From Haloarcula halobia (GTDB lineage Archaea > Halobacteriota > Halobacteria > Halobacteriales > Haloarculaceae), in NCBI RefSeq assembly GCF_029338255.1, contig NZ_CP119787.1, positions 1,054,001 to 1,118,000 on the forward strand: DNA of 64,000 nt, written 5' to 3'. Both the position numbers and the translations under genes were made by a program. The stretch's first letter is position 1. Every line of letters begins with the position of its first letter. This document shows positions 1 through 64,000 of this stretch, one piece after another. The notes under the pieces are model-generated. The model saw only the letters and a list, made by a program, of their open reading frames with translations, was not told the DNA's origin and did not search any database.

Positions 1-315
1 GACCACCGGTTCGACGCGGCCCTCGGCGTCGATGGCGTAGACGTCGTTTTGCTCGTCGCCGGCCTCGTCGCGGTGGAAGAACACCCGGTCGCCGTCGGCG
101 CTCCACTCGACGTGCCAGCGTGGGTCCCCGGGTACCTCGCCGTCGCTCCACTGGGTCAGTGTGCCCGTCTCGACGTCGACGACGTGGAGTTCGTTGCGCC
201 CGGTCCCGTCGTAGTACAGGGCGACGGCCTCGCCGTCGGGCGACGCGGTGGGATGAGCGATGGTCGGGAGCTCGGCCAGCGCCTCGAGCGAGTCTCCACC
301 GTCGAGTAATGTCAT
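1..315 (-). CDS. S9-type prolyl oligopeptidase / TolB-like propeller protein, N-terminal fragment
   Basis: An open frame of 105 codons starts with ATG at 315 and runs off the left edge. The translation shows beta-propeller blade motifs of the type seen before the hydrolase domain of S9 peptidases: a 'HPTASPDGEAVALYYD' blade, then 'VDVETG', 'VEWSADGDRVFF' and a 'RDEAGDEQNDVYAID' strand. In the S9 family the propeller gates a C-terminal serine hydrolase that cleaves oligopeptides. The catalytic domain would lie outside the window, so a stand-alone TolB-like propeller cannot be excluded. No upstream partner shares its strand; the next minus gene starts at 1120. Confidence 0.65.
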   Translation of the reverse strand, partial: MTLLDGGDSLEALAELPTIAHPTASPDGEAVALYYDGTGRNELHVVDVETGTLTQWSDGEVPGDPRWHVEWSADGDRVFFHRDEAGDEQNDVYAIDAEGRVEPVV

Positions 316-358
316 TCTATCTGACACCTTGTGCGAGTCCCAGATAACGTTTCGGTTA

Positions 359-1120
359 TCACGTCCACCGGATGCCGACCATCACGAAGACGATAGCCAG
401 CTGCATCAGGCCCTGGATACCGCCCAGCTTGGCGTTTCGCATCCCGATGTCCGATATGAGGTCGACGTCGGGGTCCGCCGAGACCACCTGCCGGTAGATG
501 CGTATCTCGCCGGGGAGGATGACGCCGAAGCCCTGCACCGACAGCAGCGTGACGATCGCCAGCGCCGCGACGATCCACGGCGAGGTCATCGCGAACTCCG
601 GCAGGGTCGTCACCAGATACGCCCCCGACCCGACCACTGCCACGCCGAGCGCCACGAGCGTCTTCGGGTCGGTCAGCGCGTCGAACTGGTACCCGATGAG
701 CACCACCACGGGGATCAGCGTCGCCGCCGTCATGAGCGCCAGCCACGGGTCGGCGTTGGGGAACTTCCCGAGTCTGAGCGCCAGCACGATGCCGCCGACG
801 ATGGTCACCACCGCCAGCGCCGGCATCAGGAAGGTCATCTTCGGCGTGAACGTCGTGAAGAACGCCGCCCGCTGTTCGGGTTCCTGGCTGCCCAGCACCG
901 GCCCCAGCACCAGCCCCATGAACAGGTCGATGCCGGTCCACAGCACCCCGGCCATCACGTGGACGTACGTGAGCGACCTGAGGTTCCCGGTCACCAGCGC
1001 GGCCGCGAGCGCCAGGAGCGGCACCGCCACCGCCCCCACCGCGAACGCCGGGTTCGCCTGTTGCGCGAGTCCCCCGAGACCCCGTTTCCGTTGCACCTGG
1101 TCAGATGTCGCACCTGCCAT
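359..1120 (-). CDS. Multi-pass membrane protein, CopD/DUF2269-like
   Basis: This 253-residue protein has six or seven hydrophobic segments (roughly residues 25-43, 50-75, 95-115, 125-143, 152-170, 180-200 and 235-250). The second carries 'VHVMAGVLWTGIDLF', a pattern like the histidine-containing helix of CopD/DUF2269-type membrane proteins. The ATG at 1120 was chosen because the longer frame upstream to 1333 is rich in Arg, Ser and Pro and overlaps the UvrA C-terminus. A polar basic N-terminus of about 20 residues precedes the first helix. It lies 70 bp downstream of uvrA on the same strand. The function is unknown; heme or metal binding is only suggested by the single conserved-looking His. 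Confidence 0.6.
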   Translation of the reverse strand: MAGATSDQVQRKRGLGGLAQQANPAFAVGAVAVPLLALAAALVTGNLRSLTYVHVMAGVLWTGIDLFMGLVLGPVLGSQEPEQRAAFFTTFTPKMTFLMPALAVVTIVGGIVLALRLGKFPNADPWLALMTAATLIPVVVLIGYQFDALTDPKTLVALGVAVVGSGAYLVTTLPEFAMTSPWIVAALAIVTLLSVQGFGVILPGEIRIYRQVVSADPDVDLISDIGMRNAKLGGIQGLMQLAIVFVMVGIRWT

Positions 1121-1190
1121 GTCCGCGGCCTCAATCGCCGAAAACAAAAACGTTGGTCCGCAGTCGGCCAGGGGGTCGACCCACCCTGTC

Positions 1191-4160
1191 TCAGTCGTCG
1201 TCGGCGGCCGGCTGGGCCACCTCGCGGTCGGCCCGTGGCCCCTCCAGGTCGACGCTGGGCAGCAGGTCGCGGAGGTACTGGCCGGTGTAGGACTCCTCGG
1301 TCCGTGCGACCTCCTCCGGGGTACCCGCGGCAACGAGCGTCCCGCCGTTCTCCCCGCCCTCCGGTCCGAGGTCGAGGATGTGGTCGGCGTTCTTCACCAG
1401 GTCCAGCTCGTGCTCGATGACCACCACGGTGTTGCCGTCGTCGGTCAGGCGGTGGAGCACGTCGATGAGCTTTCGCTCGTCCTCGGGGTGGAGCCCGGTG
1501 GTGGGCTCGTCCAGCAGATAGAGCGTCTCGCCGGAATCTTTCTTGCCCAGTTCCTCTGCGAGTTTGACGCGCTGTGCCTCCCCGCCCGAGAGGGTGGTCG
1601 AGGGCTGGCCGAGTTTCATGTAGTCCAGCCCGACGTCCTTCAGGAGCTGGAGGCGCCGCCGGATGCCGCTGTGGCTCTCGAAGAAGTCGTAGGCCTCCTC
1701 GACGGTCATCTCCAGGACGTCGGCGATGGTCGCGCCCTTGTACGTGACGTCCAGCGTCTCGTCGTTGTAGCGGGCGCCGCCACACTCCTCGCAGGGCACC
1801 TCCACGTCCGAGAGGAAGTTCATGTCGATGGTGACGGTGCCCTGGCCGCCACACCCCTCACAGCGGCCGCCCTTGACGTTGAAGGAGAACCGCCCTTTCT
1901 CGTAGCCCCGCTGTTTCGAGAGGCTGGTCTCGGCGAACAGCTCGCGGATGTGGTCGAAGACGTTGGTGTAGGTCGCGGGGTTCGACCGGGGCGTGCGGCC
2001 GATTGGCGACTGGTCGATCAACCGGACCGTCTCGATGTTGTCGATGCCCTCGATGGCGTCGTGCTCGCCGGGGTTCACGTCGGTGTCGTTCATCCGGCGC
2101 ACGAGGCCCTTGTAGAGCACGTCGTGCATTAGCGTCGACTTACCCGACCCCGAGACGCCGGTGATGGCTGTGAACGTCCCCAGCGGGAACTCGATGTCGA
2201 GGTCCGCGAGGTTGTGCTGGCGGGCACCCCGCACGGTGAGCGTCCCGTCGCCCGGTCGACGCTCCTCCGGGACCGGAATCGCCCGCTCCCCGGAGAGGTA
2301 CTCGCCGGTCACGGAGTCGTCGGCGGCCATCACCTCCTCGACGGGGCCGTTGACTACCACCTCGCCGCCGCGCCGGCCGGGACCCGGGCCCATGTCGATG
2401 ATGTTGTCGGCCCGCCGCATCGTCTCGGTGTCGTGTTCGACGACCAGCAGGGTGTTGCCCAGGTCGCGCAGTTCCTCTAAGGTGTTCAGCAGGCGGTCGT
2501 TGTCGCGGTGGTGCAGGCCGATGGAGGGCTCGTCGAGCACGTAGAGGACGCCGACGAGTCCCGAGCCGATCTGCGTCGCCAGGCGGATGCGCTGGCTCTC
2601 CCCGCCCGAGAGCGTCGCGGCCTCGCGGTCCAGCGTCAGGTACTCCAGGCCGACCTCCTTCATGAAGCCCAGGCGGGCGCGGATCTCCTTGAGGATCTCC
2701 TCGGCGATCTTCCGGTCGCGCGCCGAGAGGTTCGCCTCCAGGCCCTCGAAGTGGGTCAGCGCGTCGCCGATCGACATCTGGTTGACCTCGGTGATGGCGG
2801 TGCCGTCCACCAGAACCGCGCGGGACTCGGCTTTCAGGCGCGTCCCCTCGCAGTCGGGACAGGTCGTCGTCGCCATGAAGTCCTCGATGTGCTCGCGGGC
2901 GCGGTCCGAGTCCGTCTCGACGTGCCGGCGCTCGAGATTGGGGATGACGCCCTCGAAGCGCTCGGTCTTCTCACGGGTGCCGTTCTTGGTGCGCCACTGG
3001 AAGTGGACGACGTCGTCGGTCCCGTAGAGGAACTGCCGGCGAATCCCCGGGTCCAGGTCCTCGAAGGGCGTGTGGACGGAGACGCCGAAGTGCTCGGCGA
3101 CGTTGTCCAGCTGCCGGGAGTAGTACGTCCGGTCGTAGCTCCAGGGCTCGAAGACGTCTTTCAGCGGTTTACTCTCGTCGCGTACGACGAGGTCCTCGGC
3201 GACCTCCTTGGTCTCGCCGAGCCCCTCGCAGGCCGGACAGGCACCGTGCGGGGAGTTAAACGAGAACGACCGGGTCTCGATCTCGGAGATGTCGATGCCA
3301 CAGTGGGTACAGGCGAGGTCCTCGGAGAGTTCGACGACCAGGCGGTCGTCGCTCCCGGCGTCCGCCTCGTCGTGGGCCAGGTCGCCCGTCCGACGGCTGG
3401 TCGACCCGCCGAGCGCGTCGGCCACACCCCCGGGCGGGTCCGGGAGGACGACCTTCAGCGTCCCCTCGGCCTCCCCGAGCGCCGTCTCGACGGAGTCGGT
3501 GATCCGCGATCGCGCCTCCGTCGAGACCGTGATACGGTCGACGACGACGTCGACGGTGTGGTCGTAGTTCTCGTCCAGGTCGGGGCGGTCCAGCGTGAGG
3601 TCGTACTCCTCGCCGTCGACCTCGACGCGGGCGTACCCGTCGCCGACGAGCTCGTCGAACAGGTCCTCGAAGGCGCCCTTCTGGTCGCGGACCACTGGCG
3701 CACACAGCTTCGCGCGGGTCCCCTCGGGGAGGTCGAGGAGGCGCGAGACCATGTTCTGGGCCGACTGCTCGCCCACCTCGCGGCCACACTCCGGGCAGTG
3801 CGGGACGCCGATGCGGGCATACAGCAGGCGGAGGTAGTCGTGGAGTTCCGTGACGGTCCCGACCGTCGAGCGGGGGTTGTTCGCGGCGTTCTTCTGGTCG
3901 ATGGAGATCGCCGGCGAGAGCCCCTCGACGTTCTCGACCTGGGGCTTGTCCATCTGGCCCAGGAAGTTCCGGGCGTACGCCGACAGCGACTCGATGTAGC
4001 GCCGCTGGCCCTCGGCGTAGACCGTCTCGAAGGCGAGCGAGGACTTCCCCGACCCCGAGAGGCCGGTGACGACGGTGAGTTCCTCGCGGGGAATCTCCAC
4101 GTCGACGTCCTTGAGGTTGTGTTCCGCTGCGCCCGTGACCTCGATGACGTCTTTACTCAT
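1191..4160 (-). CDS. uvrA: Excinuclease ABC subunit UvrA
   Basis: This 989-residue protein is the damage-recognition ATPase of bacterial-type nucleotide excision repair, which haloarchaea acquired together with UvrB and UvrC. Two ABC ATPase modules are visible. The first has Walker A '[12 protein letters not shown]' near residue 35, a zinc module with CPEC around residue 120, the CTHCG and CPAC cysteines around 285-315, and signature 'LSGGESQRI'. The second has '[13 protein letters not shown]', the C-x2-C-x19-C-x2-C zinc finger (CEGC...CEEC), signature 'LSGGEAQRV' and Walker B '[15 protein letters not shown]'. Length and domain order are normal for UvrA. ATG at 4160 gives the usual '[17 protein letters not shown]' opening. 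No uvrB or uvrC is in the window. Confidence 0.97.
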
Positions 4161-4265
4161 CTATGGCGTGTCCAGGGATTGGGTCGGGGAAACGCTGTCG
4201 GTTGCGCCCGGACGAGGGGGCGCCGCGCCAACACGTTGAAGGTCCTGACCGGTGCATTCGGGGGT

Positions 4266-4847
4266 ATGAGCACGCCCTCCACGTACGACATCAGCGGTCT
4301 CGCCCTCACCGACGACTCCTACACCGTCGAACAGAGCCTCGTGCGCAACAAGTACAAGGCGATGGACGCCGCCGGCAACGTCGTCCTCCGCGGCAAGCAG
4401 AAGCTGTTCAAACTCAAAGAGGAGTTCCCGTTCGTCGACGGGAACGGCGAGGACGTGTTCACGGTGAAAGCGGCGAGTATGCTCGACGTCGCCGGCAACT
4501 ACGTCCTCACCGACTCCCGGACCGGCGAGGAGGTGGTCGTGCTGGACAACGACTTCTCCTTGCTACAGGACACCTGGCGGATTCGCGACCCGGGGACCGG
4601 CGAGGAACTGGCCCGAATCGACTCCCGCGGGGCGCTGGTGACGATACTCCGGAACGTCCTCCCGTTCGGCGAGTGGATTCCCCACAAGTACGAGATCACC
4701 GACGCGAACGGCGCTCACGTCGGGCGCATCGACGGCCAGTTCTCCCTGAAGGACCGCTACCAGATTATCATCGACGACGCCAGCGACGTGCCGACGGAAC
4801 CGGTCGTCGCCGCGGCGATGGTCATCGACGCGATCCAGGGCAACTGA
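4266..4847 (+). CDS. LURP-one-related (tubby/scramblase-like) protein
   Basis: This 193-residue protein has the repeated strand pattern of the LURP-one-related fold: 'KYKAMDAAGNVVLRGKQKLFKLKEEF', 'VLTDSRTGEEVVVLDNDFSLLQDTW', then 'YEITDANGAHVGRIDGQFSLKDRYQIII'. The family is a 12-stranded beta barrel around a central hydrophobic helix, related to phospholipid scramblases and Tubby. The central helix is seen here as the C-terminal 'PVVAAAMVIDAIQ'. No signal peptide or strong membrane segment is present, so a cytoplasmic or peripheral membrane role is likely. It is transcribed divergently from uvrA with 105 bp between the starts. Substrate and role are unknown. Confidence 0.75.
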   Translation: MSTPSTYDISGLALTDDSYTVEQSLVRNKYKAMDAAGNVVLRGKQKLFKLKEEFPFVDGNGEDVFTVKAASMLDVAGNYVLTDSRTGEEVVVLDNDFSLLQDTWRIRDPGTGEELARIDSRGALVTILRNVLPFGEWIPHKYEITDANGAHVGRIDGQFSLKDRYQIIIDDASDVPTEPVVAAAMVIDAIQGN

Positions 4848-4902
4848 GGCGGGGGTGCTACGCTACCGGAACCCTTCTCTGGCTTCCGGTCAGAACGTGG
4901 GT

Positions 4903-6303
4903 ATGCGCCGTCGACGCTTCCTCCGCAGTATCGGGGTCGCCAGCGTCGGTTCCGGCCTCGCCGTCGGAACCGCCCGTGGCCACCCGACGCCGACAGACGA
5001 CGGTACCCCGGGCACGCCCGCCGGGACGCCGACCGGCGACGGGCCCCTTGGAGTCCTCGACCTCCCCGCTGCTCACGAGGCCGTCGTCAGCCCAGACGGC
5101 CACACGGCGTACGTCGCTATCGGCGACGGGTTCGTCGTCGTCGACATCGAGTCACCGTCGGACCCGCGGCGTCTCGGCACACAGACAGACCTGCTGGCCG
5201 ACAGCGCCGACGGCCCCATGCAGCGCGTCCAGGACCTCGCCGTCAGCGGGTCCCGGTTGCTGGTCGTCGGGCCGGCACACCCCAGCGAGGGGGCCCGCGG
5301 CCTCGTGGTCTACGACGTGAGCGACCGCCGGGACCCACGGCGAGTCGCCGGCTACGAGTTCGACTCGACCGTCCACAACTGCGACTTCGACGGCCGCTTC
5401 GCCTACCTGACCGCCAACAGCCGCGAGGCGAACCCGCTGGTCGTCGTCGACACGGAAACCGAACGCGAGGCCGGCACGTGGTCGCTGTTCGACGTCGACG
5501 CACGCTGGCGGGACGTCTCGCCCGGCCTGCGCTCGCTGCACGACGTCACCGTCCAGGGGGACCGCGCCTACCTCGCTCACTGGGACGCCGGGACGTGGAT
5601 ACTCGACGTCTCGGACCCGACCGCGCCCGAACTCGTCTCGAAGGTGCGGGGCCGGGACCCGGCGACGCTTGCGGCCGTCGACGACCCCGGGCGCGAGAGT
5701 CGCGTCCCGCCCGGCAACGACCACTACGTCACCGTCGGCGAGGACGCGGCACTCCTGGGGGTGGGAAGCGAGACGTTCGGCCTCGAGGGCGGCGCCGGCG
5801 GGCCGAGCGGCATCGAGCTGTTCGACGTCAGCGACCCGACGGCGCCCCGGGCCCTCGCGACCATCGAGCCGCCACCCTCGGAGAACCCGACGCGCGACGG
5901 CGTCCTGACGACGGCCCACAACTTCGAACTCGTCGATGGGCGGTGTTACGCCTCGTGGTACCTCGGCGGCCTCACGGTCCACGACGTCTCCGACCCGACG
6001 GCCCCCCGCGAGGTGTTCGCCTGGCGCGACAGCCAGCGCGCGTCGTTCTGGACCGCCCAGCGGGCCGCGGGAACAGTCGCCGCCACCAGCACGAACGCGC
6101 TCGGCGGGGTCGAGGTCCAGCCCGGGCTCTACACCTTCCCGGACCCGCCCCGGGACGGCGCGACGGGGACCGACGGCACGACGGGGACCGACGAGTCACA
6201 GGCCGGCGACGACCCGGCCGTCTCCGGTGCCGGCGGCGCGGGGTTCGGCGTCGGGGCGGCACTCTCGGCAGTCGCGCTGTGGGCCTGCCGGCACCGGCGC
6301 TGA
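4903..6303 (+). CDS. Tat-exported LVIVD-repeat beta-propeller protein with PGF-CTERM-like tail
   Basis: The 466-residue frame begins 'MRRRRFLRSIGVASVGSGLAVGTARG', a twin-arginine signal (RRRFLRS followed by a hydrophobic stretch). The body consists of LVIVD-type propeller blades, each ending 'V.DVSDPTAPR' (for example near residues 95, 145, 240, 325 and 380). Such repeats form a secreted propeller of unknown ligand. A Thr/Asp/Gly-rich spacer follows. The C-terminus has 'GAGFGVGAALSAVALWACRHRR': a short hydrophobic helix with a basic end that resembles archaeosortase PGF-CTERM anchors, but Ala replaces the conserved Pro. ATG 4903 was preferred over upstream starts because it places the RR motif at the N-terminus. 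Confidence 0.8.
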   Translation: MRRRRFLRSIGVASVGSGLAVGTARGHPTPTDDGTPGTPAGTPTGDGPLGVLDLPAAHEAVVSPDGHTAYVAIGDGFVVVDIESPSDPRRLGTQTDLLADSADGPMQRVQDLAVSGSRLLVVGPAHPSEGARGLVVYDVSDRRDPRRVAGYEFDSTVHNCDFDGRFAYLTANSREANPLVVVDTETEREAGTWSLFDVDARWRDVSPGLRSLHDVTVQGDRAYLAHWDAGTWILDVSDPTAPELVSKVRGRDPATLAAVDDPGRESRVPPGNDHYVTVGEDAALLGVGSETFGLEGGAGGPSGIELFDVSDPTAPRALATIEPPPSENPTRDGVLTTAHNFELVDGRCYASWYLGGLTVHDVSDPTAPREVFAWRDSQRASFWTAQRAAGTVAATSTNALGGVEVQPGLYTFPDPPRDGATGTDGTTGTDESQAGDDPAVSGAGGAGFGVGAALSAVALWACRHRR

Positions 6304-6309
6304 CCGGGC

Positions 6310-7710
6310 CTACTGCAGTGCGTTCTCGACGGCCGCCGCGACGCTCCGCGCCCGCTTTGCGAGTGCCTCCGGGACGTTCCCGGTCTCGACGGCTGCCGCG
6401 AGTTCGTCGTCGTCGACCCGCTCGACCGTCCCGTCCGGGTGTTTCACCACGTCGACGTGCAGGTCGACGTAGCGAGCCGCGTCCGGGAAGATCTCGACTG
6501 GGGTACAGACGTTGACGTAGGTTCCCTTCGCGGTCCCGTCGTCGCCGCGGTAGGTCGTCGGGTACCACCAGCGTCCCTCCTTGAGTTTCGTCAGGGCGAC
6601 GTCACCGGCTTCCATAGGGGTGCCCAGCGCGTCGTAGGTCCCGCCGCCGCCCATCTCGCGTTCGATGGTCACCGTCCCGTCCGGGTCGACAGACTGGACC
6701 TCGCCGCTGCTCAGCGTGACGAGTCGGCCGTCGGGCTTGCCGTGGCCGACCCCCAGCGTGTCGCCCTCGCGGGGGCCGAACTGCCGGGCCGTCACGGCGA
6801 AGGGGAAGTCCGTCTCCTCGCCGGCACCGGGGTCGGCACACAGCGCCTCGACGTAGTCGACGGCGGCGCTGGCGGCCCGGTCGCCGGCCTTCACGCGGTG
6901 GTGGCCGGCCATCGTCGTCGTCACCGCGCGGCGGTGCTCGTCCAGCGCGAAGCGGCTCTCGCGGCCGAACCACACCCAGACCGTCCGCTCGTCGTCGACG
7001 TAGCCGGCGGGTGCAGTCTCCGCTGGCGGCGCCGCGTCCGCGAGTGCCGCGTCGATGGCCGCGGCCCGCTCGTTGGCCGCTTCGAGTGCGTCGGCCAGCG
7101 CGTCGAACCCGGCCTCGTCGCTCGCGGCCTCCCAGGAGACGCCCCAGCCCTCGCGGGGGGTGGCGTCGACGACGTCCAGCATCGCCGGGCCGCCCGCTGT
7201 GGTCGCGTTCGAGCGCCCGCGGGTCAGCGTCAGCACCTCGCCGCCGACGGAAAGCGTGGTCGAGAGCACCGGGCGGCCGTCCGTCCAGGGGGCGCTGGCG
7301 TCGACGACCTGGACGCGCAGGCAGTCACCCGTCTCGACCCGGTCGGCGGCGTTCCCGTAGGGGAGAAAGCCCTCGCCGTCGCCACAGTCCACGACGGCCC
7401 CGCTCCCCAGGGTCTCGGTCACCTCGCCCGCGTACACCGCGCCCGCTGGCAGCGGTGCGTCCCACCAGAGCGTGTCCCGGCCGAGGTCGGCGAGCAGGTC
7501 CAGGACCGCGTCGACGCGCTCGGGGTCGCCGACGACGCCGACGCCCTGCTGGTCGCCGGTCGTCTCGACGGCGACGGCGGCGTGCCGCGTGGCGAAGTCG
7601 GCGTCGAACCGTTCCCGTATCGGCCCCGACGCCTGCACCACGTCGACGCCCGCCTCGGTCAGCAGGTGGGTCAGCGCCGTCGCGTAGATGCCCCTGACCC
7701 GGACGGTCAT
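6310..7710 (-). CDS. FAU-1-type RNase E/G-like RNA-binding protein (DUF402)
   Basis: This 466-residue protein matches the archaeal FAU-1 (AU-rich RNA-binding, RNase E/G-like) family in length and architecture. The N-terminal half is like the RNase E/G S1-containing region ('AVYAGEVTETLGSGAVVDCGDGEGFLPYG'). The C-terminal DUF402 domain contains 'REMGGGGTYDALGTPMEAGDVALTKLKEGRWWYPTTYRG' (given here as two adjoining motifs) and 'DLHVDVVKHPDGT'. The family is reported to process rRNA precursors in archaea. ATG at 7710 overlaps the stop of the upstream gene by 4 nt, so the two are translationally coupled. Its stop lies 6 bp from the convergent LVIVD gene. Confidence 0.85.
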   Translation of the reverse strand: MTVRVRGIYATALTHLLTEAGVDVVQASGPIRERFDADFATRHAAVAVETTGDQQGVGVVGDPERVDAVLDLLADLGRDTLWWDAPLPAGAVYAGEVTETLGSGAVVDCGDGEGFLPYGNAADRVETGDCLRVQVVDASAPWTDGRPVLSTTLSVGGEVLTLTRGRSNATTAGGPAMLDVVDATPREGWGVSWEAASDEAGFDALADALEAANERAAAIDAALADAAPPAETAPAGYVDDERTVWVWFGRESRFALDEHRRAVTTTMAGHHRVKAGDRAASAAVDYVEALCADPGAGEETDFPFAVTARQFGPREGDTLGVGHGKPDGRLVTLSSGEVQSVDPDGTVTIEREMGGGGTYDALGTPMEAGDVALTKLKEGRWWYPTTYRGDDGTAKGTYVNVCTPVEIFPDAARYVDLHVDVVKHPDGTVERVDDDELAAAVETGNVPEALAKRARSVAAAVENALQ

Positions 7711-8081
7711 AACACGTCCTCTGTGGCGCCAAAGCGGACCCGCGAATCGACCGTCGGGCCCAGCGACAGTTCGACGACGTCGTCGCCCAGCACCCGCCCG
7801 TCCTCGACGGGGACGCCCCACGTGTCGAACCGGAGGTACCCCCGGATGTCGTCGGCGTGCGTGAACAGGTCCAGGTACGCGACGTCGTGTTCCTGGATAT
7901 CGCTCGAACTGTGGGCGAGGTCCATGTCGGAGTAGACCGTCCCTCGCCCCTCGAAGAAGGCCTCGAGGGACCCGGCCGCGTCTTCGGTTGCCTCGACGAC
8001 GGCCGCCGACGCTGCCTCGATGGTCTCCTGGTCGACGCCGGCGTCGCGAAGCGCCCGCTGTTCGCGTCGTGTGAAGTGCAT
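7707..8081 (-). CDS. Conserved haloarchaeal protein coupled to FAU-1
   Basis: This 124-residue acidic protein has no membrane segment. It opens 'MHFTRREQRALRDAGVDQETIEAA', contains a central 'VYSDMDLAHSSSDIQEHD' segment and ends in a beta-rich stretch around 'LRFDTWGVPVEDGRVL'. I recognise it as a conserved haloarchaeal gene but know no function. It overlaps the downstream FAU-1 RNase gene by 4 nt, and the two form a clear two-gene operon. A link to RNA processing is therefore an inference from position only. The start codon ATG at 8081 is the only good candidate. Confidence 0.7.
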   Translation of the reverse strand: MHFTRREQRALRDAGVDQETIEAASAAVVEATEDAAGSLEAFFEGRGTVYSDMDLAHSSSDIQEHDVAYLDLFTHADDIRGYLRFDTWGVPVEDGRVLGDDVVELSLGPTVDSRVRFGATEDVL

Positions 8082-8120
8082 AGCCGACGTTCGACGGCCG
8101 GGGAAGAAAACGTCGTGGAT

Positions 8121-8276
8121 TCAGGCCATCGCGTTCAGCACGAGCATCAGGATGCCAAAGAGGAGGCCGGAGGCGACGATCGTTCGCGGGTCGATACGGA
8201 TGGTTTTCGTGTCCTCGGCGTCGAAGTACCGGACGAGTCCGGCACTGGACATCAGTCCGCCGCTGTCGCTGCTCAT
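8121..8276 (-). CDS. Preprotein translocase subunit Sec61-beta
   Basis: The translation is 51 residues and too short for long-ORF screening. It begins '[22 protein letters not shown]', has the basic '[11 protein letters not shown]' segment, and ends in a single membrane helix '[15 protein letters not shown]'. This is the standard layout of archaeal Sec61-beta, the small tail-anchored subunit of the SecYE translocon in the cytoplasmic membrane. ATG at 8276 matches the family's N-terminus. The gene lies 39 bp upstream of the coupled pair ending in FAU-1 and may be cotranscribed with it. Confidence 0.93.
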
Positions 8277-8523
8277 AGTCAATCCTGTCGTCTCAGGCCG
8301 CCTAAGCCTTTCGCCTTTGTCCGGGCGACCCCAGCCACCGGCGTCACGGACGTCCGGACGAGCGCCGGACGTCCCCCGTCTCGAGAATCCCGTCGGTTTC
8401 GCTCCGGAGAATCGACCGAACGCCAACTTATCGCCGCTATGACCCCTGTATTCGGGGTTGTGAGGCGTCAACACACATTGATAACCCTTATCTGATTTCA
8501 CGGACAACGATGGGGAGAGTACA

Positions 8524-8790
8524 ATGACGGTTACACTCATGGACTTCTACGCCGACTGGTGCGGTCCGTGCAAGACACAGGACCCGATTCTCGAGGAGCT
8601 CGAGGAGGAATGGGGTGACGTCGAGTTCGAGAAGATCGACGTCGACGAGGAGCAGGACATCGCCAACGAATACCAGGTCCGGTCGCTGCCGACGCTCATC
8701 ATCGAGAACGACGACGGCATCGTCGAGCGGTTCGTCGGCGTGACACAGGCCGACGACATCGAAGCGGCACTGCAGCAGGCGAGCGCCTGA
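8524..8790 (+). CDS. Thioredoxin
   Basis: This 88-residue single-domain thioredoxin has the active site 'WCGPCK' at residues 12-17 and the cis-proline 'RSLPTLI' near residue 58. It is a small cytoplasmic dithiol-disulfide oxidoreductase that would be reduced by a thioredoxin reductase. It is shorter at the N-terminus than E. coli thioredoxin (about 108 residues): the first beta strand is minimal ('[12 protein letters not shown]'), as in other small archaeal thioredoxins. The start ATG at 8524 follows 'GGGGAGAGTACA', which contains a purine-rich stretch. It stands alone, with 247 bp upstream and the DUF192 gene 123 bp downstream. Confidence 0.93.
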
Positions 8791-8913
8791 GCCGACTGTT
8801 CTCCAGCGGCGTTCGCGGCCGGCGTCGGCGGTGACCGCCGCAGTGGTCGTTCGCCCGCCTCCGCTGTCCCCGACACCGACAGCGTTACCCACCGCCCAGC
8901 CCATCGGTCGGGC

Positions 8914-9507
8914 ATGGAACGCCGTGCGCTCGCGGTCGTCGTCGCGGCCGCCGTCGCACTCGTCCTCGCCGCCGTCGTCCTCCAGTCCGGCCTGTGGGTG
9001 AGCCTGCTCGGCGTCGGCGAGTACGAGGAGGGGACCGTGACCGTCCGCGAGGGGACAGACGCGGCCGGCGACGCGCCGACCCGGACGGCCACCGCGACCC
9101 CCGAGCCGGCCGGGACGACCGTCGCCGTTCGCAACGACTCGACCGGACCGGTGCTCGCGACGGTCGAGGTGCGTATCGCCGATACCTTCCAGCAGCGCTA
9201 CGTCGGCCTCAGTGAGACGCCGTCGATGGGTCCCGACGAGGGGATGCTGTTCGTCCACGACGATGAGGGGCGTCACGCCTACGTGATGCGGAACATGTCC
9301 TTCGAGCTCGACATCGTCTTCGTCGCGGCCGACGGCACGATCACGACCATCCACCACGCCTCGCTCCCCCCGGAGGGGACGAGCAACTCCGACCTCGAAC
9401 GCTACGAGGGTCGCGGGCTGTACGTCCTCGAGGTCAACCGGGGATGGGCCAACCGGACCGGTGTCGGCGTCGGCGACCGGGTCGAACTCCCCGACGCCGT
9501 CCGCTGA
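8914..9507 (+). CDS. DUF192 family exported or membrane-anchored protein
   Basis: This 197-residue protein starts with a hydrophobic segment (residues 5-31), followed by a Thr-rich spacer to about residue 70. The DUF192 domain occupies roughly residues 78-195. Its typical elements are visible: 'VEVRIADTFQQRYVGLSETPSM', 'GMLFVHDDEGRHAYVMRNMSFELDIVFV', and 'VLEVNRGWANRTGVGVGDRVEL' (each quoted in part). DUF192 proteins are small extracytoplasmic beta barrels of unknown function. The N-terminal helix probably anchors it on the outer face of the membrane. It precedes the ABC exporter by 46 bp on the same strand. Confidence 0.85.
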   Translation: MERRALAVVVAAAVALVLAAVVLQSGLWVSLLGVGEYEEGTVTVREGTDAAGDAPTRTATATPEPAGTTVAVRNDSTGPVLATVEVRIADTFQQRYVGLSETPSMGPDEGMLFVHDDEGRHAYVMRNMSFELDIVFVAADGTITTIHHASLPPEGTSNSDLERYEGRGLYVLEVNRGWANRTGVGVGDRVELPDAVR

Positions 9508-9553
9508 CGGCGGCCCCGACGACCTTTTGCGCGTCCGGTCCAATCTGTGACCA

Positions 9554-11473
<1,920 letters not shown>

Positions 11474-11718
11474 GCCGGCCCGGAACCCCCCGTCGACGGC
11501 CTCTCGCCGGCAGAGCGTACGTTCAGACGACAGTCTGCGAAGGGCCACCCCCCCGGAAGGCATCGGGGGCGACGTGCCGATACCGCCCCGTCCTGCCCCA
11601 CTTCGGTGCCCAATCAACGGGGCGAGGGCCGTCTGGCTGTTCACAATCGTACGCACTCACCCGACAACCGTTCCCAGTCAGGGCTGTGATTAAAGCGTCT
11701 GCGGTCGTACAGGTCTGT

Positions 11719-12627
11719 ATGCGCGTCCTCGTCACTGGAGCGACAGGGTTCGTCGGCAGCCACCTCGTCCCGGCGTTGCGCGAGGTGGGCCACGAGGTGG
11801 TCGCGCTCGTCCGGGACCCCGCGACCTACGACGGGCCGGCGGGGGTCGAGGTGGTCCAGGGCGACGTACTCGACCCGGACCTCGCGCTTCCGAGCGTCGA
11901 CGCCGCCTACTACCTCGTCCACTCGATGGGGGCGGGCGAGGACTTCGAGGAGCGCGACCGGCGGGCGGCCCGGAACTTCGTCGCAGCTGCCGACGCAGCG
12001 GGCATCGACCGCATCGTCTACCTCGGCGGCCTGGGGCACGAAGAGGACGACCTCTCCGATCACCTGCGGTCGCGGCGCGAGGTCGAGCGCCTGCTCGCCA
12101 CCGGCGCGGCCGACCTGACGGTGCTCCGGGCGGCCATCATCATCGGCGACGGGTCCGCGAGCTTCCAGGTCATCCGCCAGCTCGCCAGGCGCCTCCCGGT
12201 GATGGTCACCCCGAGCTGGGTCCGGACGGACTGCCAGCCCATCTACGTCGACGACGTCGTCGCCTACCTCGTGGGCGTCCTCGAGACCCCCGAGACCGCC
12301 GGCCGGACGTTCGAAATCGGCGGCCCGGACGTACTGACCTACGAGGAGATACTGCTCCAGACCGCCGAGATTCTGTTCGACCGGCACCCGGTCATCGTCC
12401 CCGTGCCGGTCCTCTCGCCGGGGCTGTCGGCCCGCTGGCTCAGACTGGTGACCGACGTCCCCGTCAGCGTCGCCAAGCCGCTGGTCGACGGGCTCCAGAA
12501 CTCGGTCGTGGTCACCGACGACAGCATCGAGTCGTACGTGTCCGTCGAGACGACGCCGTTCCGGGAGGCAGTCAGGCTGGCCGGCACGGAGCGCGACCGG
12601 GCAGAGCGCCGCCCCGTCGAAGCCTGA
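11719..12627 (+). CDS. Atypical SDR NAD(P)-binding protein (NmrA / complex I 39-kDa-like)
   Basis: This 302-residue protein has an N-terminal Rossmann motif 'TGATGFVGSH' (residues 6-15) and the 'YLVHSMG' segment typical of atypical SDRs related to NDUFA9 and NmrA. A catalytic YxxxK pair is not obvious, so it may bind NAD(P) without dehydrogenase activity. 'IYVDDVVAYLV' and 'FEIGGPDVLTYEEIL' match the C-terminal lobe of this group. In haloarchaea such proteins are thought to act in isoprenoid or quinone metabolism or as regulators, but the role here is unproven. ATG 11719 is preferred because the frame upstream overlaps unrelated sequence. It is convergent with trkA, 1 bp apart. Confidence 0.82.
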   Translation: MRVLVTGATGFVGSHLVPALREVGHEVVALVRDPATYDGPAGVEVVQGDVLDPDLALPSVDAAYYLVHSMGAGEDFEERDRRAARNFVAAADAAGIDRIVYLGGLGHEEDDLSDHLRSRREVERLLATGAADLTVLRAAIIIGDGSASFQVIRQLARRLPVMVTPSWVRTDCQPIYVDDVVAYLVGVLETPETAGRTFEIGGPDVLTYEEILLQTAEILFDRHPVIVPVPVLSPGLSARWLRLVTDVPVSVAKPLVDGLQNSVVVTDDSIESYVSVETTPFREAVRLAGTERDRAERRPVEA

Positions 12628-12628
12628 G

Positions 12629-13282
12629 TCACCCGCGCATGAGATTCATCACCTCCTCGGCGACGTCCGGTTCGACGGCGACGACGTAGCGCTTGCCGGC
12701 GTCGAGGGTCGTCTCCGGCCGGGCGATGCGGTTGCCGTCGTCGTCGGAGACGACCAGCGTCCCGGCCGGGAACCGGACCTCGGAGAGTTTCCGGCCGGCG
12801 GCCGGCGCGCCCTCGGCGACGCGGATCTGCATGATGTCGAGCGTCCCCGTGACGTCCGCGAGCGTCTCGACGTCGCTGCCGATGATCTCGTTCGCCGCGG
12901 TCCGGGCCCCCGCCAGTTCGGGGAACAGGACCGTGTCGACGAACCGGGTGTACGACTCCTTGGCCCGGGTGTCGATGCGCGCGACGGTCCGGATGCCCGG
13001 CGTCATCTCCTTGGCCTCCATGCAGACCGCGAGGTTCAGGCCCGCCTGGCCGGTCAGGCCGGCGATGGCGTCGGCGCCCTCGACGCCGGCCTGTTCCAGT
13101 ATCGACGGGTTCGAGGCGTCGCCGGAGATCACCGTCGCGACGTACTCGTCGGAGACGGCGTCGGCCCGCTCCTGGTCGCGTTCGACGACGGTGACGTCGT
13201 GGCCCCGGTCGTCGAGGATGGTCGCTGTTTCGAAGCCGACACGGCCGCCGCCCGCGACGATGACGTCCAGTTTGCTTACCAT
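12629..13282 (-). CDS. trkA: TrkA-type RCK domain regulator
   Basis: This 217-residue protein contains an RCK_N Rossmann domain with 'VAGGGRVGFETA' at residues 9-20 and an acidic strand end 'VTVVERD' near residue 35. An RCK_C domain spans about residues 135-217 ('LDIMQIRVAEGAPAAGRKLSEVRFP'). RCK proteins gate transporters in response to NAD(H) or other nucleotides. It lies 3 bp downstream of an amino-acid permease, an arrangement common in haloarchaea where TrkA proteins accompany transporters other than Trk. It therefore probably controls that permease rather than a potassium channel; no Trk membrane subunit is in the window. Confidence 0.88.
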   Translation of the reverse strand: MVSKLDVIVAGGGRVGFETATILDDRGHDVTVVERDQERADAVSDEYVATVISGDASNPSILEQAGVEGADAIAGLTGQAGLNLAVCMEAKEMTPGIRTVARIDTRAKESYTRFVDTVLFPELAGARTAANEIIGSDVETLADVTGTLDIMQIRVAEGAPAAGRKLSEVRFPAGTLVVSDDDGNRIARPETTLDAGKRYVVAVEPDVAEEVMNLMRG

Positions 13283-13285
13283 GGT

Positions 13286-14740
13286 TCAGTCGTCCTCCAG
13301 GGGAACCTGCTCCTTGCCGGCCGCCGTCCCCTCGGCGGCGCCCGGGTCCGTACGAAGGCGATTCAGTGCGACGTAGGTGACCACGCCCAGCCCGATCCAC
13401 GCGCCGCTGAGTGCCAGCGCCAGCGGGTCGGTTCGGACGAGGAAATCGATCAGCACGACGGTCAACACGAGGTTCAACACGATGCCGATGACCGGTGGCG
13501 CCGGGTAGAACGGCATCTCGTAGGGTCGGTTCATGTCGGGTCGCTCCCGGCGCAGCTTGATGACCGAGCCGTTGACGACGATAAAGGAAAGCAGGAAGAA
13601 GAGACTCGACATGTTACCGGCGCTCTGGGTGGGCAAGACGACCGACCCGAGCATCACCGCCGCCGAGGCGACGATGGCGACGAACGGCGTCCCGTAGCGG
13701 TGGTGAATCTGGCCGAACGACGGGAGCAACTGCCCCTCTCGCCCCATCGAGAAGGCGACCCGCGAGGAGGCGATGACGACGGCGTTCAGCGCCGTCAGCG
13801 TCGAGAACACCGCCCCGAAGACGATGATGGCTCCGCCGTTCTGGATGATGGGCAGCCCCGTCGGCATGAACGACGTCGCCGCCTGCGCGATGCCGGCCTC
13901 GCCGGCCTCGGCCAGTCCCTGTGCACCCAGGGTCCCGACGGCGACGGTCACGACGGCGAGGTAGACGACCACCGTGACCGCGAGGCTCACGAAGATGGCT
14001 TTCGGGATGTTCTCGCGGGGGTTCTCGACCTCCTCGGTGACCGTGGTGATGAGGTCGTACCCCTCGAAGGCGATGAACGTCAGCCCCATCGCGGGGAGGA
14101 TTGCCAGCGCGCCTCCATCCGCCGGGAACAGGGGCTGGAACTCCGCCGTCGAGAACATCGGTGCCGTCGCGCCGAAGGCGACGAACACCACGAGGATGCT
14201 CACCTTGATGATGGTAAAGGCCGTCTCGAGGCTCCCGCTGGCGGCCGTCGAGACGGCGTTCAGCGAGACCAGTCCCAGGACCGCCGCGAACGCGAGCAAG
14301 AAGGGGGCGGGGAGTGCGAGGTCCACGACCGGGAGCGCGACGGCGCCCACTTCCTCGGGCGCCGGCACGAGGCCGTAGACGTGCAGCAGCTCCAGGAAGT
14401 TCGGGGCGAAACCCAGCGCGTACAGCGCGCCGGCGATCATGTACGCGAACCAGAGCATCCAGCCCATCAGGTACGACGGGAGGTCGGCGAACACCTCGCG
14501 GACGAAGGCGTACCCGCCGCCGCTCTTGGGAATCGAAGCGGCGAGCTCGGCATAGGACAGACCGGTGAAGGCCGTGACGACGCCGTTGAGTGCGAACACG
14601 AGAATCGCCGCGGGCCCGGCTATCTCGGCGGCCAGGCCCGTGAGAACGAAGATGCCGGCGCCGATCATCGCGCCCATGCCGATCATCGTCGCATCGAGCA
14701 GGCCCAGATCGGCCTCCGGCGAGCGGTCCTGCTGGCTCAC
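13286..14740 (-). CDS. APC-family amino acid permease
   Basis: This 484-residue permease has about 12 membrane helices, beginning with 'GMGAMIGAGIFVLTGLAAEIAGPA' (quoted in part), the conserved first helix with the GAGIF motif of cationic amino-acid transporters. 'ELAASIPKSGGGYAFVREVF' is the second signature. I chose GTG at 14740 because GGAGG lies 8 nt upstream; a GTG at 14794 would add 18 residues. The gene is followed by trkA after 3 bp, indicating an operon. Unlike some haloarchaeal relatives there is no fused universal-stress domain at the C-terminus. Import of an amino acid by proton or sodium symport is the family expectation; the substrate is not determined. Confidence 0.88.
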   Translation of the reverse strand: MSQQDRSPEADLGLLDATMIGMGAMIGAGIFVLTGLAAEIAGPAAILVFALNGVVTAFTGLSYAELAASIPKSGGGYAFVREVFADLPSYLMGWMLWFAYMIAGALYALGFAPNFLELLHVYGLVPAPEEVGAVALPVVDLALPAPFLLAFAAVLGLVSLNAVSTAASGSLETAFTIIKVSILVVFVAFGATAPMFSTAEFQPLFPADGGALAILPAMGLTFIAFEGYDLITTVTEEVENPRENIPKAIFVSLAVTVVVYLAVVTVAVGTLGAQGLAEAGEAGIAQAATSFMPTGLPIIQNGGAIIVFGAVFSTLTALNAVVIASSRVAFSMGREGQLLPSFGQIHHRYGTPFVAIVASAAVMLGSVVLPTQSAGNMSSLFFLLSFIVVNGSVIKLRRERPDMNRPYEMPFYPAPPVIGIVLNLVLTVVLIDFLVRTDPLALALSGAWIGLGVVTYVALNRLRTDPGAAEGTAAGKEQVPLEDD

Positions 14741-14983
14741 CTTCGCCTCCGTGCGTGATTCGCCGTCTCTCGGGTCCGCGGCCCTCGCCGGCACGGACCG
14801 GGTCGGGGCCGTCTCGTGATTCTTCCGTCTCCGGACGGACTCTCGCGCATCACCGGCATAATCTGTCCGTTCCCACTTTTAATTCGGGGGTGATTGGCGC
14901 GAGCCGAGAACCGTCGGTACCTTCAGACGACGGCGGTCCGGTCGGATAAACGATTATTACGGAGTGTCATGTAGTTGCATGAC

Positions 14984-15427
14984 ATGACAACGGCGTATCT
15001 GGCGAGTACGGGAGTGATGGGCCTGCTCGTGGTCGGCGTGTTGCTGTGGCTCGGACGGGCCCGCGGGTGGTATCAGTACTCACCGGCCGTCTCCAGCCAT
15101 GGGTGGTCGCCCGGCGTCCAGCGGGCGAGCACGCTCGACCGACTGACCGGCAACACGTCCGCGTGGGTCGTCGCGTTCACGCTGCTCGTCGTCGGCTTCG
15201 TCGTCGGCGGAGTGGCGGTCATCTCCGCGCCCGACGGGAGCGGCGGTCTCGCCGGGCCCGCCCTCGCCGCCGGCGGGGGGCTGGTGCTCGTCGGCTATCT
15301 CCTCTTTGGCGTCTACCTCTCGGCGAAGCGCCGGGGCCACCCGAGCTCCCTCGCGGCCGCAGAGTCCGCCACCGTCGCGGGCACGCTGTTCCTCGTCGCC
15401 ATCACCGTGACGCTCTTGTTGCCCTGA
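14984..15427 (+). CDS. Small four-helix membrane protein, haloarchaeal
   Basis: This 147-residue protein has hydrophobic helices at about residues 8-24, 62-82, 88-109 and 125-145. A conserved-looking loop 'YQYSPAVSSHGWSPGVQRA' lies between helices 1 and 2. ATG 14984 was chosen over a TTG 9 nt upstream because a TATA-like 'ATTATTA' at 14953-14959 lies about 28 nt before it, which fits a leaderless transcript. No family function is known to me. It is divergent from the permease operon and precedes a REC-PAS regulator by 69 bp, but that gene has its own TATA box. Confidence 0.65.
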   Translation: MTTAYLASTGVMGLLVVGVLLWLGRARGWYQYSPAVSSHGWSPGVQRASTLDRLTGNTSAWVVAFTLLVVGFVVGGVAVISAPDGSGGLAGPALAAGGGLVLVGYLLFGVYLSAKRRGHPSSLAAAESATVAGTLFLVAITVTLLLP

Positions 15428-15496
15428 GGCAGCGACGAACGGGTAACAGCGTTGGTATCGTCGATATATACGTATCTCCACTCTACTCTGACCAGG

Positions 15497-16249
15497 ATGA
15501 ACGGGACCACCCGGCTTTCAATTCTCCACGTCGACGACGACCCCGACCTGCTGGACCTCGTCAAGCTCCAGCTCGAACGGGAGGGAAACGGCGTCGAATG
15601 TGCGGTTCGAACCGAGTCGTCCCCGAGGGCGGCCCTCGACCTGCTACGGGACGAGGAGACGGCGCTGGACTGTGTCATCAGCGACTACAACATGCCCGAG
15701 ATGAACGGCATCGAGTTCCTGCGGGCGGTCCGGGAGTCCCACCCCGAGCTCCCCGTCTTACTGTTCTCGGGCGCGGAGACCGGCGACATCGCCGCCGAAA
15801 TCGTCGAGGTGGGTCTCACGGACTACCTGCGCAAGGGATACGGGCTGGACCAGTACACGATGTTGATCCGCCGGGTGTCCCACGCCGTCGAGTCCGACGG
15901 CGCGTTCGACCCCGAGACGGAGACGGAACTCGACGGCGTCGGCGTCGTCGGGCGGGACGAACTCTTCGACGACGTCGACGACACCTACGCCTCGTTGTAC
16001 GGCTACTCGGCGGACGAACTCACCGGGAAACACTGGACGGAACTCCATCCCGAGGCGGAGGTCGAGCACATCCGCACGCACGTCCTGCCCGTCGTCGAGC
16101 GTGGCGGCAAGTGGACCGGGCGGAGCGAGGGACTCCGCTCGGACGACTCGCGGTTCACGGAGTCGAAACTCGTGACGGCGCTGGACGACGGCCGCCTGCT
16201 CATCGCCGTCTCGGAACTCGACGACTCGACGATCCGGAAGCAGGCCTGA
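15497..16249 (+). CDS. REC-PAS response regulator without output domain
   Basis: This 250-residue protein has a receiver domain at about residues 8-125. Acidic 'HVDDDPD', phosphoacceptor 'VISDYNMPEMNG' and the conserved Lys in 'YLRKGYG' are all present. A PAS-like fold follows at about 140-245 ('ASLYGYSADELTGKHWTELH'). No histidine kinase or DNA-binding domain is seen, so it probably passes phosphorylation or ligand signals to a partner protein. A TATA-like 'ATATATA' at 15464-15470 sits about 29 nt before ATG 15497, which supports this start over one at 15452. The cognate kinase is not in the window. Confidence 0.85.
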   Translation: MNGTTRLSILHVDDDPDLLDLVKLQLEREGNGVECAVRTESSPRAALDLLRDEETALDCVISDYNMPEMNGIEFLRAVRESHPELPVLLFSGAETGDIAAEIVEVGLTDYLRKGYGLDQYTMLIRRVSHAVESDGAFDPETETELDGVGVVGRDELFDDVDDTYASLYGYSADELTGKHWTELHPEAEVEHIRTHVLPVVERGGKWTGRSEGLRSDDSRFTESKLVTALDDGRLLIAVSELDDSTIRKQA

Positions 16250-16291
16250 GCCCCCTCGTCTCCGGCAGTCGGTCCTCTGGCGGCCGGCGCC

Positions 16292-16558
16292 TCAGACGAT
16301 GGAGTACGCCGCCGCCCCGGTCAGCGCGATGGCACCGAGCGTCCCGCCCAGTATCATGTAGGTGACCGCGCGCGGTTCGGAGACGAGATGTTGGTAGTAC
16401 GCGGCGACGCCGACGGCCTTGATGACCGACAGCACCATGATGACGCCGAACGCGAGCCAGTACGCGCTGTCGACGAGGCCGACGAACTCCACGACGGCCT
16501 GGATGGTCGCGAACACGAACAGTACGACGTATATCAGGGTGTAGCCTTTCCAGTCCAT
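16292..16558 (-). CDS. Cytochrome c oxidase subunit IV (small membrane subunit)
   Basis: This 88-residue protein has three membrane helices (about residues 7-27, 33-53 and 66-86), with 'YYQHLVSEPRAVTYM' in the last loop. Size, topology and position directly after the coxAC fusion match the CtaF/CoxD-like subunit IV of prokaryotic heme-copper oxidases, a structural subunit without redox centres. ATG at 16558 is 2 bp from the coxAC stop, so it is the last gene of the cox operon. Confidence 0.82.
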   Translation of the reverse strand: MDWKGYTLIYVVLFVFATIQAVVEFVGLVDSAYWLAFGVIMVLSVIKAVGVAAYYQHLVSEPRAVTYMILGGTLGAIALTGAAAYSIV

Positions 16559-16560
16559 GG

Positions 16561-19125
16561 TCACAGGATGTAGAACAGCGGGAACAGGAACAGCCAGACG
16601 ATGTCGACGAAGTGCCAGTAGAGCCCGAAGTACTCTATCGGCTTGTCGTCGCCCTGGTAGGCCCCGTTCCAGGCGCGGATGGTCATGTACCCACAGATGA
16701 CGAGCCCGACGACGACGTGGGCCCCGTGGAGCCCCGTCGTCAGGTAGAACGTCGACGACCCGATGTTCGTCGAGAGGTTCCAGCCGTTCGGGAACATCTC
16801 GCTGTGGATGTGAAACAGGTGGTTCCACTCGATGCCCTTGTTGACGAGGAAGCCGACGCCGAGCGCGAAGGTGCCCGCCAGCGAGGCCGTCGTCGCCCCG
16901 CGCCACTCGCGTTTCGCGGCCACCATCGCCAGCACGACGAGGAAACTCGACGTGAGCAGCAGGTAGGTGTTGATGAGCCCCGGCATCGTCACGTGTGCCG
17001 CCGGGATGAGGTCGTGGTGCCAGTCCGACCAGCCGTAGGCCACCCGGACGAAGGCGTAGGACCCGATGAACCCACCGAAGAGGACCACGTCGCTCGCGAG
17101 GAACGTCCACAGCCCGAGTTTCATCTTCTCGACGCCCTCGAAGGGCCACCGTTCGGCGATGGCCATCTCCGGGGCGTGGAACGGTTCGCGGGTCATCCCG
17201 ACCAGCGACCCGAAGGTGGCCAGACCGCCGACGGCCGCCATGCCGACGTAGACGACGCTCCCGGTCCGGACGCCCGAGAGGCCCAGGAACGCGACGAAGC
17301 CGCCGAGACTGACCAGGAAGGGCCAGAAACTCGCGTGGCTGGCGTGGTCCTCACCGGCGGTCTCGTGGGTCGTCGCCGTCGCCGTCGCGGGGGCGGTCAC
17401 CGCCCGGATGTTCCTGGCGGTCCCGCCGTCCGAGGCCGTGCCCCCGTCGGCGGCGACGCCCGCGCCGGCGGGCCTGTCGGTCCGCTCGGCGACTTCCTCG
17501 TCGTCGAGGAACTCGAGCGACCCGCTCGCGTACGACGGCAGGCCGGGGAAGTTCTCCAGTCGCGGGGGCGAGGCGACGGCCCACTCGGCGGTACTGGCGT
17601 ACTTCCAGGGGCTCTCACCGACGTCTTCGCCGCGCCAGATGCTGACAAAGAGGTTGTAGAACATGACGAGCATGCTCGCCCCGAGGATGAACCCGCCGAC
17701 CGTCGAGAGGTTGTGCCAGATGGTCAGGTCCGCGGGGTACTCGAAGACGCGCCGCGGCGTCTCCCAGGCGATGAACATCGGGAAGTACAGCAGGTTGAAG
17801 CCGACGAAGAACGCCGCGAAGTGGACCTTCCCGAGGAACTCGTCGTACATCTTCCCGGTCATCTTCGGGTACCAGTAGTACAGCGCCCCGATGAGCGCTG
17901 TCGCACCCCCGAACATCACGTAGTGGAAGTGTGCGACCACCCAGTAGGTGCCCCGGAACTGGTAGTCGAGCACGATGGCCCCGAGGAAGACGCCGGTGAT
18001 GCCACCGACGATAAAGAGCAGCAGGGCCCCGAGCGCGAACAGGAACGGCGTCTTGAACCGGACCCGCCCCTTGGCCATCGTGTAGATGAGCGAGAAGACC
18101 ATCAGGTCGAAGGGCAGCGAGATGCCGATGGTCGTCGCCATGAAGATGGTCTTGATCGGCAGGTTGATGCCGGTCAGGAACATGTGGTGCATCCAGACGA
18201 TAAAGGACTGGATGGCCACGAGCACCATCGAGATGATGAACCACTTGCGCCCGACCAGTCGTCGCCCGGTGAACGTCTGGAAGATCTCGGCCATCGCGCC
18301 CAGGGCCGGGAAGAACACGATGTAGACCTCCGGATGGCCGAAGAACCAGAACAGGTGCGCCCAGAGTAACGACGCCCCGGGGTTCTCCGCGCTCGTCCCG
18401 ATGGTCGTCCCGTCGTTGGCGAACTGGAAGTAGGTCGTCCCGATGACGTGGTCCGACGCCAGGATCATCAGGGCGGCCAGCAGCGCCGCGAAGGCAAAGA
18501 GCATCATCCAGACGGTGAGGTTGATCGACAGCGAGAAGATGGGGATGTCGCGCATCCGCAGCCCCTCGGCGCGCATGCGGTACATCGTCGTCAGGAAGTT
18601 CACCGACCCCATCGTCACCGCGGCGGTGAACATGATGAGCGCCAGGACGACCGACGTCGCGCCAAGCCCCTCGCCGGGGATGTACGCGGGCGTGTTCAGC
18701 GGCGCGTACATCGTCCACCCGCCGGCGAACGTCGCACCCTGGAAAAAGGAGACGCCCACCAAGATCCCCGAAAAGAGGTAGAGCCAGTACGACAGCGCGT
18801 TCAGCCGGGGGAACGCGAGGTCGTCGGCCCCGATCTGGAGCGGGACGAGGTAGTTGGCGAAGCCGAAGGCAAAGGGCGAGATGAACCAGAACACCATCAG
18901 CAGGCCGTGGGTCGAGACGGCCTGGTTGTACCCCATCTGGCCCAGCAGATCCGCCCCGGGAGACAGCAGTTCGAGACGGAAGAGTAGCGCCAGGATGCCG
19001 CCGAAGACGAGGAAGAACAGCGCGGTGATGAGATAGAGGATACCGATGTCCTTGTGGTTGGTCGTGAGGAACCAGCGACTGATGGAGGACTTCGGCGGCA
19101 GGCCGTGTTCGTGGTCGTGGCTCAT
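16561..19125 (-). CDS. coxAC: Cytochrome c oxidase subunit I/III fusion
   Basis: This 854-residue fusion joins the catalytic subunit I (about residues 1-560) to subunit III (about 590-854), separated by an Ala/Gly/Asp-rich linker. In subunit I the CuB and cross-link motif 'GHPEVYIVFFPALG' is near residue 265, 'WMHHMFLTG' supplies the other CuB histidines near residue 310, and 'VAHFHYVMFGG' near residue 395 carries the heme ligands. Subunit III starts at 'HASFWPFLVSLGG' and contains 'YWHFVDIVWLFLFPLFYIL' at its end. The HPEVY Tyr marks an A-type oxygen-reducing oxidase that pumps protons across the cytoplasmic membrane. It overlaps coxB by 4 nt. Confidence 0.95.
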   Translation of the reverse strand: MSHDHEHGLPPKSSISRWFLTTNHKDIGILYLITALFFLVFGGILALLFRLELLSPGADLLGQMGYNQAVSTHGLLMVFWFISPFAFGFANYLVPLQIGADDLAFPRLNALSYWLYLFSGILVGVSFFQGATFAGGWTMYAPLNTPAYIPGEGLGATSVVLALIMFTAAVTMGSVNFLTTMYRMRAEGLRMRDIPIFSLSINLTVWMMLFAFAALLAALMILASDHVIGTTYFQFANDGTTIGTSAENPGASLLWAHLFWFFGHPEVYIVFFPALGAMAEIFQTFTGRRLVGRKWFIISMVLVAIQSFIVWMHHMFLTGINLPIKTIFMATTIGISLPFDLMVFSLIYTMAKGRVRFKTPFLFALGALLLFIVGGITGVFLGAIVLDYQFRGTYWVVAHFHYVMFGGATALIGALYYWYPKMTGKMYDEFLGKVHFAAFFVGFNLLYFPMFIAWETPRRVFEYPADLTIWHNLSTVGGFILGASMLVMFYNLFVSIWRGEDVGESPWKYASTAEWAVASPPRLENFPGLPSYASGSLEFLDDEEVAERTDRPAGAGVAADGGTASDGGTARNIRAVTAPATATATTHETAGEDHASHASFWPFLVSLGGFVAFLGLSGVRTGSVVYVGMAAVGGLATFGSLVGMTREPFHAPEMAIAERWPFEGVEKMKLGLWTFLASDVVLFGGFIGSYAFVRVAYGWSDWHHDLIPAAHVTMPGLINTYLLLTSSFLVVLAMVAAKREWRGATTASLAGTFALGVGFLVNKGIEWNHLFHIHSEMFPNGWNLSTNIGSSTFYLTTGLHGAHVVVGLVICGYMTIRAWNGAYQGDDKPIEYFGLYWHFVDIVWLFLFPLFYIL

Positions 19126-19910
19126 GTCGGGACACCTCCGACCGTATTGGTCGCTCCGGCGTCGAGAGCTGCCGTCTCGTTCCCGTTGGTCTCGTTACCG
19201 CTCGACTGCGTGCCCTCGTACCACTCGTCGTACTCCGACTGGGGGACGACCTCGACCGAGGTGACCATCAGCGAGTGTCCGGTCCCACACAGCTCGTAGC
19301 ACTTGGCGGTGTACTCGCCGGTCTCGGGGGCCGTGAACCACGCGGTGGTGTACTGGCCCGGGAGTGCGTCGGTCTTGACCCGCAACTCCGGGATCCCGAA
19401 GTTGTGGAACACGTCCAGGGACGTCACCTGTAACCTGACCACCCGGTCCTGGGGCACGATCAGCGAGTTCGTCTCGTGTCCGTTGGGATAGATGAAGTTC
19501 CACCCGAACTGGAACCCCTCGACCTCTATCTCGATAGCGTCGATGGCCGCCTGGGACTCGTCGGGCCCGTTCTCGATGTACAGCAGCGTCGTGTACGTCC
19601 ACGCGATGAGCGAGACGACGATGACGGCGCTGATTCCGAACGAGTAAAACACCTTCCGGCCACCCGTCCCGCCGGTGGGTTTCTCGCCCAGCTGGGGCCG
19701 TTCGACCGTGCCCGCGTACGGGTCGTCCGTGTTCCCGGAGTCCCGGTACTTGATGGCGTGGTACATCGTGTACGTCACCACGACGATGCCCACGACCGTC
19801 CCGAGGACGAGGAACACCTCGAAGATACTGTTGAACACGTCCGCCGGCGCCCTGACGCCGCCCCCATGGAGCGGTACCCCCACGGCGTGTGCTATCGTAT
19901 CACTCGGCAT
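19122..19910 (-). CDS. coxB: Cytochrome c oxidase subunit II
   Basis: This 262-residue protein has two N-terminal membrane helices (about 27-50 and 88-110) and a cupredoxin domain facing outwards. The CuA ligands are visible: H169 in 'DVFHNFGIPE', then C204, C208, H212 and M215 in 'KCYELCGTGHSLM'. It accepts electrons from halocyanin or a cytochrome and passes them to subunit I. The C-terminal tail is rich in Asn, Thr and Gly and contains possible N-glycosylation sites. It is the first gene of the coxB-coxAC-subunit IV operon and overlaps the next gene by 4 nt. A TATA-like 'TAATAGG' lies about 27 nt upstream of the start. Confidence 0.95.
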   Translation of the reverse strand: MPSDTIAHAVGVPLHGGGVRAPADVFNSIFEVFLVLGTVVGIVVVTYTMYHAIKYRDSGNTDDPYAGTVERPQLGEKPTGGTGGRKVFYSFGISAVIVVSLIAWTYTTLLYIENGPDESQAAIDAIEIEVEGFQFGWNFIYPNGHETNSLIVPQDRVVRLQVTSLDVFHNFGIPELRVKTDALPGQYTTAWFTAPETGEYTAKCYELCGTGHSLMVTSVEVVPQSEYDEWYEGTQSSGNETNGNETAALDAGATNTVGGVPT

Positions 19911-20024
19911 CTTGGTAAGCGTTCATACCAGTACCTATTAGTCATTGTGGACAGACCGGCGACATATCTTCCCCGGCATGTCGGCTCGCGAACTTTTTTG
20001 TCCACTGGTATGGAATACCACACC

Positions 20025-20552
20025 ATGGCAGATACGACTTCCAGCGTCGACGACCGGCCCGTAAACGAGGAGTCGGCAGTCGGCGACGACAACGAGTTCG
20101 ACAACCTGGCCGGTATCATCGGTGACGGCGTCGTCGGGGCCGCGGGCGGCCTCGTCGGGACGGCGATGATGAGCGTCGTCTTCCTGGTCGCCGAGTCCGT
20201 CGGCGCCTTCGACCGGTCCGCGTTCGCCGTCCTGACGGAACTGGTCGGCCTGGACGGGCTCGTCCCCGAGATACTGTTCGGGTACATCATCTTCCTCGGC
20301 GGCGGGATGTTCCCCTGGCCGCTCCTGTTTGCGTCCCTGAAGGCGTACCTCCCCGGGCGGTCCGACCCCACGAGCGGGGCCTTCTTCGGGGCCGCGATGT
20401 GGACGGGGTTCGTCCTGGCGTTCTACACGGGCCAGTCCGGCCTCTCGCTGGTCCTGTACGTCGCCCTGACGCTGGTCGCCCACGTCGTCTACGGCCTCGG
20501 CCTGGGCATCGTCTTCAACTACTTCATGACGCGCCCGGACTCTATCGTCTGA
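20025..20552 (+). CDS. DUF6789-like membrane protein beside the cox operon
   Basis: This 175-residue protein has an acidic N-terminus and four hydrophobic segments (about 30-60, 82-105, 118-138 and 143-165). It resembles haloarchaeal DUF6789 proteins that are commonly found next to cytochrome oxidase genes. ATG 20025 was chosen over the in-frame ATG 20010 because a T-rich box at 19992-19999 lies about 29 nt upstream. It is divergent from coxB with a 114-bp shared regulatory region. A role in respiratory-chain assembly is an inference from location. Confidence 0.72.
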   Translation: MADTTSSVDDRPVNEESAVGDDNEFDNLAGIIGDGVVGAAGGLVGTAMMSVVFLVAESVGAFDRSAFAVLTELVGLDGLVPEILFGYIIFLGGGMFPWPLLFASLKAYLPGRSDPTSGAFFGAAMWTGFVLAFYTGQSGLSLVLYVALTLVAHVVYGLGLGIVFNYFMTRPDSIV

Positions 20553-20594
20553 CCGGGTCGGGCCGGCGGCCCGGAACGGCCCCGTCCGCCCTGG

Positions 20595-20744
20595 TCACTC
20601 CGAGTAGCCTTCCTGGAGAAACGCACCCTCCGTCTCGTACATCGCCACCAGCTCGGTGATGAACTCCTCGTAGGTCTCGTCTTCCTCCAGGTGGCTCTCG
20701 AGCCGTTCTCGCAGGTCGTCGCTGATTTCGAGCGTGTAGGTCAT
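20595..20744 (-). CDS. Small ribbon-helix-helix-like protein (DUF7557-like)
   Basis: This 49-residue acidic protein reads as a beta strand 'MTYTLEISDD', helix 'LRERLESHLEE', turn, and helix 'TYEEFITELVAMYET', followed by 'GAFLQEGYSE'. This order fits a ribbon-helix-helix fold, though DNA binding is not proven and the protein is strongly acidic. It resembles short haloarchaeal DUF7557 proteins. A 15-bp perfect inverted repeat lies 7 nt upstream of the start (20752-20766), where an autoregulatory operator would be expected. It is convergent with the DUF6789 gene. Confidence 0.7.
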   Translation of the reverse strand: MTYTLEISDDLRERLESHLEEDETYEEFITELVAMYETEGAFLQEGYSE

Positions 20745-20751
20745 GGCAACC

Positions 20752-20766
20752 GGGAACACTGTTCCC
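20752..20766. promoter_or_regulatory. Perfect inverted repeat GGGAACA-C-TGTTCCC
   Basis: Two 7-bp arms around one central base, flanked by C and G that extend the symmetry to 17 bp. It lies between the start of the 49-residue minus gene at 20744 and the plus-strand stress-protein gene at 20900. Its size and symmetry fit a dimeric repressor site; that function is inferred. Confidence 0.5.
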
Positions 20767-20871
20767 GTACTTGGTACGTAGGCGGCGCAAGGTCAAATAA
20801 CCGGCCGCTAGTCGGGTTGCGGGACGCCGACGGCACCGGGACCGCTCCAGCAGGTTCGTCTCGGGGAACAG

Positions 20872-20877
20872 TTAATT
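20872..20877 (+). promoter_or_regulatory. TATA-like box of the first stress-protein gene
   Basis: 'TTAATT' centred about 26 nt before ATG 20900. This spacing fits a leaderless haloarchaeal transcript and argues for start 20900 rather than 20891. Confidence 0.5.
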
Positions 20878-20899
20878 CATTCCACAGTGTATGTGTGGT

Positions 20900-21319
20900 A
20901 TGGGAAGTATCCTCCTTGCCACCGACGGGAGCGAGTACGCACGCACGGCCGCCAGCCGGGCGATCGAACTGGCGGAGGAACGCGACTGCCCGTTGCACGT
21001 CATCTGTGTGGTCGACAGACAGAAGTTCGACGACCCCGCGCTCAGCTCCGCCGAGCTGGCGACGATATACGCCGAGGACCACGCCGTCGTCACCGTCAAC
21101 GAGGTCACCCAGATGGCCGACGGGCGCGCCGTCCGGGTCGAGGGCGAGACGAAACACGGCGTCCCCCACGAGACCATCGTGGCGTACGCCGACGAGGTCG
21201 ACGCGGACGTCATCGTGGTCGGCGAACACGGCGACCACGACAGGCACTTCTCGGGCGTCGGGCAGAAGATACGGAACGGGGGCGACTACGAAGTGGTCGT
21301 CGTCGAGGCGGAGTCCTGA
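20900..21319 (+). CDS. Universal stress protein-like, single domain
   Basis: This 139-residue protein opens 'MGSILLATDGSEYARTAA', the usual first strand and loop of UspA proteins, and has 'DADVIVVGEHGDHDRHFSGVG' where the ATP-binding loop is expected. The canonical G-2x-G-9x-G(S/T) motif is not preserved: the loop reads GEHGDHDRHFSG. It may therefore belong to the non-ATP-binding type. ATG 20900 is favoured by the TATA spacing. It is followed after 8 bp by a two-domain stress protein, forming an operon. Confidence 0.85.
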   Translation: MGSILLATDGSEYARTAASRAIELAEERDCPLHVICVVDRQKFDDPALSSAELATIYAEDHAVVTVNEVTQMADGRAVRVEGETKHGVPHETIVAYADEVDADVIVVGEHGDHDRHFSGVGQKIRNGGDYEVVVVEAES

Positions 21320-21327
21320 TCCTGCCG

Positions 21328-22197
21328 ATGTACGAGCGGATTCTGATGCCGACGGACGGCAGTGACGTGGCCGCGGCCGCCGCCGAAGCCGCCCTGGGAC
21401 TCGCTGCACGGTTCGACGCCACGCTTCACGTCGTCCACGTCAACGAACTCGGCGAACTCCCACCGGGGGCCGAAGACGACGACGCGAGCGCGCTCGCGAC
21501 CGGCGCGAGGGCAGCGATACGCGACGTCGAGCGCGAGGCGAGGGACGCCGGCCTCACAGTCGAGACGGCCATCGTCGAGGCGGGGAGCTCGATCCACGAG
21601 GCGCTGGTCACCTACGCCCGGCGCCACGACGTCGACTGTCTCGTGATGGGCACGCACGGCCGGAGCGGGGTCGACCGCCTCGTCTTCGGGAGCGTCGCCG
21701 AACGGACCGTCCGCGACGCCCCCGTCCCCGTGCTCACCGTCCACGCGGACTCGGTGCTCGACCCGTCCCTTCCCTCGATACTGGTCCCGACGGACGGCAG
21801 CGACTGTGCCCGCGCCGCCGTCGATCACGCCATCGGCCTGGCCGACGTGACCGGCGCGACGCTCCACCTGCTCCACGCGGTCGACCCCGCGACGGTCTAC
21901 GGCGACGTCGGGGCCGTCGGGTTCCTCGACTCGCTCGAAGAGGCCGGGGCCGACCTCCTCGCAGACCTCCGCGCCGAGGCCGACGACGCCGGCCTCGACG
22001 TCGAGACGACGGTGACCCAGGGAACGCCCTACCGGGCCATCACGGACTACGCAGACGAACACGACGTCGGCTGTATCGCGATGGGTACCCACGGTCGGAC
22101 CGGCGTCCAGCGGTACCTGCTGGGCAGCGTCACCAGTCGCGTCATCCGACTCTCGGAGACGCCGGTGCTCGCCGTCCCCGGGGTCAGGGACGACTAG
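21328..22197 (+). CDS. Tandem universal stress protein
   Basis: The 289 residues contain two complete UspA domains, about 1-140 and 148-289. Each opens with 'ILMPTDGSD' or 'ILVPTDGSD', and each has the ATP-binding loop (GTHGRSGVDRLVFGSV and GTHGRTGVQRYLLGSV). The domains probably form an intramolecular dimer that binds ATP in the cytoplasm. Tandem USPs are common in haloarchaea and often accompany transport regulators, although the permease operon here is 6 kb away. It is cotranscribed with the single-domain gene just upstream. Confidence 0.93.
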   Translation: MYERILMPTDGSDVAAAAAEAALGLAARFDATLHVVHVNELGELPPGAEDDDASALATGARAAIRDVEREARDAGLTVETAIVEAGSSIHEALVTYARRHDVDCLVMGTHGRSGVDRLVFGSVAERTVRDAPVPVLTVHADSVLDPSLPSILVPTDGSDCARAAVDHAIGLADVTGATLHLLHAVDPATVYGDVGAVGFLDSLEEAGADLLADLRAEADDAGLDVETTVTQGTPYRAITDYADEHDVGCIAMGTHGRTGVQRYLLGSVTSRVIRLSETPVLAVPGVRDD

Positions 22198-22218
22198 CCG
22201 CCACCCGCGTCTCCGCCG

Positions 22219-22386
22219 TCAGTCCGCCTCCTCGAGAAGCCACCCGAAGCGTTTCTCCCAGAACTCCTCGCCGCGGACGACGACGCCGCTGCGTGTGGCG
22301 TCGTCGAAGGCTCCGACGAACTTCGAGACGCGCGTCTCGGGGCTGAACTCGGTGTAACCCTCCGATACGATTGCTTCGATGTCCAC
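22219..22386 (-). pseudogene. Truncated N-terminus of a CBS-domain protein
   Basis: Fifty-five codons from GTG at 22386 read 'VDIEAIVSEGYTEFSPETRV' and then 'SKFVGAFDD' and 'GVVVRGEEF'. This matches the start of haloarchaeal CBS-domain proteins, where a full gene continues for several hundred codons. Here the frame changes to unrelated sequence (WEKRFGWLLEEAD) and stops, and no continuation is found in the other frames. No TATA box is evident at the expected place. I read it as a remnant left by recombination next to the tRNA-Val region; a real short gene is less likely. Confidence 0.45.
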
Positions 22387-22546
22387 GACTGTGCGTGGTT
22401 CCGCTGCGGTCGACGACTGTGCGACACCGGTGGCCACTATCGTTGCTCTCGGCTGACACTTCGTCACACGGGAGGACATAGCCGCCGGTGGGGTCAGTCG
22501 ACCCCTGCTCGGTCCAGCGTGGCGGGCCCCTGTGTCGTCTGCACCG

Positions 22547-22783
22547 CCGGGCGGATTCGAACCGGAGAAAGATTCACTACGTTCGTCTTTCAGGGCTCGA
22601 ATCCTGATGGCCCACACAGATTCCGCTGGCTCCTCGCTCCGCTCGTCGCAGGCGGCGTCAGAAGTGGGTCCGGGCGGATTCGAACCGGAGGAAGACGTGC
22701 TCGCTTCGCTGCGCGCGACTTCCAGGGCTCGAACCGCCCGTCGGATAGATTCGCCACTCACGGTTCGTTCGTGGCAGAATCTA
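22547..22783 (-). repeat. Array of tRNA-Val 3'-end copies alternating with GA-rich-loop hairpins
   Basis: The last part of the tRNA-Val gene (22785-22805 on the plus strand, 21 bp) recurs exactly at 22666-22686. Its 17-bp core recurs at 22547-22563. The copies start about 123 and 119 bp apart. Between them are hairpins whose minus-strand loops read GAACGTAGTGA (22574-22584), GAGCGGAGCGA (22634-22644), AGCGAAGCGA (22701-22710) and GAACGAACCGTGA (22758-22770). The last has a 13-bp stem with one bulge and abuts the tRNA 3' end. This 397-base stretch (22387-22783) holds no credible protein gene. The copied tRNA ends look like attachment sites or relics of integration. Confidence 0.75.
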
Positions 22784-22857
22784 TGGGTCCGGGCGGATTC
22801 GAACCACCGACCTCGGCCTTGTAAAGGCCACGTCATAACCAACTAGACCACGGACCC
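22784..22857 (-). tRNA. tRNA-Val (anticodon UAC)
   Basis: On the minus strand a full cloverleaf can be drawn: acceptor GGGTCCG/CGGACCC with discriminator A, a D arm containing AGTTGGTT, anticodon stem TGGCC/GGCCG with loop TTTACAA giving anticodon TAC, and T arm GGTGG-TTCGAAT-CCGCC. Length is 74 nt including the discriminator. CCA is not encoded and no intron is present. It reads GUA codons. The 3' end is followed directly by a long hairpin and by copies of its own 3' end. Confidence 0.95.
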
Positions 22858-22904
22858 GTATCTCGTCGTTTTCGACGGGCGGGAATAACGCTTTCTCTCT
22901 GGGA

Positions 22905-23570
22905 CTACCAGAACTTCACGCCGAGGTCGTGCATCCTCTCGTTGTGGCGGGCGACGTTGATGAGCAGCGGCGTGACCGCTTCCGCCTCGGCGGCGTTCGC
23001 GAGCGGGCCGGCGTCGAGGGCCCGGAGGCCGTCGATGGCTTCAGCGAGTTCGCTGACGGTCGCTTTCGCGTCGGCGTCGTCGCCGACGACCACGGTGTCC
23101 CAGTCCAGGTCGGCGTCGAGGTTGGCCAGTCGGCCCGCGGCGAGGTTGTGGAACGCACCGACCACCGGCGTGTCGTCGGGCGCGGCGTTGGCCGCGAGTT
23201 CCGTGACGCTGCCGGCGCCGGGGCGGTTGTAGTGGAAGCCGTCCTCGTCGCGTTTCATGCCGACAGCGGGCGAGACGAGGATGGCGTCGCCGAGCTCGTC
23301 CGCCACCGCTTCGATGGTGTCCGTGAGGTGGTAGGCCGGGACGGCCGTGACGACGACGTCGGCCCGCGCGGCGGCCTCCGCGTTCGAGAGGCCGTCGATG
23401 GTCACCTCCCGGTCGCGGCTGTCGAGTTCCGTCTCGTACTCCTCGGCCATCGTCTCGGCCTTCTCGGCCTCTCGGGAGCCGACGATGACCGCGTGGGTGG
23501 AGTCGGCCGCCCAGCGCAGCGCCAGTCCCTGTCCGATGTCGCCGGTGCCGCCGAGTAACGCGATGTCCAT
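22905..23570 (-). CDS. npdG: F420H2:NADP oxidoreductase
   Basis: This 221-residue protein has the N-terminal dinucleotide motif 'LLGGTGDIGQGLALR' (residues 4-18) and the NADP-selecting 'GSREAEKA' after the second strand. The F420-side motifs 'VSPAVGMKRDEDGFHY' and 'VGAFHNLAAGRLAN' follow. Archaeal Fno/NpdG transfers hydride between coenzyme F420 and NADP in the cytoplasm. Length and order match the family. It is followed on the same strand, 54 bp after its stop, by no overlapping gene; upstream (23625-24014) lies a small membrane protein whose stop is 54 bp away. Confidence 0.93.
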   Translation of the reverse strand: MDIALLGGTGDIGQGLALRWAADSTHAVIVGSREAEKAETMAEEYETELDSRDREVTIDGLSNAEAAARADVVVTAVPAYHLTDTIEAVADELGDAILVSPAVGMKRDEDGFHYNRPGAGSVTELAANAAPDDTPVVGAFHNLAAGRLANLDADLDWDTVVVGDDADAKATVSELAEAIDGLRALDAGPLANAAEAEAVTPLLINVARHNERMHDLGVKFW

Positions 23571-23624
23571 GTCGTCTGCGTCGGGCGTCCGGCGAATAAG
23601 CGTTGTGCGACCGGCCGGTATCGC

Positions 23625-24014
23625 CTACGTGTAGGTGTCCCAGGCCCGGTCGAACCCGCCGCCGTACGCGACGTAGAGGGCGACGCCCAGCCCGGCCGCG
23701 AACGCGACCAGCTGGACGCCCATCCCGACGATGCTGGTGTGGCCGAGCGCCAGGTTGGCCACCGTCGCCAGGGTCACCGTCGTGAAGAAGCACGCGAGGA
23801 TGAACATCCCCAGCCGTCCTGGGCGGTGTGCGTCCTCGAAGACGTCCCGGTGCTTGTGAATCGTCCAGTAGGCGACCGGCCACGCGACCAGCTGGAAGCC
23901 GACCGTGTACAGCTGGGCGGCGTCGACCGTCGGGAGGTAGACGGCCACACCGCCGACGATGCCGGCCCAGATGCTCACCAGGAGCGACCACCCCACCATC
24001 GCCAACCGGCCCAT
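23625..24014 (-). CDS. Four-helix membrane protein of unknown function
   Basis: This 129-residue protein has hydrophobic segments at about residues 5-28, 34-52, 68-90 and 94-115. A charged loop 'HKHRDVFEDAHRPGRLG' lies between helices 2 and 3. No catalytic motif is recognisable. It lies between a HAD-family gene (stop at 24057) and F420 reductase, all on the minus strand and closely spaced, so cotranscription is possible. I cannot assign a family. Confidence 0.6.
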   Translation of the reverse strand: MGRLAMVGWSLLVSIWAGIVGGVAVYLPTVDAAQLYTVGFQLVAWPVAYWTIHKHRDVFEDAHRPGRLGMFILACFFTTVTLATVANLALGHTSIVGMGVQLVAFAAGLGVALYVAYGGGFDRAWDTYT

Positions 24015-24056
24015 ACGTCGACCTGTTCGTCGTCGCCGAAATCCCTGCCGCTTCGC

Positions 24057-24923
24057 TCACTCGAGCAGGTCTGGCAGGTCCTCGACCGACCCGACGACGT
24101 CGCTGGCCCCCGCCCAAACGTACTTCTTCCGGCCCGCCTGCCCGGTGAGCCCGCCGGTCAGGACGCCGATGCCGTAGTAGACCCGCTCGTCGTCTTCCGC
24201 ATCGGCGTTGACCGCGGTCTGGATGTCGTCCAGCGTGTCGCCGGCGAAGGCCACCTGCTCGGCGTCGAAGCGCTCGGCCAGCGCCAGCAGCGCGGCGGGG
24301 TGGGGTTTGCCCTCGTCCCAGTCGTCCATCGTGAAGCGATGCTCGTCGGGGATGTCGAGGCCCACGCGGGCCAGCGCGATGTCGGCCTCGGCGGCCGGCC
24401 GTCCCGTCACCACGCCCACGTGGTACCGCGACTGGAGCGCCGCGAGCGTCTCGGCCGAGACCAGCTTCGGTTCGTCGTGGATGTACCCCGGCGCCTCGAA
24501 CGGCGGGTCCCCGCCTTCGATGTCGCGATACAGGTCCGCTCCGAGGTACAGTGCCTGGAAGACGTCACGCAGGCGCTCGCTGTCCCACGCGTCGAACACG
24601 CTGTCGGCGCTCGCCTCGTCGAGTCGCTCGTTGACGACGGCTTTCGCGGCGTCCAGGCCCCCACCGCGTTCGGAGATTGCGTCCGTGAACTCGACCACGG
24701 TCCCGACGTCGCCCTCGCGACCGGCGAGGACGAACAGGGCCGCGGCGTCGGTCAGTTCCCAGTCGTTGTTGAACCCACCCGCGTCCTTGAACGGCTGGAT
24801 GTCGGCCCGCTCGATGGTGTCGCCGTACACTCGATCGACGGACTCGATGATGGCCCGCCGGTAGGAGCCGGCCACGTCCACGAGCACGCCGTCGATGTCG
24901 AGGACGACCGTATCTACGTCCAT
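24057..24923 (-). CDS. HAD-superfamily phosphatase-like protein (TIGR01548 type)
   Basis: The 288 residues include the HAD nucleophile motif 'DIDGVLVD' at 9-16, motif III lysine 'DEGKPHPA' near residue 208, and the acidic motif IV '[13 protein letters not shown]' near 226-238. The long helical insertion (residues 20-130) is a C1-type cap. The protein resembles the haloarchaeal TIGR01548 subfamily, sometimes linked to histidine biosynthesis, but its substrate is not established. ATG at 24923 puts the nucleophile near the N-terminus as expected. The upstream UPF0146 gene ends 19 bp before it on the same strand. Confidence 0.85.
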
Positions 24924-24942
24924 GCCTGGCCGAACACGCCGG

Positions 24943-25353
24943 TCACTCAAGCACCTTCCCATCTCTGCCGGTCGCCCGGTACAGCGTCACGCCACCGGGG
25001 AGTTGCTCGGTCGCGACCGGCACCGTCGGCGCGTCGCCGCCGAGCGTCGTGAACCAGCACGCCGCGCCGACCGACCGCGCGACGTCCAGCGCGGGCCGGT
25101 GCAGTTCGGGCGGGAGGTTCCGCGCGAAGACGACGTCGGCCCCGGCGTACACGGACTGGTCGGGGTCGGTCACGTCGTCGACGACGAACCGGACGCCATC
25201 GGGGACCGGTCGCGGCTCGATATCCGTCGCCGTCACCGAGACGCCCGCGGCGGCGAGGTCCCCCACGACGCCGGGCCGAGCACCCACCCCGACCTCGACG
25301 ACCGTGTCGGCGATTGCGAGCCGCGATACCAGCGCCGTCTTCGGGTCTTGCAC
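24943..25353 (-). CDS. UPF0146 family protein (methyltransferase-like fold)
   Basis: This 136-residue archaeal protein has '[22 protein letters not shown]' (quoted in part) and '[26 protein letters not shown]', which look like the SAM-binding strands of a small Rossmann methyltransferase. '[17 protein letters not shown]' follows. The family has no proven activity. I chose GTG at 25353 although longer frames exist: a TATA-like 'CTATAT' on the minus strand (25381-25386) lies 30 nt upstream, the position expected for a leaderless start. It is divergent from archaemetzincin with only 39 bp between start codons. Confidence 0.78.
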
Positions 25354-25360
25354 GTCGGGA

Positions 25361-25386
25361 TATTTATGAGATGGCGTCGCATATAG
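25361..25386. promoter_or_regulatory. Interleaved divergent TATA boxes
   Basis: 'TATTTATG' at 25361-25368 lies 29 nt before the plus-strand ATG at 25393. 'ATATAG' at 25381-25386, read on the minus strand as CTATAT, lies 30 nt before the minus-strand GTG at 25353. Each box sits inside the other promoter. Confidence 0.6.
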
Positions 25387-25392
25387 GTTCTC

Positions 25393-25914
25393 ATGCACGT
25401 CGACATCGTACCCGTGGGCGAGGTCTCCGCTCAGGTGAAGCGGGAGGCCTCGGACGGGTTGCGGTCCGTCTACGACTGCGAGGTCTCCATGCACGAACCG
25501 CAGTCGATTCCGAAGGGTGCGTACGACGCCGACCGGGACCAGTACCGCGCCGAAGAACTGATAGACCTCGTCCGCCGGGTCGGGTCCGGCGACAAGAACA
25601 TCGGCATCACCCCGATGGACCTGTTCTACCGCCGCCGCAACTACGTCTTCGGTCTCGCGTATCTGGGTGGCTCCGGGAGCGTCATCTCGACCTATCGCCT
25701 GCAGACCTCCTCCGACGGCGGGTTCTCGAACCGCTCTGCCAGCGAAATCTTCTCGGCCAGGGTCCGCAAGGAGATCGTCCACGAGATCGGCCACACGCTC
25801 GGCCTAGAGCACTGTGACAACAAGCGCTGCGTGATGAACTTCTCCCCGACTGTCAGGCAGGTCGACGTGAAGGAGGCGTCGCTCTGTGGTTCCTGTCAGC
25901 GCAACGTCCTCTGA
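25393..25914 (+). CDS. amzA: Archaemetzincin zinc metalloprotease
   Basis: This 173-residue protein carries the metzincin zinc site 'HEIGHTLGLEHC' (H130, E131, H134, H140). It also has the archaemetzincin-specific cysteine set for a second zinc: C141 and C146 ('CDNKRCVM') and 'CGSC' near residues 165-168. The Met-turn follows at 'VMNFS'. Archaemetzincins are soluble proteases conserved in archaea and vertebrates; physiological substrates are poorly known. The gene is leaderless by TATA spacing and divergent from UPF0146. Confidence 0.95.
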   Translation: MHVDIVPVGEVSAQVKREASDGLRSVYDCEVSMHEPQSIPKGAYDADRDQYRAEELIDLVRRVGSGDKNIGITPMDLFYRRRNYVFGLAYLGGSGSVISTYRLQTSSDGGFSNRSASEIFSARVRKEIVHEIGHTLGLEHCDNKRCVMNFSPTVRQVDVKEASLCGSCQRNVL

Positions 25915-25984
25915 GCCACCCCTCGATATTCCTAACGAGTTAGGTGTCCCTGATAGGTTCTCCCATACGCTATAGGTAACTGCG

Positions 25985-26212
25985 ATGAGCAAGAGTCAAT
26001 CCCGCGACCGCACGAAGGAACTCGGCGACATCTTCGTCTCGGTCACCGGCGGCGAATCGGTCACCGAACAGCAGGACGACGGACCTTCCGACCGGGAACT
26101 GCGACCGGACGAAGAGTTCGACGGCGAAGACGTCGCCGACGGCCTCGAGGACGCCGTCGCGGGCGCCGAGATGGGCGACACCTCCGACCCTGCCGACCTG
26201 AGCGACGACTGA
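25985..26212 (+). CDS. Short acidic haloarchaeal protein
   Basis: The 75 residues begin 'MSKSQSRDRTKELGDIFVSVTGGESVTEQQ' (quoted in part) and end in a highly acidic, probably disordered tail. The first 30 residues are the only part with a mixed composition. I regard it as a real gene because the codon third positions are G/C-rich and the ATG is preceded by 'CTATAGGTAACTGCG', but no function can be assigned. It lies 70 bp downstream of archaemetzincin on the same strand. Confidence 0.6.
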   Translation: MSKSQSRDRTKELGDIFVSVTGGESVTEQQDDGPSDRELRPDEEFDGEDVADGLEDAVAGAEMGDTSDPADLSDD

Positions 26213-26282
26213 CGCGACCGGGTCCCTGCGGCTCCTGGTCTCCCCTTCTTCCCGACCCCGGCGCGCCAGCGGCGGGTGTCGC

Positions 26283-26807
26283 TCAGATGCTGAACTCGAA
26301 GAGGTCGTCGCCGACGTGGTGGATGGACTTGACGACCTTGCCGCTGTCGCCGACCATGTCCGACCCGTCGGTCATCGCCCGGCCGATGGCGAGGAACTTC
26401 CCGTGGGTCTCCTCGTTTATCGCCACGAGGTCACCCTCGCTGATGTCCGGGTCCGACTCGGTGATGCCCGGGCGCATGATGTCGGCGCCGTCGGAGACGA
26501 ACGATATCGCTCCGGCGTCGACGGTCACGACGTGTTTCTGCGGGGGGTGGGCGTTTGCACCCTGGACGGTGAGGAACGGTTCCGCTCCGGCGGCGTCGCC
26601 GCCTCCGTCCGGGGCCCCCTGGGCGTCGCTCTCGACGTAGAGCACGAGCGGGTCGCCGTCGACGAGGACGACGTCCCAGTCGCTGTCCGCGAACTCGACC
26701 TTCTCGAAGCTGCCGGCGTCGACCTCGACCCCGAGGTTGGCCGAGAGTGCGTCCGTGATGGTGCCGACCTCGTCCGAGCGGAGATGGTGGCGGGATTTGA
26801 CCTGCAT
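26283..26807 (-). CDS. PUA-domain RNA-binding protein
   Basis: This 174-residue protein has an N-terminal pre-PUA domain ('VKSRHHLRSDEVGTITDAL') and a C-terminal PUA domain from about residue 90. The PUA domain contains 'PGITESDPDISEGDLVAINEE' (quoted in part) and 'KFLAIGRAM'. The layout matches the MCT-1/Tma20 and archaeal PUA family that binds ribosomes or tRNA. An acidic Gly/Asp-rich insert sits between the domains, typical of haloarchaeal versions. The start ATG at 26807 follows no overlapping gene. A role in translation initiation or recycling is a family-based inference. Confidence 0.82.
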   Translation of the reverse strand: MQVKSRHHLRSDEVGTITDALSANLGVEVDAGSFEKVEFADSDWDVVLVDGDPLVLYVESDAQGAPDGGGDAAGAEPFLTVQGANAHPPQKHVVTVDAGAISFVSDGADIMRPGITESDPDISEGDLVAINEETHGKFLAIGRAMTDGSDMVGDSGKVVKSIHHVGDDLFEFSI

Positions 26808-26885
26808 ACCTCCCAGTGAGCGGGGCCGGCGGGTAAGCGTAACGAACCGGCGGAGGCTTTTGTCGGCCCCCGCCCTACGTGGGGT

Positions 26886-27797
26886 ATGCGCGTCGTCACC
26901 CTGTTGCCCTCGGCGACCGAGATCGTCTACGCCCTCGGGGTCGCACCGGTCGGCGTCTCCCACGAGTGTGACTACCCGCCGGCGGCCCGAGAGCAACCCG
27001 CCGTCAACCGGTCCCGGATCGACCCCGAGGCCTCGAGCAGCGAGATCAACGAGCAGGTCGCGGCCGCCGAGGAGGGAGACGGCGTCTACGCCATCGACCG
27101 GGAGACGCTGGCCGATCTCGACCCAGACGTCGTCGTCACCCAGGGCGTCTGTGACGTCTGTGCCGTCGACCACGTCCTGGTCGCCGACGCCGTCGCCGAC
27201 CTGGGTCTCGATTGCGAGGTGCTGACCCTCGACGTCCACAGCCTCGAGGACCTCTTCGAGTCCATCCACCGGGTCGGCGCGGCCATCGACGAACCCGAGC
27301 GGGCGACGGACGTGGTCGCCGACCTCCGGGAGCGGGTCGGGGCGGTCGAACAGACGGCGGCCGGGGCCACCGAGACGCCCACCGTGGCCGTCCTCGACTG
27401 GCTGGACCCGGTGATGGTCGCTGGCCACTGGATTCCGGAGATGGTCGCCCTCGCCGGCGGCCGCTACGGGATGGCCGAGCGGGGCGCACACTCCCGCCCG
27501 CGCGAGTGGGCCGAGGTCCGGAAGTCCGATCCCGACGTGCTGGTGGCCGCGCCCTGTGGGTTCGACGTCGCCCAGACCACCGGGAACCTCGCGGACCTGA
27601 CCGACCGGCCGGGGTTCGACGACCTCCGGGCCGTCCGTGAGGGCCGCGCCCACGTGATGGACGGGCACCACTTCGTCAACCGGTCGGGCCCGCGGCTCGT
27701 CGAGACCCTGGAGTACCTGGCGGCGCTGATTCACCCCGACCTGTTCGACGTGCCGCCGCGTGACGCCGTGTGCGACCTGGCGACGCTGCGCGCCTAG
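26886..27797 (+). CDS. BtuF-like cobalamin-binding protein without signal peptide
   Basis: The 303 residues have the helical-backbone binding-protein fold of BtuF: 'VVTLLPSATEIVYALG' at the N-terminus, 'DLDPDVVVTQGVCDVCAV' in the first lobe, and 'LDWLDPVMVAGHWIPEMVALAGG' (quoted in part) in the second lobe. No signal peptide, lipobox or membrane helix is seen, so the protein is probably cytoplasmic, unlike classic vitamin B12 importers. This is the form commonly annotated as cobalamin-binding protein in haloarchaea. No btuC or btuD neighbour is present. Its last codons overlap the convergent membrane-protein gene by 4 nt. Confidence 0.8.
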   Translation: MRVVTLLPSATEIVYALGVAPVGVSHECDYPPAAREQPAVNRSRIDPEASSSEINEQVAAAEEGDGVYAIDRETLADLDPDVVVTQGVCDVCAVDHVLVADAVADLGLDCEVLTLDVHSLEDLFESIHRVGAAIDEPERATDVVADLRERVGAVEQTAAGATETPTVAVLDWLDPVMVAGHWIPEMVALAGGRYGMAERGAHSRPREWAEVRKSDPDVLVAAPCGFDVAQTTGNLADLTDRPGFDDLRAVREGRAHVMDGHHFVNRSGPRLVETLEYLAALIHPDLFDVPPRDAVCDLATLRA

Positions 27798-28168
27798 AGC
27801 GTCGAGAGCGCGACGTAGACGTTGCCCGCGACGACGAGCGTCCCGGCGAGGATGACGGCGGCGAACCACGCCCGCCACAGCGGCACCGACTCGATGACGT
27901 CGCGGCACTCGAGTAAGACCACGCCGACCAGCAGGACGACGGCGCCTTTCACCAGCGGAATCAGGAGCGGCTCTATCGAGAACAGGAGCCGGAGCCACGG
28001 GTTCTGTTCGTGTCTGATGCCGACGGCGTCGGCGGCCAGCAGTGTCGAGACGGCGTCGCCGAAGCCCCAGACCAGCACCACGGCGAACACGAGTTCGACG
28101 TACCCCGGCCGAGCCACTCGCGAGCGCAGGGTTTCGAACCGATCGGCCGCGGCCTCGGGACGGGACAT
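27794..28168 (-). CDS. Four-helix membrane protein
   Basis: This 124-residue protein has a polar N-terminus and hydrophobic segments at about 24-44, 60-82 and 98-120, with a shorter one near 48. 'RHEQNPWLRLLFSIEPLLIPLVKG' (quoted in part) includes a NPW motif after helix 1, somewhat like DUF5658-type small membrane proteins. The function is unknown. It is convergent with the BtuF-like gene, overlapping by 4 nt, and follows ubaA at a distance of 65 bp, on the same strand. Confidence 0.6.
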   Translation of the reverse strand: MSRPEAAADRFETLRSRVARPGYVELVFAVVLVWGFGDAVSTLLAADAVGIRHEQNPWLRLLFSIEPLLIPLVKGAVVLLVGVVLLECRDVIESVPLWRAWFAAVILAGTLVVAGNVYVALSTL

Positions 28169-28232
28169 GATACTGGTCGTCTACCGGCCGCTACGTGTCC
28201 ATCTATGATAACTCTCTCCGTCGTCACCGGCC

Positions 28233-29048
28233 TCAGTCACCGGCCAGCGAGCACTGCCCCTCGTATGTGGCCTCGCTGACGGTCTCGATGACGGGGGCCT
28301 CGCCACAGACCGGACAGTCCGGGTGCTGTGTGACCGGCACCTCGTCGAGGTGCATCGACCCGGCGTCGAAGGCCAGCAGGCGCCCCTCCAGGGACTCGCC
28401 GTAGTCCATCGCGAGCTTGACCACCTCCGTCGCCTGCATGCAGCCGATGGTGCCCGGGAGCACGCCCAGCACCCCGGCGGTCGAACAGTCCGGGACGGTC
28501 CCCGCCGGCGGCGCCTCGGGGAACAGACACCGGTAACACGGCCCCCCGCCGGAGAACGTCGTCACCTGCCCCTCGAAGCGAAAGACCGCGCCGTGGGAGA
28601 AGGGGACGCCGGCGAGCGTGCAGGCGTCGTTGACCAGGAACCGGGTGGGGAAGTTGTCCGACGCGTCGACGACGATGTCGTAGGCCTCGACCAGGCCCGG
28701 GGCGTTGTCCGTCGCGAACCGCGTCCGGTGGCCCTCGACGGTGACGTCCGGGTTCAGGTCGTTGACGAACTCGGTGGCGCTCTCGACTTTGGGCCGGCCC
28801 ACGTCGTCGTCGCCGTGGATGACCTGGCGCTGGAGGTTCGACCGCTCGACCACGTCGTCGTCGACGATACCGAGGGTGCCGACCCCGGCGGCCGCGAGGT
28901 ACTGCAGGACCGGCGAGCCAAGTCCCCCGGCCCCGACGACCAGCACCGACGAGTCGAGCAGCGCCGCCTGTCCCTCGGGGCCCACCCCGTCCATGATGAT
29001 GTGCCGCGAGTAGCGGTCGAGCTGTTCGGGGTCCAGGTTCGGTCGCAT
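28233..29048 (-). CDS. ubaA: UbaA, E1-like activating enzyme for SAMPs (MoeB/ThiF family)
   Basis: This 271-residue protein has the ATP-binding loop 'GAGGLGSPV' (39-47), the adenylation motif 'RSNLQRQVI' (69-77), the zinc cysteines C171/C174 and C245/C248, and the catalytic Cys C188 in 'DCSTAGVLGVLPG'. In haloarchaea UbaA adenylates the C-terminal Gly of SAMP1 and SAMP2, serving both protein conjugation (sampylation) and sulfur transfer for molybdopterin and tRNA thiolation. The window also encodes SAMP1 and further beta-grasp and Moco genes about 10-20 kb away, which would be its clients. Confidence 0.93.
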   Translation of the reverse strand: MRPNLDPEQLDRYSRHIIMDGVGPEGQAALLDSSVLVVGAGGLGSPVLQYLAAAGVGTLGIVDDDVVERSNLQRQVIHGDDDVGRPKVESATEFVNDLNPDVTVEGHRTRFATDNAPGLVEAYDIVVDASDNFPTRFLVNDACTLAGVPFSHGAVFRFEGQVTTFSGGGPCYRCLFPEAPPAGTVPDCSTAGVLGVLPGTIGCMQATEVVKLAMDYGESLEGRLLAFDAGSMHLDEVPVTQHPDCPVCGEAPVIETVSEATYEGQCSLAGD

Positions 29049-29101
29049 ACGCCCCGTTGACGGGCCGGAAAGATAAAGAGCGGGATGGGGGCGACGGGCG
29101 T

Positions 29102-30088
29102 TCAGTTGTCGCGCTGCAGGTCCGCGACCAGGTCGTCCATCTTCCGGTTGATGCTCGAGATCTGGTCGGTCTGGGCGACGGCCTCGTCGGCGATGTCGGC
29201 CGTGCTGTCGGCGATCTCTTCGGCGGCGCCGGTGGCCTGGTCGACCATGCTGGCGACCTCCTCGGTCGAGGCTGCCTGCTGGTCGGTCGCCGTCGCGACC
29301 TCCTCGATGCCGTGGTTGACCTCCGTGACGGTGTCGCCGATCTCGTCGAGAATCTCCGTGGACTCCTCGACGGTGGAGATGCCCGCTTCTATCTCCTCGT
29401 TGCTCTCCTCTAAGCTCTCGACGGCGTTCCGGGTGTCGTCCTGGATGCCGTCGATCATGTTCTCGATGGTGGTCGCCTGCTCCTGGGACTCCTCGGCGAG
29501 GCTCTTGACCTCGTCGGCGACGACCGCGAACCCCTCGCCGGCCTCACCCGCCCGGGCGGCCTCGATTGAGGCGTTCAGCGCCAGCATGTTGGTCTGGTCG
29601 GCGATGTCGTTGATGACCTCGACGATGGCGTCTATCTCCTCGACGCCCTCCTGGATGGTCCTGACGTCCTGCGCGACGCTGTCGGCGGCCTGCTGGATGC
29701 TCTCCATCGCCTCGTGGACGTCCTCGGCGTTGTCCTGGCCGCGTCCGGCGAGCTCTTTGGCCTCGCGGGCCGCCGCCGACACCTCCTCGGAGGAGGAGGC
29801 GATCTCCTCGACCGACGCCGAGAGGTTCGAGACCTCGCTTGCGACCTCGGCCATGCCCTCGTACTGTTCTGCGGCCTGTTCGCGGATGTCGTCGGTCTCC
29901 TCGGCGATGTCGACCGAGGAGTCCTCGAGTTCCGCCAGCAGCGTCTGTATCTCGCTGGCGGTATCGTGATCGTAGCCGGCCTGCCTGTCGATGTCCTCCG
30001 CGACGTCGCCCTCGATGTCCGTGTCGATGTCGTCGTCGACGTCCGCGTCGGCGGCAATCTCCGTCGCTCCCATGCTACGCTCAGACAT
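29102..30088 (-). CDS. Soluble methyl-accepting chemotaxis transducer
   Basis: The 328 residues form a long antiparallel coiled coil with no membrane helix and no HAMP domain. The signalling tip '[24 protein letters not shown]' (quoted in part) lies near residues 165-190. Glu-rich heptads on both sides contain probable methylation sites (for example 'ASSSEEVS' and '[10 protein letters not shown]'). The first 60 residues are acidic and lack a recognisable sensor fold. It should signal to CheA/CheW in the cytoplasm in response to a ligand or partner not identifiable here. A strong TATA box lies 26 nt upstream. Confidence 0.9.
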
Positions 30089-30108
30089 TGTGTTCCCTCT
30101 TTTGCTCT

Positions 30109-30119
30109 TGTATATAAAA
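30109..30119 (-). promoter_or_regulatory. TATA box of the chemotaxis transducer
   Basis: On the minus strand the sequence reads TTTTTATATA, centred about 26 nt before ATG 30088. It is one of the most AT-rich boxes in the window and predicts a leaderless mRNA. Confidence 0.6.
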
Positions 30120-30346
30120 AAGGGCATACCTACGTCCCGCCGACTGAAAACCGGCCGGTCCCCCGGTCGGCACTCGGCGGGCCACTCGTGGATGGACACG
30201 CCCTCACGGCCCGTCCCCCGCGGTCGAACTCGACGTCGTGGGTCGGGTGCGCCGCGAAAACCGACCCTGGGGAGCGCGCCGGGACGGCGGCCGCGGCTTC
30301 GTGGGCGACGCAAAACTGATTACTGTCCCAGCGCTCCGTCTGCCCA

Positions 30347-31504
30347 ATGGTGATCATACGAAACGGTCTCGTCCACACGCAGACCGAGCGCGGGACCGTC
30401 GAGGCCGACCTCTGTTTTCGGGACGGCGAGGTCGTCTCGGTCGGTGACGTCGAGGCACGCGCAGACGAGACGATACTCGACGCCGACGGGGGTCACGTCA
30501 CGCCGGGGCTGGTCGACGCACACAGCCACGTCGGGCTCTCGGAGTGGGGCGAACCCGAGGACTACGACATCAACGAGCTGACCGAACCGGTGACCCCCCA
30601 CGTGTCGGCACTGGACGGGTTCCACCCCGGCGACGAGGAACTGGCGAAGGCCTGTCAGGGTGGGGTCACGACGGTCTCTGCCCGGATGGGGAGCGCGAAC
30701 GTCGTCGGTGGCATCACCTGCTCGATGAAGACCCACGGGGAGACTGCCGACGGGATGCTCGTCCGCGAGGACGGGATGAAGGCCGCGATGGGCGAGAACC
30801 CAAAGCGGATCCACGGCGAGGAGAACGACAGACAGCCCTCGACCAGGCCGGGCGTCGCTGCGATGCTCCGGAGCACCCTGATGAAAGCCGAAGACTACGT
30901 CGCGCGCAAGGAGCACGCTCGGGACGAGGGGGATGCCTTCGAGCGCGACCTGGGGATGGAGAACCTCTCGCGGGTTCTCGACGGCGACCTCGCGCTGCGG
31001 GTCCACGCACACCGGGCCGACGACATCAGGAGCGTGTTCCGGATCGCAGACGAGTTCGACGTCACGAACCTCTCTATCGAGCACGCCACCGAGGGTCACC
31101 GGATCGCCGAGGAGTTCGTCTCGCGGGCGGTCCCGGCCGTCGTCGGGCCGAGCTTCGTCAGCGCCACGAAGTACGAACTCCGGAACGTCTCCTTCGAAAC
31201 GCCGGCGAGACTGCACGACGCGGGCGTTGCGGTCGCGATCCAGACGGACGCCCCGGTCCTCCCACAGCAGTATCTCGACGTCTGTGTCGGCCTGGCCGTC
31301 CGCGAGGGGCTGCCCAGCGAGGCCGCCCTCGATACGGTCACCACGACGCCGGCGAAACTGCTGGGTATCGACGACCGCGTGGGGACGCTCGACCCGGGGA
31401 CCGACGCCGACCTCGTCGTCTGGGACGGCCCCTTCTATCGCCTGCAGACGAACCCGGAACACGTCTTCGTCGATGGCAAACAGTTCCACGGCGACGCGCT
31501 CTGA
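30347..31504 (+). CDS. Amidohydrolase-family metal-dependent hydrolase
   Basis: This 385-residue TIM-barrel protein has the metal ligands H59/H61 in 'DAHSHVG', two further histidines in 'LRVHAHRAD' and 'LSIEHATEGH', and the catalytic Asp in 'AIQTDAPVL'. These are the hallmarks of the imidazolonepropionase-like branch of the amidohydrolase superfamily. The typical C-terminal 'GTLDPGTDADLVVWDG' is present. Residues 105-180 hold a loop rich in Gly, Asn and Lys. Substrate cannot be deduced; cyclic amides, ureas or peptidic amides are possible. It stands alone, with a TATA-like stretch about 27 nt upstream. Confidence 0.88.
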   Translation: MVIIRNGLVHTQTERGTVEADLCFRDGEVVSVGDVEARADETILDADGGHVTPGLVDAHSHVGLSEWGEPEDYDINELTEPVTPHVSALDGFHPGDEELAKACQGGVTTVSARMGSANVVGGITCSMKTHGETADGMLVREDGMKAAMGENPKRIHGEENDRQPSTRPGVAAMLRSTLMKAEDYVARKEHARDEGDAFERDLGMENLSRVLDGDLALRVHAHRADDIRSVFRIADEFDVTNLSIEHATEGHRIAEEFVSRAVPAVVGPSFVSATKYELRNVSFETPARLHDAGVAVAIQTDAPVLPQQYLDVCVGLAVREGLPSEAALDTVTTTPAKLLGIDDRVGTLDPGTDADLVVWDGPFYRLQTNPEHVFVDGKQFHGDAL

Positions 31505-31543
31505 ACCGGGGTCAGACCCAGCGCCGTGACCGGCCGGGACACG

Positions 31544-33325
31544 CTATCGATGGACCGACCGGGTGAGCGCAAACACCGACAGGGCGACGAGGAACGCGCC
31601 CATCAGGCCTTCCACGGCCGAGACGAACCGGAGGGCGTACGTGACGTCCCCGCCGACGGGACTGCCCAGGATGAACGTGATGAAGCTCTGGAAGCTCAGG
31701 AGCAGTATCTCCCGCGGCGGGTGGTCCGTGCCGGGCCCGAGGTGGGTGATCCCGGCGAAGACGAACGCGAACGCGACGATGGTCGCCAGCGAGGCGAGCA
31801 GGACGCGATGGGGTTTCTCGCCGTAGCCGGTCGTGGCCGCGAGCACGACGTTGGCGACCCACGCGCCCGCAGCCGAGAGTCGCTCGAAGACCGTCGTCGA
31901 GCCGTTGGCGGCCGGTCGCCCGTTGAGTGCGACCTCGGCGTGGCCCTTCCGGCGGAAGGCGAGCTCTTTCTGGAAGAAGCGAGCGGCCGCCTTGTTGTCC
32001 CCGGCCTTGTTCGCGCCGTTCTTGGCCTTCAGATACGTCGTCTCGTCGAGCGACTTCTCGTCGACGCCGGGCGCTGTCCGCCCGAGGAGCGAGCGTCCGA
32101 ACCAGGCAACGGGGGTCGCGAGCGAGGCGAGGCGGTCCCGGGCCGCCCGGAGCGGCCCCGATTCGGTCTGCGTGTCGGCTATCGGTCCGTCCGCGACGGT
32201 GTGGATCGTCCAGTTCGACCTGAGCAGGAGCGGGCGGTGTCGGCCGAAGTCGAACCCGTCGAAGGTCGTGTTCGTGAAGAATATGCGCTCGAAGCCGTTC
32301 CCGGGAACGTCCTGTAGCCGGACGTCGCCGATCGTCGCGTCCGTGAAATCGTACGTGACGTGCCCCTCGTCGGGTTGTCCGAGCTCCCCCGCCGGTACCG
32401 AACAGCCGGTCAGGTCGACCCAGTTGCCCGCCACCGAGGTGTCCTCGAAGAGGAATCGCCCCTCGACGTCGAGGTCCTCGAAGGTCAGTTTCCCCCCGAA
32501 CGTCGACTCACGGACGACGACGTCCCCCTCGATACTCCCGCCGCGAATGAGGTTGTTCGGCTCGTTGGTCTCGTCGAAGGTCTCGAACGTGGAGCGGACA
32601 CACCAGAGGTTCCCGCCGACGTGTTTCGGTTCGACGACGAGCGCTCCTGTACAGTCGATCCGCGAGAAACAGCTGTATCCGTCGACCTCGGCGTCGGCGA
32701 GTCGGAGGTTCCCGCCGATGTCGGCGCCAGCGAGACAGAGGTCCTCCCCGACGGAGCAGCGGTCGAAGGACGTCCCGGAGCCGAACTCGGCGTGGATCGC
32801 CCAGACGTGCCGGGAGAACGTCGCGTCGGTGAAATCCACCGGTCCACGGAAGACCGCATCGGAGACGTCGAAGTCGGCACGGATCTGTGCCCGGTGGAAC
32901 GTCGTCTCGCCCTCGACGACGGTCCCGACGAGACGGATCGGGTTCGTCGTCACGAGCCGGTCTAACTCCAACGCACCCGCCACGGTGGAGAACCGGAGGT
33001 CTATCGGGCGGTTCCCCTCCCCTTCGAGCACGAGATGTGAGAGCGATACGTCGTCGAACTCGGCGCCGAGAAACCGGTTCTCGGCCACCGCGTCGACGTC
33101 TGTCTCGGCTGCCGGTGTCGCCACCTCCTCGACCAGTCGCTCCGCCACCGCCTGGCTGTCCGTCTCGTCCACAGGTCGGTGAAAGAGGCAGGCCCCGTCG
33201 CCCTCGACCGGACGGTCACACGACCACCCGGTCGGCACGGACTCCTCGAGGCGGAAGTCCCGTCCCCGGTCTTCCCGCCACTCCGCCAGATCGAATACGT
33301 AGTCGCACGTACTGTCGGACGTCAT
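31544..33325 (-). CDS. Pentapeptide-like beta-helix protein with C-terminal ion-channel-like module
   Basis: The 593 residues have a Cys-containing N-terminal part (about 1-75). A right-handed beta-helix region of pentapeptide-like strands follows (about 85-365), with motifs such as 'FRGPVDFTDATF' and 'GNLRLADAEVDG'. Then come a helical linker with 'AARFFQKELAFRRKG' and a C-terminal two-helix module. TM1 is 'HRVLLASLATIVAFAFVFAGI', a pore-helix-like segment is 'LLSFQSFITFILGSPVGG', and TM2 is 'VSAVEGLMGAFLVALSVFALTR' (quoted in part). This is the layout of pentapeptide-repeat proteins with an Ion_trans_2 end, but the filter lacks GYG. The ion and trigger are unknown. Confidence 0.72.
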   Translation of the reverse strand: MTSDSTCDYVFDLAEWREDRGRDFRLEESVPTGWSCDRPVEGDGACLFHRPVDETDSQAVAERLVEEVATPAAETDVDAVAENRFLGAEFDDVSLSHLVLEGEGNRPIDLRFSTVAGALELDRLVTTNPIRLVGTVVEGETTFHRAQIRADFDVSDAVFRGPVDFTDATFSRHVWAIHAEFGSGTSFDRCSVGEDLCLAGADIGGNLRLADAEVDGYSCFSRIDCTGALVVEPKHVGGNLWCVRSTFETFDETNEPNNLIRGGSIEGDVVVRESTFGGKLTFEDLDVEGRFLFEDTSVAGNWVDLTGCSVPAGELGQPDEGHVTYDFTDATIGDVRLQDVPGNGFERIFFTNTTFDGFDFGRHRPLLLRSNWTIHTVADGPIADTQTESGPLRAARDRLASLATPVAWFGRSLLGRTAPGVDEKSLDETTYLKAKNGANKAGDNKAAARFFQKELAFRRKGHAEVALNGRPAANGSTTVFERLSAAGAWVANVVLAATTGYGEKPHRVLLASLATIVAFAFVFAGITHLGPGTDHPPREILLLSFQSFITFILGSPVGGDVTYALRFVSAVEGLMGAFLVALSVFALTRSVHR

Positions 33326-33387
33326 GGCAACGATTTACCGAGCGTCGTCACGGTACTGATAACTGTCTACAGCGTAACTGCACACTT

Positions 33388-33573
33388 ATGAGTGACGGTT
33401 GGGCCGAACAGTGGTCCGGTGACTGCAGCAGGTGTGGCACCGACTGGATACACTTCGAACGCCGGGTCGACGGGCGGACCCAGCACAGACGCGACGGGTA
33501 TACGCGCCTGTCTGACTGGACGCTCGAGTGCGACGAGTGTGACTACATCAGCAACCCGAAACGGCAGTTCTAG
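33388..33573 (+). CDS. Small zinc-ribbon protein
   Basis: This 61-residue protein has two CxxC pairs (C13/C16 and C48/C51) flanking a basic and aromatic middle part ('HFERRVDGRTQHRRDGYTR'). It looks like a single zinc ribbon. The basic centre could bind nucleic acid, but this is only an impression. ATG at 33388 is divergent from the channel-like gene, 62 bp away. I do not recognise a named family. Confidence 0.6.
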   Translation: MSDGWAEQWSGDCSRCGTDWIHFERRVDGRTQHRRDGYTRLSDWTLECDECDYISNPKRQF

Positions 33574-34023
33574 GGCACCAGCACCGCCAAAATCCTCCCC
33601 CGGACCCAGAAACGGCGTGGGGGCGGAACCGCCGCAGTCGAGGCTGATACTTTCCTGCCGGTACACCGCGCCGTGGGCCGTTTACGTTGGTTTGATCATG
33701 GTGAGTGATGGATTCGGTCGTTCACGCACTGTTCGGGCCGGAGGCCCGCCCTCACCCGTTCATTTAGGACCGTGAAGGATAAATTTACCGACGGGCGCCC
33801 TGACCAGATTCGCGCGACTGTGCTGCCGGTGTCCGTCCGGAGCGGCTTTCGCAACCACGGGGTCAGGGGTACCGACACGAAGGAACGAGCGGACGCGTCG
33901 GGCGACACAGCAAAGAGACCCGTCCGGGAAGGTCGATTCCAGAGGGGGAGCCCCCCGAAACCGGCGGTCACGCAGTCGACCTGCGTCCGGTAGCTTTTAT
34001 ACGCGAGTTCCGAACAGAGACCC
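33574..34023. other. 450-bp intergenic region with an orphan TATA-like box
   Basis: No protein gene with haloarchaeal codon use is seen in either direction. 'GGATAAATTTA' at 33777-33787 is a good TATA match, but no start codon or ORF follows at +27. A second box, TTTTATA at 33995-34001, belongs to the M24 peptidase gene at 34024. A GC-rich hairpin GGGCC-GGA-GGCCC lies near 33735-33747. Confidence 0.45.
33995..34001 (+). promoter_or_regulatory. TATA box of the M24 peptidase gene
   Basis: 'TTTTATA' centred 26 nt before ATG 34024, indicating a leaderless transcript. Confidence 0.55.
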
Positions 34024-35187
34024 ATGTTCCGTCTTCCGGCGTCGGCCCGCGATCGGCGACTCGACACCGTCCGCGAGCGCATCGCCGAGGAAGGCGTCGA
34101 CGCCGGTGTCTGGTTCGACGCGACGAGCATCGAGTACCTCGCCGGGTTCCCCCACGTCGTCACCGAACGCCCGGTGGTGCTCGTCGTGACCGCCGAGACC
34201 GTCGCGCTGGTCGTCCCCCGACTGGAGGTCGAGCGGGCACGTGCGGTCGAGCACGTCGACGCGGTGCATCACTACTTCGATTACCCGGCAGCGTCCCCGA
34301 TGGGGACCGTCCGCGAGACGCTCGACAGCCTCGGCGTCGGGTCGGTCGCGGCCGACGCCGGGTCACCGCCGTCGGTCATGGGATACGAGGGCCCCTCGCT
34401 CGACGAGTTCGTCGACGTCAGGGAGCAGTCGTGGGTCCGGGAGGCCCGGCGCGAGAAGTCCGCGGCCGAGCTGGAACTGATACGCGAATCGGCGCGGTGG
34501 GCCGACCGGGTCCACGACCACCTCGCCGGACTCGTCCGTCCGGGCGCGAATCCGCTGACCGTCTCGGAGCGAGCGATGACCGCGGGGACCGAGTCGCTGA
34601 CGGCCGAACTCGGCGACGACTACGAGGCACGGACGCGGTTCGACGGCCCCGTCATCGCGGGCATCGTGAGCGGCGAGCGGACGGGTCGACCGCACGCCTA
34701 CACGTCCAACGACCCGCTCGAACCCGGCGACTCGCTCATCACCGGCGTCGTCGTGGATATCGGGGGCTACCAGGCCGAGCTCGAGCGGACCATGTTCGTC
34801 GGCCACCCGGACGACAGGGCACGCGAGTACTTCGAGATAATGTGTGCGGCCCAGTCTGCGGCGATCGATAGCATCGCACCGGGCGTTCCGGTTGCGACAG
34901 TCGAGCGAACGGCCCGTGACTACTTCGAAGAGCGGGGGGTCCTCGAGTTCACGCGACACCACAGCGGCCACGCCCTCGGGATGGAACTCCACGAACCCCC
35001 GTACCTCGACCGGGGGAGCGACGCGACGATACGGGCGGGCGACGTCTACGCCGTCGAACCGGCGCTGTACACCGACGTGGGCGGGTTCAGACACTCCGAT
35101 ACCGTGGTCGTGACCGCCGACGGTGCCGAGCGCATCACCGAGACGCCGCGCGGATTCGAGGCGAACGTCCTCCCGACCGACGACTAG
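34024..35187 (+). CDS. M24-family (Xaa-Pro dipeptidase-like) peptidase
   Basis: The 387 residues have an N-terminal creatinase-like domain (1-125) and a C-terminal pita-bread domain. The metal-site motifs appear in order: 'VVVDIGGYQAELERTMF', 'HHSGHALGMELHEPP', 'VEPALYTD' and 'GGFRHSDTVVVT'. At two places the residues differ from the textbook aminopeptidase P pattern: the usual second Asp is the Glu of 'ELERT', and the last Glu position reads HSD. Both variants are known in M24 relatives and may alter metal affinity or activity. It is cytoplasmic, with a GNAT gene 30 bp downstream. Confidence 0.87.
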   Translation: MFRLPASARDRRLDTVRERIAEEGVDAGVWFDATSIEYLAGFPHVVTERPVVLVVTAETVALVVPRLEVERARAVEHVDAVHHYFDYPAASPMGTVRETLDSLGVGSVAADAGSPPSVMGYEGPSLDEFVDVREQSWVREARREKSAAELELIRESARWADRVHDHLAGLVRPGANPLTVSERAMTAGTESLTAELGDDYEARTRFDGPVIAGIVSGERTGRPHAYTSNDPLEPGDSLITGVVVDIGGYQAELERTMFVGHPDDRAREYFEIMCAAQSAAIDSIAPGVPVATVERTARDYFEERGVLEFTRHHSGHALGMELHEPPYLDRGSDATIRAGDVYAVEPALYTDVGGFRHSDTVVVTADGAERITETPRGFEANVLPTDD

Positions 35188-35217
35188 TCGGCGCACCTGC
35201 CTTCGTCCCGGGGTATC

Positions 35218-35997
35218 ATGGTCCGTCGACCGATGGGTGTCCCTATGGCCCGCGATATCGTGACCGAGGCGAACGCGAACATGGCGACGACCTTCGAGCA
35301 CATCGCGGCCCACGTCTCGGGCGGTGAGACCCGTCGGCACGGGGCCGCACTCGCCGTCTCGGCCGGCCTCCCGCTCCCGGTGTACAACCAGATATTCGCG
35401 TTCGACGCGCCACCCGACGACATCGCGGCCGCAGTGGCGTGGATGCGTGCCCGCGACGTCCCCTTCCTGGTGGGTGTGACCGAAGGCGAGCAAGAGCGCG
35501 TCCGGGAGGCCGACGCCGGGTTGGCGCTCCTCGACGAACCCGAACTCGGCCTGGCGTACCGCTCGCTCGATGCCGTGCCGGCCGACGAGGGGCGTGTCGA
35601 CGTCACGGGGGTGTCGGGGTCGGCCGACTTCGCCGACTTCGTGTCCGTCTATACGGCGGTCTTCGGGAGGGACGAACGCGTCGCCGAACGGGTCCACCGG
35701 GCGGTCGCGGCCGCCGACGGCACCGACTTGTACGTCGGCCGGGTCGACGGTCGGCCCGTCGCCAGTGGCGTCCTCGTCCGGACCGGCGACGTGGCCGGCA
35801 TCTACACTGTCGGCGTCGTCGAACCGTTCCGCGGTCGCGGCATCGGCAAAGCGACAACCCGCGCGCTGCTCCGTGCGGGCCGAGCCGATGGCTGTGAGGT
35901 GGGCGTGGTCCAGGCCGAGGCGTCTGTCGCACCGCTCTACGAGAACCTGGGGTTCGAACCCGTCGTCAGGTACCGGTACTTCCAGCCGACCGGGTGA
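35218..35997 (+). CDS. GNAT-family N-acetyltransferase
   Basis: This 259-residue protein has a C-terminal GNAT domain. 'AGIYTVGVVEPFRGRGIGKATTRALL' (quoted in part) holds the acetyl-CoA pyrophosphate loop R-G-R-G-I-G, and 'APLYENLGFEPVVRYRYF' is the typical last strand. The N-terminal 120 residues form a second, degenerate GNAT-like lobe. ATG 35218 is used here, but in-frame ATGs at 35233 and 35245 are equally possible. It probably shares a transcript with the M24 gene. The acceptor substrate is unknown. Confidence 0.82.
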   Translation: MVRRPMGVPMARDIVTEANANMATTFEHIAAHVSGGETRRHGAALAVSAGLPLPVYNQIFAFDAPPDDIAAAVAWMRARDVPFLVGVTEGEQERVREADAGLALLDEPELGLAYRSLDAVPADEGRVDVTGVSGSADFADFVSVYTAVFGRDERVAERVHRAVAAADGTDLYVGRVDGRPVASGVLVRTGDVAGIYTVGVVEPFRGRGIGKATTRALLRAGRADGCEVGVVQAEASVAPLYENLGFEPVVRYRYFQPTG

Positions 35998-36007
35998 GTC
36001 GCCTCGA

Positions 36008-37081
36008 TCACCGACGCCACGACTCTGCGACATCGAGGTACGTCTCGTAACACCGCGACAGCACCGCGAGAGAGACGCTCTCGTTGCCGGTGTGGGCCTC
36101 GCCCGGTTCCGCCGCACCGACCACGACACACTCAGTGCCCGCCTGTGAGAGCCACCCGGCGTCCGTCGCGTGGGGCTTGACGACCTGCTCGGGCGTCCCG
36201 TCCTGGGCGTCGGCGGCCGCGGCCAGCACGAACTCGGCGAACGCAGCGTCCGCACAGGCCATCGGCGGGAGGTCCTGGTCGACCTGCCAGGTGATCCCAC
36301 CGATGACTTCGACGCGCTCCAGCGGCGCGCGTTCGCCGGGGACGGTCCGCTCGTCGACGGTCACCTCGCAGCGCTCGGGGATGACGTTCCACGCCGACCC
36401 GCCGTCGATCTCCGTGACCGCGACGCTCCCCGTCAGGTCGTGGCCCAGCACCGTCGTCTCGGGGAACGCGAGCTCGCGGACCACGTCGACGGCGTCCGTG
36501 GCGCGGTAGATGGCGTTCTCGCCCGCCTCGGGTTCGCTGGCGTGGGCGGGCAGGCCGTCGGCGACGATGGTCGAGCCTCGCCGGCCCTTGTGTGCGACGG
36601 CGACGTCTGTCACGCCCGGCCCCGAGTACCCCGTCGACCCCTCGCCGACGAGGGCGTAGTCCGGGACGAACCCGTCGTCGATGGCCGCCTGACAGCCCAG
36701 GCCGCCCTGCTCCTCGTCGACGAAGGAGGCAAAGACCAGTTCCTCGGTCGGGTCGGCGTCCCTGAAGGCGAGCATCGCGGCGGCGACACACCCCTTCATG
36801 TCGGCGGCGCCCCGGCCGTACAGACGTCCGTCGCGCTCCTCGACGACGTACTCGCCGTCGGCTACCTGCGAGTCGTCCGGCGGGACGACGTCGTGGTGGC
36901 CGACGAGCGCGAGCGACGTCTCGCCGTCTCCCTTGCGAGCGAGGACGTTTCCGTGGTCGTCACGGGTCACGTCGGCCGCTGTCTCGGCCCGGAGCCACGC
37001 CTCGACGTGGTCGCCGGCGGCCGTCTCGTCCTCGTGGCTCGGTATCGCGACCAGTTCACGCGCGAGGTCGGCGACGTCCAT
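36008..37081 (-). CDS. M20-family deacylase (ArgE/DapE-like)
   Basis: The 357 residues have the M20 metal motifs 'LVGHHDVVPPDD' (first His), 'GRGAADMKGCVAAAML' (bridging Asp), catalytic 'DEEQGGLGCQ', and 'VGEGSTGYSG'. A dimerisation domain (about 175-290) contains 'DGLPAHASEPEAGENAI' and the last metal His is in 'GEAHTGNESV'. These enzymes remove succinyl, acetyl or similar groups from amino acids such as lysine or ornithine precursors. No lysine or arginine biosynthesis gene is adjacent, so the exact substrate is open. It is convergent with the GNAT gene. Confidence 0.85.
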   Translation of the reverse strand: MDVADLARELVAIPSHEDETAAGDHVEAWLRAETAADVTRDDHGNVLARKGDGETSLALVGHHDVVPPDDSQVADGEYVVEERDGRLYGRGAADMKGCVAAAMLAFRDADPTEELVFASFVDEEQGGLGCQAAIDDGFVPDYALVGEGSTGYSGPGVTDVAVAHKGRRGSTIVADGLPAHASEPEAGENAIYRATDAVDVVRELAFPETTVLGHDLTGSVAVTEIDGGSAWNVIPERCEVTVDERTVPGERAPLERVEVIGGITWQVDQDLPPMACADAAFAEFVLAAAADAQDGTPEQVVKPHATDAGWLSQAGTECVVVGAAEPGEAHTGNESVSLAVLSRCYETYLDVAESWRR

Positions 37082-37230
37082 ACCGGTCGGTCGGGGGCCG
37101 TGGGTTTGTGTCTTGCTGGAACGGTGCTGTCAGTCCTGGTCCGGGACCGGGCCCTCGAACGCCAGGCCGTACTGCGCGCCGACGGCGCCGGGTGAACATC
37201 CTTATCAATCGACGGCCGCGTACCCACGGT

Positions 37231-39108
37231 ATGGAAATTGTACCGGACACGAGCGTGGTCGTCGACGGCCGCGTGTCCGAACAGGTCGAGGCCGACGCCG
37301 ATCCGGACTCGCCGGAGAGCGGCAAAGGCTTTGCCGGCGCGACGGTGGTGATGCCCGAGGCCGTCGTCGGCGAACTCGAAGCACAGGCCAACGACGGCCG
37401 ACAGACCGGCTGGGAGGGACTCGAGGAACTCCAGCGACTGGTCGAGCTCGCAGGCGAGGGCACCATCGAGGTCGAGTACGTCGGCCGCCGGCCCGACGCC
37501 ATCGAGAAGCGCGACGCCGGCGAGGGCGAGATCGACGCGCTCATCCGGGACATCGCCGGCGACCGCGGCGCCCTGCTGGTCACCAGCGACGACGTCCAGG
37601 CCGAGGTGGCCCGCGCGAAGGGCCTGGAGGTCGAGTACATCGAACCCCGGGGGCGCTCGGTCGACCGCCTGGATATCGAGAACTTCTTCGACGAGTCGAC
37701 GATGAGCGTCCACCTGAAGGTCGGCGTCGCCCCGTTCGCGAAGAAGGGCGACATCGGCGACATGCACTACCAGCCGATTCGCGACGACGAGGCCACGGAG
37801 TCGGAACTGCAGGCCTACGCCGCCGACATCGAGGACGGGGCGCGCGGCTCGCCCGACGGCTTCGTCGAGCTGGACGAACCGGGGATGACCATCATCCAGT
37901 TCCGGGACCTCCGTATCGCCATCGCACGGCCGCCCTTTGCCGACGCCCTGGAGATCACGGCGGTCCGCCCCATCGTCAAGACCGAACTCGACGACTACGA
38001 GTACGCCGACGAACTGCGGGACCGCTTTACCGAACGCCAGCGTGGCGTCCTCATCTCCGGGTCGCCCGGGGCCGGGAAGTCGACGTTCGCCCAGGCCGTC
38101 GCGGAGTTCCTCGTCGACGCCGACTACTCGGTCAAGACGATGGAGAAGCCACGGGACCTCCAGGTCGGCCCGAACGTCACCCAGTACACCGCCCTCGACG
38201 GGTCGATGGCGAAGACAGCCGACGCGCTACTGATGGTCCGGCCCGACTACACCATCTACGACGAGGTCCGCAAGACCGACGACTTCGAGGTGTTTGCGGA
38301 CATGCGTCTGGCCGGCGTCGGGATGGTCGGGGTCGTCCACGCGACCCGCGCCATCGACGCCCTCCAGCGACTCATCGGCCGGGTCGAACTCGGTCTCATC
38401 CCGCAGATCGTCGACACCGTCGTCTACATCGAGGCCGGCCAGGTCCACACCGTCTACGACGTCACGACCGAGGTCAAGGTCCCCGCGGGCCTCATGGAGG
38501 AGGACCTGGCCCGCCCGGTCATCATGGTCAAGGACTTCGAGACCGACGCGCCGGCCTTCGAGATCTACACCTTCAACAACCAGGTCGTCACCGTCCCGCT
38601 TGACGAGGACGACGACGGCGAGGACTCGGGCGTCGACCGCCTCGCGAAACAGGAGGTCGAACGCGAGATCCGCTCGATCGCCCGCGGCCACGTCGAGGTC
38701 GAACTGCGCGGCCCCAACACGGCGGTCGTGTGGGTCGAGGACGACGACATCTCGCAGGTCATCGGCAAGGGCGGGGGTCGCATCTCCGACGTCGAGAACC
38801 GCCTGGGCATCGACATCGACGTCCGGACCTTCGAGGAGCGCCCGACCGGCCCCTCCGGCGGGCCACAGACCGACAGCGGCGGCAAACAGGGCGAGATCGT
38901 CCAGCCCGAGGTCACGTCGCGACACATCATCGTCCCGCTTGACGGGCACGCCGGCGACACCGTCGAGGTGCAGGCCGACGGCGAGTACCTGTTCACTGCG
39001 ACGGTCTCCCGTGGCGGCGAGATACAGGTCTCGCGCGGGTCGGGTATCGCGGAGGAACTGGAGCGGGCAATCGACCGCGGGAACACGATCACCGTCGTGC
39101 CGTCCTGA
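37231..39108 (+). CDS. PIN-domain / type II secretion-like ATPase with KH domain (PINA)
   Basis: The 625 residues contain an N-terminal PIN nuclease-like domain ('MEIVPDTSVVVDGR', acidic residues D6 and D12, and 'LLVTSDDVQAEVAR'). A GspE-like ATPase core follows (Walker A 'GSPGAGKST' near residue 278; 'YTIYDEVRKTDDFEVFADMRLAG'), then a KH domain with 'VIGKGGGRISDVENRLG' (about 510-526) and a C-terminal beta domain. This matches archaeal PINA proteins, hexameric ATPases reported to act on Holliday junctions. ATG 37231 is 27 nt after a TATA-like 'CTTATCAA'. The last 28 bp of the gene lie inside a 157-bp tandem duplication. Confidence 0.9.
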   Translation: MEIVPDTSVVVDGRVSEQVEADADPDSPESGKGFAGATVVMPEAVVGELEAQANDGRQTGWEGLEELQRLVELAGEGTIEVEYVGRRPDAIEKRDAGEGEIDALIRDIAGDRGALLVTSDDVQAEVARAKGLEVEYIEPRGRSVDRLDIENFFDESTMSVHLKVGVAPFAKKGDIGDMHYQPIRDDEATESELQAYAADIEDGARGSPDGFVELDEPGMTIIQFRDLRIAIARPPFADALEITAVRPIVKTELDDYEYADELRDRFTERQRGVLISGSPGAGKSTFAQAVAEFLVDADYSVKTMEKPRDLQVGPNVTQYTALDGSMAKTADALLMVRPDYTIYDEVRKTDDFEVFADMRLAGVGMVGVVHATRAIDALQRLIGRVELGLIPQIVDTVVYIEAGQVHTVYDVTTEVKVPAGLMEEDLARPVIMVKDFETDAPAFEIYTFNNQVVTVPLDEDDDGEDSGVDRLAKQEVEREIRSIARGHVEVELRGPNTAVVWVEDDDISQVIGKGGGRISDVENRLGIDIDVRTFEERPTGPSGGPQTDSGGKQGEIVQPEVTSRHIIVPLDGHAGDTVEVQADGEYLFTATVSRGGEIQVSRGSGIAEELERAIDRGNTITVVPS

Positions 39109-39413
39109 AGGGCATCCGACGAGCGTAGCGAGTCGGTTCCCGGGACCGAATAGCGTGAGGTCCCGCTTTTTCGCCCACGTTTTTCGAGGAGCGGTGTGCG
39201 AGCACCGCGAGCACACCCGACGACGAAAAAGGTGGTAGAACACGATCACCGTCGTGCCGTCCTGAAGGGCATCCGACGAGCGTAGCGAGTCGGTTCCCGG
39301 GACCGAACAGCGTGAGGTCCCGCTTTTTCGCCCACGTTTTTCGAGGAGCGGTGTGCGAGCACCGCGAGCACACCCGACGACGAAAAAGGTGGTAGAACAC
39401 GATCACCGTCGTG
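39081..39413 (+). repeat. 157-bp tandem duplication carrying three hairpins, starting inside the PINA gene
   Basis: 39081-39237 and 39238-39394 are identical except for one base (T at 39151 against C in the second copy). A third partial copy begins at 39395 and loses identity after about 19 bp. The unit includes the last 28 bp of the PINA coding sequence and its stop. Each copy holds hairpins CCGAC/GTCGG, CGGGACC/GGTCCCG and GGTGTGC/GCACACC with 11-nt loops. The last is enclosed by an outer arm CCAC-G-TTTTTCG / CGAAAAA-G-GTGG. The rest of the 373-bp gap to SAMP1 holds no gene. Confidence 0.9.
39165..39235 (+). terminator. Probable T-rich terminator of the PINA gene, repeated 157 bp downstream
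   Basis: Two T5 tracts (39166-39171 and 39180-39184) follow GC-rich hairpins directly after the stop codon. On the opposite strand the A5 tract at 39226-39230 gives a T run too. Oligo-T stretches are the core of archaeal intrinsic termination. The same layout is repeated in the second copy. Function is inferred from position. Confidence 0.45.
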
Positions 39414-39451
39414 TCGTCGTCAGCACCCCTCGCATACGTCCCCCGTTCACA

Positions 39452-39458
39452 TTTATAT
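39452..39458 (+). promoter_or_regulatory. TATA box of SAMP1
   Basis: 'TTTATAT' centred 27 nt before ATG 39482. This spacing supports 39482 rather than the in-frame ATG at 39473 as the start. Confidence 0.55.
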
Positions 39459-39481
39459 CGCCGACCCGCTAGATGACCGAT

Positions 39482-39757
39482 ATGGAAATCGAGCTCCGCT
39501 TCTTCGCGAACTTCCGGGAGACCGTCGGCCAGAAGGTGATCCACCGCGAGTTCGACGACGAGGCGACGGCCGGCGACATCCTCCGGTCGCTCCCCGAGGA
39601 GTTCCCGGAGATGGAACTGTTCGAGGCCGACGGTCAGCTGCGCCAGTACCTGACGATTCTGCGCAACGGCCAGGACATCGAACACATCGAGGGGCTCGAG
39701 ACGACACTCGCGGACGGCGACGAGCTCAGCGTCTTTCCGCCGGTCGCGGGCGGCTAG
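39482..39757 (+). CDS. samp1: SAMP1-like ubiquitin-like small modifier / MoaD sulfur carrier
   Basis: This 91-residue beta-grasp protein begins 'MEIELRFFANFRETVGQK' and ends 'DELSVFPPVAGG'. The C-terminal Gly-Gly is the site adenylated by UbaA. In haloarchaea SAMP1 serves both as a protein modifier and as the MoaD-type sulfur carrier for molybdopterin synthase. ATG 39482 was chosen over 39473 from family length and TATA spacing. The stop codon overlaps by 4 nt the stop of a convergent gene that encodes another beta-grasp protein. Confidence 0.9.
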   Translation: MEIELRFFANFRETVGQKVIHREFDDEATAGDILRSLPEEFPEMELFEADGQLRQYLTILRNGQDIEHIEGLETTLADGDELSVFPPVAGG

Positions 39758-40149
39758 CAACAGAAGATAAAGGGGTAGAGCAGGCCGACACGGTCGCCCT
39801 CCTCGAGCGTCGTGTCGAGGCCGTCGAGCAGTTCGTTGAACTGCCCGTTGACCGTCACGCGGGCGTAACACCGGGTCTGTTCGCCTTCGGGGTTCTTCGC
39901 CCACGTCCCCGGCAGGTCGACCAGCTCCGGTGCCCAGCCGTCCGTCGAGGCCTCGGACTCCGTCTCGGCGATGAGGAGGTCGGCCACGTCGTAGGTCCCA
40001 CAGAACACCTCGAGGAAGTCCCCGAGCGTTCGCCCGTCGAACGTGTACTCCATGTGCGGTTCCCCGACGGCGGCTCTGACGTGACCCGTACACCGGACCT
40101 CGACGGTCCGCTCGGCGGCTGTCTCCTGCTCGCGAAGTTGCCTGCTCAT
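39754..40149 (-). CDS. MoaD-like beta-grasp protein ending in Cys-Cys instead of Gly-Gly
   Basis: This 131-residue protein has a MoaD/ThiS-like beginning ('TVEVRCTGHVRAAVGEPHMEY') and ending ('DTTLEEGDRVGLLYPFIFCC'). The end aligns with the 'LL.PVAGG' tail of MoaD and SAMP, with Cys-Cys in place of Gly-Gly. A loop of about 35 residues rich in Glu, Ser and Pro ('ETESEASTDGWAPELVDLPG') is inserted between the second and third strands. ATG 40149 was chosen over a start at 40194. It is convergent with SAMP1, overlapping by 4 nt. A role in the tungsten/molybdenum cofactor block is inferred; conventional E1 adenylation seems unlikely without the terminal Gly. Confidence 0.68.
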   Translation of the reverse strand: MSRQLREQETAAERTVEVRCTGHVRAAVGEPHMEYTFDGRTLGDFLEVFCGTYDVADLLIAETESEASTDGWAPELVDLPGTWAKNPEGEQTRCYARVTVNGQFNELLDGLDTTLEEGDRVGLLYPFIFCC

Positions 40150-40240
40150 GCCGCCATCTAAGGTCGCAAGCACCAACAACGTGGGGCCGAACATGTTCGT
40201 CCGGGGCTGGCTTTAATTGGGTCCGGCCCGTCGCGAGGGT

Positions 40241-40609
40241 ATGGACGACATCGAACTGGCCATCCCGGGCCCTATCGTCGACTCGCTGCCCGAGGACGGC
40301 GCGGACGCGAAACGGGACATCCAGCGCGCCGTCGACGGGTGGGAGAACGACATCAACGCCGTGCTCGACAGCGACGATCCTGCGGCCGGCGTGGTCGACC
40401 TCATCGAGTACTTCGAGGACCGCTGGGAGGCCTACGACGAGTACGTCGTGGAACTGCGGGCGTGGGGGCAATCACCCATCTACGCGATGGTCTGGCGAGA
40501 CCTCGTGGCGTCGGTCATCCAGCAGATATACGACCACGCCGACCTGGCCGACCGAATCAACCGCGAGCGCAACGCCCGTATCGTCGACGACGGCATCCGG
40601 CCTGGATGA
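40241..40609 (+). CDS. Conserved hypothetical helical protein
   Basis: This 122-residue acidic protein is mostly helical, with 'DLIEYFEDRWEAYDEYVVELRAWG' (quoted in part) and 'YAMVWRDLVASVIQQIYDHADLADRINRE'. No membrane segment or catalytic motif is seen. The TATA-like 'CTTTAA' at 40211-40216 is 27 nt before ATG 40241, so the upstream TTG start is not needed. It is the first of three short same-strand genes that lie between SAMP1 and the AOR gene. Confidence 0.62.
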   Translation: MDDIELAIPGPIVDSLPEDGADAKRDIQRAVDGWENDINAVLDSDDPAAGVVDLIEYFEDRWEAYDEYVVELRAWGQSPIYAMVWRDLVASVIQQIYDHADLADRINRERNARIVDDGIRPG

Positions 40610-40661
40610 GCGGATACACGACACCCACAGGGTTTAGCCGCGGGGGTCCCTACGACCACCG

Positions 40662-40916
40662 ATGCGACGTGAACGGAGCTGGCGCGGTATCTCGATACGG
40701 GCCGCCGTCGGCTACCTCGAGAACTGCGGCGGCGAGAAACAGGACGAGACGACCGTCGCCGGGGACGGCTGGACGGCCCAGCTCTCCGCCGAGAAGGTCA
40801 GCGTCGGCCCGTCTTTGCAGTTGAACGAGGTGACGGTCGTCTTCGAGGGTGAGGCGGAGACGCTGGACCCGCTCATCGAGCGGTTCGCCCAGAAGGCTAT
40901 GCGCGCGGGCGGGTGA
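40662..40916 (+). CDS. Short conserved haloarchaeal protein
   Basis: The 84 residues begin 'MRRERSWRGISIRAAVGYLENCGGE' (quoted in part), have a beta-rich middle ('GDGWTAQLSAEKVSVGPSLQLNEVTVVFEG') and end 'IERFAQKAMRAGG'. The protein terminates in Gly-Gly, but the preceding fold is not clearly beta-grasp and the GG follows a helix, so a modifier role is not supported. A TATA-like 'TTTAG' lies about 27 nt upstream. Function unknown. Confidence 0.62.
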   Translation: MRRERSWRGISIRAAVGYLENCGGEKQDETTVAGDGWTAQLSAEKVSVGPSLQLNEVTVVFEGEAETLDPLIERFAQKAMRAGG

Positions 40917-40922
40917 GCGCCG

Positions 40923-41285
40923 GTGGCCGACCATCCTATCGAGGGGCAACTGCTCCTTGCTGCGGGCGCCCGCGCGAGCGTCGCCCTCCACCGCGTCGAC
41001 GGCCTCGTCGAGCGGGCCCAGGACCACGTGGTCGCCAACCTCGAGGCCTACGAGCGGGCCTACGAGCGCATCGAGGGCGCCCGCGACGCCGACTTCTACT
41101 GCGTCGAGACGGGGTTCTGGGAGCGGGTCGGCGAGGAGCTTGGCTTCGACCGCCGGGAGGCCGACGCCGTCCGGCGCGCTCACGAGGCGCAGTTCACCCG
41201 CGACGGCCGCCGACTCGACCGGGAGTCGGAGTTCGAGTCGACGCTCGAGGTTCGCGAGGTCGTGGCCGTCTCGGCTACACGCTGA
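40923..41285 (+). CDS. Conserved hypothetical protein
   Basis: This 120-residue protein is predicted to be mainly helical ('RVDGLVERAQDHVVANLEAYERAYERIEG', quoted in part, is a long amphipathic helix) followed by 'FYCVETGFWERVGEELGFDRREADAV'. GTG at 40923 lies 6 bp after the stop of the previous gene, so the two are probably cotranscribed. Its 3' end overlaps the convergent gene by 11 nt. No family is recognised. Confidence 0.58.
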   Translation: MADHPIEGQLLLAAGARASVALHRVDGLVERAQDHVVANLEAYERAYERIEGARDADFYCVETGFWERVGEELGFDRREADAVRRAHEAQFTRDGRRLDRESEFESTLEVREVVAVSATR

Positions 41286-41637
41286 GCGTCTCGAGTACCT
41301 TCTCCGAGAAGTCCGTCTCCGAGAGGTCGCCGTTGTGCAGGCGGTCGAACCACTCGGCGTCGACGTACCAGTAGCCCCGAACCTCGCCGTCCAGGTCGAG
41401 CACGGTTGCCTCGACGTCGTGGCCAGTCCAGTCGTCGGCGTGGAGGTCCCGGAGGACGTTGATCACCCGGCCGATCTCGCGGTGGGGGACCGACCCCGGC
41501 TGGGCGGCGATGGACTCGTAGGCGACCTCGTAGGTCTCGTCGCCGGTGCGCTCGGTGAACGTCTGGACGTAGACGCCGTGGCTGGTCAGTCGCGACTCCA
41601 CCTGGAACTCGAAATCGTCGAAATCCTCCTTGTGCAT
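41275..41637 (-). CDS. Conserved hypothetical protein downstream of AOR
   Basis: This 120-residue acidic protein has alternating beta and helical segments ('EFQVESRLTSHGVYVQTFTERTGDETYEVAYESI' in part, and 'VRGYWYVDAEWFDRLHNGDLSETDFSEKVLETL'). No metal or nucleotide motif is visible. It begins 76 bp after the stop of the aldehyde oxidoreductase gene on the same strand, with a GA-loop hairpin in the gap. Cotranscription with AOR is possible but unproven. Confidence 0.6.
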   Translation of the reverse strand: MHKEDFDDFEFQVESRLTSHGVYVQTFTERTGDETYEVAYESIAAQPGSVPHREIGRVINVLRDLHADDWTGHDVEATVLDLDGEVRGYWYVDAEWFDRLHNGDLSETDFSEKVLETLSV

Positions 41638-41654
41638 CGGTGACGGTCTCCTCC

Positions 41655-41675
41655 ACGGCTCACTACGTTCACCGT
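41655..41675 (-). repeat. Isolated hairpin with the conserved GA-loop core
   Basis: On the minus strand ACGGT pairs with GCCGT (one T.G pair) around the 11-nt loop GAACGTAGTGA. The same loop occurs in the tRNA-Val array at 22574-22584. It lies between the AOR stop (41714) and the next minus-strand start (41637). Confidence 0.6.
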
Positions 41676-41713
41676 TCCGGTTCGAGGCATCTCCCTGCGG
41701 TCGATGCCTCGCT

Positions 41714-43657
41714 TCAGTCGTCGCTCGGGGCGGCCGCGCCGCCGGCGCTGACGCCGGTGCCGGGGCCGATGTCGATGCCCAGCTCGTCGAGCTTCTCGTC
41801 GGGCACGACGCCGTCCTCCCAGCCGCGGACGTCGTAGTACTCCCCTTTCAGCTTGTCCAGCTCGGCGAGTTCGCCCTCGGAGCCGCCCTGTGCGGGGATG
41901 GCGTCCTCGTGACCCTCGACGAACCGGCCCGGCAGGTCGTCGTCGCTGCCGTCGAAGCCCGCGAGGTTGTTGTAGTAGCGTTCGAGGTTGTAGATGCGCT
42001 CGCCGGCCTCCATCAGCTCGTCCTCGGTGACCTCCATGCCGGTCATGCCGTTGTACTGCAGGACGTACTCCTCGATACCCTCGGCGAAGGCGTTGAACTT
42101 GCAGATGTCGAAGGAGTCGCTGATGGCGTGCAGGTCCTGGAAGAGGGCACACAGTTCGCCTTTGCCTTCCCACTCGCGCGGGTCGACCTTCTCCGGAACG
42201 CCCAGGATCTCGGCGGCCGGCGTGTACCCACGGAGGTGGCACGCGCCGCGGTTCGAGGTCGCGTAGCCGATGGCCATCCCCTTCATGCAGCGGGGGTCGT
42301 AGGCGGCCATCGTCTGGCCCTTGACCGCCAGCGAGTTGTCGTGGGCGTCGAACTCCTCGCCGAGGTGGTTCGGGCCCTCGGCGAGGTGGTCGGCGAGCTC
42401 GCCGTCGCGCTCGGCGATGGCGTCGATCATGTCGATCATCGTGTCGGCGTCGCCCCAGTCCATGCCCTCACCGAGCCCGTCGAGCTTGCCCTGCTCGGTC
42501 ATCTCCATGGCCATCGCCATCGTGTTGCCCACGTCGATGGTGTCGACGCCCACGTCGTTGCACCGTTCGAGCATCACGGCGATCTTGTCGCGCTCGACGT
42601 GGCCGGAGTTCGGGCCCAGCGCCCACGCGGACTCGTACTCGTAGGACTCGGTGCGGACGTTCAGCTCCTCGCCCTTGTGCATCGTCTGGACCTCGACTTC
42701 CTTCTTGCAGGCGACCGGACAGGAGTGACAGGTCGGCTCGTCGACGAGGATGTTCTCCCGGACGTTCTCGCCCGATACGTCCTCGGAGTCGATGATGCGC
42801 TCGCCGTCGCCCTCCGCCTCGGACATCGCCCGGGTCGAGGAGTACTTGGCGTTCTTCGTCGGCAGTCCGTCCATCTCCTCGGTGACGTTCATCAGGACGT
42901 TGGTACCGTACACCGAGAGGCCACCCTCGTTGGGGCCGGTGATGTCGGACTCCTGGATGACCTGCATGGCCTGCTTGTGGCCCTCCTGGAACGTCTCCTT
43001 GTCCTTCGGTTTCGGCATCCGGGTCGGCGACTTCACGACCACGGCTTTCAGCTTCTTGTTGCCCATCACACAGCCGGTCCCGCCACGGCCCGACGCCCGG
43101 TCGTCCTCGTTGACGATGCAGGCGTACTTGACCTCGTTCTCGCCGGCCTGGCCGATGGCCATCGTCGAGAGGTTCTTGCCGTAGGAGCCCTCGATCTCGT
43201 CTTCGATCTCGTCGATGGTGTCGTGGACGCCCCAGCCCCACATGTGGGAGGCGTCGCGCAGTTCGACCTCGCCGTCCTCGACGACGGCGTAGACGGGGTG
43301 GTCGGACTGTCCCTCGAACAGCAGGCCGTCGAACCCGGCCCACTTCAGGCGTGCGCCCGACCAGCCACCGTGGTGGGAGTCTGTGACCTGTCCCTCGATG
43401 GGTGACTTGGTACAGATGGCGATACGGCCGCTCATGGTCACCTGAGTCCCTGTGAGCGGGCCGTTCATGAACGCGAGCAGGTTGTCCGGGCCCAGTGGGT
43501 CGACGTCCGGACCCTGGTCGAAGACGTACTTCACACCCAGCCCCCGGGCACCGATGTACTTCTTCGCGTCCTCGTCGTCGATGCCCTCGTAGGACACCTC
43601 CCCCTCTCCGAGGTCTATTCGGGCGATGTGGTCTTGGAAGCCGCCGAGGTCAGTCAT
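41714..43657 (-). CDS. aor: Aldehyde:ferredoxin oxidoreductase (tungsten-type AOR family)
   Basis: This 647-residue protein has the AOR N-terminal domain ('YIGARGLGVKYVFDQ', 'GPLTGTQVTMSGR') and the cofactor-contact motifs 'AGENEVKYACIVNEDDRASGRGGTG' (quoted in part). The [4Fe-4S] cysteines are in 'CHSCPVAC' (about residues 329-336), with the fourth in 'SFDICKFNAF'. 'DVGNTMAMAMEM' matches a helix near the tungstopterin site. The family oxidises aldehydes to acids with ferredoxin as acceptor and normally carries W bound to two pterins. The surrounding Moco genes and TOBE regulator fit this assignment. The substrate is not determinable. Confidence 0.93.
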   Translation of the reverse strand: MTDLGGFQDHIARIDLGEGEVSYEGIDDEDAKKYIGARGLGVKYVFDQGPDVDPLGPDNLLAFMNGPLTGTQVTMSGRIAICTKSPIEGQVTDSHHGGWSGARLKWAGFDGLLFEGQSDHPVYAVVEDGEVELRDASHMWGWGVHDTIDEIEDEIEGSYGKNLSTMAIGQAGENEVKYACIVNEDDRASGRGGTGCVMGNKKLKAVVVKSPTRMPKPKDKETFQEGHKQAMQVIQESDITGPNEGGLSVYGTNVLMNVTEEMDGLPTKNAKYSSTRAMSEAEGDGERIIDSEDVSGENVRENILVDEPTCHSCPVACKKEVEVQTMHKGEELNVRTESYEYESAWALGPNSGHVERDKIAVMLERCNDVGVDTIDVGNTMAMAMEMTEQGKLDGLGEGMDWGDADTMIDMIDAIAERDGELADHLAEGPNHLGEEFDAHDNSLAVKGQTMAAYDPRCMKGMAIGYATSNRGACHLRGYTPAAEILGVPEKVDPREWEGKGELCALFQDLHAISDSFDICKFNAFAEGIEEYVLQYNGMTGMEVTEDELMEAGERIYNLERYYNNLAGFDGSDDDLPGRFVEGHEDAIPAQGGSEGELAELDKLKGEYYDVRGWEDGVVPDEKLDELGIDIGPGTGVSAGGAAAPSDD

Positions 43658-43932
43658 GAATATCTATCCTAGACCGGCGGTTTGTATCCACTTAACGATT
43701 TGTACTAGAATCTGATATCATCGACTCCCGGCCGGCCGCGACCGATCGCGTGCCGGCCGGACCTGTCTCGCCGGCAGACGGCTCGAACGGACTGATTCGG
43801 TCGCACGGTCGGGCACGATGACCGACGGGCGGTCCCTCGCTCCGGGTATCCTCGACGGCTCTGTATCGAAGATGATACATCGGTTGCGGGATTGGTGACA
43901 ACCGTTTTGCCCGGCCGGGACCGAGAGATGGT

Positions 43933-44634
43933 ATGGACGCCAGCGTCGACGCACAGCTCCAGGCCGAGGGCGTGGCCTTCACCGCTGCCGACGCGGCCCT
44001 GTTGCGTGCCATCGACCGGACCGGCACGGTCAGCGGCGCCAGCGAGGACCTGGGGCGCTCGCGGGCGCGGGCGCTGGACCGCATCCAGCGCCTCGAGGAC
44101 GCCTTCGGCCCGCTGGTCGACCGGCACCGCGGCGGCGAGACCGGCGGCGGCAGCGACCTGACGGCGGCGGCGAGGCGGCTCCTGGCCCGGTTCGCCCGGC
44201 TCCAGGCGGCACTGGCGAGCACGACCAGCGCCGAGGAGACCGTCCTCGCCGGGACCGTGACCGAGCGCGAGGGTGAACTGGGCGTCGTCGACACCGCGGC
44301 CGGCCACCTGCGGGCCCGGCTGGTCGACCGGCGCGAGACCGTCGCGGTCGGGGCCGCCGTCCAGGTCAGCGTCCACTCGGACGCGGTGACGCTGCACGAC
44401 CCCGCGGACGTGCCGGCCGCCAGCGCGACCAGCGCCCGCAACCGGTTCGAGGGGACGGTCGTGGACGTCGGGCGCGGCACCGCAATCGGGCGCGTGACCG
44501 TCGACGTCGGCGCCGAGTCGCCCCTGGTGGCCCTGTTGACCCACGAGAGCCTCGACCGGATGGGCCTGGGGCCGGGCGACGGCGTCGTGGCCTCGTTCAA
44601 GGCGACGGCGACCCGGGCGCTGACGACCGGCTGA
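43933..44634 (+). CDS. ModE-like winged-helix protein with two TOBE domains
   Basis: The 233 residues start with a winged-helix domain of the ModE N-terminal type ('LLRAIDRTGTVSGASEDLGRSRARALDRI', quoted in part, about 20-65). Two TOBE-like molybdate/tungstate-binding modules follow (about 100-160 and 165-232; 'NRFEGTVVDVGRGTAIGRVTVDVG'). ModE proteins sense oxyanion availability and regulate transport or cofactor genes. It is divergent from AOR, separated by 275 bp, and precedes moaA by 72 bp. A TATA-like 'GTTTTGC' lies 27 nt before ATG 43933. It is the probable regulator of this block. Confidence 0.85.
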   Translation: MDASVDAQLQAEGVAFTAADAALLRAIDRTGTVSGASEDLGRSRARALDRIQRLEDAFGPLVDRHRGGETGGGSDLTAAARRLLARFARLQAALASTTSAEETVLAGTVTEREGELGVVDTAAGHLRARLVDRRETVAVGAAVQVSVHSDAVTLHDPADVPAASATSARNRFEGTVVDVGRGTAIGRVTVDVGAESPLVALLTHESLDRMGLGPGDGVVASFKATATRALTTG

Positions 44635-44671
44635 GGCGCGCTGTCGGTGTCAGGTGTGCGAAAAAACCACC

Positions 44672-44679
44672 CTTTAAAT
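44672..44679 (+). promoter_or_regulatory. TATA box of moaA
   Basis: 'CTTTAAAT' lies about 31 nt before ATG 44707, which supports 44707 over the GTG at 44647 as translation start and gives moaA its own promoter. Confidence 0.55.
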
Positions 44680-44706
44680 CCGGGGAGCGTCAACGTATGG
44701 CAGTAT

Positions 44707-45792
44707 ATGCTCGAGGACGACTTCGGCCGGGAGGTGACAGGCGTCCGGGTGTCACTCACCGACCGGTGTAACTTCGACTGCGTCTACTGCCACAACGAGG
44801 GGCTGGGTGACACGCGCGGGCCGCTGGACCCGCAGGACGACGAGCTCTCCACCGACCGGGTCGTCGCTTTCCTCGAGGTCTGTTCGGAGTACGGCGTCGA
44901 AGCGGTGAAGTTCACCGGCGGCGAGCCGATGCTTCGGGACGACCTCGAGGAACTCGTCCGGCGCACGCCCGACGGGATGGCGGTGTCGATGACGACCAAC
45001 GGGACCTTCCTCCCCGGGCGGGCGACCGGTCTGGTCGACGCCGGCCTCGAACGGGTCAACGTCTCACAGGACGCTCTGGACGCCGAGGACTTCGCGGCGC
45101 TGACCAACAGCGGGGCCTACGAGCGCGTCCTCGAGGGGGTCGAGGCCGCGCTGGACGCCGGGCTCGCCCCGGTCAAGCTCAACATGGTCGTCTTCGAGCC
45201 GACCGCGGGATACGTCCCCCGGATGGTCGATCACGTCGCCGAGAACCGCGGCCTCCAGCTCCAGCTCATCGAGTACATGCCCGAGCTGGCGGGCCACCCC
45301 GAGTGGGCCATCGACATCCAGCGCGTCCACGACTGGCTCGCGGACCGGGCCGACTACGTCGAGACCCGCGAGATGCACGACCGCAAGCGCTACTTCGTCC
45401 GGAGCGAGGCCGCCGAAGTCGAGGACGCGGCCGCCAGCACGTCGATGGCGGCCGCCGACGGCGGCGTCCGGACCGACCCGGGCGCGAGCGACGTCGGGAT
45501 GGTCGAGATCGTCGACCCCGTCGGCAACGCGGAGTTCTGCGCGAACTGCCACCGGGTCCGGCTCACTCACGACGGGTACCTCAAGGGCTGTCTGAACCGC
45601 AACGACGACCTGGTCGACATCGGCGAGACGAAGGCCCAGATGCGCGCGGCCTTCGAGAAGACGGTCGACGAGCGGGTCCCCTACTACGGCGAGTACATGG
45701 TCGAAGACGAGGCGGGCGACTGGACGTTCAACGAGGCCTACCAGGACAGCGAGGGCGACCGGACGCCCTACGAGTACACCGGGGACGACTGA
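44707..45792 (+). CDS. moaA: MoaA, GTP 3',8-cyclase (radical SAM)
   Basis: The 361 residues have the radical-SAM cluster C21-x3-C25-x2-C28 ('CNFDCVYC'), '[13 protein letters not shown]' for SAM binding, and a second C-terminal cluster in '[18 protein letters not shown]'. This is MoaA, which converts GTP to the first intermediate of molybdopterin synthesis together with MoaC. An Ala/Ser/Asp-rich insert (about residues 240-265) separates the two parts. The usual C-terminal Gly-Gly of MoaA is absent: the protein ends in a 40-residue acidic tail finishing 'YEYTGDD'. Activity is expected, but the tail deserves checking. moaC and moaE are not in the window. Confidence 0.9.
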
Positions 45793-47643
45793 CTACGCGT
45801 CCTCGAGAGACACAATCGCTCGCTCTAGCGCCCGGACGCCCGCTTTCTCCGTCCGGTCGGGATCCGCGTACACCGTGACCTCCTGGGTCCCGAGCGGGAC
45901 GAACTCGAGGCCCAGCTGCTCGGCTGTCGCACGGAGGCCGAGCCCCGCGTCGGCCTGTCCGGCCGCGACCTTCCGGGCGGGGCTCTCGTGGGCCCTCATC
46001 GTCAGTCCGTACCCCGCGATAGACTCTGTGAGCGCGTGGCGGTCGACGCCGCGTTCTGCGGCCAGGGCCCCGAGCGCGTCGTCGAAACTCTGCCGGAGGC
46101 CGGACCCGGTCCCGCGGTTGACGAAGCTCGCGTCGCCGTCGACCAGCGCCGCCAGGCCGCCCACCGCGTCGGCGTCTGCCACCACCAGTCCCCAGTCTCG
46201 CTCCCAGCCCCCGATGTCCAGGGCGTCGGTCGGCGGGTCGGCCGGGCCGGCGGCCACCGCGACGTCCGGCGTGCCGCCCCCGAGGCGCCGCAGGCCCTCT
46301 GTGGTCCCAACGGGGAGGTACCGGGGCCGCTCGACGTCGTCGAGCAGCGCCGAGAGCGTCGGGTCGTCCTCGCCGACGCCAAGCAGCGTCGGGGGCCGTA
46401 CGCCGGGCGAGAACAGCGTCACCTCGACGGCCTCGCCCGCCTCCAGGATGTCCGTCCCCGGCGGGACGGCGACGGTGCCGTCGGCGTCGACGAGGCTGGT
46501 CGTCGCGCCGCTGCCCTTGTCGACCGGGTACACCAGCAGGTCGCCGGCGCCGTCCTCGACGAGACCGACCGGCATGAACCGCAGGCGCCCCTCGCCGTAG
46601 CGCTCGGTGACGGCCATCGCCCCGGTGACCGTCGCGGTGGCCGGTTCGTCGACATCGGCCGCGTCTCGGACGATGGGGGCGACGAACTCCCGGAAGATGG
46701 TCAGCGCCGAGATGGGGTAGCCCGGGAGTCCGACGTAGGCCGCGTCGCCGACGGTGCCGACGAGCATCGGCTTGCCGGGCTTGACCGCCACGCCGTGCAA
46801 CAGCAGGTCGCCCCGGTCCTCGATGACCCGGTAGATGACGTCGACGGCGCTGGCGCTGGTCGACCCCGAGGAGAGCACGAGGTCACACTCGTCTGCGGCC
46901 TCGTGGAGCAGGCGCTCCATCTCGTCGTAGTCGTCGCCCGCGTGCGGGTAGAGGACGGAGTCGCCGCCAGCGTCCTCGACGGCGGCCGCGAGCGTGTAAC
47001 TGTTCACGTCGAATATCTGGCCGGCGGCGCTGTCCAGCGAGTCGCCGGGCCGAACCAGCTCGTCGCCCGTCGAGACGATGCCGACCGTCGGGCGGCCCCG
47101 GACGGGCACCGCGTCGACGCCCAGCGCCGAGAGCAGCCCGATCTCGCGGGGCGTGACGGTCGTGCCCGGCCCGAGCGCCCGGGCGCCGGCAGCGATGTCG
47201 GCGCCGGCGAGCATCACGTTGTCCCCGGGCGCGACGGCGGTCCGGACCTCGATGCCCTCCTCGGCCTCTGTCGTCCGCTCGACCATCACGACGGCGTCGG
47301 CACCCGGGGGCATCACGGCGCCGGTGGATATCTCGGCGACGGTCCCCGCCTCGACGGTCACGTCGGGTTCCTCGCCGGCGTGGACCGCCCCGGCGAGCGG
47401 TAGCGTTACGGGGTCGGCCTCGTCGGCGCCGAAGGTGTCGGCCGCGCGGACCGCGTAGCCGTCCATGCTCGCGCGGTCGAAGCCCGGGACGTCGAGTTCG
47501 GCGTCGATTCGCTCGGCGAGAACCCGGCCGCGGGCCTCGGCCAGCGGAACGTGTTGGGGATCGGGCGTCAGGTCCAGACCGGCCAGTACCTCGCGGGCCT
47601 CCGCGGGCGGCGCGAGGTCGCGGAACTCGCGGCGCTCGCTCAC
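45793..47643 (-). CDS. moeA: MoeA fused to a periplasmic-binding-protein-like domain
   Basis: This 616-residue protein has a full MoeA part (about 1-405) with 'FDRASMDGYAVRAADTFGA', 'EISTGAVMPPGADAVVMVE', 'VGIVSTGDELV' and 'GVAVKPGKPMLVG'. A C-terminal LysR/SBP-type domain follows (about 415-616), with 'VNRGTGSGLRQSFDDAL' and 'AAGQADAGLGLRATAEQLGL'. MoeA inserts Mo or W into adenylated molybdopterin; the SBP-like domain may sense or deliver the oxyanion. GTG 47643 overlaps the stop of the upstream moeA by 4 nt, so the two are coupled. It is convergent with moaA, with adjoining ends. Confidence 0.93.
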   Translation of the reverse strand: MSERREFRDLAPPAEAREVLAGLDLTPDPQHVPLAEARGRVLAERIDAELDVPGFDRASMDGYAVRAADTFGADEADPVTLPLAGAVHAGEEPDVTVEAGTVAEISTGAVMPPGADAVVMVERTTEAEEGIEVRTAVAPGDNVMLAGADIAAGARALGPGTTVTPREIGLLSALGVDAVPVRGRPTVGIVSTGDELVRPGDSLDSAAGQIFDVNSYTLAAAVEDAGGDSVLYPHAGDDYDEMERLLHEAADECDLVLSSGSTSASAVDVIYRVIEDRGDLLLHGVAVKPGKPMLVGTVGDAAYVGLPGYPISALTIFREFVAPIVRDAADVDEPATATVTGAMAVTERYGEGRLRFMPVGLVEDGAGDLLVYPVDKGSGATTSLVDADGTVAVPPGTDILEAGEAVEVTLFSPGVRPPTLLGVGEDDPTLSALLDDVERPRYLPVGTTEGLRRLGGGTPDVAVAAGPADPPTDALDIGGWERDWGLVVADADAVGGLAALVDGDASFVNRGTGSGLRQSFDDALGALAAERGVDRHALTESIAGYGLTMRAHESPARKVAAGQADAGLGLRATAEQLGLEFVPLGTQEVTVYADPDRTEKAGVRALERAIVSLEDA

Positions 47644-48857
47644 CGCGACCACTCCCAGTCCTCGACGGCGACGGTGTCGCCGGCGTCCAGTCCCTCCAGT
47701 CGCTCGGGGACGACGACCCAGCCGTCGGCCAGCGCCACGCTCGAGAGGACCCCCGACCCGCTGGCCCGTGTCGGCGTCGCGGTGGCCGTCTCGCTGTCGC
47801 GGTCGAGCTGGACCCTGGCGAACGTCCGGGTTCCGGGGTCGCTGACGATTTTCCGGGTCAGTTCCGCCTCGACCGTCGGCGGTCCGGTGTGTGGCAGGTG
47901 GCCGACCTCGCGGAGCGTCGGCCGGAGGAACTGGACGGCGTTGACGATACACGCCACGGGGTAGCCCGGCAGCATCAGCACGGGCGTCTCCTCGACGACC
48001 CCCAGGGCGACCGGGTGGCCGGGCTTGAGCGCGACGCCGTGGACCAGCACCTCCCCCAGGTCGTCGACGACCTCCGGGACGAGGTCGCGCTCGCCCACCG
48101 ACGACCCGCCGGTCGTCACCACGACGTCGTGGTCCAGGTCGCGCTCGACGGCCGCGCGCAGGGCCGCCTCGTCGTCGGTGACGATGTCGCGGTACGTCGC
48201 CTCGCCGCCCCACCGCTCGACGTAGTGGGCGACGGTCTGCCCGTTGGTCTCGGTCACCTCGCCGGGCGCCGGGTCGGCCTCGACCAGCTCCTCGCCGGTC
48301 GGAACCACGCTCACCCTCGGGCGCTCGTACACCGCGACGGTCTCGTTCCCGACTGACTTCAGCAGGCCGAGGTCGGAGGGGCGCAACCGGTGGCCCGCCG
48401 CGTAGAGCGCCTCGCCCGCCGTGACGTCCTCGCCGACGGGGGCGACGTTCTCCCCGCCGGCCACCGCGTCGAACACCGTCAGCGACTCGCCGCGCGTCTC
48501 GGTCTCCTCGACCATCACCACGGCGTCGGCGCCCGCGGGCAGTTCGCTCCCCGTGTGGACGCGGGTCGCCGTCTCCGGGCCGACCGTCTCCCCGACCCGC
48601 AACTGCGCTGGCGAGCGGTCGCTCGCGCCGAAGGTGTCCTCGGCCCGGACCGCGTAGCCGTCCATCGCCGCCCGCCGGTAGTGGGGGACCGGCCGCTCGG
48701 CGACGGCCTCTGTCGCCAGGACGCGCTCGTCGGCGTCCCGGAGCGATACCCGTTCGGTCCGCCCGTGTGGCGTCACCACCTCGAGGAGCCGTTCCCTCGC
48801 CGTCTCGAGTGGCGTCCGCCGTCTGAAGCCGTGTGTCCGCCGGCCCTCGTCGCTCAT
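47640..48857 (-). CDS. moeA: MoeA molybdopterin molybdotransferase, single-domain form
   Basis: The 405 residues show the standard MoeA motifs: 'YRRAAMDGYAVRAEDTFGA', 'ELPAGADAVVMVEETE', 'VSVVPTGEELVE', 'VVVTTGGSSVGERDLV' and 'GVALKPGHPVALG'. ATG at 48857 is about 27 nt from an AT-rich box. It is the first gene of a two-gene moeA operon; two MoeA paralogues side by side are often explained by one handling Mo and the other W, or by formation of a heterodimer. Which of the two serves AOR cannot be told from sequence. Confidence 0.93.
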   Translation of the reverse strand: MSDEGRRTHGFRRRTPLETARERLLEVVTPHGRTERVSLRDADERVLATEAVAERPVPHYRRAAMDGYAVRAEDTFGASDRSPAQLRVGETVGPETATRVHTGSELPAGADAVVMVEETETRGESLTVFDAVAGGENVAPVGEDVTAGEALYAAGHRLRPSDLGLLKSVGNETVAVYERPRVSVVPTGEELVEADPAPGEVTETNGQTVAHYVERWGGEATYRDIVTDDEAALRAAVERDLDHDVVVTTGGSSVGERDLVPEVVDDLGEVLVHGVALKPGHPVALGVVEETPVLMLPGYPVACIVNAVQFLRPTLREVGHLPHTGPPTVEAELTRKIVSDPGTRTFARVQLDRDSETATATPTRASGSGVLSSVALADGWVVVPERLEGLDAGDTVAVEDWEWSR

Positions 48858-48965
48858 GGGGGTCCGTAGGTCCCTGTCGACCAAAAACCTCCGCGTGCCC
48901 ACGACGGCGTCGGTCCCGGGAGCCCTGTGGCTGGCCCACGACGACCCTCGAACGGGGAAGCTGCG

Positions 48966-49229
48966 TCAGTCAGAAACCGGCGCGTCCGCTTCGGCGGGCT
49001 GGTCCGTTATCTCATAGAGGTTCTGTCGCGCGTCGGCGAAGTAGACGTCCTCTTCGACGACCCCGACCTCGTCTAAGCGTTCGAGCGCGTAGCGGACGGT
49101 CCGCGCGGAGAGCATCGACTCCTCTACGATCCCCTTCTGGGTGAGCGGCCCGTCGTACTCCAGCACCTTGTACACGAGTTTCGCGCTCGGAGGAAGGTCC
49201 GCTATGGCTTCCCCATCGGACTCTGTCAT
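48966..49229 (-). CDS. Winged-helix transcription regulator, small
   Basis: The 87 residues contain one winged-helix domain: 'LPPSAKLVYKVLEYDGPLTQKGIVEESMLSARTVRYALERLDEVGVVEEDVY' (quoted here only to name the segment's parts: helix 1 from LPPSAK, recognition helix SARTVRYALERL, wing EEDVYFADARQNLYEI). It looks like the MarR-like stand-alone HTH proteins common in haloarchaea. No effector domain is present. A TATA-like CTTAAA lies about 27 nt upstream of ATG 49229. Targets are unknown; the moeA operon is downstream, and the EMC6-like gene is divergent. Confidence 0.78.
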   Translation of the reverse strand: MTESDGEAIADLPPSAKLVYKVLEYDGPLTQKGIVEESMLSARTVRYALERLDEVGVVEEDVYFADARQNLYEITDQPAEADAPVSD

Positions 49230-49356
49230 CACGTTGACCCAGAGGCGCGGGATGCTTAAAGATTGAGGAGTTGCGTCGGCTGGCAGGCCCTCGCGGCCGG
49301 CGAGCGCGTCTCGGCGAACCGCGCCCCTTTTGGTGGAGGGTAGACGAAGGTGGGGT

Positions 49357-49653
49357 ATGGCTACGGACACGGCGGACGGCATGAGCTCGCACATGCGCGG
49401 GCTCACTGTCACGACGCTGACAGCGGTCGCGGGCATCGCCGCGGCGTTCGGGTCGAACGCCTTCGCGAGCGGTGCCACCGACACGACGGGGGTGCTCGTG
49501 CTCGCGGCGGCCGTCCTGGTGCAGTTCCCGATTCTGCGCCTCGTCGGCATCGACCAGGCGGACCTCTCGACGAAGGACATCCTCTACATCGCGTTCATGA
49601 CCTTCTCGCTGTGGTTCGTCACGTGGGGCATCCTGCTGACGACAGGGGTGTAA
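49357..49653 (+). CDS. EMC6-like three-helix membrane protein
   Basis: This 98-residue protein has three hydrophobic segments (about 15-35, 42-62 and 74-95) and the loop 'LRLVGIDQADLSTKDILYIAFM'. It resembles the small EMC6-like proteins annotated in haloarchaea, possibly related to membrane-protein insertion. It is followed after 2 bp by the ABCE1 gene, so the two are translationally linked, an arrangement that suggests a connection between translation and membrane insertion. ATG 49357 is preferred to 49330 from the TATA-like box at 49327-49332. Confidence 0.75.
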   Translation: MATDTADGMSSHMRGLTVTTLTAVAGIAAAFGSNAFASGATDTTGVLVLAAAVLVQFPILRLVGIDQADLSTKDILYIAFMTFSLWFVTWGILLTTGV

Positions 49654-49655
49654 CC

Positions 49656-51494
49656 ATGGCGGACGACAGCATCGCCGTCGTCGACCTCGACAGGTGCCAG
49701 CCCGACCGCTGTAACTACGAGTGTATGAACTACTGCCCGCCCAACCGCAGCGGGAAAGAGTGCATCGTCAAGCGCGGCGACACTTACGAGGACGACGAGG
49801 AGTTCGAGGGGAAACCCGACCAGGTCCGCATCTCCGAGGAGATCTGTCTCGGCGAGACCTGTGGCATCTGCGTCAACAAGTGCCCGTTCGACGCGATCGA
49901 GATCATCAACCTCCCCCAGGAGCTGGAAGACGAGCCGGTCCACCGCTACGGGGAGAACGCCTTCGCGCTGTACGGCCTGCCGGCCCCCTCGGAGGGCCAG
50001 GTCACGGGCATCCTCGGCCCGAACGGCATCGGGAAGACCACCGCGGTCCAGATCCTCGCCGACGAGATGGCCCCGAACCTGGGCCGCTACGGCGAGGAAC
50101 CGGGCTGGGACGAGATTCTCGACCAGTACCGCGGGACCGCCCTGCAGGACTACCTCGAAGAGTTGCGCGACGGCGACGTGACCGTGGCCCGAAAGCCCCA
50201 GTACGTCGACCGCATCCCCGATCAGTTCGACGGGAAAGCACGCGAACTGCTCGAACGGACCGACGAGCGCGGTGCGCTCGACGACCTCGTCGAACGCACG
50301 GGCATCGCTCCCGTCGTCGACAACCACATCGACGACCTCTCGGGCGGCGAACTCCAGCGGGTCGCGCTCGTGGCCACGCTCGCACGGGACGCCGACTTCT
50401 ACTTCTTAGACGAGATCACGCCCTACCTGGACATCGGCCAGCGGATGACCGCCGCGCGTCTCATCCGCGACCTCGCCGAGGACGGCGACCGCTCGATGCT
50501 CGTCGTCGAGCACGACCTCGCCATCCTCGACCTGCTTGCCGACAACATCAACGTCGCCTACGGTCGCCCGGGCGCGTTCGGTATCATCACGCCGCCCAAG
50601 TCGACGAAGAACGGCATCAACGAGTACCTCTCGGGGTACCTCGAGAACGAGAACATGCGCATCCGCCAGACCGAGATCGAGTTCGAGGAACACGCCCCGC
50701 GGAGCGCCTCGACCGGCGACGTCGTCATCGAGTACCCCGACTTAGAGAAGAGCTACGGCGAGGACGAGTTCTCGCTGTCCGTCGAGGCCGGGACCATCCG
50801 CGAGAGCGAGGTGCTGGGCGTCGTCGGGCCGAACGGCATCGGGAAGTCGACGTTCGCGAAGATGCTCGCGGGCCGCCTCGAACCCTCCAGTGGCGCCGTC
50901 GACGCGGACCTCGACATCGCCTACAAGCCCCAGTACATCGACATCGACCAGGGGATGCGCGTCGACGCGTTTCTCTCGACGATCACCGACGACTTCGGCA
51001 GCTCCTACTGGACCACCGAGATCGCCCAGCCCCTGCAACTGGACGCCGTGATGGAACAGAACCTCACGGACCTCTCGGGCGGGGAGCGCCAGCGCGTCGC
51101 CATCGCGGCGTGTCTCTCGAAGGACGCCGACCTCTACCTGCTGGACGAACCTTCCGCCCACCTCGACGTCGAACAACGGGTGCTGGCCACGTCGGCCATC
51201 CGGCGCTACGCCGAGAACCACGACGCCACGGCGCTGGTCATCGACCACGACATCTACATGATCGACCTGCTGGCCGACCGCCTGCTCGTCTTCGAGGGCG
51301 AACCCGCGAAGCACGGGCGAGCCACCCCGCCACAGGGGATGCGCGAGGGGATGAACGAGTTCTTAGAGAACCTCGACATCACCTTCCGCCGCGACGAGCG
51401 CACGTCCCGCCCGCGCATCAACAAGCCGGGATCGCAACTCGACCGCAAGCAGAAGAACGCCGGCGAGTATTACTACGCGCCCGACCGGGACTGA
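49656..51494 (+). CDS. abce1: ABCE1/Rli1 ribosome-recycling ATPase
   Basis: The 612 residues carry two N-terminal [4Fe-4S] clusters (C14, C19, C23, C27 and C64, C69, C72, C76). Two ABC modules follow, with Walker A 'GPNGIGKTTAV' and 'GPNGIGKSTFAK', signatures 'LSGGELQRV' and 'LSGGERQRV', and Walker B 'YFLDEITPYLDIG' and 'YLLDEPSAHLDVE'. ABCE1 splits the 70S-type ribosome into subunits after termination and is essential in archaea. The length and domain order are normal. It is the second gene of an operon with the EMC6-like gene. Confidence 0.97.
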   Translation: MADDSIAVVDLDRCQPDRCNYECMNYCPPNRSGKECIVKRGDTYEDDEEFEGKPDQVRISEEICLGETCGICVNKCPFDAIEIINLPQELEDEPVHRYGENAFALYGLPAPSEGQVTGILGPNGIGKTTAVQILADEMAPNLGRYGEEPGWDEILDQYRGTALQDYLEELRDGDVTVARKPQYVDRIPDQFDGKARELLERTDERGALDDLVERTGIAPVVDNHIDDLSGGELQRVALVATLARDADFYFLDEITPYLDIGQRMTAARLIRDLAEDGDRSMLVVEHDLAILDLLADNINVAYGRPGAFGIITPPKSTKNGINEYLSGYLENENMRIRQTEIEFEEHAPRSASTGDVVIEYPDLEKSYGEDEFSLSVEAGTIRESEVLGVVGPNGIGKSTFAKMLAGRLEPSSGAVDADLDIAYKPQYIDIDQGMRVDAFLSTITDDFGSSYWTTEIAQPLQLDAVMEQNLTDLSGGERQRVAIAACLSKDADLYLLDEPSAHLDVEQRVLATSAIRRYAENHDATALVIDHDIYMIDLLADRLLVFEGEPAKHGRATPPQGMREGMNEFLENLDITFRRDERTSRPRINKPGSQLDRKQKNAGEYYYAPDRD

Positions 51495-51519
51495 GGAACA
51501 ACCCGCGCCTTCGGACTCC

Positions 51520-52182
51520 TCAGGACGGGCCGACGTCGTGTTCTCGGATATGGGACAGAGAGAGTGCGGGCGACCGTGCGAGAAGTGCCTCTATGTCACT
51601 CTTTGTGTCCGGTATCGGCGTCGTATCCATTCCTACGGGTGTCTCTGGAGTCGTTGCTGTCCGTTGCTTCGTTCCCGTACTCGCGGCAATCGCGAACTTA
51701 TTGAAGCCGAGTGCCACCTGCCAGCCGTCTCCTGCAAAGTACTGTGCCTGTTCCGACGGAGAGTTGACTATGGGGACGACGATGAGGACTCTCACACGAA
51801 GGTCATCTGTATCGGTGTACTCGGCTTGCACACCCTCTCTAAAACCGAGGTTCGAGAATGCTGCTTCCTCTGTCGATGTTTGCTCCCATCCGTTTCCCGG
51901 AGTCGGGAGAAGTTCTTCCGGGCTTGCTTCGTCCCAGTTTGCGGTGGTCGATGCCGGTGTAGTCGTCTCCGTCGGTGCGTGGCTGGTCACCGTCTCGGAC
52001 GTCGCTGTTTCTGTCCGTCCTTCGTTGCCCCCCCGTGCAACCGGAAACACCACCGAAACAGACGGTACTTCCGAGGCGGAGTCTCGAGCGCCGGTTCCAG
52101 TCCCGAGTAGGCATTGTAGCACTGCTATTGTTGGTGTGAGCAAGTGTCTTCTGGCGAAATTCTCGGTTCGTTTAACTCTCAT
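51520..52182 (-). CDS. Putative secreted protein, lower G+C than its neighbours
   Basis: This 220-residue protein has a basic N-terminus (RVKRTENFARRH) and a hydrophobic segment 'LLTPTIAVLQCLLGTGTG' that could be a signal peptide. The Cys context (VLQC) is not a good lipobox. A Thr/Ser-rich spacer follows, then a globular part with 'GWEQTSTEEAAFSNLGFREGVQAEY' (in part) and 'VRVLIVVPIVNSPSEQAQYFAGDGWQVALGFNKFA'. Codon third positions are clearly more AT-rich than in ABCE1 or SepF, suggesting recent transfer or weak selection. It lies opposite to both neighbours. Function unknown. Confidence 0.6.
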   Translation of the reverse strand: MRVKRTENFARRHLLTPTIAVLQCLLGTGTGARDSASEVPSVSVVFPVARGGNEGRTETATSETVTSHAPTETTTPASTTANWDEASPEELLPTPGNGWEQTSTEEAAFSNLGFREGVQAEYTDTDDLRVRVLIVVPIVNSPSEQAQYFAGDGWQVALGFNKFAIAASTGTKQRTATTPETPVGMDTTPIPDTKSDIEALLARSPALSLSHIREHDVGPS

Positions 52183-52266
52183 TCCGTGGTTCTCGGGCGG
52201 TCCACCCTTGGATCTAAGATCATTCCAAATTCCCGAAAAAGGCCCGTATGTACACTGAAGAGAGGC

Positions 52267-52405
52267 GGTACGCAAGCGTACGGTGCGAGCGAAGCGAGCA
52301 CCGTTTCACGGCCGCGAACGAAGTGAGCGGCCGGCCTTTTTCGCCCACGTTTTTCGAGGCGTGGTGGCCGAGCGAAGCGAGGCCACCCAACGAAGAAAAA
52401 GGTGG
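52267..52405 (+). repeat. Cluster of four hairpins sharing the GA-loop core and the terminator-like arm
   Basis: Hairpins: GTACG/CGTAC with loop CAAG (52268-52281); CGGTGC/GCACCG with loop GAGCGAAGCGA (52281-52303); CGGCCGC/GCGGCCG with loop GAACGAAGTGA (52309-52333); GGTGGCC/GGCCACC with loop GAGCGAAGCGA (52363-52387). The last is enclosed by CCAC-G-TTTTTCG / GAAAAA-G-GTGG. The 24 bp from 52336 are identical to the segment after PINA at 39166. Stems differ but stay complementary. The cluster lies between divergent genes and fills most of the 267-bp gap. Confidence 0.85.
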
Positions 52406-52449
52406 AGTCTGACGTAAGACCTAAACCACCTGCGAACGCCCTACGTGAC

Positions 52450-52809
52450 ATGGGACTGATGAGCAAGATTCTCGGCGGCTCGGGATCCTCCCGGAAGACC
52501 GAGGACTACGTCGAACTGAACGCCGACGCCTACGATCTGACGACCGCCGAGGCCGAACGCCGGGTCCGCATCGCCCGCATCAGCGACAAGCAAGACGTCA
52601 TCGAAATCAAGGACGCCGTCTACGACGGTGACATCGTCATCGCCGACATCGTCCGCCACTCGACGACCGACCGGACGATGGAACACATCAGCGACGAACT
52701 CAAGCAGGTCGCAAACGAGGTGGGCGGCGACATCGTCCAGAAGGACGACGACCAGCTCATCATCACGCCGGCCGGCGTCGCCATCGCCCGCGACCGGCTC
52801 GGCCAGTAA
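52450..52809 (+). CDS. sepF: SepF-like cell division protein
   Basis: This 119-residue protein begins with the membrane-binding amphipathic start 'MGLMSKILGG' and has the SepF core (about 40-117: 'VIEIKDAVYDGDIVIADIV', 'EHISDELKQVANEVGGDIVQKDDDQLIITPAGV', each in part). Archaeal SepF anchors FtsZ to the membrane at the division site. Length and order match haloarchaeal SepF. The TATA-like 'CTAAAC' at 52421-52426 is 26 nt upstream of ATG 52450; an ATG at 52459 is a second possibility. No ftsZ is in the window. Confidence 0.9.
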   Translation: MGLMSKILGGSGSSRKTEDYVELNADAYDLTTAEAERRVRIARISDKQDVIEIKDAVYDGDIVIADIVRHSTTDRTMEHISDELKQVANEVGGDIVQKDDDQLIITPAGVAIARDRLGQ

Positions 52810-52892
52810 TCGGACCTCGGCGTAGACGGGTCGGCCCGTCGCCCCGCGAGCCGGGCCGTTTCAACGTGCTTTTCGGTCTCGGTCCACTGCAG

Positions 52893-53843
52893 ATGACAAT
52901 GACAGCGCCCGCCATCCGTGCCCGGGAGTTGGTGAAACGCTACGGCGACGTGACGGCCCTCGACGGCCTGGACCTGACCGTCGAGCGAGGCGAGTTCTTC
53001 GGCCTGCTCGGTCCCAACGGGGCCGGCAAGACGACGTTCATCAACACGCTCGTCGGTCTGGCCCACAGCGACGGCGGGGCCGCGGAGGTCTTCGGGTTCG
53101 ACGTCGAGGCCGACTACCGCGAGGCCCGCGACCGCATCGGCCTGGCCCCCCAGGAGTTCAACGTCGACCGATTCTTCCCCATCATCGAGGTCCTCGAACA
53201 CAAGGCGGGCTACCACGGCATCGGACGCCGCGAGGCCCGACAGCGGGCCGAGGAGGCACTGCAGACCGTCGGCATCTGGGACAAACGCGACACCCGTTTC
53301 GACTGGCTCTCGGGCGGGATGAAGCGGCGCTTCGTCCTCGCGCGGGCGCTGGTCTCGGACCCGGACCTGCTCATCCTCGACGAGCCGACCGCCGGCGTCG
53401 ACGTCCAGTTGCGCCACGACCTCTGGGACATCATCAACCGGATGAACGACTCGGGGACGACCATCCTGCTGACGACCCACTACATCGAGGAGGCCGAACG
53501 CCTCTGTGACCGCGTCGCCATCATGGACGACGGACGGAAGGTCGACGTCGCCACGCCGGACGAACTGATGTCACGCGGGACCGACACCATCGAACTCGGT
53601 CTGGCGGACCCGCCCCGGACCGCGCCCCGCCTCGACGTCGAGGGCGTCACCGACGTCGCGGTTACCGACGAGGGGCTCAGCGTGACCGCGATGGGCGGCA
53701 GCCAGACCGCGCCAGCACTCATGCGGGCGCTCGAACGCGAGGGCCACACCGTCACGTCCCTGGACATCCGCCGGGCCTCCCTCGAAGAGGTGTTCGTCAA
53801 CATGACCCGCGACGAACGGGAGTACCAGGAGGTGTCGGCGTGA
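52893..53843 (+). CDS. ABC-2 type exporter ATPase
   Basis: The 316 residues have a complete ABC ATPase: Walker A 'GPNGAGKTTF' near residue 46, Q-loop 'LAPQEFNVDRFF', signature 'LSGGMKRRFVLAR' near 146, Walker B 'LLILDEPTAGVD' near 166 and H-loop 'LTTHYIEEAERL'. A C-terminal 85-residue extension typical of the DrrA/CcmA/YadG group carries 'ASLEEVFVNMT'. It overlaps the permease gene by 4 nt, so the two form an exporter. The substrate is unknown; drugs or polysaccharide precursors are typical for the group. ATG 52893 or 52899 could both serve as start. Confidence 0.92.
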   Translation: MTMTAPAIRARELVKRYGDVTALDGLDLTVERGEFFGLLGPNGAGKTTFINTLVGLAHSDGGAAEVFGFDVEADYREARDRIGLAPQEFNVDRFFPIIEVLEHKAGYHGIGRREARQRAEEALQTVGIWDKRDTRFDWLSGGMKRRFVLARALVSDPDLLILDEPTAGVDVQLRHDLWDIINRMNDSGTTILLTTHYIEEAERLCDRVAIMDDGRKVDVATPDELMSRGTDTIELGLADPPRTAPRLDVEGVTDVAVTDEGLSVTAMGGSQTAPALMRALEREGHTVTSLDIRRASLEEVFVNMTRDEREYQEVSA

Positions 53844-54715
53844 GTTCCGATGGCGACGAGGTGGTCGGCACCGACGGCGGCACCACGCCGCTCGCCGGCG
53901 AGAGCGAGTCCGAGGGCGCACCCACCGGCCCTCGAGCACGCATGGTCGGCCTCTGGACGCTGCTGCACCGCGAGATCCTCCGGTACGTCCGCCGGCCCCG
54001 GAACACGTTCCTGCCGCCGATGATAACTAACGTCTTGTACTTCACCGTCTTCGGCGTCGTGCTCGGCGAGCGCATCAGCGGCGGCGACCCGGACGCCTTC
54101 GGCGGCGCGGGCTACGTCCGGTTCATCCTGCCCGGCCTGGTGGTCCTGGGGACCATCTCCAACGCCTTCGAGAACGCCTCCTTCTCGATCTTCCACGGGC
54201 GCTGGAACGAGTACATCCACGAGGTGCTGACCTCGCCGCTCTCGCACACGGAAATGGTGCTCGCGTACGTCTCGGCGTCGGCGCTGCGCGGCGTCGTCGT
54301 CGGCTGTATCATCTGGGGCGTCGGGATGATCTTCACCCCCGTCTCGGTCGCCAACCCGTTTTACCTCGTGGCGTTCATGCTCGTCATCCCGACGCTCTTT
54401 GCGGGCTTTGGCGTCATCGGCGGTCTCTGGGCCAGCGACTTCGACTACCTGACCGTGATGAATCAGTTCATCATCCGCCCGCTGGTGTTCTTCGGGGCCG
54501 TCTTCTATCCGCTCGACGCCCTCTCGGGTATCTGGCGACAGGTCACCCTGCTGAACCCGATGGTCTACATGGTCAACGGCGTCCGCTACGGCGTCATCCC
54601 CCAGACCACCGACGTGGCGCCGAATCTCTCGCTCGCGGTGCTCTCCGGCCTGACCGTCCTCGTCGTCGCCGTCGACATCGCGCTGGTCAAGCGCGGCTAC
54701 GGCCTGGTGGACTGA
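53840..54715 (+). CDS. ABC-2 type exporter permease
   Basis: This 291-residue protein has a Gly/Glu-rich N-terminal extension (1-35), then the ABC-2 membrane domain with six helices. It includes 'LYFTVFGVVLGERI', 'VRFILPGLVVLGTISNAFENASFS' (in part) and the C-terminal 'ALSGIWRQVTLLNPMVYMVNGVRYG', the family's signature near the last helices. GTG at 53840 overlaps the ATPase stop by 4 nt. It is the membrane partner of the upstream ATPase, probably as a homodimer. Confidence 0.92.
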   Translation: MSSDGDEVVGTDGGTTPLAGESESEGAPTGPRARMVGLWTLLHREILRYVRRPRNTFLPPMITNVLYFTVFGVVLGERISGGDPDAFGGAGYVRFILPGLVVLGTISNAFENASFSIFHGRWNEYIHEVLTSPLSHTEMVLAYVSASALRGVVVGCIIWGVGMIFTPVSVANPFYLVAFMLVIPTLFAGFGVIGGLWASDFDYLTVMNQFIIRPLVFFGAVFYPLDALSGIWRQVTLLNPMVYMVNGVRYGVIPQTTDVAPNLSLAVLSGLTVLVVAVDIALVKRGYGLVD

Positions 54716-54916
54716 GAACCGAACGAACGGACGTGGTGAATGCCGGAATGGGTCCGCTCCGGCGGGCGGACAAACTATGACAGGTGCCCCACGAGCGGTG
54801 CTCGCGGTCCGGATACTTGTGTGCGCCTCCGGACGGGGCGTGTGTGAGAATATGTCACGCAGAGTATTTACACTTGGCGGGTTTTCGCGTGCTGAGGAGT
54901 GAAAAGATGGCCCGTA

Positions 54917-55309
54917 TCAGACGTTGTCGGGCGCGTCGGGGTCGTCCTCGACGGCCCGCTTCAGGGAGTCACGCCGGGCCTTCGCGTCGCGGCCGGTCGC
55001 CTCCTCGAGGAAGTCGTTTTTCGCCGCGACGGCGTCTTCGGCGGCGTCGACGTGCCCCTCGGCGATGACCTGCTCGGCGGGCTTCTCGTCGATGTGGAGT
55101 GCGAGCTTGTCCTTCTTGCTCCCGTAGCCGACGGTGCCGGCCACGACGCGTTCGAACACGGGATTTTTCGGTTCGTCGACGACATGGAGGTCGTTCCCCT
55201 CGTAGTCCTCGGTGTCGGTGATCTCCCCGAAGTACTCCTCGACGAACGCCTCCATGTCCGGGACGCGGTCTTCGAGATGCTCGCCCCGACGCATTTTGTA
55301 CTCTCGCAT
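54917..55309 (-). CDS. DUF5611 family protein
   Basis: The 130 residues begin 'MREYKMRRGEHLEDRVPDMEAFVEEYFG' (in part) and continue with 'PVFERVVAGTVGYGSKKDKLALHIDEKPAEQVI', which matches the archaeal DUF5611 group. The protein is a small alpha/beta domain with no known activity. ATG 55309 was chosen because the frame further upstream overlaps the next gene's terminus. It lies 38 bp after the DUF7093-like gene on the same strand. Confidence 0.8.
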   Translation of the reverse strand: MREYKMRRGEHLEDRVPDMEAFVEEYFGEITDTEDYEGNDLHVVDEPKNPVFERVVAGTVGYGSKKDKLALHIDEKPAEQVIAEGHVDAAEDAVAAKNDFLEEATGRDAKARRDSLKRAVEDDPDAPDNV

Positions 55310-55347
55310 GGGCGTGGTTTTGCGAGCGCCCGTCTTACCCTTTGCGT

Positions 55348-56124
55348 TCACTCGCCGGCGGTATGGACCAGCGCACCTTTGTGACACTCCGGACAGAAGT
55401 CGCCCTCACGGAGCGACGAGGACTCGACGGGGGTCGAGAACCCACACTCCTCGCAGTAGAACTCCCCCTCCGGGACGGTCACGGCGCTCTTGGTGACCGG
55501 TTCGACGTCTGGCTCCTCGGCCGCCTCGTCGGTGTCGTCGCCGAGCACCGTCTCGGGCTTCCAGTCGTCCTCGTCGTCCCCCGGTTCCTCGGGCCACTCG
55601 CCCGGCGCGCGGTCGTCGCCGGTCGACTCCTCGTCGTCCCCGTCGATGATGACGCCGTCGTCTTCCCCGGGTTCGGTCTCGGCGGTCACGTCGCTCTCCG
55701 CGTCGGGCACGTCGACGTCCGTGGTCGGCGCGTCGAGTTCGGCGTCGCCGCTCGCGACGCCGTCGTCGCTGTCGTCCATGATTTCGGCGTCCTCGGCCGA
55801 CGGGTCGACCGGGCCGACGCCCTCCCCGCCACGCTCCTCTTCGAAGACCGGCGTCACGGCCTCGTCGTTCTCTGCTTCGGTGTCTGTTTCCTCGTCCGCG
55901 TCGTTCGCCGCTGTCTGTGCTTCCACGACGTCACCGGCGATGTCGGCGGGCGTCTCTATCGACGTCACTTCCTTGTTCTCGGAGACGACCCGCGTGTTGC
56001 CACACCGCTCGCACGTCTCCTCCTCACGGATGGTGATGACGACTTCGCTGCCCTGTTCCTCACGGTCGCGCTCGACGGTGGCCTCGCCGTACTTGTGCCC
56101 GAAGACGGAGCATTTGAGACCCAT
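55348..56124 (-). CDS. Acidic zinc-ribbon protein, DUF7093-like
   Basis: The 258 residues have an N-terminal zinc-binding part (C5, C38 and C41 in 'CERCGNTRV') with 'MGLKCSVFGHKYGE'. A long disordered Asp/Glu/Thr-rich middle follows (about 65-205), then a C-terminal zinc ribbon with two CxxC pairs ('CEECGFST' and 'CPECHKGAL'). The two folded ends and acidic spacer suggest an adaptor protein. It is a known haloarchaeal family without assigned function. ATG 56124 gives the recognised N-terminus. It is followed by the DUF5611 gene on the same strand. Confidence 0.78.
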   Translation of the reverse strand: MGLKCSVFGHKYGEATVERDREEQGSEVVITIREEETCERCGNTRVVSENKEVTSIETPADIAGDVVEAQTAANDADEETDTEAENDEAVTPVFEEERGGEGVGPVDPSAEDAEIMDDSDDGVASGDAELDAPTTDVDVPDAESDVTAETEPGEDDGVIIDGDDEESTGDDRAPGEWPEEPGDDEDDWKPETVLGDDTDEAAEEPDVEPVTKSAVTVPEGEFYCEECGFSTPVESSSLREGDFCPECHKGALVHTAGE

Positions 56125-56235
56125 TGTCAGTTCTTCCCACCGTGACGTACTTAAACCCTGTCTGTCTGGACGGTCGGATCCTCGGCCGGAGTGATTCAAA
56201 TATTCGGGGGATTAATTAATAACTGGAGAAGTGAA

Positions 56236-56243
56236 ATTTTATA
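56236..56243 (+). promoter_or_regulatory. TATA box of the PKD-domain gene
   Basis: 'ATTTTATA' centred about 30 nt before ATG 56270, in an AT-rich stretch unusual for this genome; predicts a leaderless mRNA. Confidence 0.55.
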
Positions 56244-56269
56244 ACCGAAGGGGAGCCGACACTCGACCG

Positions 56270-57571
56270 ATGCCCCGGACCCTGACGGCGTGTGCGGTGC
56301 TGGTCCTCTGTGTCGGTGGTCTGTTCGTCGGTGCGGCGGCGGCCACGAACAACGCGCCGCCGCTGGCCGACGCGGGCCTCGACCAGACGGTCGGCCCCGA
56401 CGCGACGGTCCACCTCGACGCCAACGGGTCGCGGGACCCCGACGGCGCCATCGCCGGCGTCCGCTGGACTATCGAGACCCCCGACGGGACGACCACGCGC
56501 CCCGACTGCCCGACCTGCCGGGAGACACAGTTCCAGCCCGCGACGACGGGCCGCTACACCGTCACCCTGAACGTCACCGACGACGACGGCGCGACCCGTT
56601 CGGACACGCTCTTCGTCGACGTCCAGGCCGGCACCGACCCCTCGGTCACGCTCTCGGGCCCGACCACGGTGGTCCGGAACCGCTCGGCGACGCTCACGGC
56701 CGACGTCGACGCCGGCGACGCCGACCTCTCCTCGCTCGCCTGGGTCCTCGACGGCCGGGTCGCACAGCGCGATTCCCTCGCCGGGGGCAGCGCGACGGTC
56801 ACCCTCGAACGGACGTACACGGCTACCGGGCCGGTCCCGGTACGTGCCGTCGTCTACGACAGCGCCGGTCGGCGTAACGCCACGACCCACGAGGTCACCG
56901 TGTACACGCGGGCAGGCGACACGGGCAACGGTGGGGATGGCAACAGCGACGACTGTCACTTCTGGTCGAATAACTGCCTCAACGACGCTACCCTGAAGAA
57001 CCCCGCCACGGGCGTGGAGAAAGTCGTTAACGCCAACGGTGAACCGGGTATCCAGGTCCAAACCGTCATGGGGAAGATGGACGTCTCCGAACTCGTCGAC
57101 ACGAGTGAATACCAGGTCCACGGGGAGGGGCTGGACGCTGACGTAATCGATGCGGCGAAAAGCCAGGCCATCCTCGAAAATACGGAAAAAGAGAACGAGA
57201 AGAATGATGATGGAGACAAGGACTCTACTGGAGATGATGAATCCTCGTCTGGTGGGAATGACGACTATACCAGTTACTCAGCAGGATCGTCCAGTTCAAA
57301 TGGCGGCTCTTATGAGAGCGAATCCGGAACCACGATGGCTGACGTGACGAGCAGCCCCAGCGATGATGATAGTAGCAGTGACGATGATTCCAGCTCTGAC
57401 GACAGCGGCGGTGGCTGGTCATACGGTGGTTACGGTGGATCTACTGGTGGTTCCAGCGATACTGGCTCTAGTGACAGTGGTGATTCCTCCGATGATAGTG
57501 GTTCCAACGACTCCGGTGGTGGAGGCAGCGGCTTCTCCTGGGGCGGTTTCTCCGGCGGGTCGTACTTCTAA
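56270..57571 (+). CDS. Secreted PKD-domain protein with Ser/Asp/Gly-rich tail
   Basis: The 433 residues start with a signal peptide (residues 1-25, 'LTACAVLVLCVGGLFVGAAAA'). A PKD domain follows (about 27-115, 'LDANGSRDPDGAIAGVRWTI'), then a second Ig-like domain (about 120-215). A unique segment with two Cys pairs spans about 225-305 ('DCHFWSNNCLNDATLKNP'). A 125-residue low-complexity tail of Ser, Asp and Gly ends 'GFSWGGFSGGSYF'. There is no C-terminal membrane helix. From about 57180 the codon use becomes AT-richer than in the first half, which suggests a composite gene. It is probably a cell-surface or extracellular protein of unknown role. Confidence 0.75.
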   Translation: MPRTLTACAVLVLCVGGLFVGAAAATNNAPPLADAGLDQTVGPDATVHLDANGSRDPDGAIAGVRWTIETPDGTTTRPDCPTCRETQFQPATTGRYTVTLNVTDDDGATRSDTLFVDVQAGTDPSVTLSGPTTVVRNRSATLTADVDAGDADLSSLAWVLDGRVAQRDSLAGGSATVTLERTYTATGPVPVRAVVYDSAGRRNATTHEVTVYTRAGDTGNGGDGNSDDCHFWSNNCLNDATLKNPATGVEKVVNANGEPGIQVQTVMGKMDVSELVDTSEYQVHGEGLDADVIDAAKSQAILENTEKENEKNDDGDKDSTGDDESSSGGNDDYTSYSAGSSSSNGGSYESESGTTMADVTSSPSDDDSSSDDDSSSDDSGGGWSYGGYGGSTGGSSDTGSSDSGDSSDDSGSNDSGGGGSGFSWGGFSGGSYF

Positions 57572-57698
57572 CGCTTCAGGAACCGTCTTCTTCGAGCTCT
57601 TTGATGACGACATCTCCCCCTCTATGTTTCTAAATGTGCTACTATCGTCGTTGATCCGTGTGTGGGGTGTCTAACAAACACGCACCTCTGCCTTTAGA

Positions 57699-57706
57699 TT
57701 TAAATA
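57699..57706 (+). promoter_or_regulatory. TATA box of the PPC lipoprotein gene
   Basis: 'TTTAAATA' lies about 33 nt before ATG 57736. It is too close to the in-frame ATG 57712 for that start to be used. Confidence 0.5.
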
Positions 57707-57735
57707 CAAGAATGAGAAATATAAACATAGAGATT

Positions 57736-58827
57736 ATGACTGGTGAAAATTTACGGTCTACGCTACTATTGACTGTGGTTGCGCTCCTTCTGCTCTCTGC
57801 GGGGTGTTCCGCACTTTCGAGCACGGCTGACACGGGCCCGAACGCGACACCGGTCCCGAGCACAGAGACGGCCACGGTCACTTCGACCGAGGATGACTGT
57901 CGGTGTGGTCTCAACAACTTCACGACCACCACAACCGCTACTGCAGATGGCAAAGACCTTCGGAGTGTCGAACTCGGTCAGATTGCGGGCGGAGAGATTG
58001 ATTCCAAGGACCCCGTGGGAGACCAGGGCTTCTACGAACCGGTGAAGATGGAAGGCGATAGAGGTCAGAAGGTAACTGTCCTGATGCAAGCCGCTCAGGG
58101 CGATCCACGCCTGAAAGTCGTTGCACCGAACGGATCAGTTATCGCCTCGGATGATAACAATGGCCCCGATGAGAGTGCTGAAATTGAAGACCTCGTCCTG
58201 CCGGAAGACGGTGAGTACACGATCAAGTCGATGTCTGCGGAGCCAAACTCCACATTCCAGTACGCCCTTGACGTGAGTGACTACGATGATGCTACTGGTG
58301 GCTGGTACGATGGTGATGCGACAAAGTGGAATCGGAGCGAGCAACTCGGGGAGTTTACGATTGATTATCAAGAGCTCGCTGATGATGAAGATGTCCACAT
58401 GACCCCCGCCGACGAAGTTGACGCGGTGAATCCCGAGAAGGAGTATATCGTCGTCACGTACCGTCTTGAGAGTGATAGTCCTAGCTCGGACAAGCTGACA
58501 GCTATCGACGCTTCACTTCTAGTCACCTACGATCTGATTGTAGAGGACTACGTAGGGAGCGATGCGGATGTAAACGAGAGCTGGGTTCCCGACCGCGTGT
58601 ATCACAGGGCGGTGACTCCCGATGGTGAGCTGTACAGGACAACTTACGTCTCAAAAACAATGGTCGACCGCTACACTGGGGATAACTATCCGGAATACTG
58701 GTTCGCGTACCTATCGACAGGGAAGTTTGGACCGGCAAACCCGAACTATATCGAGGGCGCGGAAAACTCCACGACGGAGTTGGACTACCCGGAGATGGAC
58801 GAGGATACCGAGAAGTACCCGCCGTAG
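57736..58827 (+). CDS. Lipoprotein with pre-peptidase C-terminal-like (PPC) domain
   Basis: The 363 residues have an N-terminal hydrophobic helix ending in the lipobox 'LSAGC' (Cys24), so the mature protein is a lipid-anchored surface protein. A Thr-rich spacer precedes a PPC-like beta sandwich (about 70-185), with 'YEPVKMEGDRGQKVTVLMQA', 'PRLKVVAPNGSVIASDDN' and 'LPEDGEYTIKSMSA'. The C-terminal half (about 200-363) is unique. Codon use is markedly AT-richer than in the flanking core genes. Start 57736 is supported by TATA spacing. It follows the PKD gene by 164 bp on the same strand. Confidence 0.72.
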   Translation: MTGENLRSTLLLTVVALLLLSAGCSALSSTADTGPNATPVPSTETATVTSTEDDCRCGLNNFTTTTTATADGKDLRSVELGQIAGGEIDSKDPVGDQGFYEPVKMEGDRGQKVTVLMQAAQGDPRLKVVAPNGSVIASDDNNGPDESAEIEDLVLPEDGEYTIKSMSAEPNSTFQYALDVSDYDDATGGWYDGDATKWNRSEQLGEFTIDYQELADDEDVHMTPADEVDAVNPEKEYIVVTYRLESDSPSSDKLTAIDASLLVTYDLIVEDYVGSDADVNESWVPDRVYHRAVTPDGELYRTTYVSKTMVDRYTGDNYPEYWFAYLSTGKFGPANPNYIEGAENSTTELDYPEMDEDTEKYPP

Positions 58828-59190
58828 CGGTGTCGAGTTCTCCTCGATTCGTTCACGCTGCACGAAGGACGGGCGACTGAGAGAGCCACTGATGATTGCG
58901 AGACAGGCACCTGTGGAGGACGGCGTATGTCTTGACAGCGTGACGTTCGTCCCGTTGCGTCCCGACGCTGCGCCCCTGCTACTGTCGCGGCATTTCCGCG
59001 GTTACGCAGCCGACTTGGTGGCTTCCCTGGGAATCGATCTGCTGGCGGCTTCCAGAGTTCGATTTCGGTCATTGTGTCGATAACAGTAGGTGAACCGTCT
59101 TCGCTGATAGAATGAGACGGTGGCAGCGACTGCACACCGACCGCCTGAACGAGGGACAAAGCCAAGAGCCGTCCGACTATAGTACCACGT
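58828..59190. other. 363-bp intergenic region, no supported gene
   Basis: An open stretch from 58892 to 59083 (+) could encode 63 residues, but it lacks a promoter box and haloarchaeal codon bias and shows no recognisable motif. It may be a remnant at the edge of the AT-rich islet. 'CTATAG' at 59177-59182 is too near ATG 59191 to be its TATA box. Confidence 0.4.
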
Positions 59191-59484
59191 ATGAGAGCGA
59201 AGCGGGAGTACCGTGACCGAGACGATACCGAAGTTGCGGTGCTCGACGCCCTCGCGGACCGCCACCAGGAGGGGATGACGGTGTTCGAACTCCGGTCGCG
59301 CGCGGACGTCAGCATCGACCAGATCGAAGACGCGCTGGCCGCTCTCAAGGCGGACGACCTCATCGAGGTGGAGGACAACGGCGAGCGGACGGTCATCCTC
59401 CCACACGAGGACGTGGTCGGGGCTGACCAGCCGGACGACGAGGAGTCACTGCTCGACCAGTTGCGCAGGCGACTCCCGCTGTGA
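59191..59484 (+). CDS. Winged-helix protein, DUF6432-like
   Basis: The 97 residues comprise a winged helix ('YRDRDDTEVAVLDALADRHQEGMTVFELRSRADVSIDQIEDALAALKADDLIEVED', naming the segment from helix 1 'EVAVLDALAD' through recognition helix 'SIDQIEDALAAL') and an acidic tail ending 'LLDQLRRRLPL'. It resembles haloarchaeal DUF6432 HTH proteins. No ligand domain is present, and its targets are not known. ATG 59191 is used by default. It is convergent with the rhodanese-MBL gene, 76 bp apart. Confidence 0.75.
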   Translation: MRAKREYRDRDDTEVAVLDALADRHQEGMTVFELRSRADVSIDQIEDALAALKADDLIEVEDNGERTVILPHEDVVGADQPDDEESLLDQLRRRLPL

Positions 59485-59560
59485 CCTGACGGGCGGGAGT
59501 GCGTCGCGCCGCTGTCGCTTCGCGCCTCGCTGACCCACCCGGATTCAGGTACTTCCGGAT

Positions 59561-60775
59561 TCAGACGTTCTCGAGCGGCGTCGCCGCGCAGTTGTTCGGC
59601 CCGAGTTCGAGCTCGAACGCTTCAGTCTCCGCGACGGTCTCCCGGCCGAGGTTGACCGCGATGATGCGCTCGAAGTTGGCCGGCCGCGGCGGGATGTCGC
59701 CGGTGACGTCGTCGACGAACGCCTCGGTGTCCAGCTCGAACGCGGGCAGGCGGTCCCTGAGGTCGCCCAGGCGCGCGGTGTAGGTCCCGTCGGCGGCGGG
59801 CTCGGTCCGGTCGTCGTAGTGGCCCGGTGCGACCAGCGTGTCGTCGGGCAGCGTGGCGAGTCGATCGGTGAGCGTCTCGTGGAGGTCCCTGGCCAGCGCC
59901 GGGGCGCCCTCGTCGCCGGCCTCGAGGTCCGGGCGGGCGACGCTCTCGAGGAAGAGGCTGTCGCCGGTCAGCAACACCTCGCCGACGCGGAACCCCGTCA
60001 TCTCGGTGGTGTGGCCGGGGAGCGCGACGGCCGTGAGCGTCGCGTCCCCGACAGTCACGGCCGTGCCGTCGTCGAGTTCGGTCACCGCGTAGGCGAGGCC
60101 TCGCTCGTTTGCGCGTGCGGGCAACACAGGTTCGACGCCCTCGGCGGCGAGTCGCTGGAGGCCGCTGACGTGGTCGGCGTGGACGTGCGTGTCGACGGCG
60201 TAGCGGAGCGTCGCGTCCCGGGCGGCGGCGTCGTCGACGTAGCGGTCGGCGAACGCCCGGAGCGGGTCGACGACGGCGGCCTCGCCATCGGCGACGACCA
60301 GGTAACTCAGACACCCGGACGACGGCCGCTGGTACTGGACCACGGTGGCCGCCTCGCACGGGACCTCGTGGGCCTCGTAGAGTCGCGCCCACCCCTCCAT
60401 CCCGCCGTCTAAGTTCCGGGCTTCGACGCCGTGGTCGACCAGCAGGCCCGCTGCGAACTCGCTGGCCTCGCCCTCGGCACAGACCGTGACGATGGGGCCC
60501 TCGCCCTCGCCCTCGCCCTCGCCCTCGCCCTCGCCCTCGCTCTCGAGGCCCGCCAGCAGCGCGTCGACGTCGCCGGTGACCTTGGCCTGGAGGACCCGGG
60601 TGAACGGGACCTGTGTCGCGGTGACCGTCGGGCCGTCGATGTGCCACTGTTCGTACTCCTCCCGGTCGCGGACGTCGAGTAAGCGGATGGGCTCGCCGGC
60701 GTCGAGTCGCCGTTTCAGGTCCGCTGCCGACAGCCCCGCCGGTTCGGCCGGCGGAGTCGGTGCGTTGGTGGCCAT
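59561..60775 (-). CDS. Rhodanese fused to metallo-beta-lactamase hydrolase (persulfide dioxygenase-like)
   Basis: The 404 residues have an N-terminal rhodanese domain with active-site Cys99 in 'VCAEGEASE', and an MBL-fold domain with the metal motif 'THVHADH' (H197, H199, D201, H202), 'LPGHTTEMTGF' and 'LLTGDSLFL'. The order rhodanese then MBL resembles fused persulfide dioxygenase or sulfurtransferase proteins that handle glutathione-like or protein persulfides. Inside the rhodanese domain, residues 81-93 are a Gly-Glu dipeptide run encoded by a hexanucleotide repeat. ATG 60775 is the family start. Cytoplasmic; the exact thiol substrate in haloarchaea is unknown. Confidence 0.87.
   Translation of the reverse strand: MATNAPTPPAEPAGLSAADLKRRLDAGEPIRLLDVRDREEYEQWHIDGPTVTATQVPFTRVLQAKVTGDVDALLAGLESEGEGEGEGEGEGEGPIVTVCAEGEASEFAAGLLVDHGVEARNLDGGMEGWARLYEAHEVPCEAATVVQYQRPSSGCLSYLVVADGEAAVVDPLRAFADRYVDDAAARDATLRYAVDTHVHADHVSGLQRLAAEGVEPVLPARANERGLAYAVTELDDGTAVTVGDATLTAVALPGHTTEMTGFRVGEVLLTGDSLFLESVARPDLEAGDEGAPALARDLHETLTDRLATLPDDTLVAPGHYDDRTEPAADGTYTARLGDLRDRLPAFELDTEAFVDDVTGDIPPRPANFERIIAVNLGRETVAETEAFELELGPNNCAATPLENV
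60498..60545. repeat. Hexanucleotide microsatellite (CCCTCG)7 plus one variant unit
   Basis: Seven perfect CCCTCG units (60498-60539) and one CTCTCG unit lie inside the rhodanese-MBL gene, encoding Gly-Glu repeats on the minus strand. Slippage would change protein length by two residues without a frameshift. Confidence 0.95.
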
Positions 60776-60844
60776 ACCAGCGCTTGGTCTCGCGGGCGGA
60801 TAAGTCGGACGGGGATTGAAATACGTCTCGCCCCACCGTCCGGT

Positions 60845-61450
60845 ATGGGTCCTGCCGACACCATCGAGACGGTTCGCGAGACGACGGCCACGGAACTCGA
60901 TCGCCTCGGGTCGGACAAGCTCCTGATCGCCGTGACGGGGGCGACGCTGGAACCGGCCGCGGTCCGGACGGCGGCGGCGACACGCGAGCGCGGCCTCGCC
61001 CGGACGCTCGAACGGTGGGGCGTCGAGACGTCCGAGACGGCCGTCGCCGGGACGTTCGCGGACGCGGCGGCCGACGCCGTCGACCGCGCCGACCGGCTCG
61101 ACGCCGAGGCCGAGGGCGACGACGCGCTGGTCGCGCACCTCGACACCGTCGCGGAGACGCCTGCTCGCGTGGGGGCTGGCCTCGTCGCGCCCCCGCTGCT
61201 CGCCGACCGGTTCTACCTGCAGGTGGTCAACTTCTTCCTCAACGAACCCGACAGGGCCAGCGCCGACCGGTTCCGCGAGATCCGCACGGGGGCTGCGGAC
61301 CTCGACTATCCCAGTGCTGCGCTCGAGTCGCTCTCGTCCGAGGAGCGCGAGCAGGCGGCCGCCGCCGCCGTCGACGCCATCGAGGCGGTCTACGCCGACT
61401 ACGCCGAGACCCTCGAGGCGATGGGACTCGACCCGAGACCAGTCTGTTGA
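60845..61450 (+). CDS. Conserved haloarchaeal helical protein (DUF7117-like)
   Basis: The 201 residues are almost entirely alpha-helical and acidic, with no membrane segment. A central 'VGAGLVAPPLLADRFYLQVVNFFLNEPDRA' (in part) is the most distinctive stretch. It opens 'MGPADTIETVRETTATELDRLGSDKLLIAVTGATLEP' (in part). I believe this is the DUF7117 group, which has no assigned function. It is divergent from the rhodanese-MBL gene, 69 bp apart. Confidence 0.68.
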   Translation: MGPADTIETVRETTATELDRLGSDKLLIAVTGATLEPAAVRTAAATRERGLARTLERWGVETSETAVAGTFADAAADAVDRADRLDAEAEGDDALVAHLDTVAETPARVGAGLVAPPLLADRFYLQVVNFFLNEPDRASADRFREIRTGAADLDYPSAALESLSSEEREQAAAAAVDAIEAVYADYAETLEAMGLDPRPVC

Positions 61451-61508
61451 GTGCCGTCGCCATCGACACCACACCAGTACTTGTGTGCGTGTTCGGTGCA
61501 CTGCGGCT

Positions 61509-61830
61509 ATGTCTTCAGCGGCAGGCGGCCGGGAGCGGGTGGGTGTACACGCACACCGCTGGCGGGCGACGGCGGTGCCGGGCACGAAGTGGCACCCGGT
61601 CGTCGTCTCGACGTTACTGGCAGACGACGGGCGGGGCATCAGCGACCACAGGGGGCGCTCGATGGCGTCGCCGACAAGGCCCGCTCCGACTGCCTCGATG
61701 ACCTCCAGACGCTCGGCCTGGTCTCGCGGGCGGTCATCGACGACAAACCGGTCCGGGTCGGGAGCACCTGCCCGACGACTCGCGGTCCAGTCGTCGTCCC
61801 GTCGCCCTCGAGGGCCGGCCCGTGGCTCAT
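61509..61830 (+). pseudogene. Decayed HxlR-family winged-helix regulator
   Basis: From ATG 61509 one frame reads 'GTKWHPVVVSTLLADDGRGISD', the start of an HxlR winged helix. Near 61650 the match passes to the +1 frame ('GALDGVADKARSDCLDDLQ', 'LGLVSRAVIDDKPVRV'), which is the recognition-helix and wing region. A second shift is likely after 61760, where 'EHLPDDSRSS' in another frame resembles the expected end of the domain. A normal gene would read straight through about 110 codons. It lies directly against an 82-bp palindrome. Confidence 0.72.
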
Positions 61831-61910
61831 AGTGATTGCTGTGACTGTTTACCGGTACGACCGCACGTAGTCGTGCGGTTGGTGCCGAAATGACTCACAG
61901 CAGTCACTAT
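61829..61910. repeat. 82-bp imperfect palindrome, MITE-like or bidirectional terminator
   Basis: The left arm 61829-61868 and right arm 61871-61910 are complementary at 29 of 40 positions around a centre between 61869 and 61870. The ends (ATAGTGA, then TGCTGTGA) and the centre (CCGCACG/CGTGCGG) match best. The left end contains the stop of the HxlR remnant, and the right end touches the stop codon of the RNase R gene at 61910. The ends are compatible with terminal inverted repeats of a small non-autonomous element. Confidence 0.7.
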
Positions 61911-63226
61911 CAGTCCTCGTCGTCGACGACTTCGAGGCCGCGGTTGTTCACCGCCGACGGGTCGAGGCCGACCTCCTCTAGGAACTGCTTGTACTCGCGC
62001 TCGCACTGCTCGGCGTCTTTCTGTCGGTCGCTCGCACGGTCACACAGCGCCACGAGGTCCTCGGGGACGTCGTTGGTGTAGACGATCCAGTGGTTGATGA
62101 GGTCCGACAGGCGACGGATGGGCGAGGTGAAGTGGCCGTATATCTCGAAGTTCAGCGCGTGGTGGCCGCCGAAGGGGTCGTTCATGTACTTCGCGCGGGG
62201 CATGACCTTCATCACGGCCCACTGAATCTTGCTCAGCTGGCGCTTGGGGGCCTGTTCGAGCGTGGCGTTGACCGCCTTCCGGGGGTCGTCCCACGCCGAC
62301 CCGGGGATGGAGACGCCGTCGAGCTCCTGTATCTCGACGAGCGCCTCGTCCCACTCCTCGGGACTCGGTTGCGGGTGGACACGGTACATCGCTTCGACCC
62401 CGCGGTCCCACATCAGCTCGTGGGTGACGGCCTTGTTCGCCTTCAGCATGCACTCTTCGATGATCGTGTGTGCGCGATCGCGCGCGGGGTTGAGCACGAG
62501 CGACCCGTCCTCCTTGCGCTGTTCGTGCATCCGGTCGGCCAGTTCCCAGACGAGCTCGGTCCTCTCGGCGAGGTCGACGCGCTGGTCTTCCAGCAGGTCG
62601 TCGGCGCTGTTGGGATCGTCCAGCAGGCGCTCGGCCTGCGTGTAGGTCAGGCGGGCGTCGCTCTCGATGACGGACTTGTAGATGTCGATGTCCTCGTAGC
62701 TCAGCGTCTCCTTGTCGAGGTGCATCTCGACGGTGTGAGCGAGGCGGTCCTCGTTGGGGACCAGCGAACAGACCGTCTCTGCCAGCACCGGCGGGAGCAT
62801 GTGGATGGTGTAGGCCGGCAGGTACACCGTGTTCCCGCGCTCGACGGCCTCGGCCCACATCGCCGACTCCGGGTGGACGTAGTGGGTCACGTCGGCGATG
62901 TGGACCCAGAGGACGTACTCGTCGTCGCGCTCCTCGACGGAGATGGCGTCGTCGAAGTCCTGGGCGTCGACGGGGTCGGTCGTCCACGTCGTCATCGCCC
63001 GGAGATCCTCGCGCTCGTCGAGTTCGTCCTGTATCTCCTGCTGGACGTCCTCGGTCCGGGCCTCGGCCTCCTCTAGCACCTCCGGCGGAAACTCGTCGCG
63101 GATGCCGAACTTCTCGAACAACTCCTCGCGCTTGTTGGCCAGGTGGCGGGCCATCTCCTCGTCGATCTCGACGGGGCCCTGCCCCTCCGCGGTCCCGGCC
63201 GCCGCCTGTGCGTCCTCGGTAGTCAT
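61910..63226 (-). CDS. rnr: RNase R-like 3'-5' exoribonuclease, RNB catalytic core
   Basis: The 438 residues consist mainly of an RNB domain with the catalytic acidic cluster D84, D90, D92 and D93 ('DPVDAQDFDDAISVEE'), 'WVHIADVTHYV', 'AETVCSLVPNEDRLAHTVEM' and 'YGHFTSPIRRLSDLINHW'. Haloarchaeal RNase R lacks the cold-shock and S1 domains of the bacterial enzyme, which explains the short length. It degrades RNA from the 3' end in the cytoplasm; haloarchaea have no other RNase II enzyme and the gene is reported essential in a relative. The first 70 residues are helical and acidic. ATG at 63226. Confidence 0.93.
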   Translation of the reverse strand: MTTEDAQAAAGTAEGQGPVEIDEEMARHLANKREELFEKFGIRDEFPPEVLEEAEARTEDVQQEIQDELDEREDLRAMTTWTTDPVDAQDFDDAISVEERDDEYVLWVHIADVTHYVHPESAMWAEAVERGNTVYLPAYTIHMLPPVLAETVCSLVPNEDRLAHTVEMHLDKETLSYEDIDIYKSVIESDARLTYTQAERLLDDPNSADDLLEDQRVDLAERTELVWELADRMHEQRKEDGSLVLNPARDRAHTIIEECMLKANKAVTHELMWDRGVEAMYRVHPQPSPEEWDEALVEIQELDGVSIPGSAWDDPRKAVNATLEQAPKRQLSKIQWAVMKVMPRAKYMNDPFGGHHALNFEIYGHFTSPIRRLSDLINHWIVYTNDVPEDLVALCDRASDRQKDAEQCEREYKQFLEEVGLDPSAVNNRGLEVVDDED

Positions 63227-63277
63227 GGGGCGGCCTACGACCAGGGTGTAGTTAGGACTGTCGGGCCGGACACGGCC

Positions 63278-63553
63278 TCACTCGCGGCGGCGCTCGGACA
63301 GTTCCCGGAACCGCTCGAGAAACGTCTCCCGGTCGGTCTTCCCGGCACCGGCCTCGTCTAACGTCCGCTCTAGTCCCCGTCGGGGCTGGCGACAGAGGTC
63401 GCCGAAACATGCCTTGCAGACGTACTCGAACTCCTTGTCCGTTCGGTCCCACCGGTCCCCGTACTTGTCGTACTCGCGGGCGTCGGACCGTGACACGGTC
63501 TCCCCGCAGGCGATGCAGGTCACCGTCTCCCGGCGGGCCCGGGACCCGAACAT
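63278..63553 (-). CDS. Small zinc-binding protein
   Basis: The 91 residues contain CxxC pairs C13/C16 ('CIACGETV') and C46/C49 ('CKACFGDLC'), with a further Cys54, giving a treble-clef or zinc-ribbon-like module. A helical C-terminus follows ('LERTLDEAGAGKTDRETFLERFRELSERR', in part). A TATA-like 'TATAT' at 63578-63582 is 27 nt upstream of ATG 63553, so the mRNA is probably leaderless. It precedes rnr on the same strand, 51 bp away. Function unknown. Confidence 0.72.
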   Translation of the reverse strand: MFGSRARRETVTCIACGETVSRSDAREYDKYGDRWDRTDKEFEYVCKACFGDLCRQPRRGLERTLDEAGAGKTDRETFLERFRELSERRRE

Positions 63554-63890
63554 ATGCCCTACTATCGGTGGGTTCCCTATATCGTTTTCCACCCCCGGGA
63601 CCGGACCGTCTCGCCGGTCGGCCGGTGCAGAATCGGACCGGCCGCGACGCCCGACAGCAGGCCCGGGAACCGAGTCTACGGGCCGGTGCCTAACACGGTT
63701 GGGTACACAGGTTAAAGTTATAGGGCACGTTGTCTCAAGAAGATGACGCAATCCTCTGGAGACGAGTGGTCCCACGTGCGCCCCCGTGGCCCCCACCCGG
63801 TCCCCCGCCGCAGGACCGCACCGGGACACTCGAGGAGTCTGCCGCAGATGCGACTCGCATCATCTCCGACTGTCACGCCGCCCAAATCCA
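63554..63890. other. 337-bp leader region before phytoene synthase
   Basis: An AT-rich stretch 'TTAAAGTTATAGG' at 63712-63724 could be a TATA box with a start site near 63745. A short Arg/Pro-rich frame from ATG 63743 to the stop at 63901 overlaps the crtB start by 11 nt, but its composition is unlike real haloarchaeal proteins. No other gene is seen; the mRNA of crtB may have a leader of about 145 nt. Confidence 0.4.
63577..63583 (-). promoter_or_regulatory. TATA box of the small zinc protein gene
   Basis: 'CTATATC' on the plus strand (GATATAG on the minus strand), centred 27 nt upstream of ATG 63553. Confidence 0.55.
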
Positions 63891-64000
63891 ATGCAATCTG
63901 AGAATATCACCACGAGCAGATCGATCCAGCGACAGACCGGTCGGACGTTCCATCTCGCGACGCGGCTCCTGCCAAAGCGCATCCGTCACCCGACGTACGT
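63891..64000 (+). CDS. crtB: Phytoene/squalene synthase, N-terminal fragment
   Basis: Thirty-six codons from ATG 63891 to the window edge read 'SRSIQRQTGRTFHLATRLLP' and 'KRIRHPTY'. This matches the first helices of phytoene synthase ('Q-TG-TF-LATR-LP-R-R-ATYV'), which joins two geranylgeranyl diphosphates in the first step of bacterioruberin synthesis. The catalytic aspartate motifs lie beyond the edge, so squalene synthase-like paralogues cannot be excluded. Confidence 0.75.
   Translation, partial: MQSENITTSRSIQRQTGRTFHLATRLLPKRIRHPTY

Follow-up and report, generated by a model that had tools for sequence, protein, structure and literature searches.

A haloarchaeal MoaD/SAMP-fold protein with an invariant penultimate cysteine that occurs only together with aldehyde:ferredoxin oxidoreductase

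Introduction

The defining feature of Ubl sulfur carriers is their C-terminal glycine, the substrate for activation by an E1 enzyme. What role could be played by a protein that keeps the fold of these carriers but ends in cysteine? This question is raised by the 64,000-nucleotide stretch of DNA analysed here (the window), in which a minus-strand ORF at positions 39754-40149 encodes a product of 131 amino acids that terminates in YPFIFCC. Such an ending has been known since 2010, when Makarova and Koonin described the haloarchaeal beta-grasp family arCOG00539 as ending in Cys-Cys, reporting the motif only and no function (PMC2948915). The protein of the window agrees with this description (haloarchaeal, beta-grasp, C-terminal CC) and is the same by description, the arCOG numbers in this work being assigned by matching the descriptions in that paper. 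Among the papers searched, none besides the one from 2010 names arCOG00539. What we add is that only a single cysteine of the tail is fixed, that the family depends strictly on aldehyde:ferredoxin oxidoreductase (AOR) and has a second, nirK-related context, and that it has an AOR-specific neighbour with a Gly-Gly end; as far as the literature was searched, these points are new.

Results

A cysteine-tailed protein in an AOR island

An earlier note on this DNA, which was unaware of the known motif, had proposed the ORF and its Cys-Cys end. Both are real, as the minus-strand frame was confirmed and relatives were found across haloarchaea. An alternative in-frame ATG is located at 40194, and conservation begins at about residue 14 of the 131-aa form. 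The ORF and its surroundings contain the following features:

39473-39757 (+), SAMP/MoaD-type Ubl with a Gly-Gly end, nearest to HVO_2177 (SAMP3)
39754-40149 (-), Cys-tailed MoaD-like protein, 131 aa, arCOG00539-type by description, with a beta-grasp fold, a 30-aa insertion with KNPEGEQT and the tail PFIFCC
39754-39774 (-), codons of its conserved C-terminal tail including the stop, P-F-[IML]-[FY]-C-[CLVFR], with an invariant penultimate Cys130
40241-40609 (+), small protein conserved in haloarchaea and encoded in the AOR/SAMP island, probably arCOG06307 or arCOG06309, no Pfam match
40662-40916 (+), 84-aa protein with the invariant tail KA[MI]RAGG, fitting the description of arCOG06308 (TBP-like fold)
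40923-41285 (+), another small conserved product of the AOR/SAMP island, probably arCOG06307 or arCOG06309
41275-41637 (-), small protein adjoining AOR, kept in Haloarcula-type loci
41714-43657 (-), AOR, the sole AOR-family gene of the genome
43933-44634 (+), ModE/Mop-type molybdate/tungstate-responsive regulator
44647-45792 (+), archaeal MoaA (GTP 3',8-cyclase) of pterin cofactor biosynthesis

In this island AOR is accompanied by MoeA, MoaA and the ModE/Mop regulator, and the Cys-tailed gene, like those of MoaD/SAMP-type carriers, is close to pterin-cofactor genes. The Ubl encoded on the opposite strand terminates in PPVAGG and scores above the cut-off of the NCBIfam SAMP1 model. Its similarity to HVO_2177 of Haloferax volcanii (99 bits) exceeds that to SAMP1 (52 bits), and HVO_2177 is SAMP3 (PMC4500146). 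The two genes share the four nucleotides CTAG. Hence the tail-to-tail arrangement with overlapping stop codons stands as it had been described, but the partner, then taken for SAMP1, is nearest to SAMP3, and the overlap is kept in near relatives only. In other Haloarcula a gap of about 30 nt separates the two genes, in Halorussus the SAMP gene lies on the opposite side of the Cys-tailed gene, and in most genomes they are not neighbours. The window also contains a 157-bp tandem duplication at 39081-39394, the copies of which are 99% identical; it covers the 3' end of a PIN/ATPase gene and the region downstream.

A conserved haloarchaeal family of the MoaD/SAMP fold

When species genomes of bacteria and archaea were scanned, 79 loci were returned, with relatives in more than 70 haloarchaea. 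With the exception of one locus (L079) all hold clear relatives of the Cys-tailed protein, with identities of 42-95%; in other classes of the phylum no relative was found except one weak, partial MoaD-like match (genome G395). When 31 relatives were aligned, the motifs TGHV, GW, KNPEGEQT, NG.FNE, GDR and PF..C proved invariant or nearly so. The almost invariant KNPEGEQT is carried by an insertion of about 30 residues that splits the beta-grasp domain into two halves, and the majority of the invariant residues (KNPEGEQT insertion, FNE, GDR) are located outside the tail.

The predicted MoaD/SAMP fold, which had previously been supposed from the sequence, is borne out by three lines of evidence. 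An AlphaFold model was obtained with a mean pLDDT of 70.6 and a pTM of 0.64; the top structural matches in the PDB (Foldseek, VIA) are SAMP1, HVO_2177, MoaD and CysO, with VIA Z-scores of up to 12.6 (to MoaD of a molybdopterin synthase) and 11.9 to HVO_2177; and a profile-profile comparison with the neighbouring SAMP family gave a probability of 96%. The protein thus represents a conserved haloarchaeal beta-grasp family that has the fold, the end of the last strand and the profile match in common with MoaD, SAMP1 and SAMP3. It differs from these in the insertion, the lack of Gly-Gly, the invariant cysteine and one additional residue in the tail, and it remains below the cut-offs of the curated models for ThiS (18.3 against 22.5 bits), moaD_arch (24.1 against 49.5) and SAMP1 (19.2 against 60). 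In Haloglomus halophilum we noted a divergent tandem paralogue (L059, 5427-5831) that has lost KNPEGEQT and ends in PLTC, with the cysteine in last place.

Only the penultimate cysteine of the tail is fixed

Across 76 species the tail follows the pattern P-F-[IML]-[FY]-C-[CLV]; 62 of the species have C in last place, 7 have L and 7 have V. In 18 divergent genomes, a set that may overlap with the former, the last place is taken by V, L, F or R, and the preceding cysteine is kept. All intact homologue tails that were read conform to PF[IMLVS][FY]C[CLVFR]; the penultimate cysteine is present in every one of them, and the C-terminal Gly-Gly for E1 adenylation in none. The exceptions to this rule are the Haloglomus paralogue with PLTC and three broken copies (L075, L076 and, in genome G141, L159). 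The tails of the latter are frameshifted or interrupted, and the copies may be pseudogenes or assembly errors.

Since only the penultimate cysteine is constant and the last residue varies, selection acts to keep this one cysteine. A conserved vicinal pair of thiols, as previously suggested, can therefore be dropped, and with it the vicinal dithiol or disulfide as a conserved feature of the family. The proposed replacement of Gly-Gly by Cys-Cys holds in part: the tail has a conserved cysteine and no Gly-Gly, but its last cysteine is variable, and CC lies over GG solely in the MAFFT alignment, which introduces one gap. Compared with SAMP3 the tail has one extra residue, so that a gapless register places the invariant cysteine over the terminal glycine of MoaD and SAMP3. 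Because of the MAFFT gap placement and the low-confidence tail of the model, this register may be off by one residue. Nowhere is the model less confident than in the tail, where pLDDT falls below 50, as a mobile segment might show. The fixed cysteine agrees with a single thiol on a flexible arm, as in DsrC/TusE, rather than with a vicinal dithiol or with a thiocarboxylate made by an E1.

The Cys-tailed protein is restricted to AOR genomes

The distribution of the gene was analysed in 242 haloarchaeal genomes that are at least 95% complete, with AOR counted as PF01314. The Cys-tailed protein is encoded in 158 of them, AOR in 188, nirK in 133 and moaE in 238. It is present in 158 of the 188 AOR genomes, versus 0 of the 54 without AOR (Fisher 1e-32). 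When stratified by genus, which takes out most of the shared ancestry, the association persists, with an exact P of 9.5e-8 over eight mixed genera. The co-occurrence with AOR is thus stronger than the earlier note could know. It is important to note that the gene is missing from 30 AOR genomes and hence not essential for AOR. From its exclusive occurrence in AOR genomes it is reasonable to propose that the protein probably helps to make or service AOR. Together with the recurrent proximity of the two genes described below, the co-occurrence makes a functional tie to AOR well supported.

AOR belongs to a family of aldehyde-oxidising enzymes that normally uses tungsten, and the partner of ordinary MoaD is MoaE. 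A factor of general pterin-cofactor biology is excluded, as the near-universal moaE (238/242) cannot account for the distribution, and DMSOR-II enzymes of the nitrate reductase type show no overall association with the Cys-tailed protein in the 242 genomes. The latter finding also removes nitrate reductase or DMSO reductase as the client, leaving a weak association within genera (P 0.009). Nor is there a sign of a special AOR subclade as client: the window AOR is of the type present in nearly all AOR-positive haloarchaea examined, and this type is shared by genomes with and without the Cys-tailed protein, whose AORs are 66-92% identical to that of the window and do not separate obviously by identity.

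A neighbouring Gly-Gly protein follows AOR almost perfectly

The 84-aa product of 40662-40916 resembles, by description, the haloarchaeal TBP-like family arCOG06308, which has a Gly-Gly C-terminus and is encoded next to a MoaD-like gene (PMC2948915). It is encoded in 187 of the 188 AOR genomes, versus 0 of the 54 others; the single AOR genome without it (G131) has divergent AOR copies only. In 85 of 98 genomes checked, its gene is within 10 kb of AOR. This near-perfect match, which the earlier note had missed, supports reading the locus as an AOR island. The 84-aa protein is an AOR-specific Ubl-like candidate and arguably more striking than the Cys-tailed protein.

Proposed role of the Cys-tailed protein

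The best reading of these results, to which we assign a probability of somewhat more than one third, is an E1-independent thiol or persulfide arm protein that serves the tungstopterin AOR system. The protein would derive from MoaD, have abandoned E1 and thiocarboxylate chemistry, and instead expose the thiol of a single cysteine at the tip of a flexible arm. Judged from sequence and model, the MoaD fold would carry a mobile tail, and the invariant penultimate cysteine would take the place of the terminal glycine, give or take one residue. It may fairly be inferred from the sequence that an E1 cannot charge the Cys tail, and charging by UbaA is not expected, because Gly-Gly is absent and the tail has an extra residue. 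Given the functional tie to AOR, the client would be AOR or its tungstopterin, and Cys130 could pass sulfur to the cofactor or to the enzyme. Most likely, the protein would help to mature AOR or to maintain it, acting as a thiol/persulfide sulfur carrier or as a sulfur ligand, when conditions are anaerobic and, often, denitrifying.

The sulfur-transfer step is suggested by the position of the thiol and by analogy with DsrC/TusE. DsrC carries a persulfide on the strictly conserved penultimate cysteine of its flexible C-terminus, and the preceding cysteine is variable (PMC3397948). The Cys-tailed protein likewise has a strictly conserved penultimate cysteine on an arm of low pLDDT and a variable second cysteine. 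On present evidence its fold appears to be different: DsrC/TusE gave no structural match among the matches listed by Foldseek and VIA, where MoaD/SAMP structures match, and no DsrEFH/TusBCD partners were recognised in the neighbourhoods of the gene. DsrC/TusE would be the nearest functional parallel, with a putative persulfide on Cys130. A second parallel comes from Thermococcus, in which MoaD-type Ubls supply the sulfur of the tungsten cofactor and the gene of one of them, TK1065, adjoins that of AOR, TK1066 (PMC11323500). Like the Cys-tailed protein, TK1065 is a MoaD-family protein adjacent to AOR, and it serves the tungsten cofactor; unlike what is proposed here, the Thermococcus Ubls are described as MoaD-family sulfur carriers with E1-type activation.

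More tentatively, and with less confidence than the general reading, one could envisage a ubiquitin-fold carrier dedicated to AOR in which an encoded cysteine thiol or persulfide replaces the E1-made thiocarboxylate at the same position. On one and the same scaffold, sulfur carriage would then have switched from the mode of MoaD to that of DsrC, beside an AOR-specific Gly-Gly protein of the arCOG06308 type. Should a cysteine be fixed at this place throughout a large lineage that retains the fold, this would represent a Ubl changing its chemistry. With the Cys-tailed and the 84-aa Gly-Gly protein there are two concrete candidates for tungsten-enzyme maturation, and haloarchaea such as Haloferax are genetically manipulable.

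Gene neighbourhoods and alternative readings

At least 20 of 76 genomes, which represent five genera and four families, have the Cys-tailed gene within 10 kb of AOR; nirK is equally close to it in at least 15 genomes from six other genera. In the majority of genomes the Cys-tailed gene does not adjoin AOR. Its surroundings repeatedly include genes for an AhbD-related radical-SAM protein (TIGR04053), a TIGR04347 protein, a regulator of the HTH_10 type, copper nitrite reductase and a NorB-type NO reductase. The context is therefore clade-dependent, with AOR in some clades and denitrification and haem genes in others, and its common theme is anaerobic metabolism. This other setting, in which nirK, norB and radical-SAM genes of the haem type lie nearby, had been missed previously; it speaks for a part in anaerobic or NO-related metabolism and less for one concerning the cofactor itself. 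Among AOR genomes, nirK is found in 103 of 158 with the Cys-tailed protein versus 4 of 30 without it (Fisher 1.2e-7), and within genera this association, given AOR, has a P of 0.002.

These data speak for a redox- or NO-protective thiol protein, whose Cys130 might form mixed disulfides, S-nitrosothiols or sulfenates and so shield or regulate O2- or NO-sensitive enzymes such as AOR, its theme being anaerobiosis and not cofactor synthesis. Besides the nirK statistics, the proximity of nirK, norB, HTH_10 and TIGR04053/TIGR04347 radical-SAM genes in many clades is in line with such a role. The link to AOR, however, is absolute, and all 26 nirK genomes that lack AOR also lack the gene (0/26); moreover, the MoaD fold and the tail suggest docking, not scavenging, and no partner thiol enzyme is linked. 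We consider this alternative possible but rather doubtful.

An unlikely alternative is that of a non-catalytic Ubl adaptor, a MoaD decoy or accessory subunit on MoaE, E1 or AOR, in which the cysteine would serve for docking or packing only. The MoaD/SAMP fold and the location of most invariant residues outside the tail would suit an adaptor, but packing alone hardly explains an invariant cysteine amid variable hydrophobic residues, and moaE is nearly universal whereas the Cys-tailed gene is not.

Quite improbable, in our view, is a metal chaperone, the Cys tail of which would bind W or Mo (or Cu for NirK) and hand it over to the pterin or the apo-enzyme. Thiol tails can bind soft metals, and the cofactor genes and metal-responsive regulator of the island as well as the adjacency to nirK in six genera are compatible with this. 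Yet with one invariant cysteine, followed by L, V, F or R in some homologues, there is no conserved dithiol chelate, and metal insertion is already covered by MoeA-type proteins, whose job it is.

Lipidation of the tail, with a prenyl or diphytanylglyceryl thioether as membrane anchor, can draw on the prenylation of C-terminal Cys motifs in eukaryotes and on the isoprenoid protein modification on record in haloarchaea, but is highly improbable, as the Cys pair is not conserved, the last residue varies widely and may even be Arg, and a non-exhaustive search recognised no prenyltransferase among the neighbour families scanned.

The denitrification-type context of the Cys-tailed gene also comprises further recurrent neighbours, three uncharacterised proteins: a probable membrane protein of 407 aa (L013, 6374-7594), a protein of 214 aa (L050, 2524-3165) and a COX1-like protein of 478 aa (L057, 4491-5924).

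Follow-up and report, generated by a model that had tools for sequence, protein, structure and literature searches.

A family of haloarchaeal hairpins with a constant core and variable stems is enriched at convergent gene ends and forms composite elements

Hairpins and composite elements in the window

The window, by which we mean the whole 64-kb stretch of Haloarcula halobia DNA that was analyzed, contains a composite element at positions 52267..52405 of the plus strand, and these coordinates span exactly one unit. Read directly, this unit consists of hairpin 1, TTTCA, hairpin 2, T5C, CCCACG, T5C, GAGGCGT, hairpin 3 and A5 GGTGG. Hairpin 1, ACGGTGC-GAGCGAAGCGA-GCACCGT (52280..52304, plus strand), and hairpin 2, CGGCCGC-GAACGAAGTGA-GCGGCCG (52309..52333, plus strand), were found by a pattern scan and matched a covariance model with E values of 5.6e-6 and 2.6e-6, respectively. 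They are followed by a terminator-like T5C run (52337..52342, plus strand), a motif that terminates transcription in Haloferax volcanii (PMC7237163), and by a second T5C run (52350..52355, plus strand), which forms the 5' arm of an outer stem. Hairpin 3, GGTGGCC-GAGCGAAGCGA-GGCCACC (52363..52387, plus strand), was likewise found by the scan and the covariance model and is identical in the nearest relative. It is nested inside the outer T5/A5 stem, whose 3' arm, A5GGTGG (52396..52405), is also a T-run of the minus strand and closes the unit with GGTGG; both arms were assigned from the sequence and from the covariation of the outer stem. The unit has T5C twice on the plus strand and once on the minus strand.

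The 52.28-kb group lies 785 nt past the end of an ABCE1-like gene, and its last hairpin is 62 nt upstream of the start of sepF. From the ABCE1-like gene to the element, about 770 nt (51495-52266) contain no called gene. Given these two distances, the element may insulate the sepF promoter. Among 30 congeners, the host alone has the full unit at the orthologous site. Its right half is present in the nearest relative, with an identical sequence over the aligned stretch, which starts at the first T-run and extends into the region upstream of sepF; two other congeners have differing remnants of the element. The remnants upstream of sepF at L263 and L275 are unlike the element of the host.

Two further copies of the composite element were found by the scan behind a PINA-like gene (stop at 39108), at 39112..39235 and 39269..39392 of the plus strand. 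Both copies lie within a 157-nt tandem duplication (39081..39394, plus strand) of the 3' end of the PINA gene together with the element, after which the gene end recurs a third time, over 24 nt, at 39395-39418. The duplication repeats the entire 39.1-kb hairpin group and was absent from the first-pass annotation of this DNA. The same is true of a 9-bp hairpin with loop GACCGCAGGGA, CGAGGCATC-GACCGCAGGGA-GATGCCTCG (41683..41711, minus strand, scan), which stands directly behind an aldehyde ferredoxin oxidoreductase gene (stop at 41714). The scan also found the hairpin ACGGT-GAACGTAGTGA-GCCGT, with one G-U pair, at 41655..41675 of the minus strand. At 22547..22814 of the minus strand, the 3' end of tRNA-Val occurs three times with core motifs in between; the 22.57-22.78 kb locus is mainly a tRNA-Val 3'-end repeat with copies spaced 119-123 nt.

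A hairpin family across the order

The scan pattern was a GA-N-N-NNN-N'-N'-GA loop with paired inner positions, enclosed by a stem of at least 5 bp. The hairpins that it recovered lie at 39.12-39.22, 41.66-41.70 and 52.28-52.39 kb; their stems, 5-9 bp long, are complementary and mutually unrelated. The window contains 8 occurrences of the core GARCGNAGYGA, compared with 1.3 expected (100 dinucleotide shuffles; mean 1.3, maximum 4). In sampled DNA from the host and from its nearest relative, a perfect stem of at least 5 bp enclosed 15 of 53 cores and 0 of 31 backward-letter controls (p=7e-4).

A covariance model was then built from 17 hairpins. Since these 17 rows had been picked for complementary stems, covariation within the training alignment is circular, and the evidence for a family rests on the outer stem and on the additional matches that genome searches gave. 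The model had 45 matches at E<=0.01, and 93 at E<=10, in the 3.48-Mb host genome. An order-wide search of 59 genomes gave matches in 42 of the 44 good genomes, with up to 68 per genome; beyond the order, 12 of 53 sampled genomes had matches, with 1-4 apiece. These searches confirmed the observation of the first-pass annotation, that one constant core is enclosed by variable complementary stems, as a real family across the order that is larger than had been reported. Of the four places said to contain at least eight such hairpins, three have complementary, unrelated stems, but the stems at 22.57-22.78 kb are imperfect.

Above the gathering score, an Rfam search matched tRNA-Val and no other family, and a known RNA family was therefore rejected. 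A text search of the literature with GCGAAGCGA and similar strings returned primers and unrelated text, and no motif published by sequence. Plasmids gave one weak match and phages none, which argues against a plasmid or phage origin. Not every match has a T-run, an example being the TAGCGAGG...CTGAGC type. A second type of hairpin, free of T-runs, TAGCGAGG..CTGAGCGNAGCGAAG..CCTCGA and GAACGGCGAGCGAAGCGAGCCGTGAGC, has GA pairs at two nested levels and was seen at 738-740 kb of G000:C1 and at 3001, 3061, 3167 and 3216 kb.

The contexts of 71 matches revealed that many hairpins are parts of a single composite layout of roughly 130 letters: GCATRC, hairpin 1, TTTCAC, hairpin 2, GCCTTTTTCGCCCACGTTTTTCGAGGAGTGG, hairpin 3, CCGACGACGAAAAAGGTGG. 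About 20 host loci are alike in this respect, and the linkers are constant between distant loci. The fullest form, of about 90-150 nt with T5 runs on both strands, occurs in Haloarcula and its relatives; elements with exact linkers were found in Haloarcula, Halomicroarcula, Halomicrobium, Halorientalis, Salinibaculum, Salinarchaeum and other Halobacteria.

The gene beside the element at 973 kb has a composite element 1-4 nt past its stop codon in about two-thirds or more of 30 congeners, and a few are without one. Across species, the hairpins at this locus vary and the linkers are retained. The outer stem around T5/A5 varies on both arms (CCAC/GTGG, GCAC/GTGC, GAAC/GTTC and GTA/TAC, with CGAC/GTCG at other loci), so that CG and GC alternate at one position and CG, UA, GC and AU at the next. 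In a hand-built alignment of 14 distinct arm pairs, in which the 973-kb locus is mixed with others, the covariation score of the outer stem was 0.30, compared with 0.07 after shuffling (0/500) and at most 0.055 in slid controls.

Gene-end position, strand, and inversion of loops

Genes were called with a purpose-written codon-model caller and not taken from annotation. By these calls, 67 of 71 matches were intergenic. Convergent regions contained 12 independent loci, with 6.4 expected from intergenic bases (1.9x), and divergent regions 7, with 13.7 expected (0.5x; convergent versus divergent, p=0.006). In co-directional regions of the host, the GNA strand was sense in 28 and antisense in 11 matches, which by independent loci became 14 versus 10 (p=0.54). 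No sense bias was found elsewhere either, with 9 versus 10 in the nearest relative and 18 versus 21 in other families (27 versus 31 in total). The convergent enrichment and the balanced counts by independent locus thus indicate a 3'-end bias without a strand bias. Of the two biases whose absence the first-pass annotation had named as refuting its interpretation, the strand bias was absent, so the GNA strand is not preferentially the sense strand; the 3'-end bias was present. The 52.28-kb group is not at a gene 3' end.

The host was compared with its nearest relative, which is about 93% identical at the PINA locus. A systematic search yielded 12 comparable hairpins in which the stem was kept; the loop was the same in 9, inverted in 3 and otherwise changed in none. 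At 973 kb, the stem GGGACC/GGTCCC was kept while the loop changed from TCGCTTCGCTC to GAGCGAAGCGA, its exact reverse complement. The loop at 448 kb was exactly inverted in the same way on the kept stem GAGGCTTC/GAAGCCTC. A near-exact inversion with two further changes was found at 1601 kb, and an inversion with further changes, including an arm base, at 1698 kb. Entire hairpins were also swapped between nearly identical linkers. Among single stem mismatches, the core strand had no wobble excess (9 GT versus 8 AC); the transcribed strand had 8 GT versus 3 AC (p=0.23).

It was proposed earlier that changing stems with preserved pairing indicate selection on structure. The complementary, variable stems are real, but the argument is weakened because loops invert on intact stems, entire hairpins are swapped and the core strand has no wobble excess. 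Template switching keeps the arms of a hairpin complementary without RNA selection and is able to make a perfect stem in one step (PMC8794818), and both loop inversion and arm copying have been reported for it (PMC8794818, PMC8604942). A loop inverted on an unchanged stem, the feature by which template-switch hairpins are known, was found at 448, 973 and 1601 kb. The loop flips and hairpin swaps together show the pattern published for replication template switching, which we infer as their cause; recombinational inversion could also have flipped the loops. The likeness to template-switch mutations (PMC8794818; yeast spacer inversion, PMC8604942) extends to the kept stem, the reverse-complemented loop and the homogenized arms. 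However, those mutations are known in rRNA and other RNA genes (PMC8794818) and in yeast coding DNA (PMC8604942), whereas here they would affect a dispersed archaeal hairpin family, in 3 of 12 hairpins between two congeners.

Terminator modules, gene-end copies and competing readings

The reading that we favor, and to which we would give an even chance, is that the elements are gene-end terminator or insulator modules whose hairpins are rebuilt by replication template switching. The fullest element would act as a bidirectional terminator or insulator after a stop codon, after the 3' end of a tRNA or, at 52.28 kb, ahead of a promoter. Template switching inside the inverted repeat would copy one arm onto the other and invert the loop, which we propose as the reason that the stems remain complementary, and hairpins would additionally be exchanged between copies of the element. 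The GA-R-C-GNA-G-Y-GA core would be a very stable turn that aids strand fold-back in either orientation; its role is probably that of an orientation-independent turn and not of a sense-strand RNA signal.

A terminator function is suggested by the T-rich run downstream of a gene that characterizes archaeal intrinsic terminators, present in the composite element as T5 runs on both strands. In H. volcanii, the T5C motif terminated 95% of transcripts (PMC7237163). The terminators described there resemble the present element in their intergenic T5C runs and in hairpins upstream of or near termination sites, but the haloarchaeal element is a repeated composite with T-runs on both strands and defined hairpins. 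The words GCGA and GAGCG do not occur in the main text of that paper (PMC7237163). Against this reading we count the 52.28-kb copy, which is not at a 3' end and is missing in most congeners, the many core hairpins without a T-run, and the 8 GT versus 3 AC mismatches of the transcribed strand, which leave room for an RNA effect. At the 973-kb gene, a T5 run precedes the hairpins, so not all of them can act in one termination event.

Behind the element, the 3' end of the preceding gene is repeated at 22 of 57 independent composite loci, over a length of 22-103 nt and in one case 215 nt. This copy begins within a few nucleotides of the right end of the element; the upstream one adjoins the element and stops at the stop codon or close to it. 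At 15 other loci, the right end lies against a stop codon of the opposite strand, and the gene-end copy was present in none of them (0/15; Fisher p=1.6e-4). The exclusion is not absolute, since loci with opposite-strand tRNA genes (L062 and L157) do have copies. The element regex, the home-made gene caller and the choice of loci are biased, and the counts of duplication loci are not rates. Among congeners, the PINA gene is followed by an element with copies of differing length in several and by no element in many.

A doubtful extension of the favored reading is that a portable two-way terminator is set precisely after the stop codon of a gene or the 3' end of a tRNA, that every such event copies 22-103 nt of the gene end to the far side of the element, and that this recurs at the same genes (PINA-like, argF-like and others) in different species. 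No known transposase would be needed; microhomology repair after processing of the hairpin base might suffice. With two copies of the gene end flanking the element, its precise removal would also be possible.

It is unlikely, in our judgment, that these are small transposase-free mobile elements of the kind known in haloarchaea as MITEs, PATEs and SMRs, moved by an enzyme of unspecified kind, inserting behind stops and duplicating a target of 22-103 nt. Such elements would explain why congeners are polymorphic for an insertion at the PINA locus, and would account for the gene 3'-end copy after the element at 22 independent loci, the tandem arrays and the constant linkers at distant loci. However, the duplication varies in length (22-103 nt, once 215), and a fixed-length target duplication was rejected on that ground. 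Neither terminal inverted repeats nor a transposase was noticed, the element follows the stop codon almost without a gap, plasmids and phages gave one match and none, and one locus is occupied in most of the genus. The PATE, SMR and MITE elements of Haloquadratum walsbyi (PMC3119063) are likewise short, transposase-free, palindromic, dispersed and haloarchaeal, but PATEs and SMRs make no target duplication, whereas the present element contains T5 runs and is accompanied by long duplications that vary in length. Membership in the IS200/605-derived PATEs was rejected because of the duplication at 22 of 57 loci, and membership in the MITEs because of its varying length and because no terminal inverted repeats were noticed. 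REP/GTAG and CGTC repeats (PMC3733652) are also short, intergenic, many-copy palindromes, but they keep the stem sequence and a terminal tetranucleotide, whereas the haloarchaeal hairpins keep the loop and vary the stems; with unrelated stems and variable flanks, membership in the REP (GTAG/CGTC) class was rejected.

Quite improbable is a neutral origin, in which chance GCGNAGC turns in GC-rich intergenic DNA seed template-switch palindromes that persist without function. The formation of perfect stems in one template-switch step (PMC8794818), the rapid turnover and the many species-specific copies are in its favor, but it does not account for the enrichment at convergent gene ends, the constant T5 runs, or a composite layout kept at one locus in most of about 30 congeners with a covarying outer stem. 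Least probable is an RNA 3'-end or mRNA-stability element with the sense-strand GNA hairpin as its functional unit, as the first-pass annotation had it: it fits three of four window loci, the 3'-end bias, the preference of an RNA model for the GNA strand by about 2 kcal/mol and the 8 GT versus 3 AC transcribed-strand mismatches, but the core strand has no wobble excess, and the lack of sense bias across independent loci and the inversion of loops between species led us to reject it as the main reading, so that the 3'-end part of that interpretation is supported and the sense-RNA part is not.

If the terminator-module reading is right, the family would be a natural many-copy system in which perfect, unrelated stems arise and persist through DNA copying, and stem covariation alone would be no proof of RNA function in haloarchaeal genomes. 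It would also suggest that haloarchaea use compact bidirectional terminators with swappable parts. The repeated copying of a gene 3' end behind such an element raises a puzzle of its own. Near 3398-3467 on the minus strand of L164 (Haloarcula sebkhae), the element lies between 215-nt repeats with only about 75% identity. This divergence suggests another lineage as the source of the adjoining gene end. At L021, L163 and L201, an element and a gene-end copy follow one same gene in three genomes, one of them of another family; by its end sequence, this gene may be argF-like.
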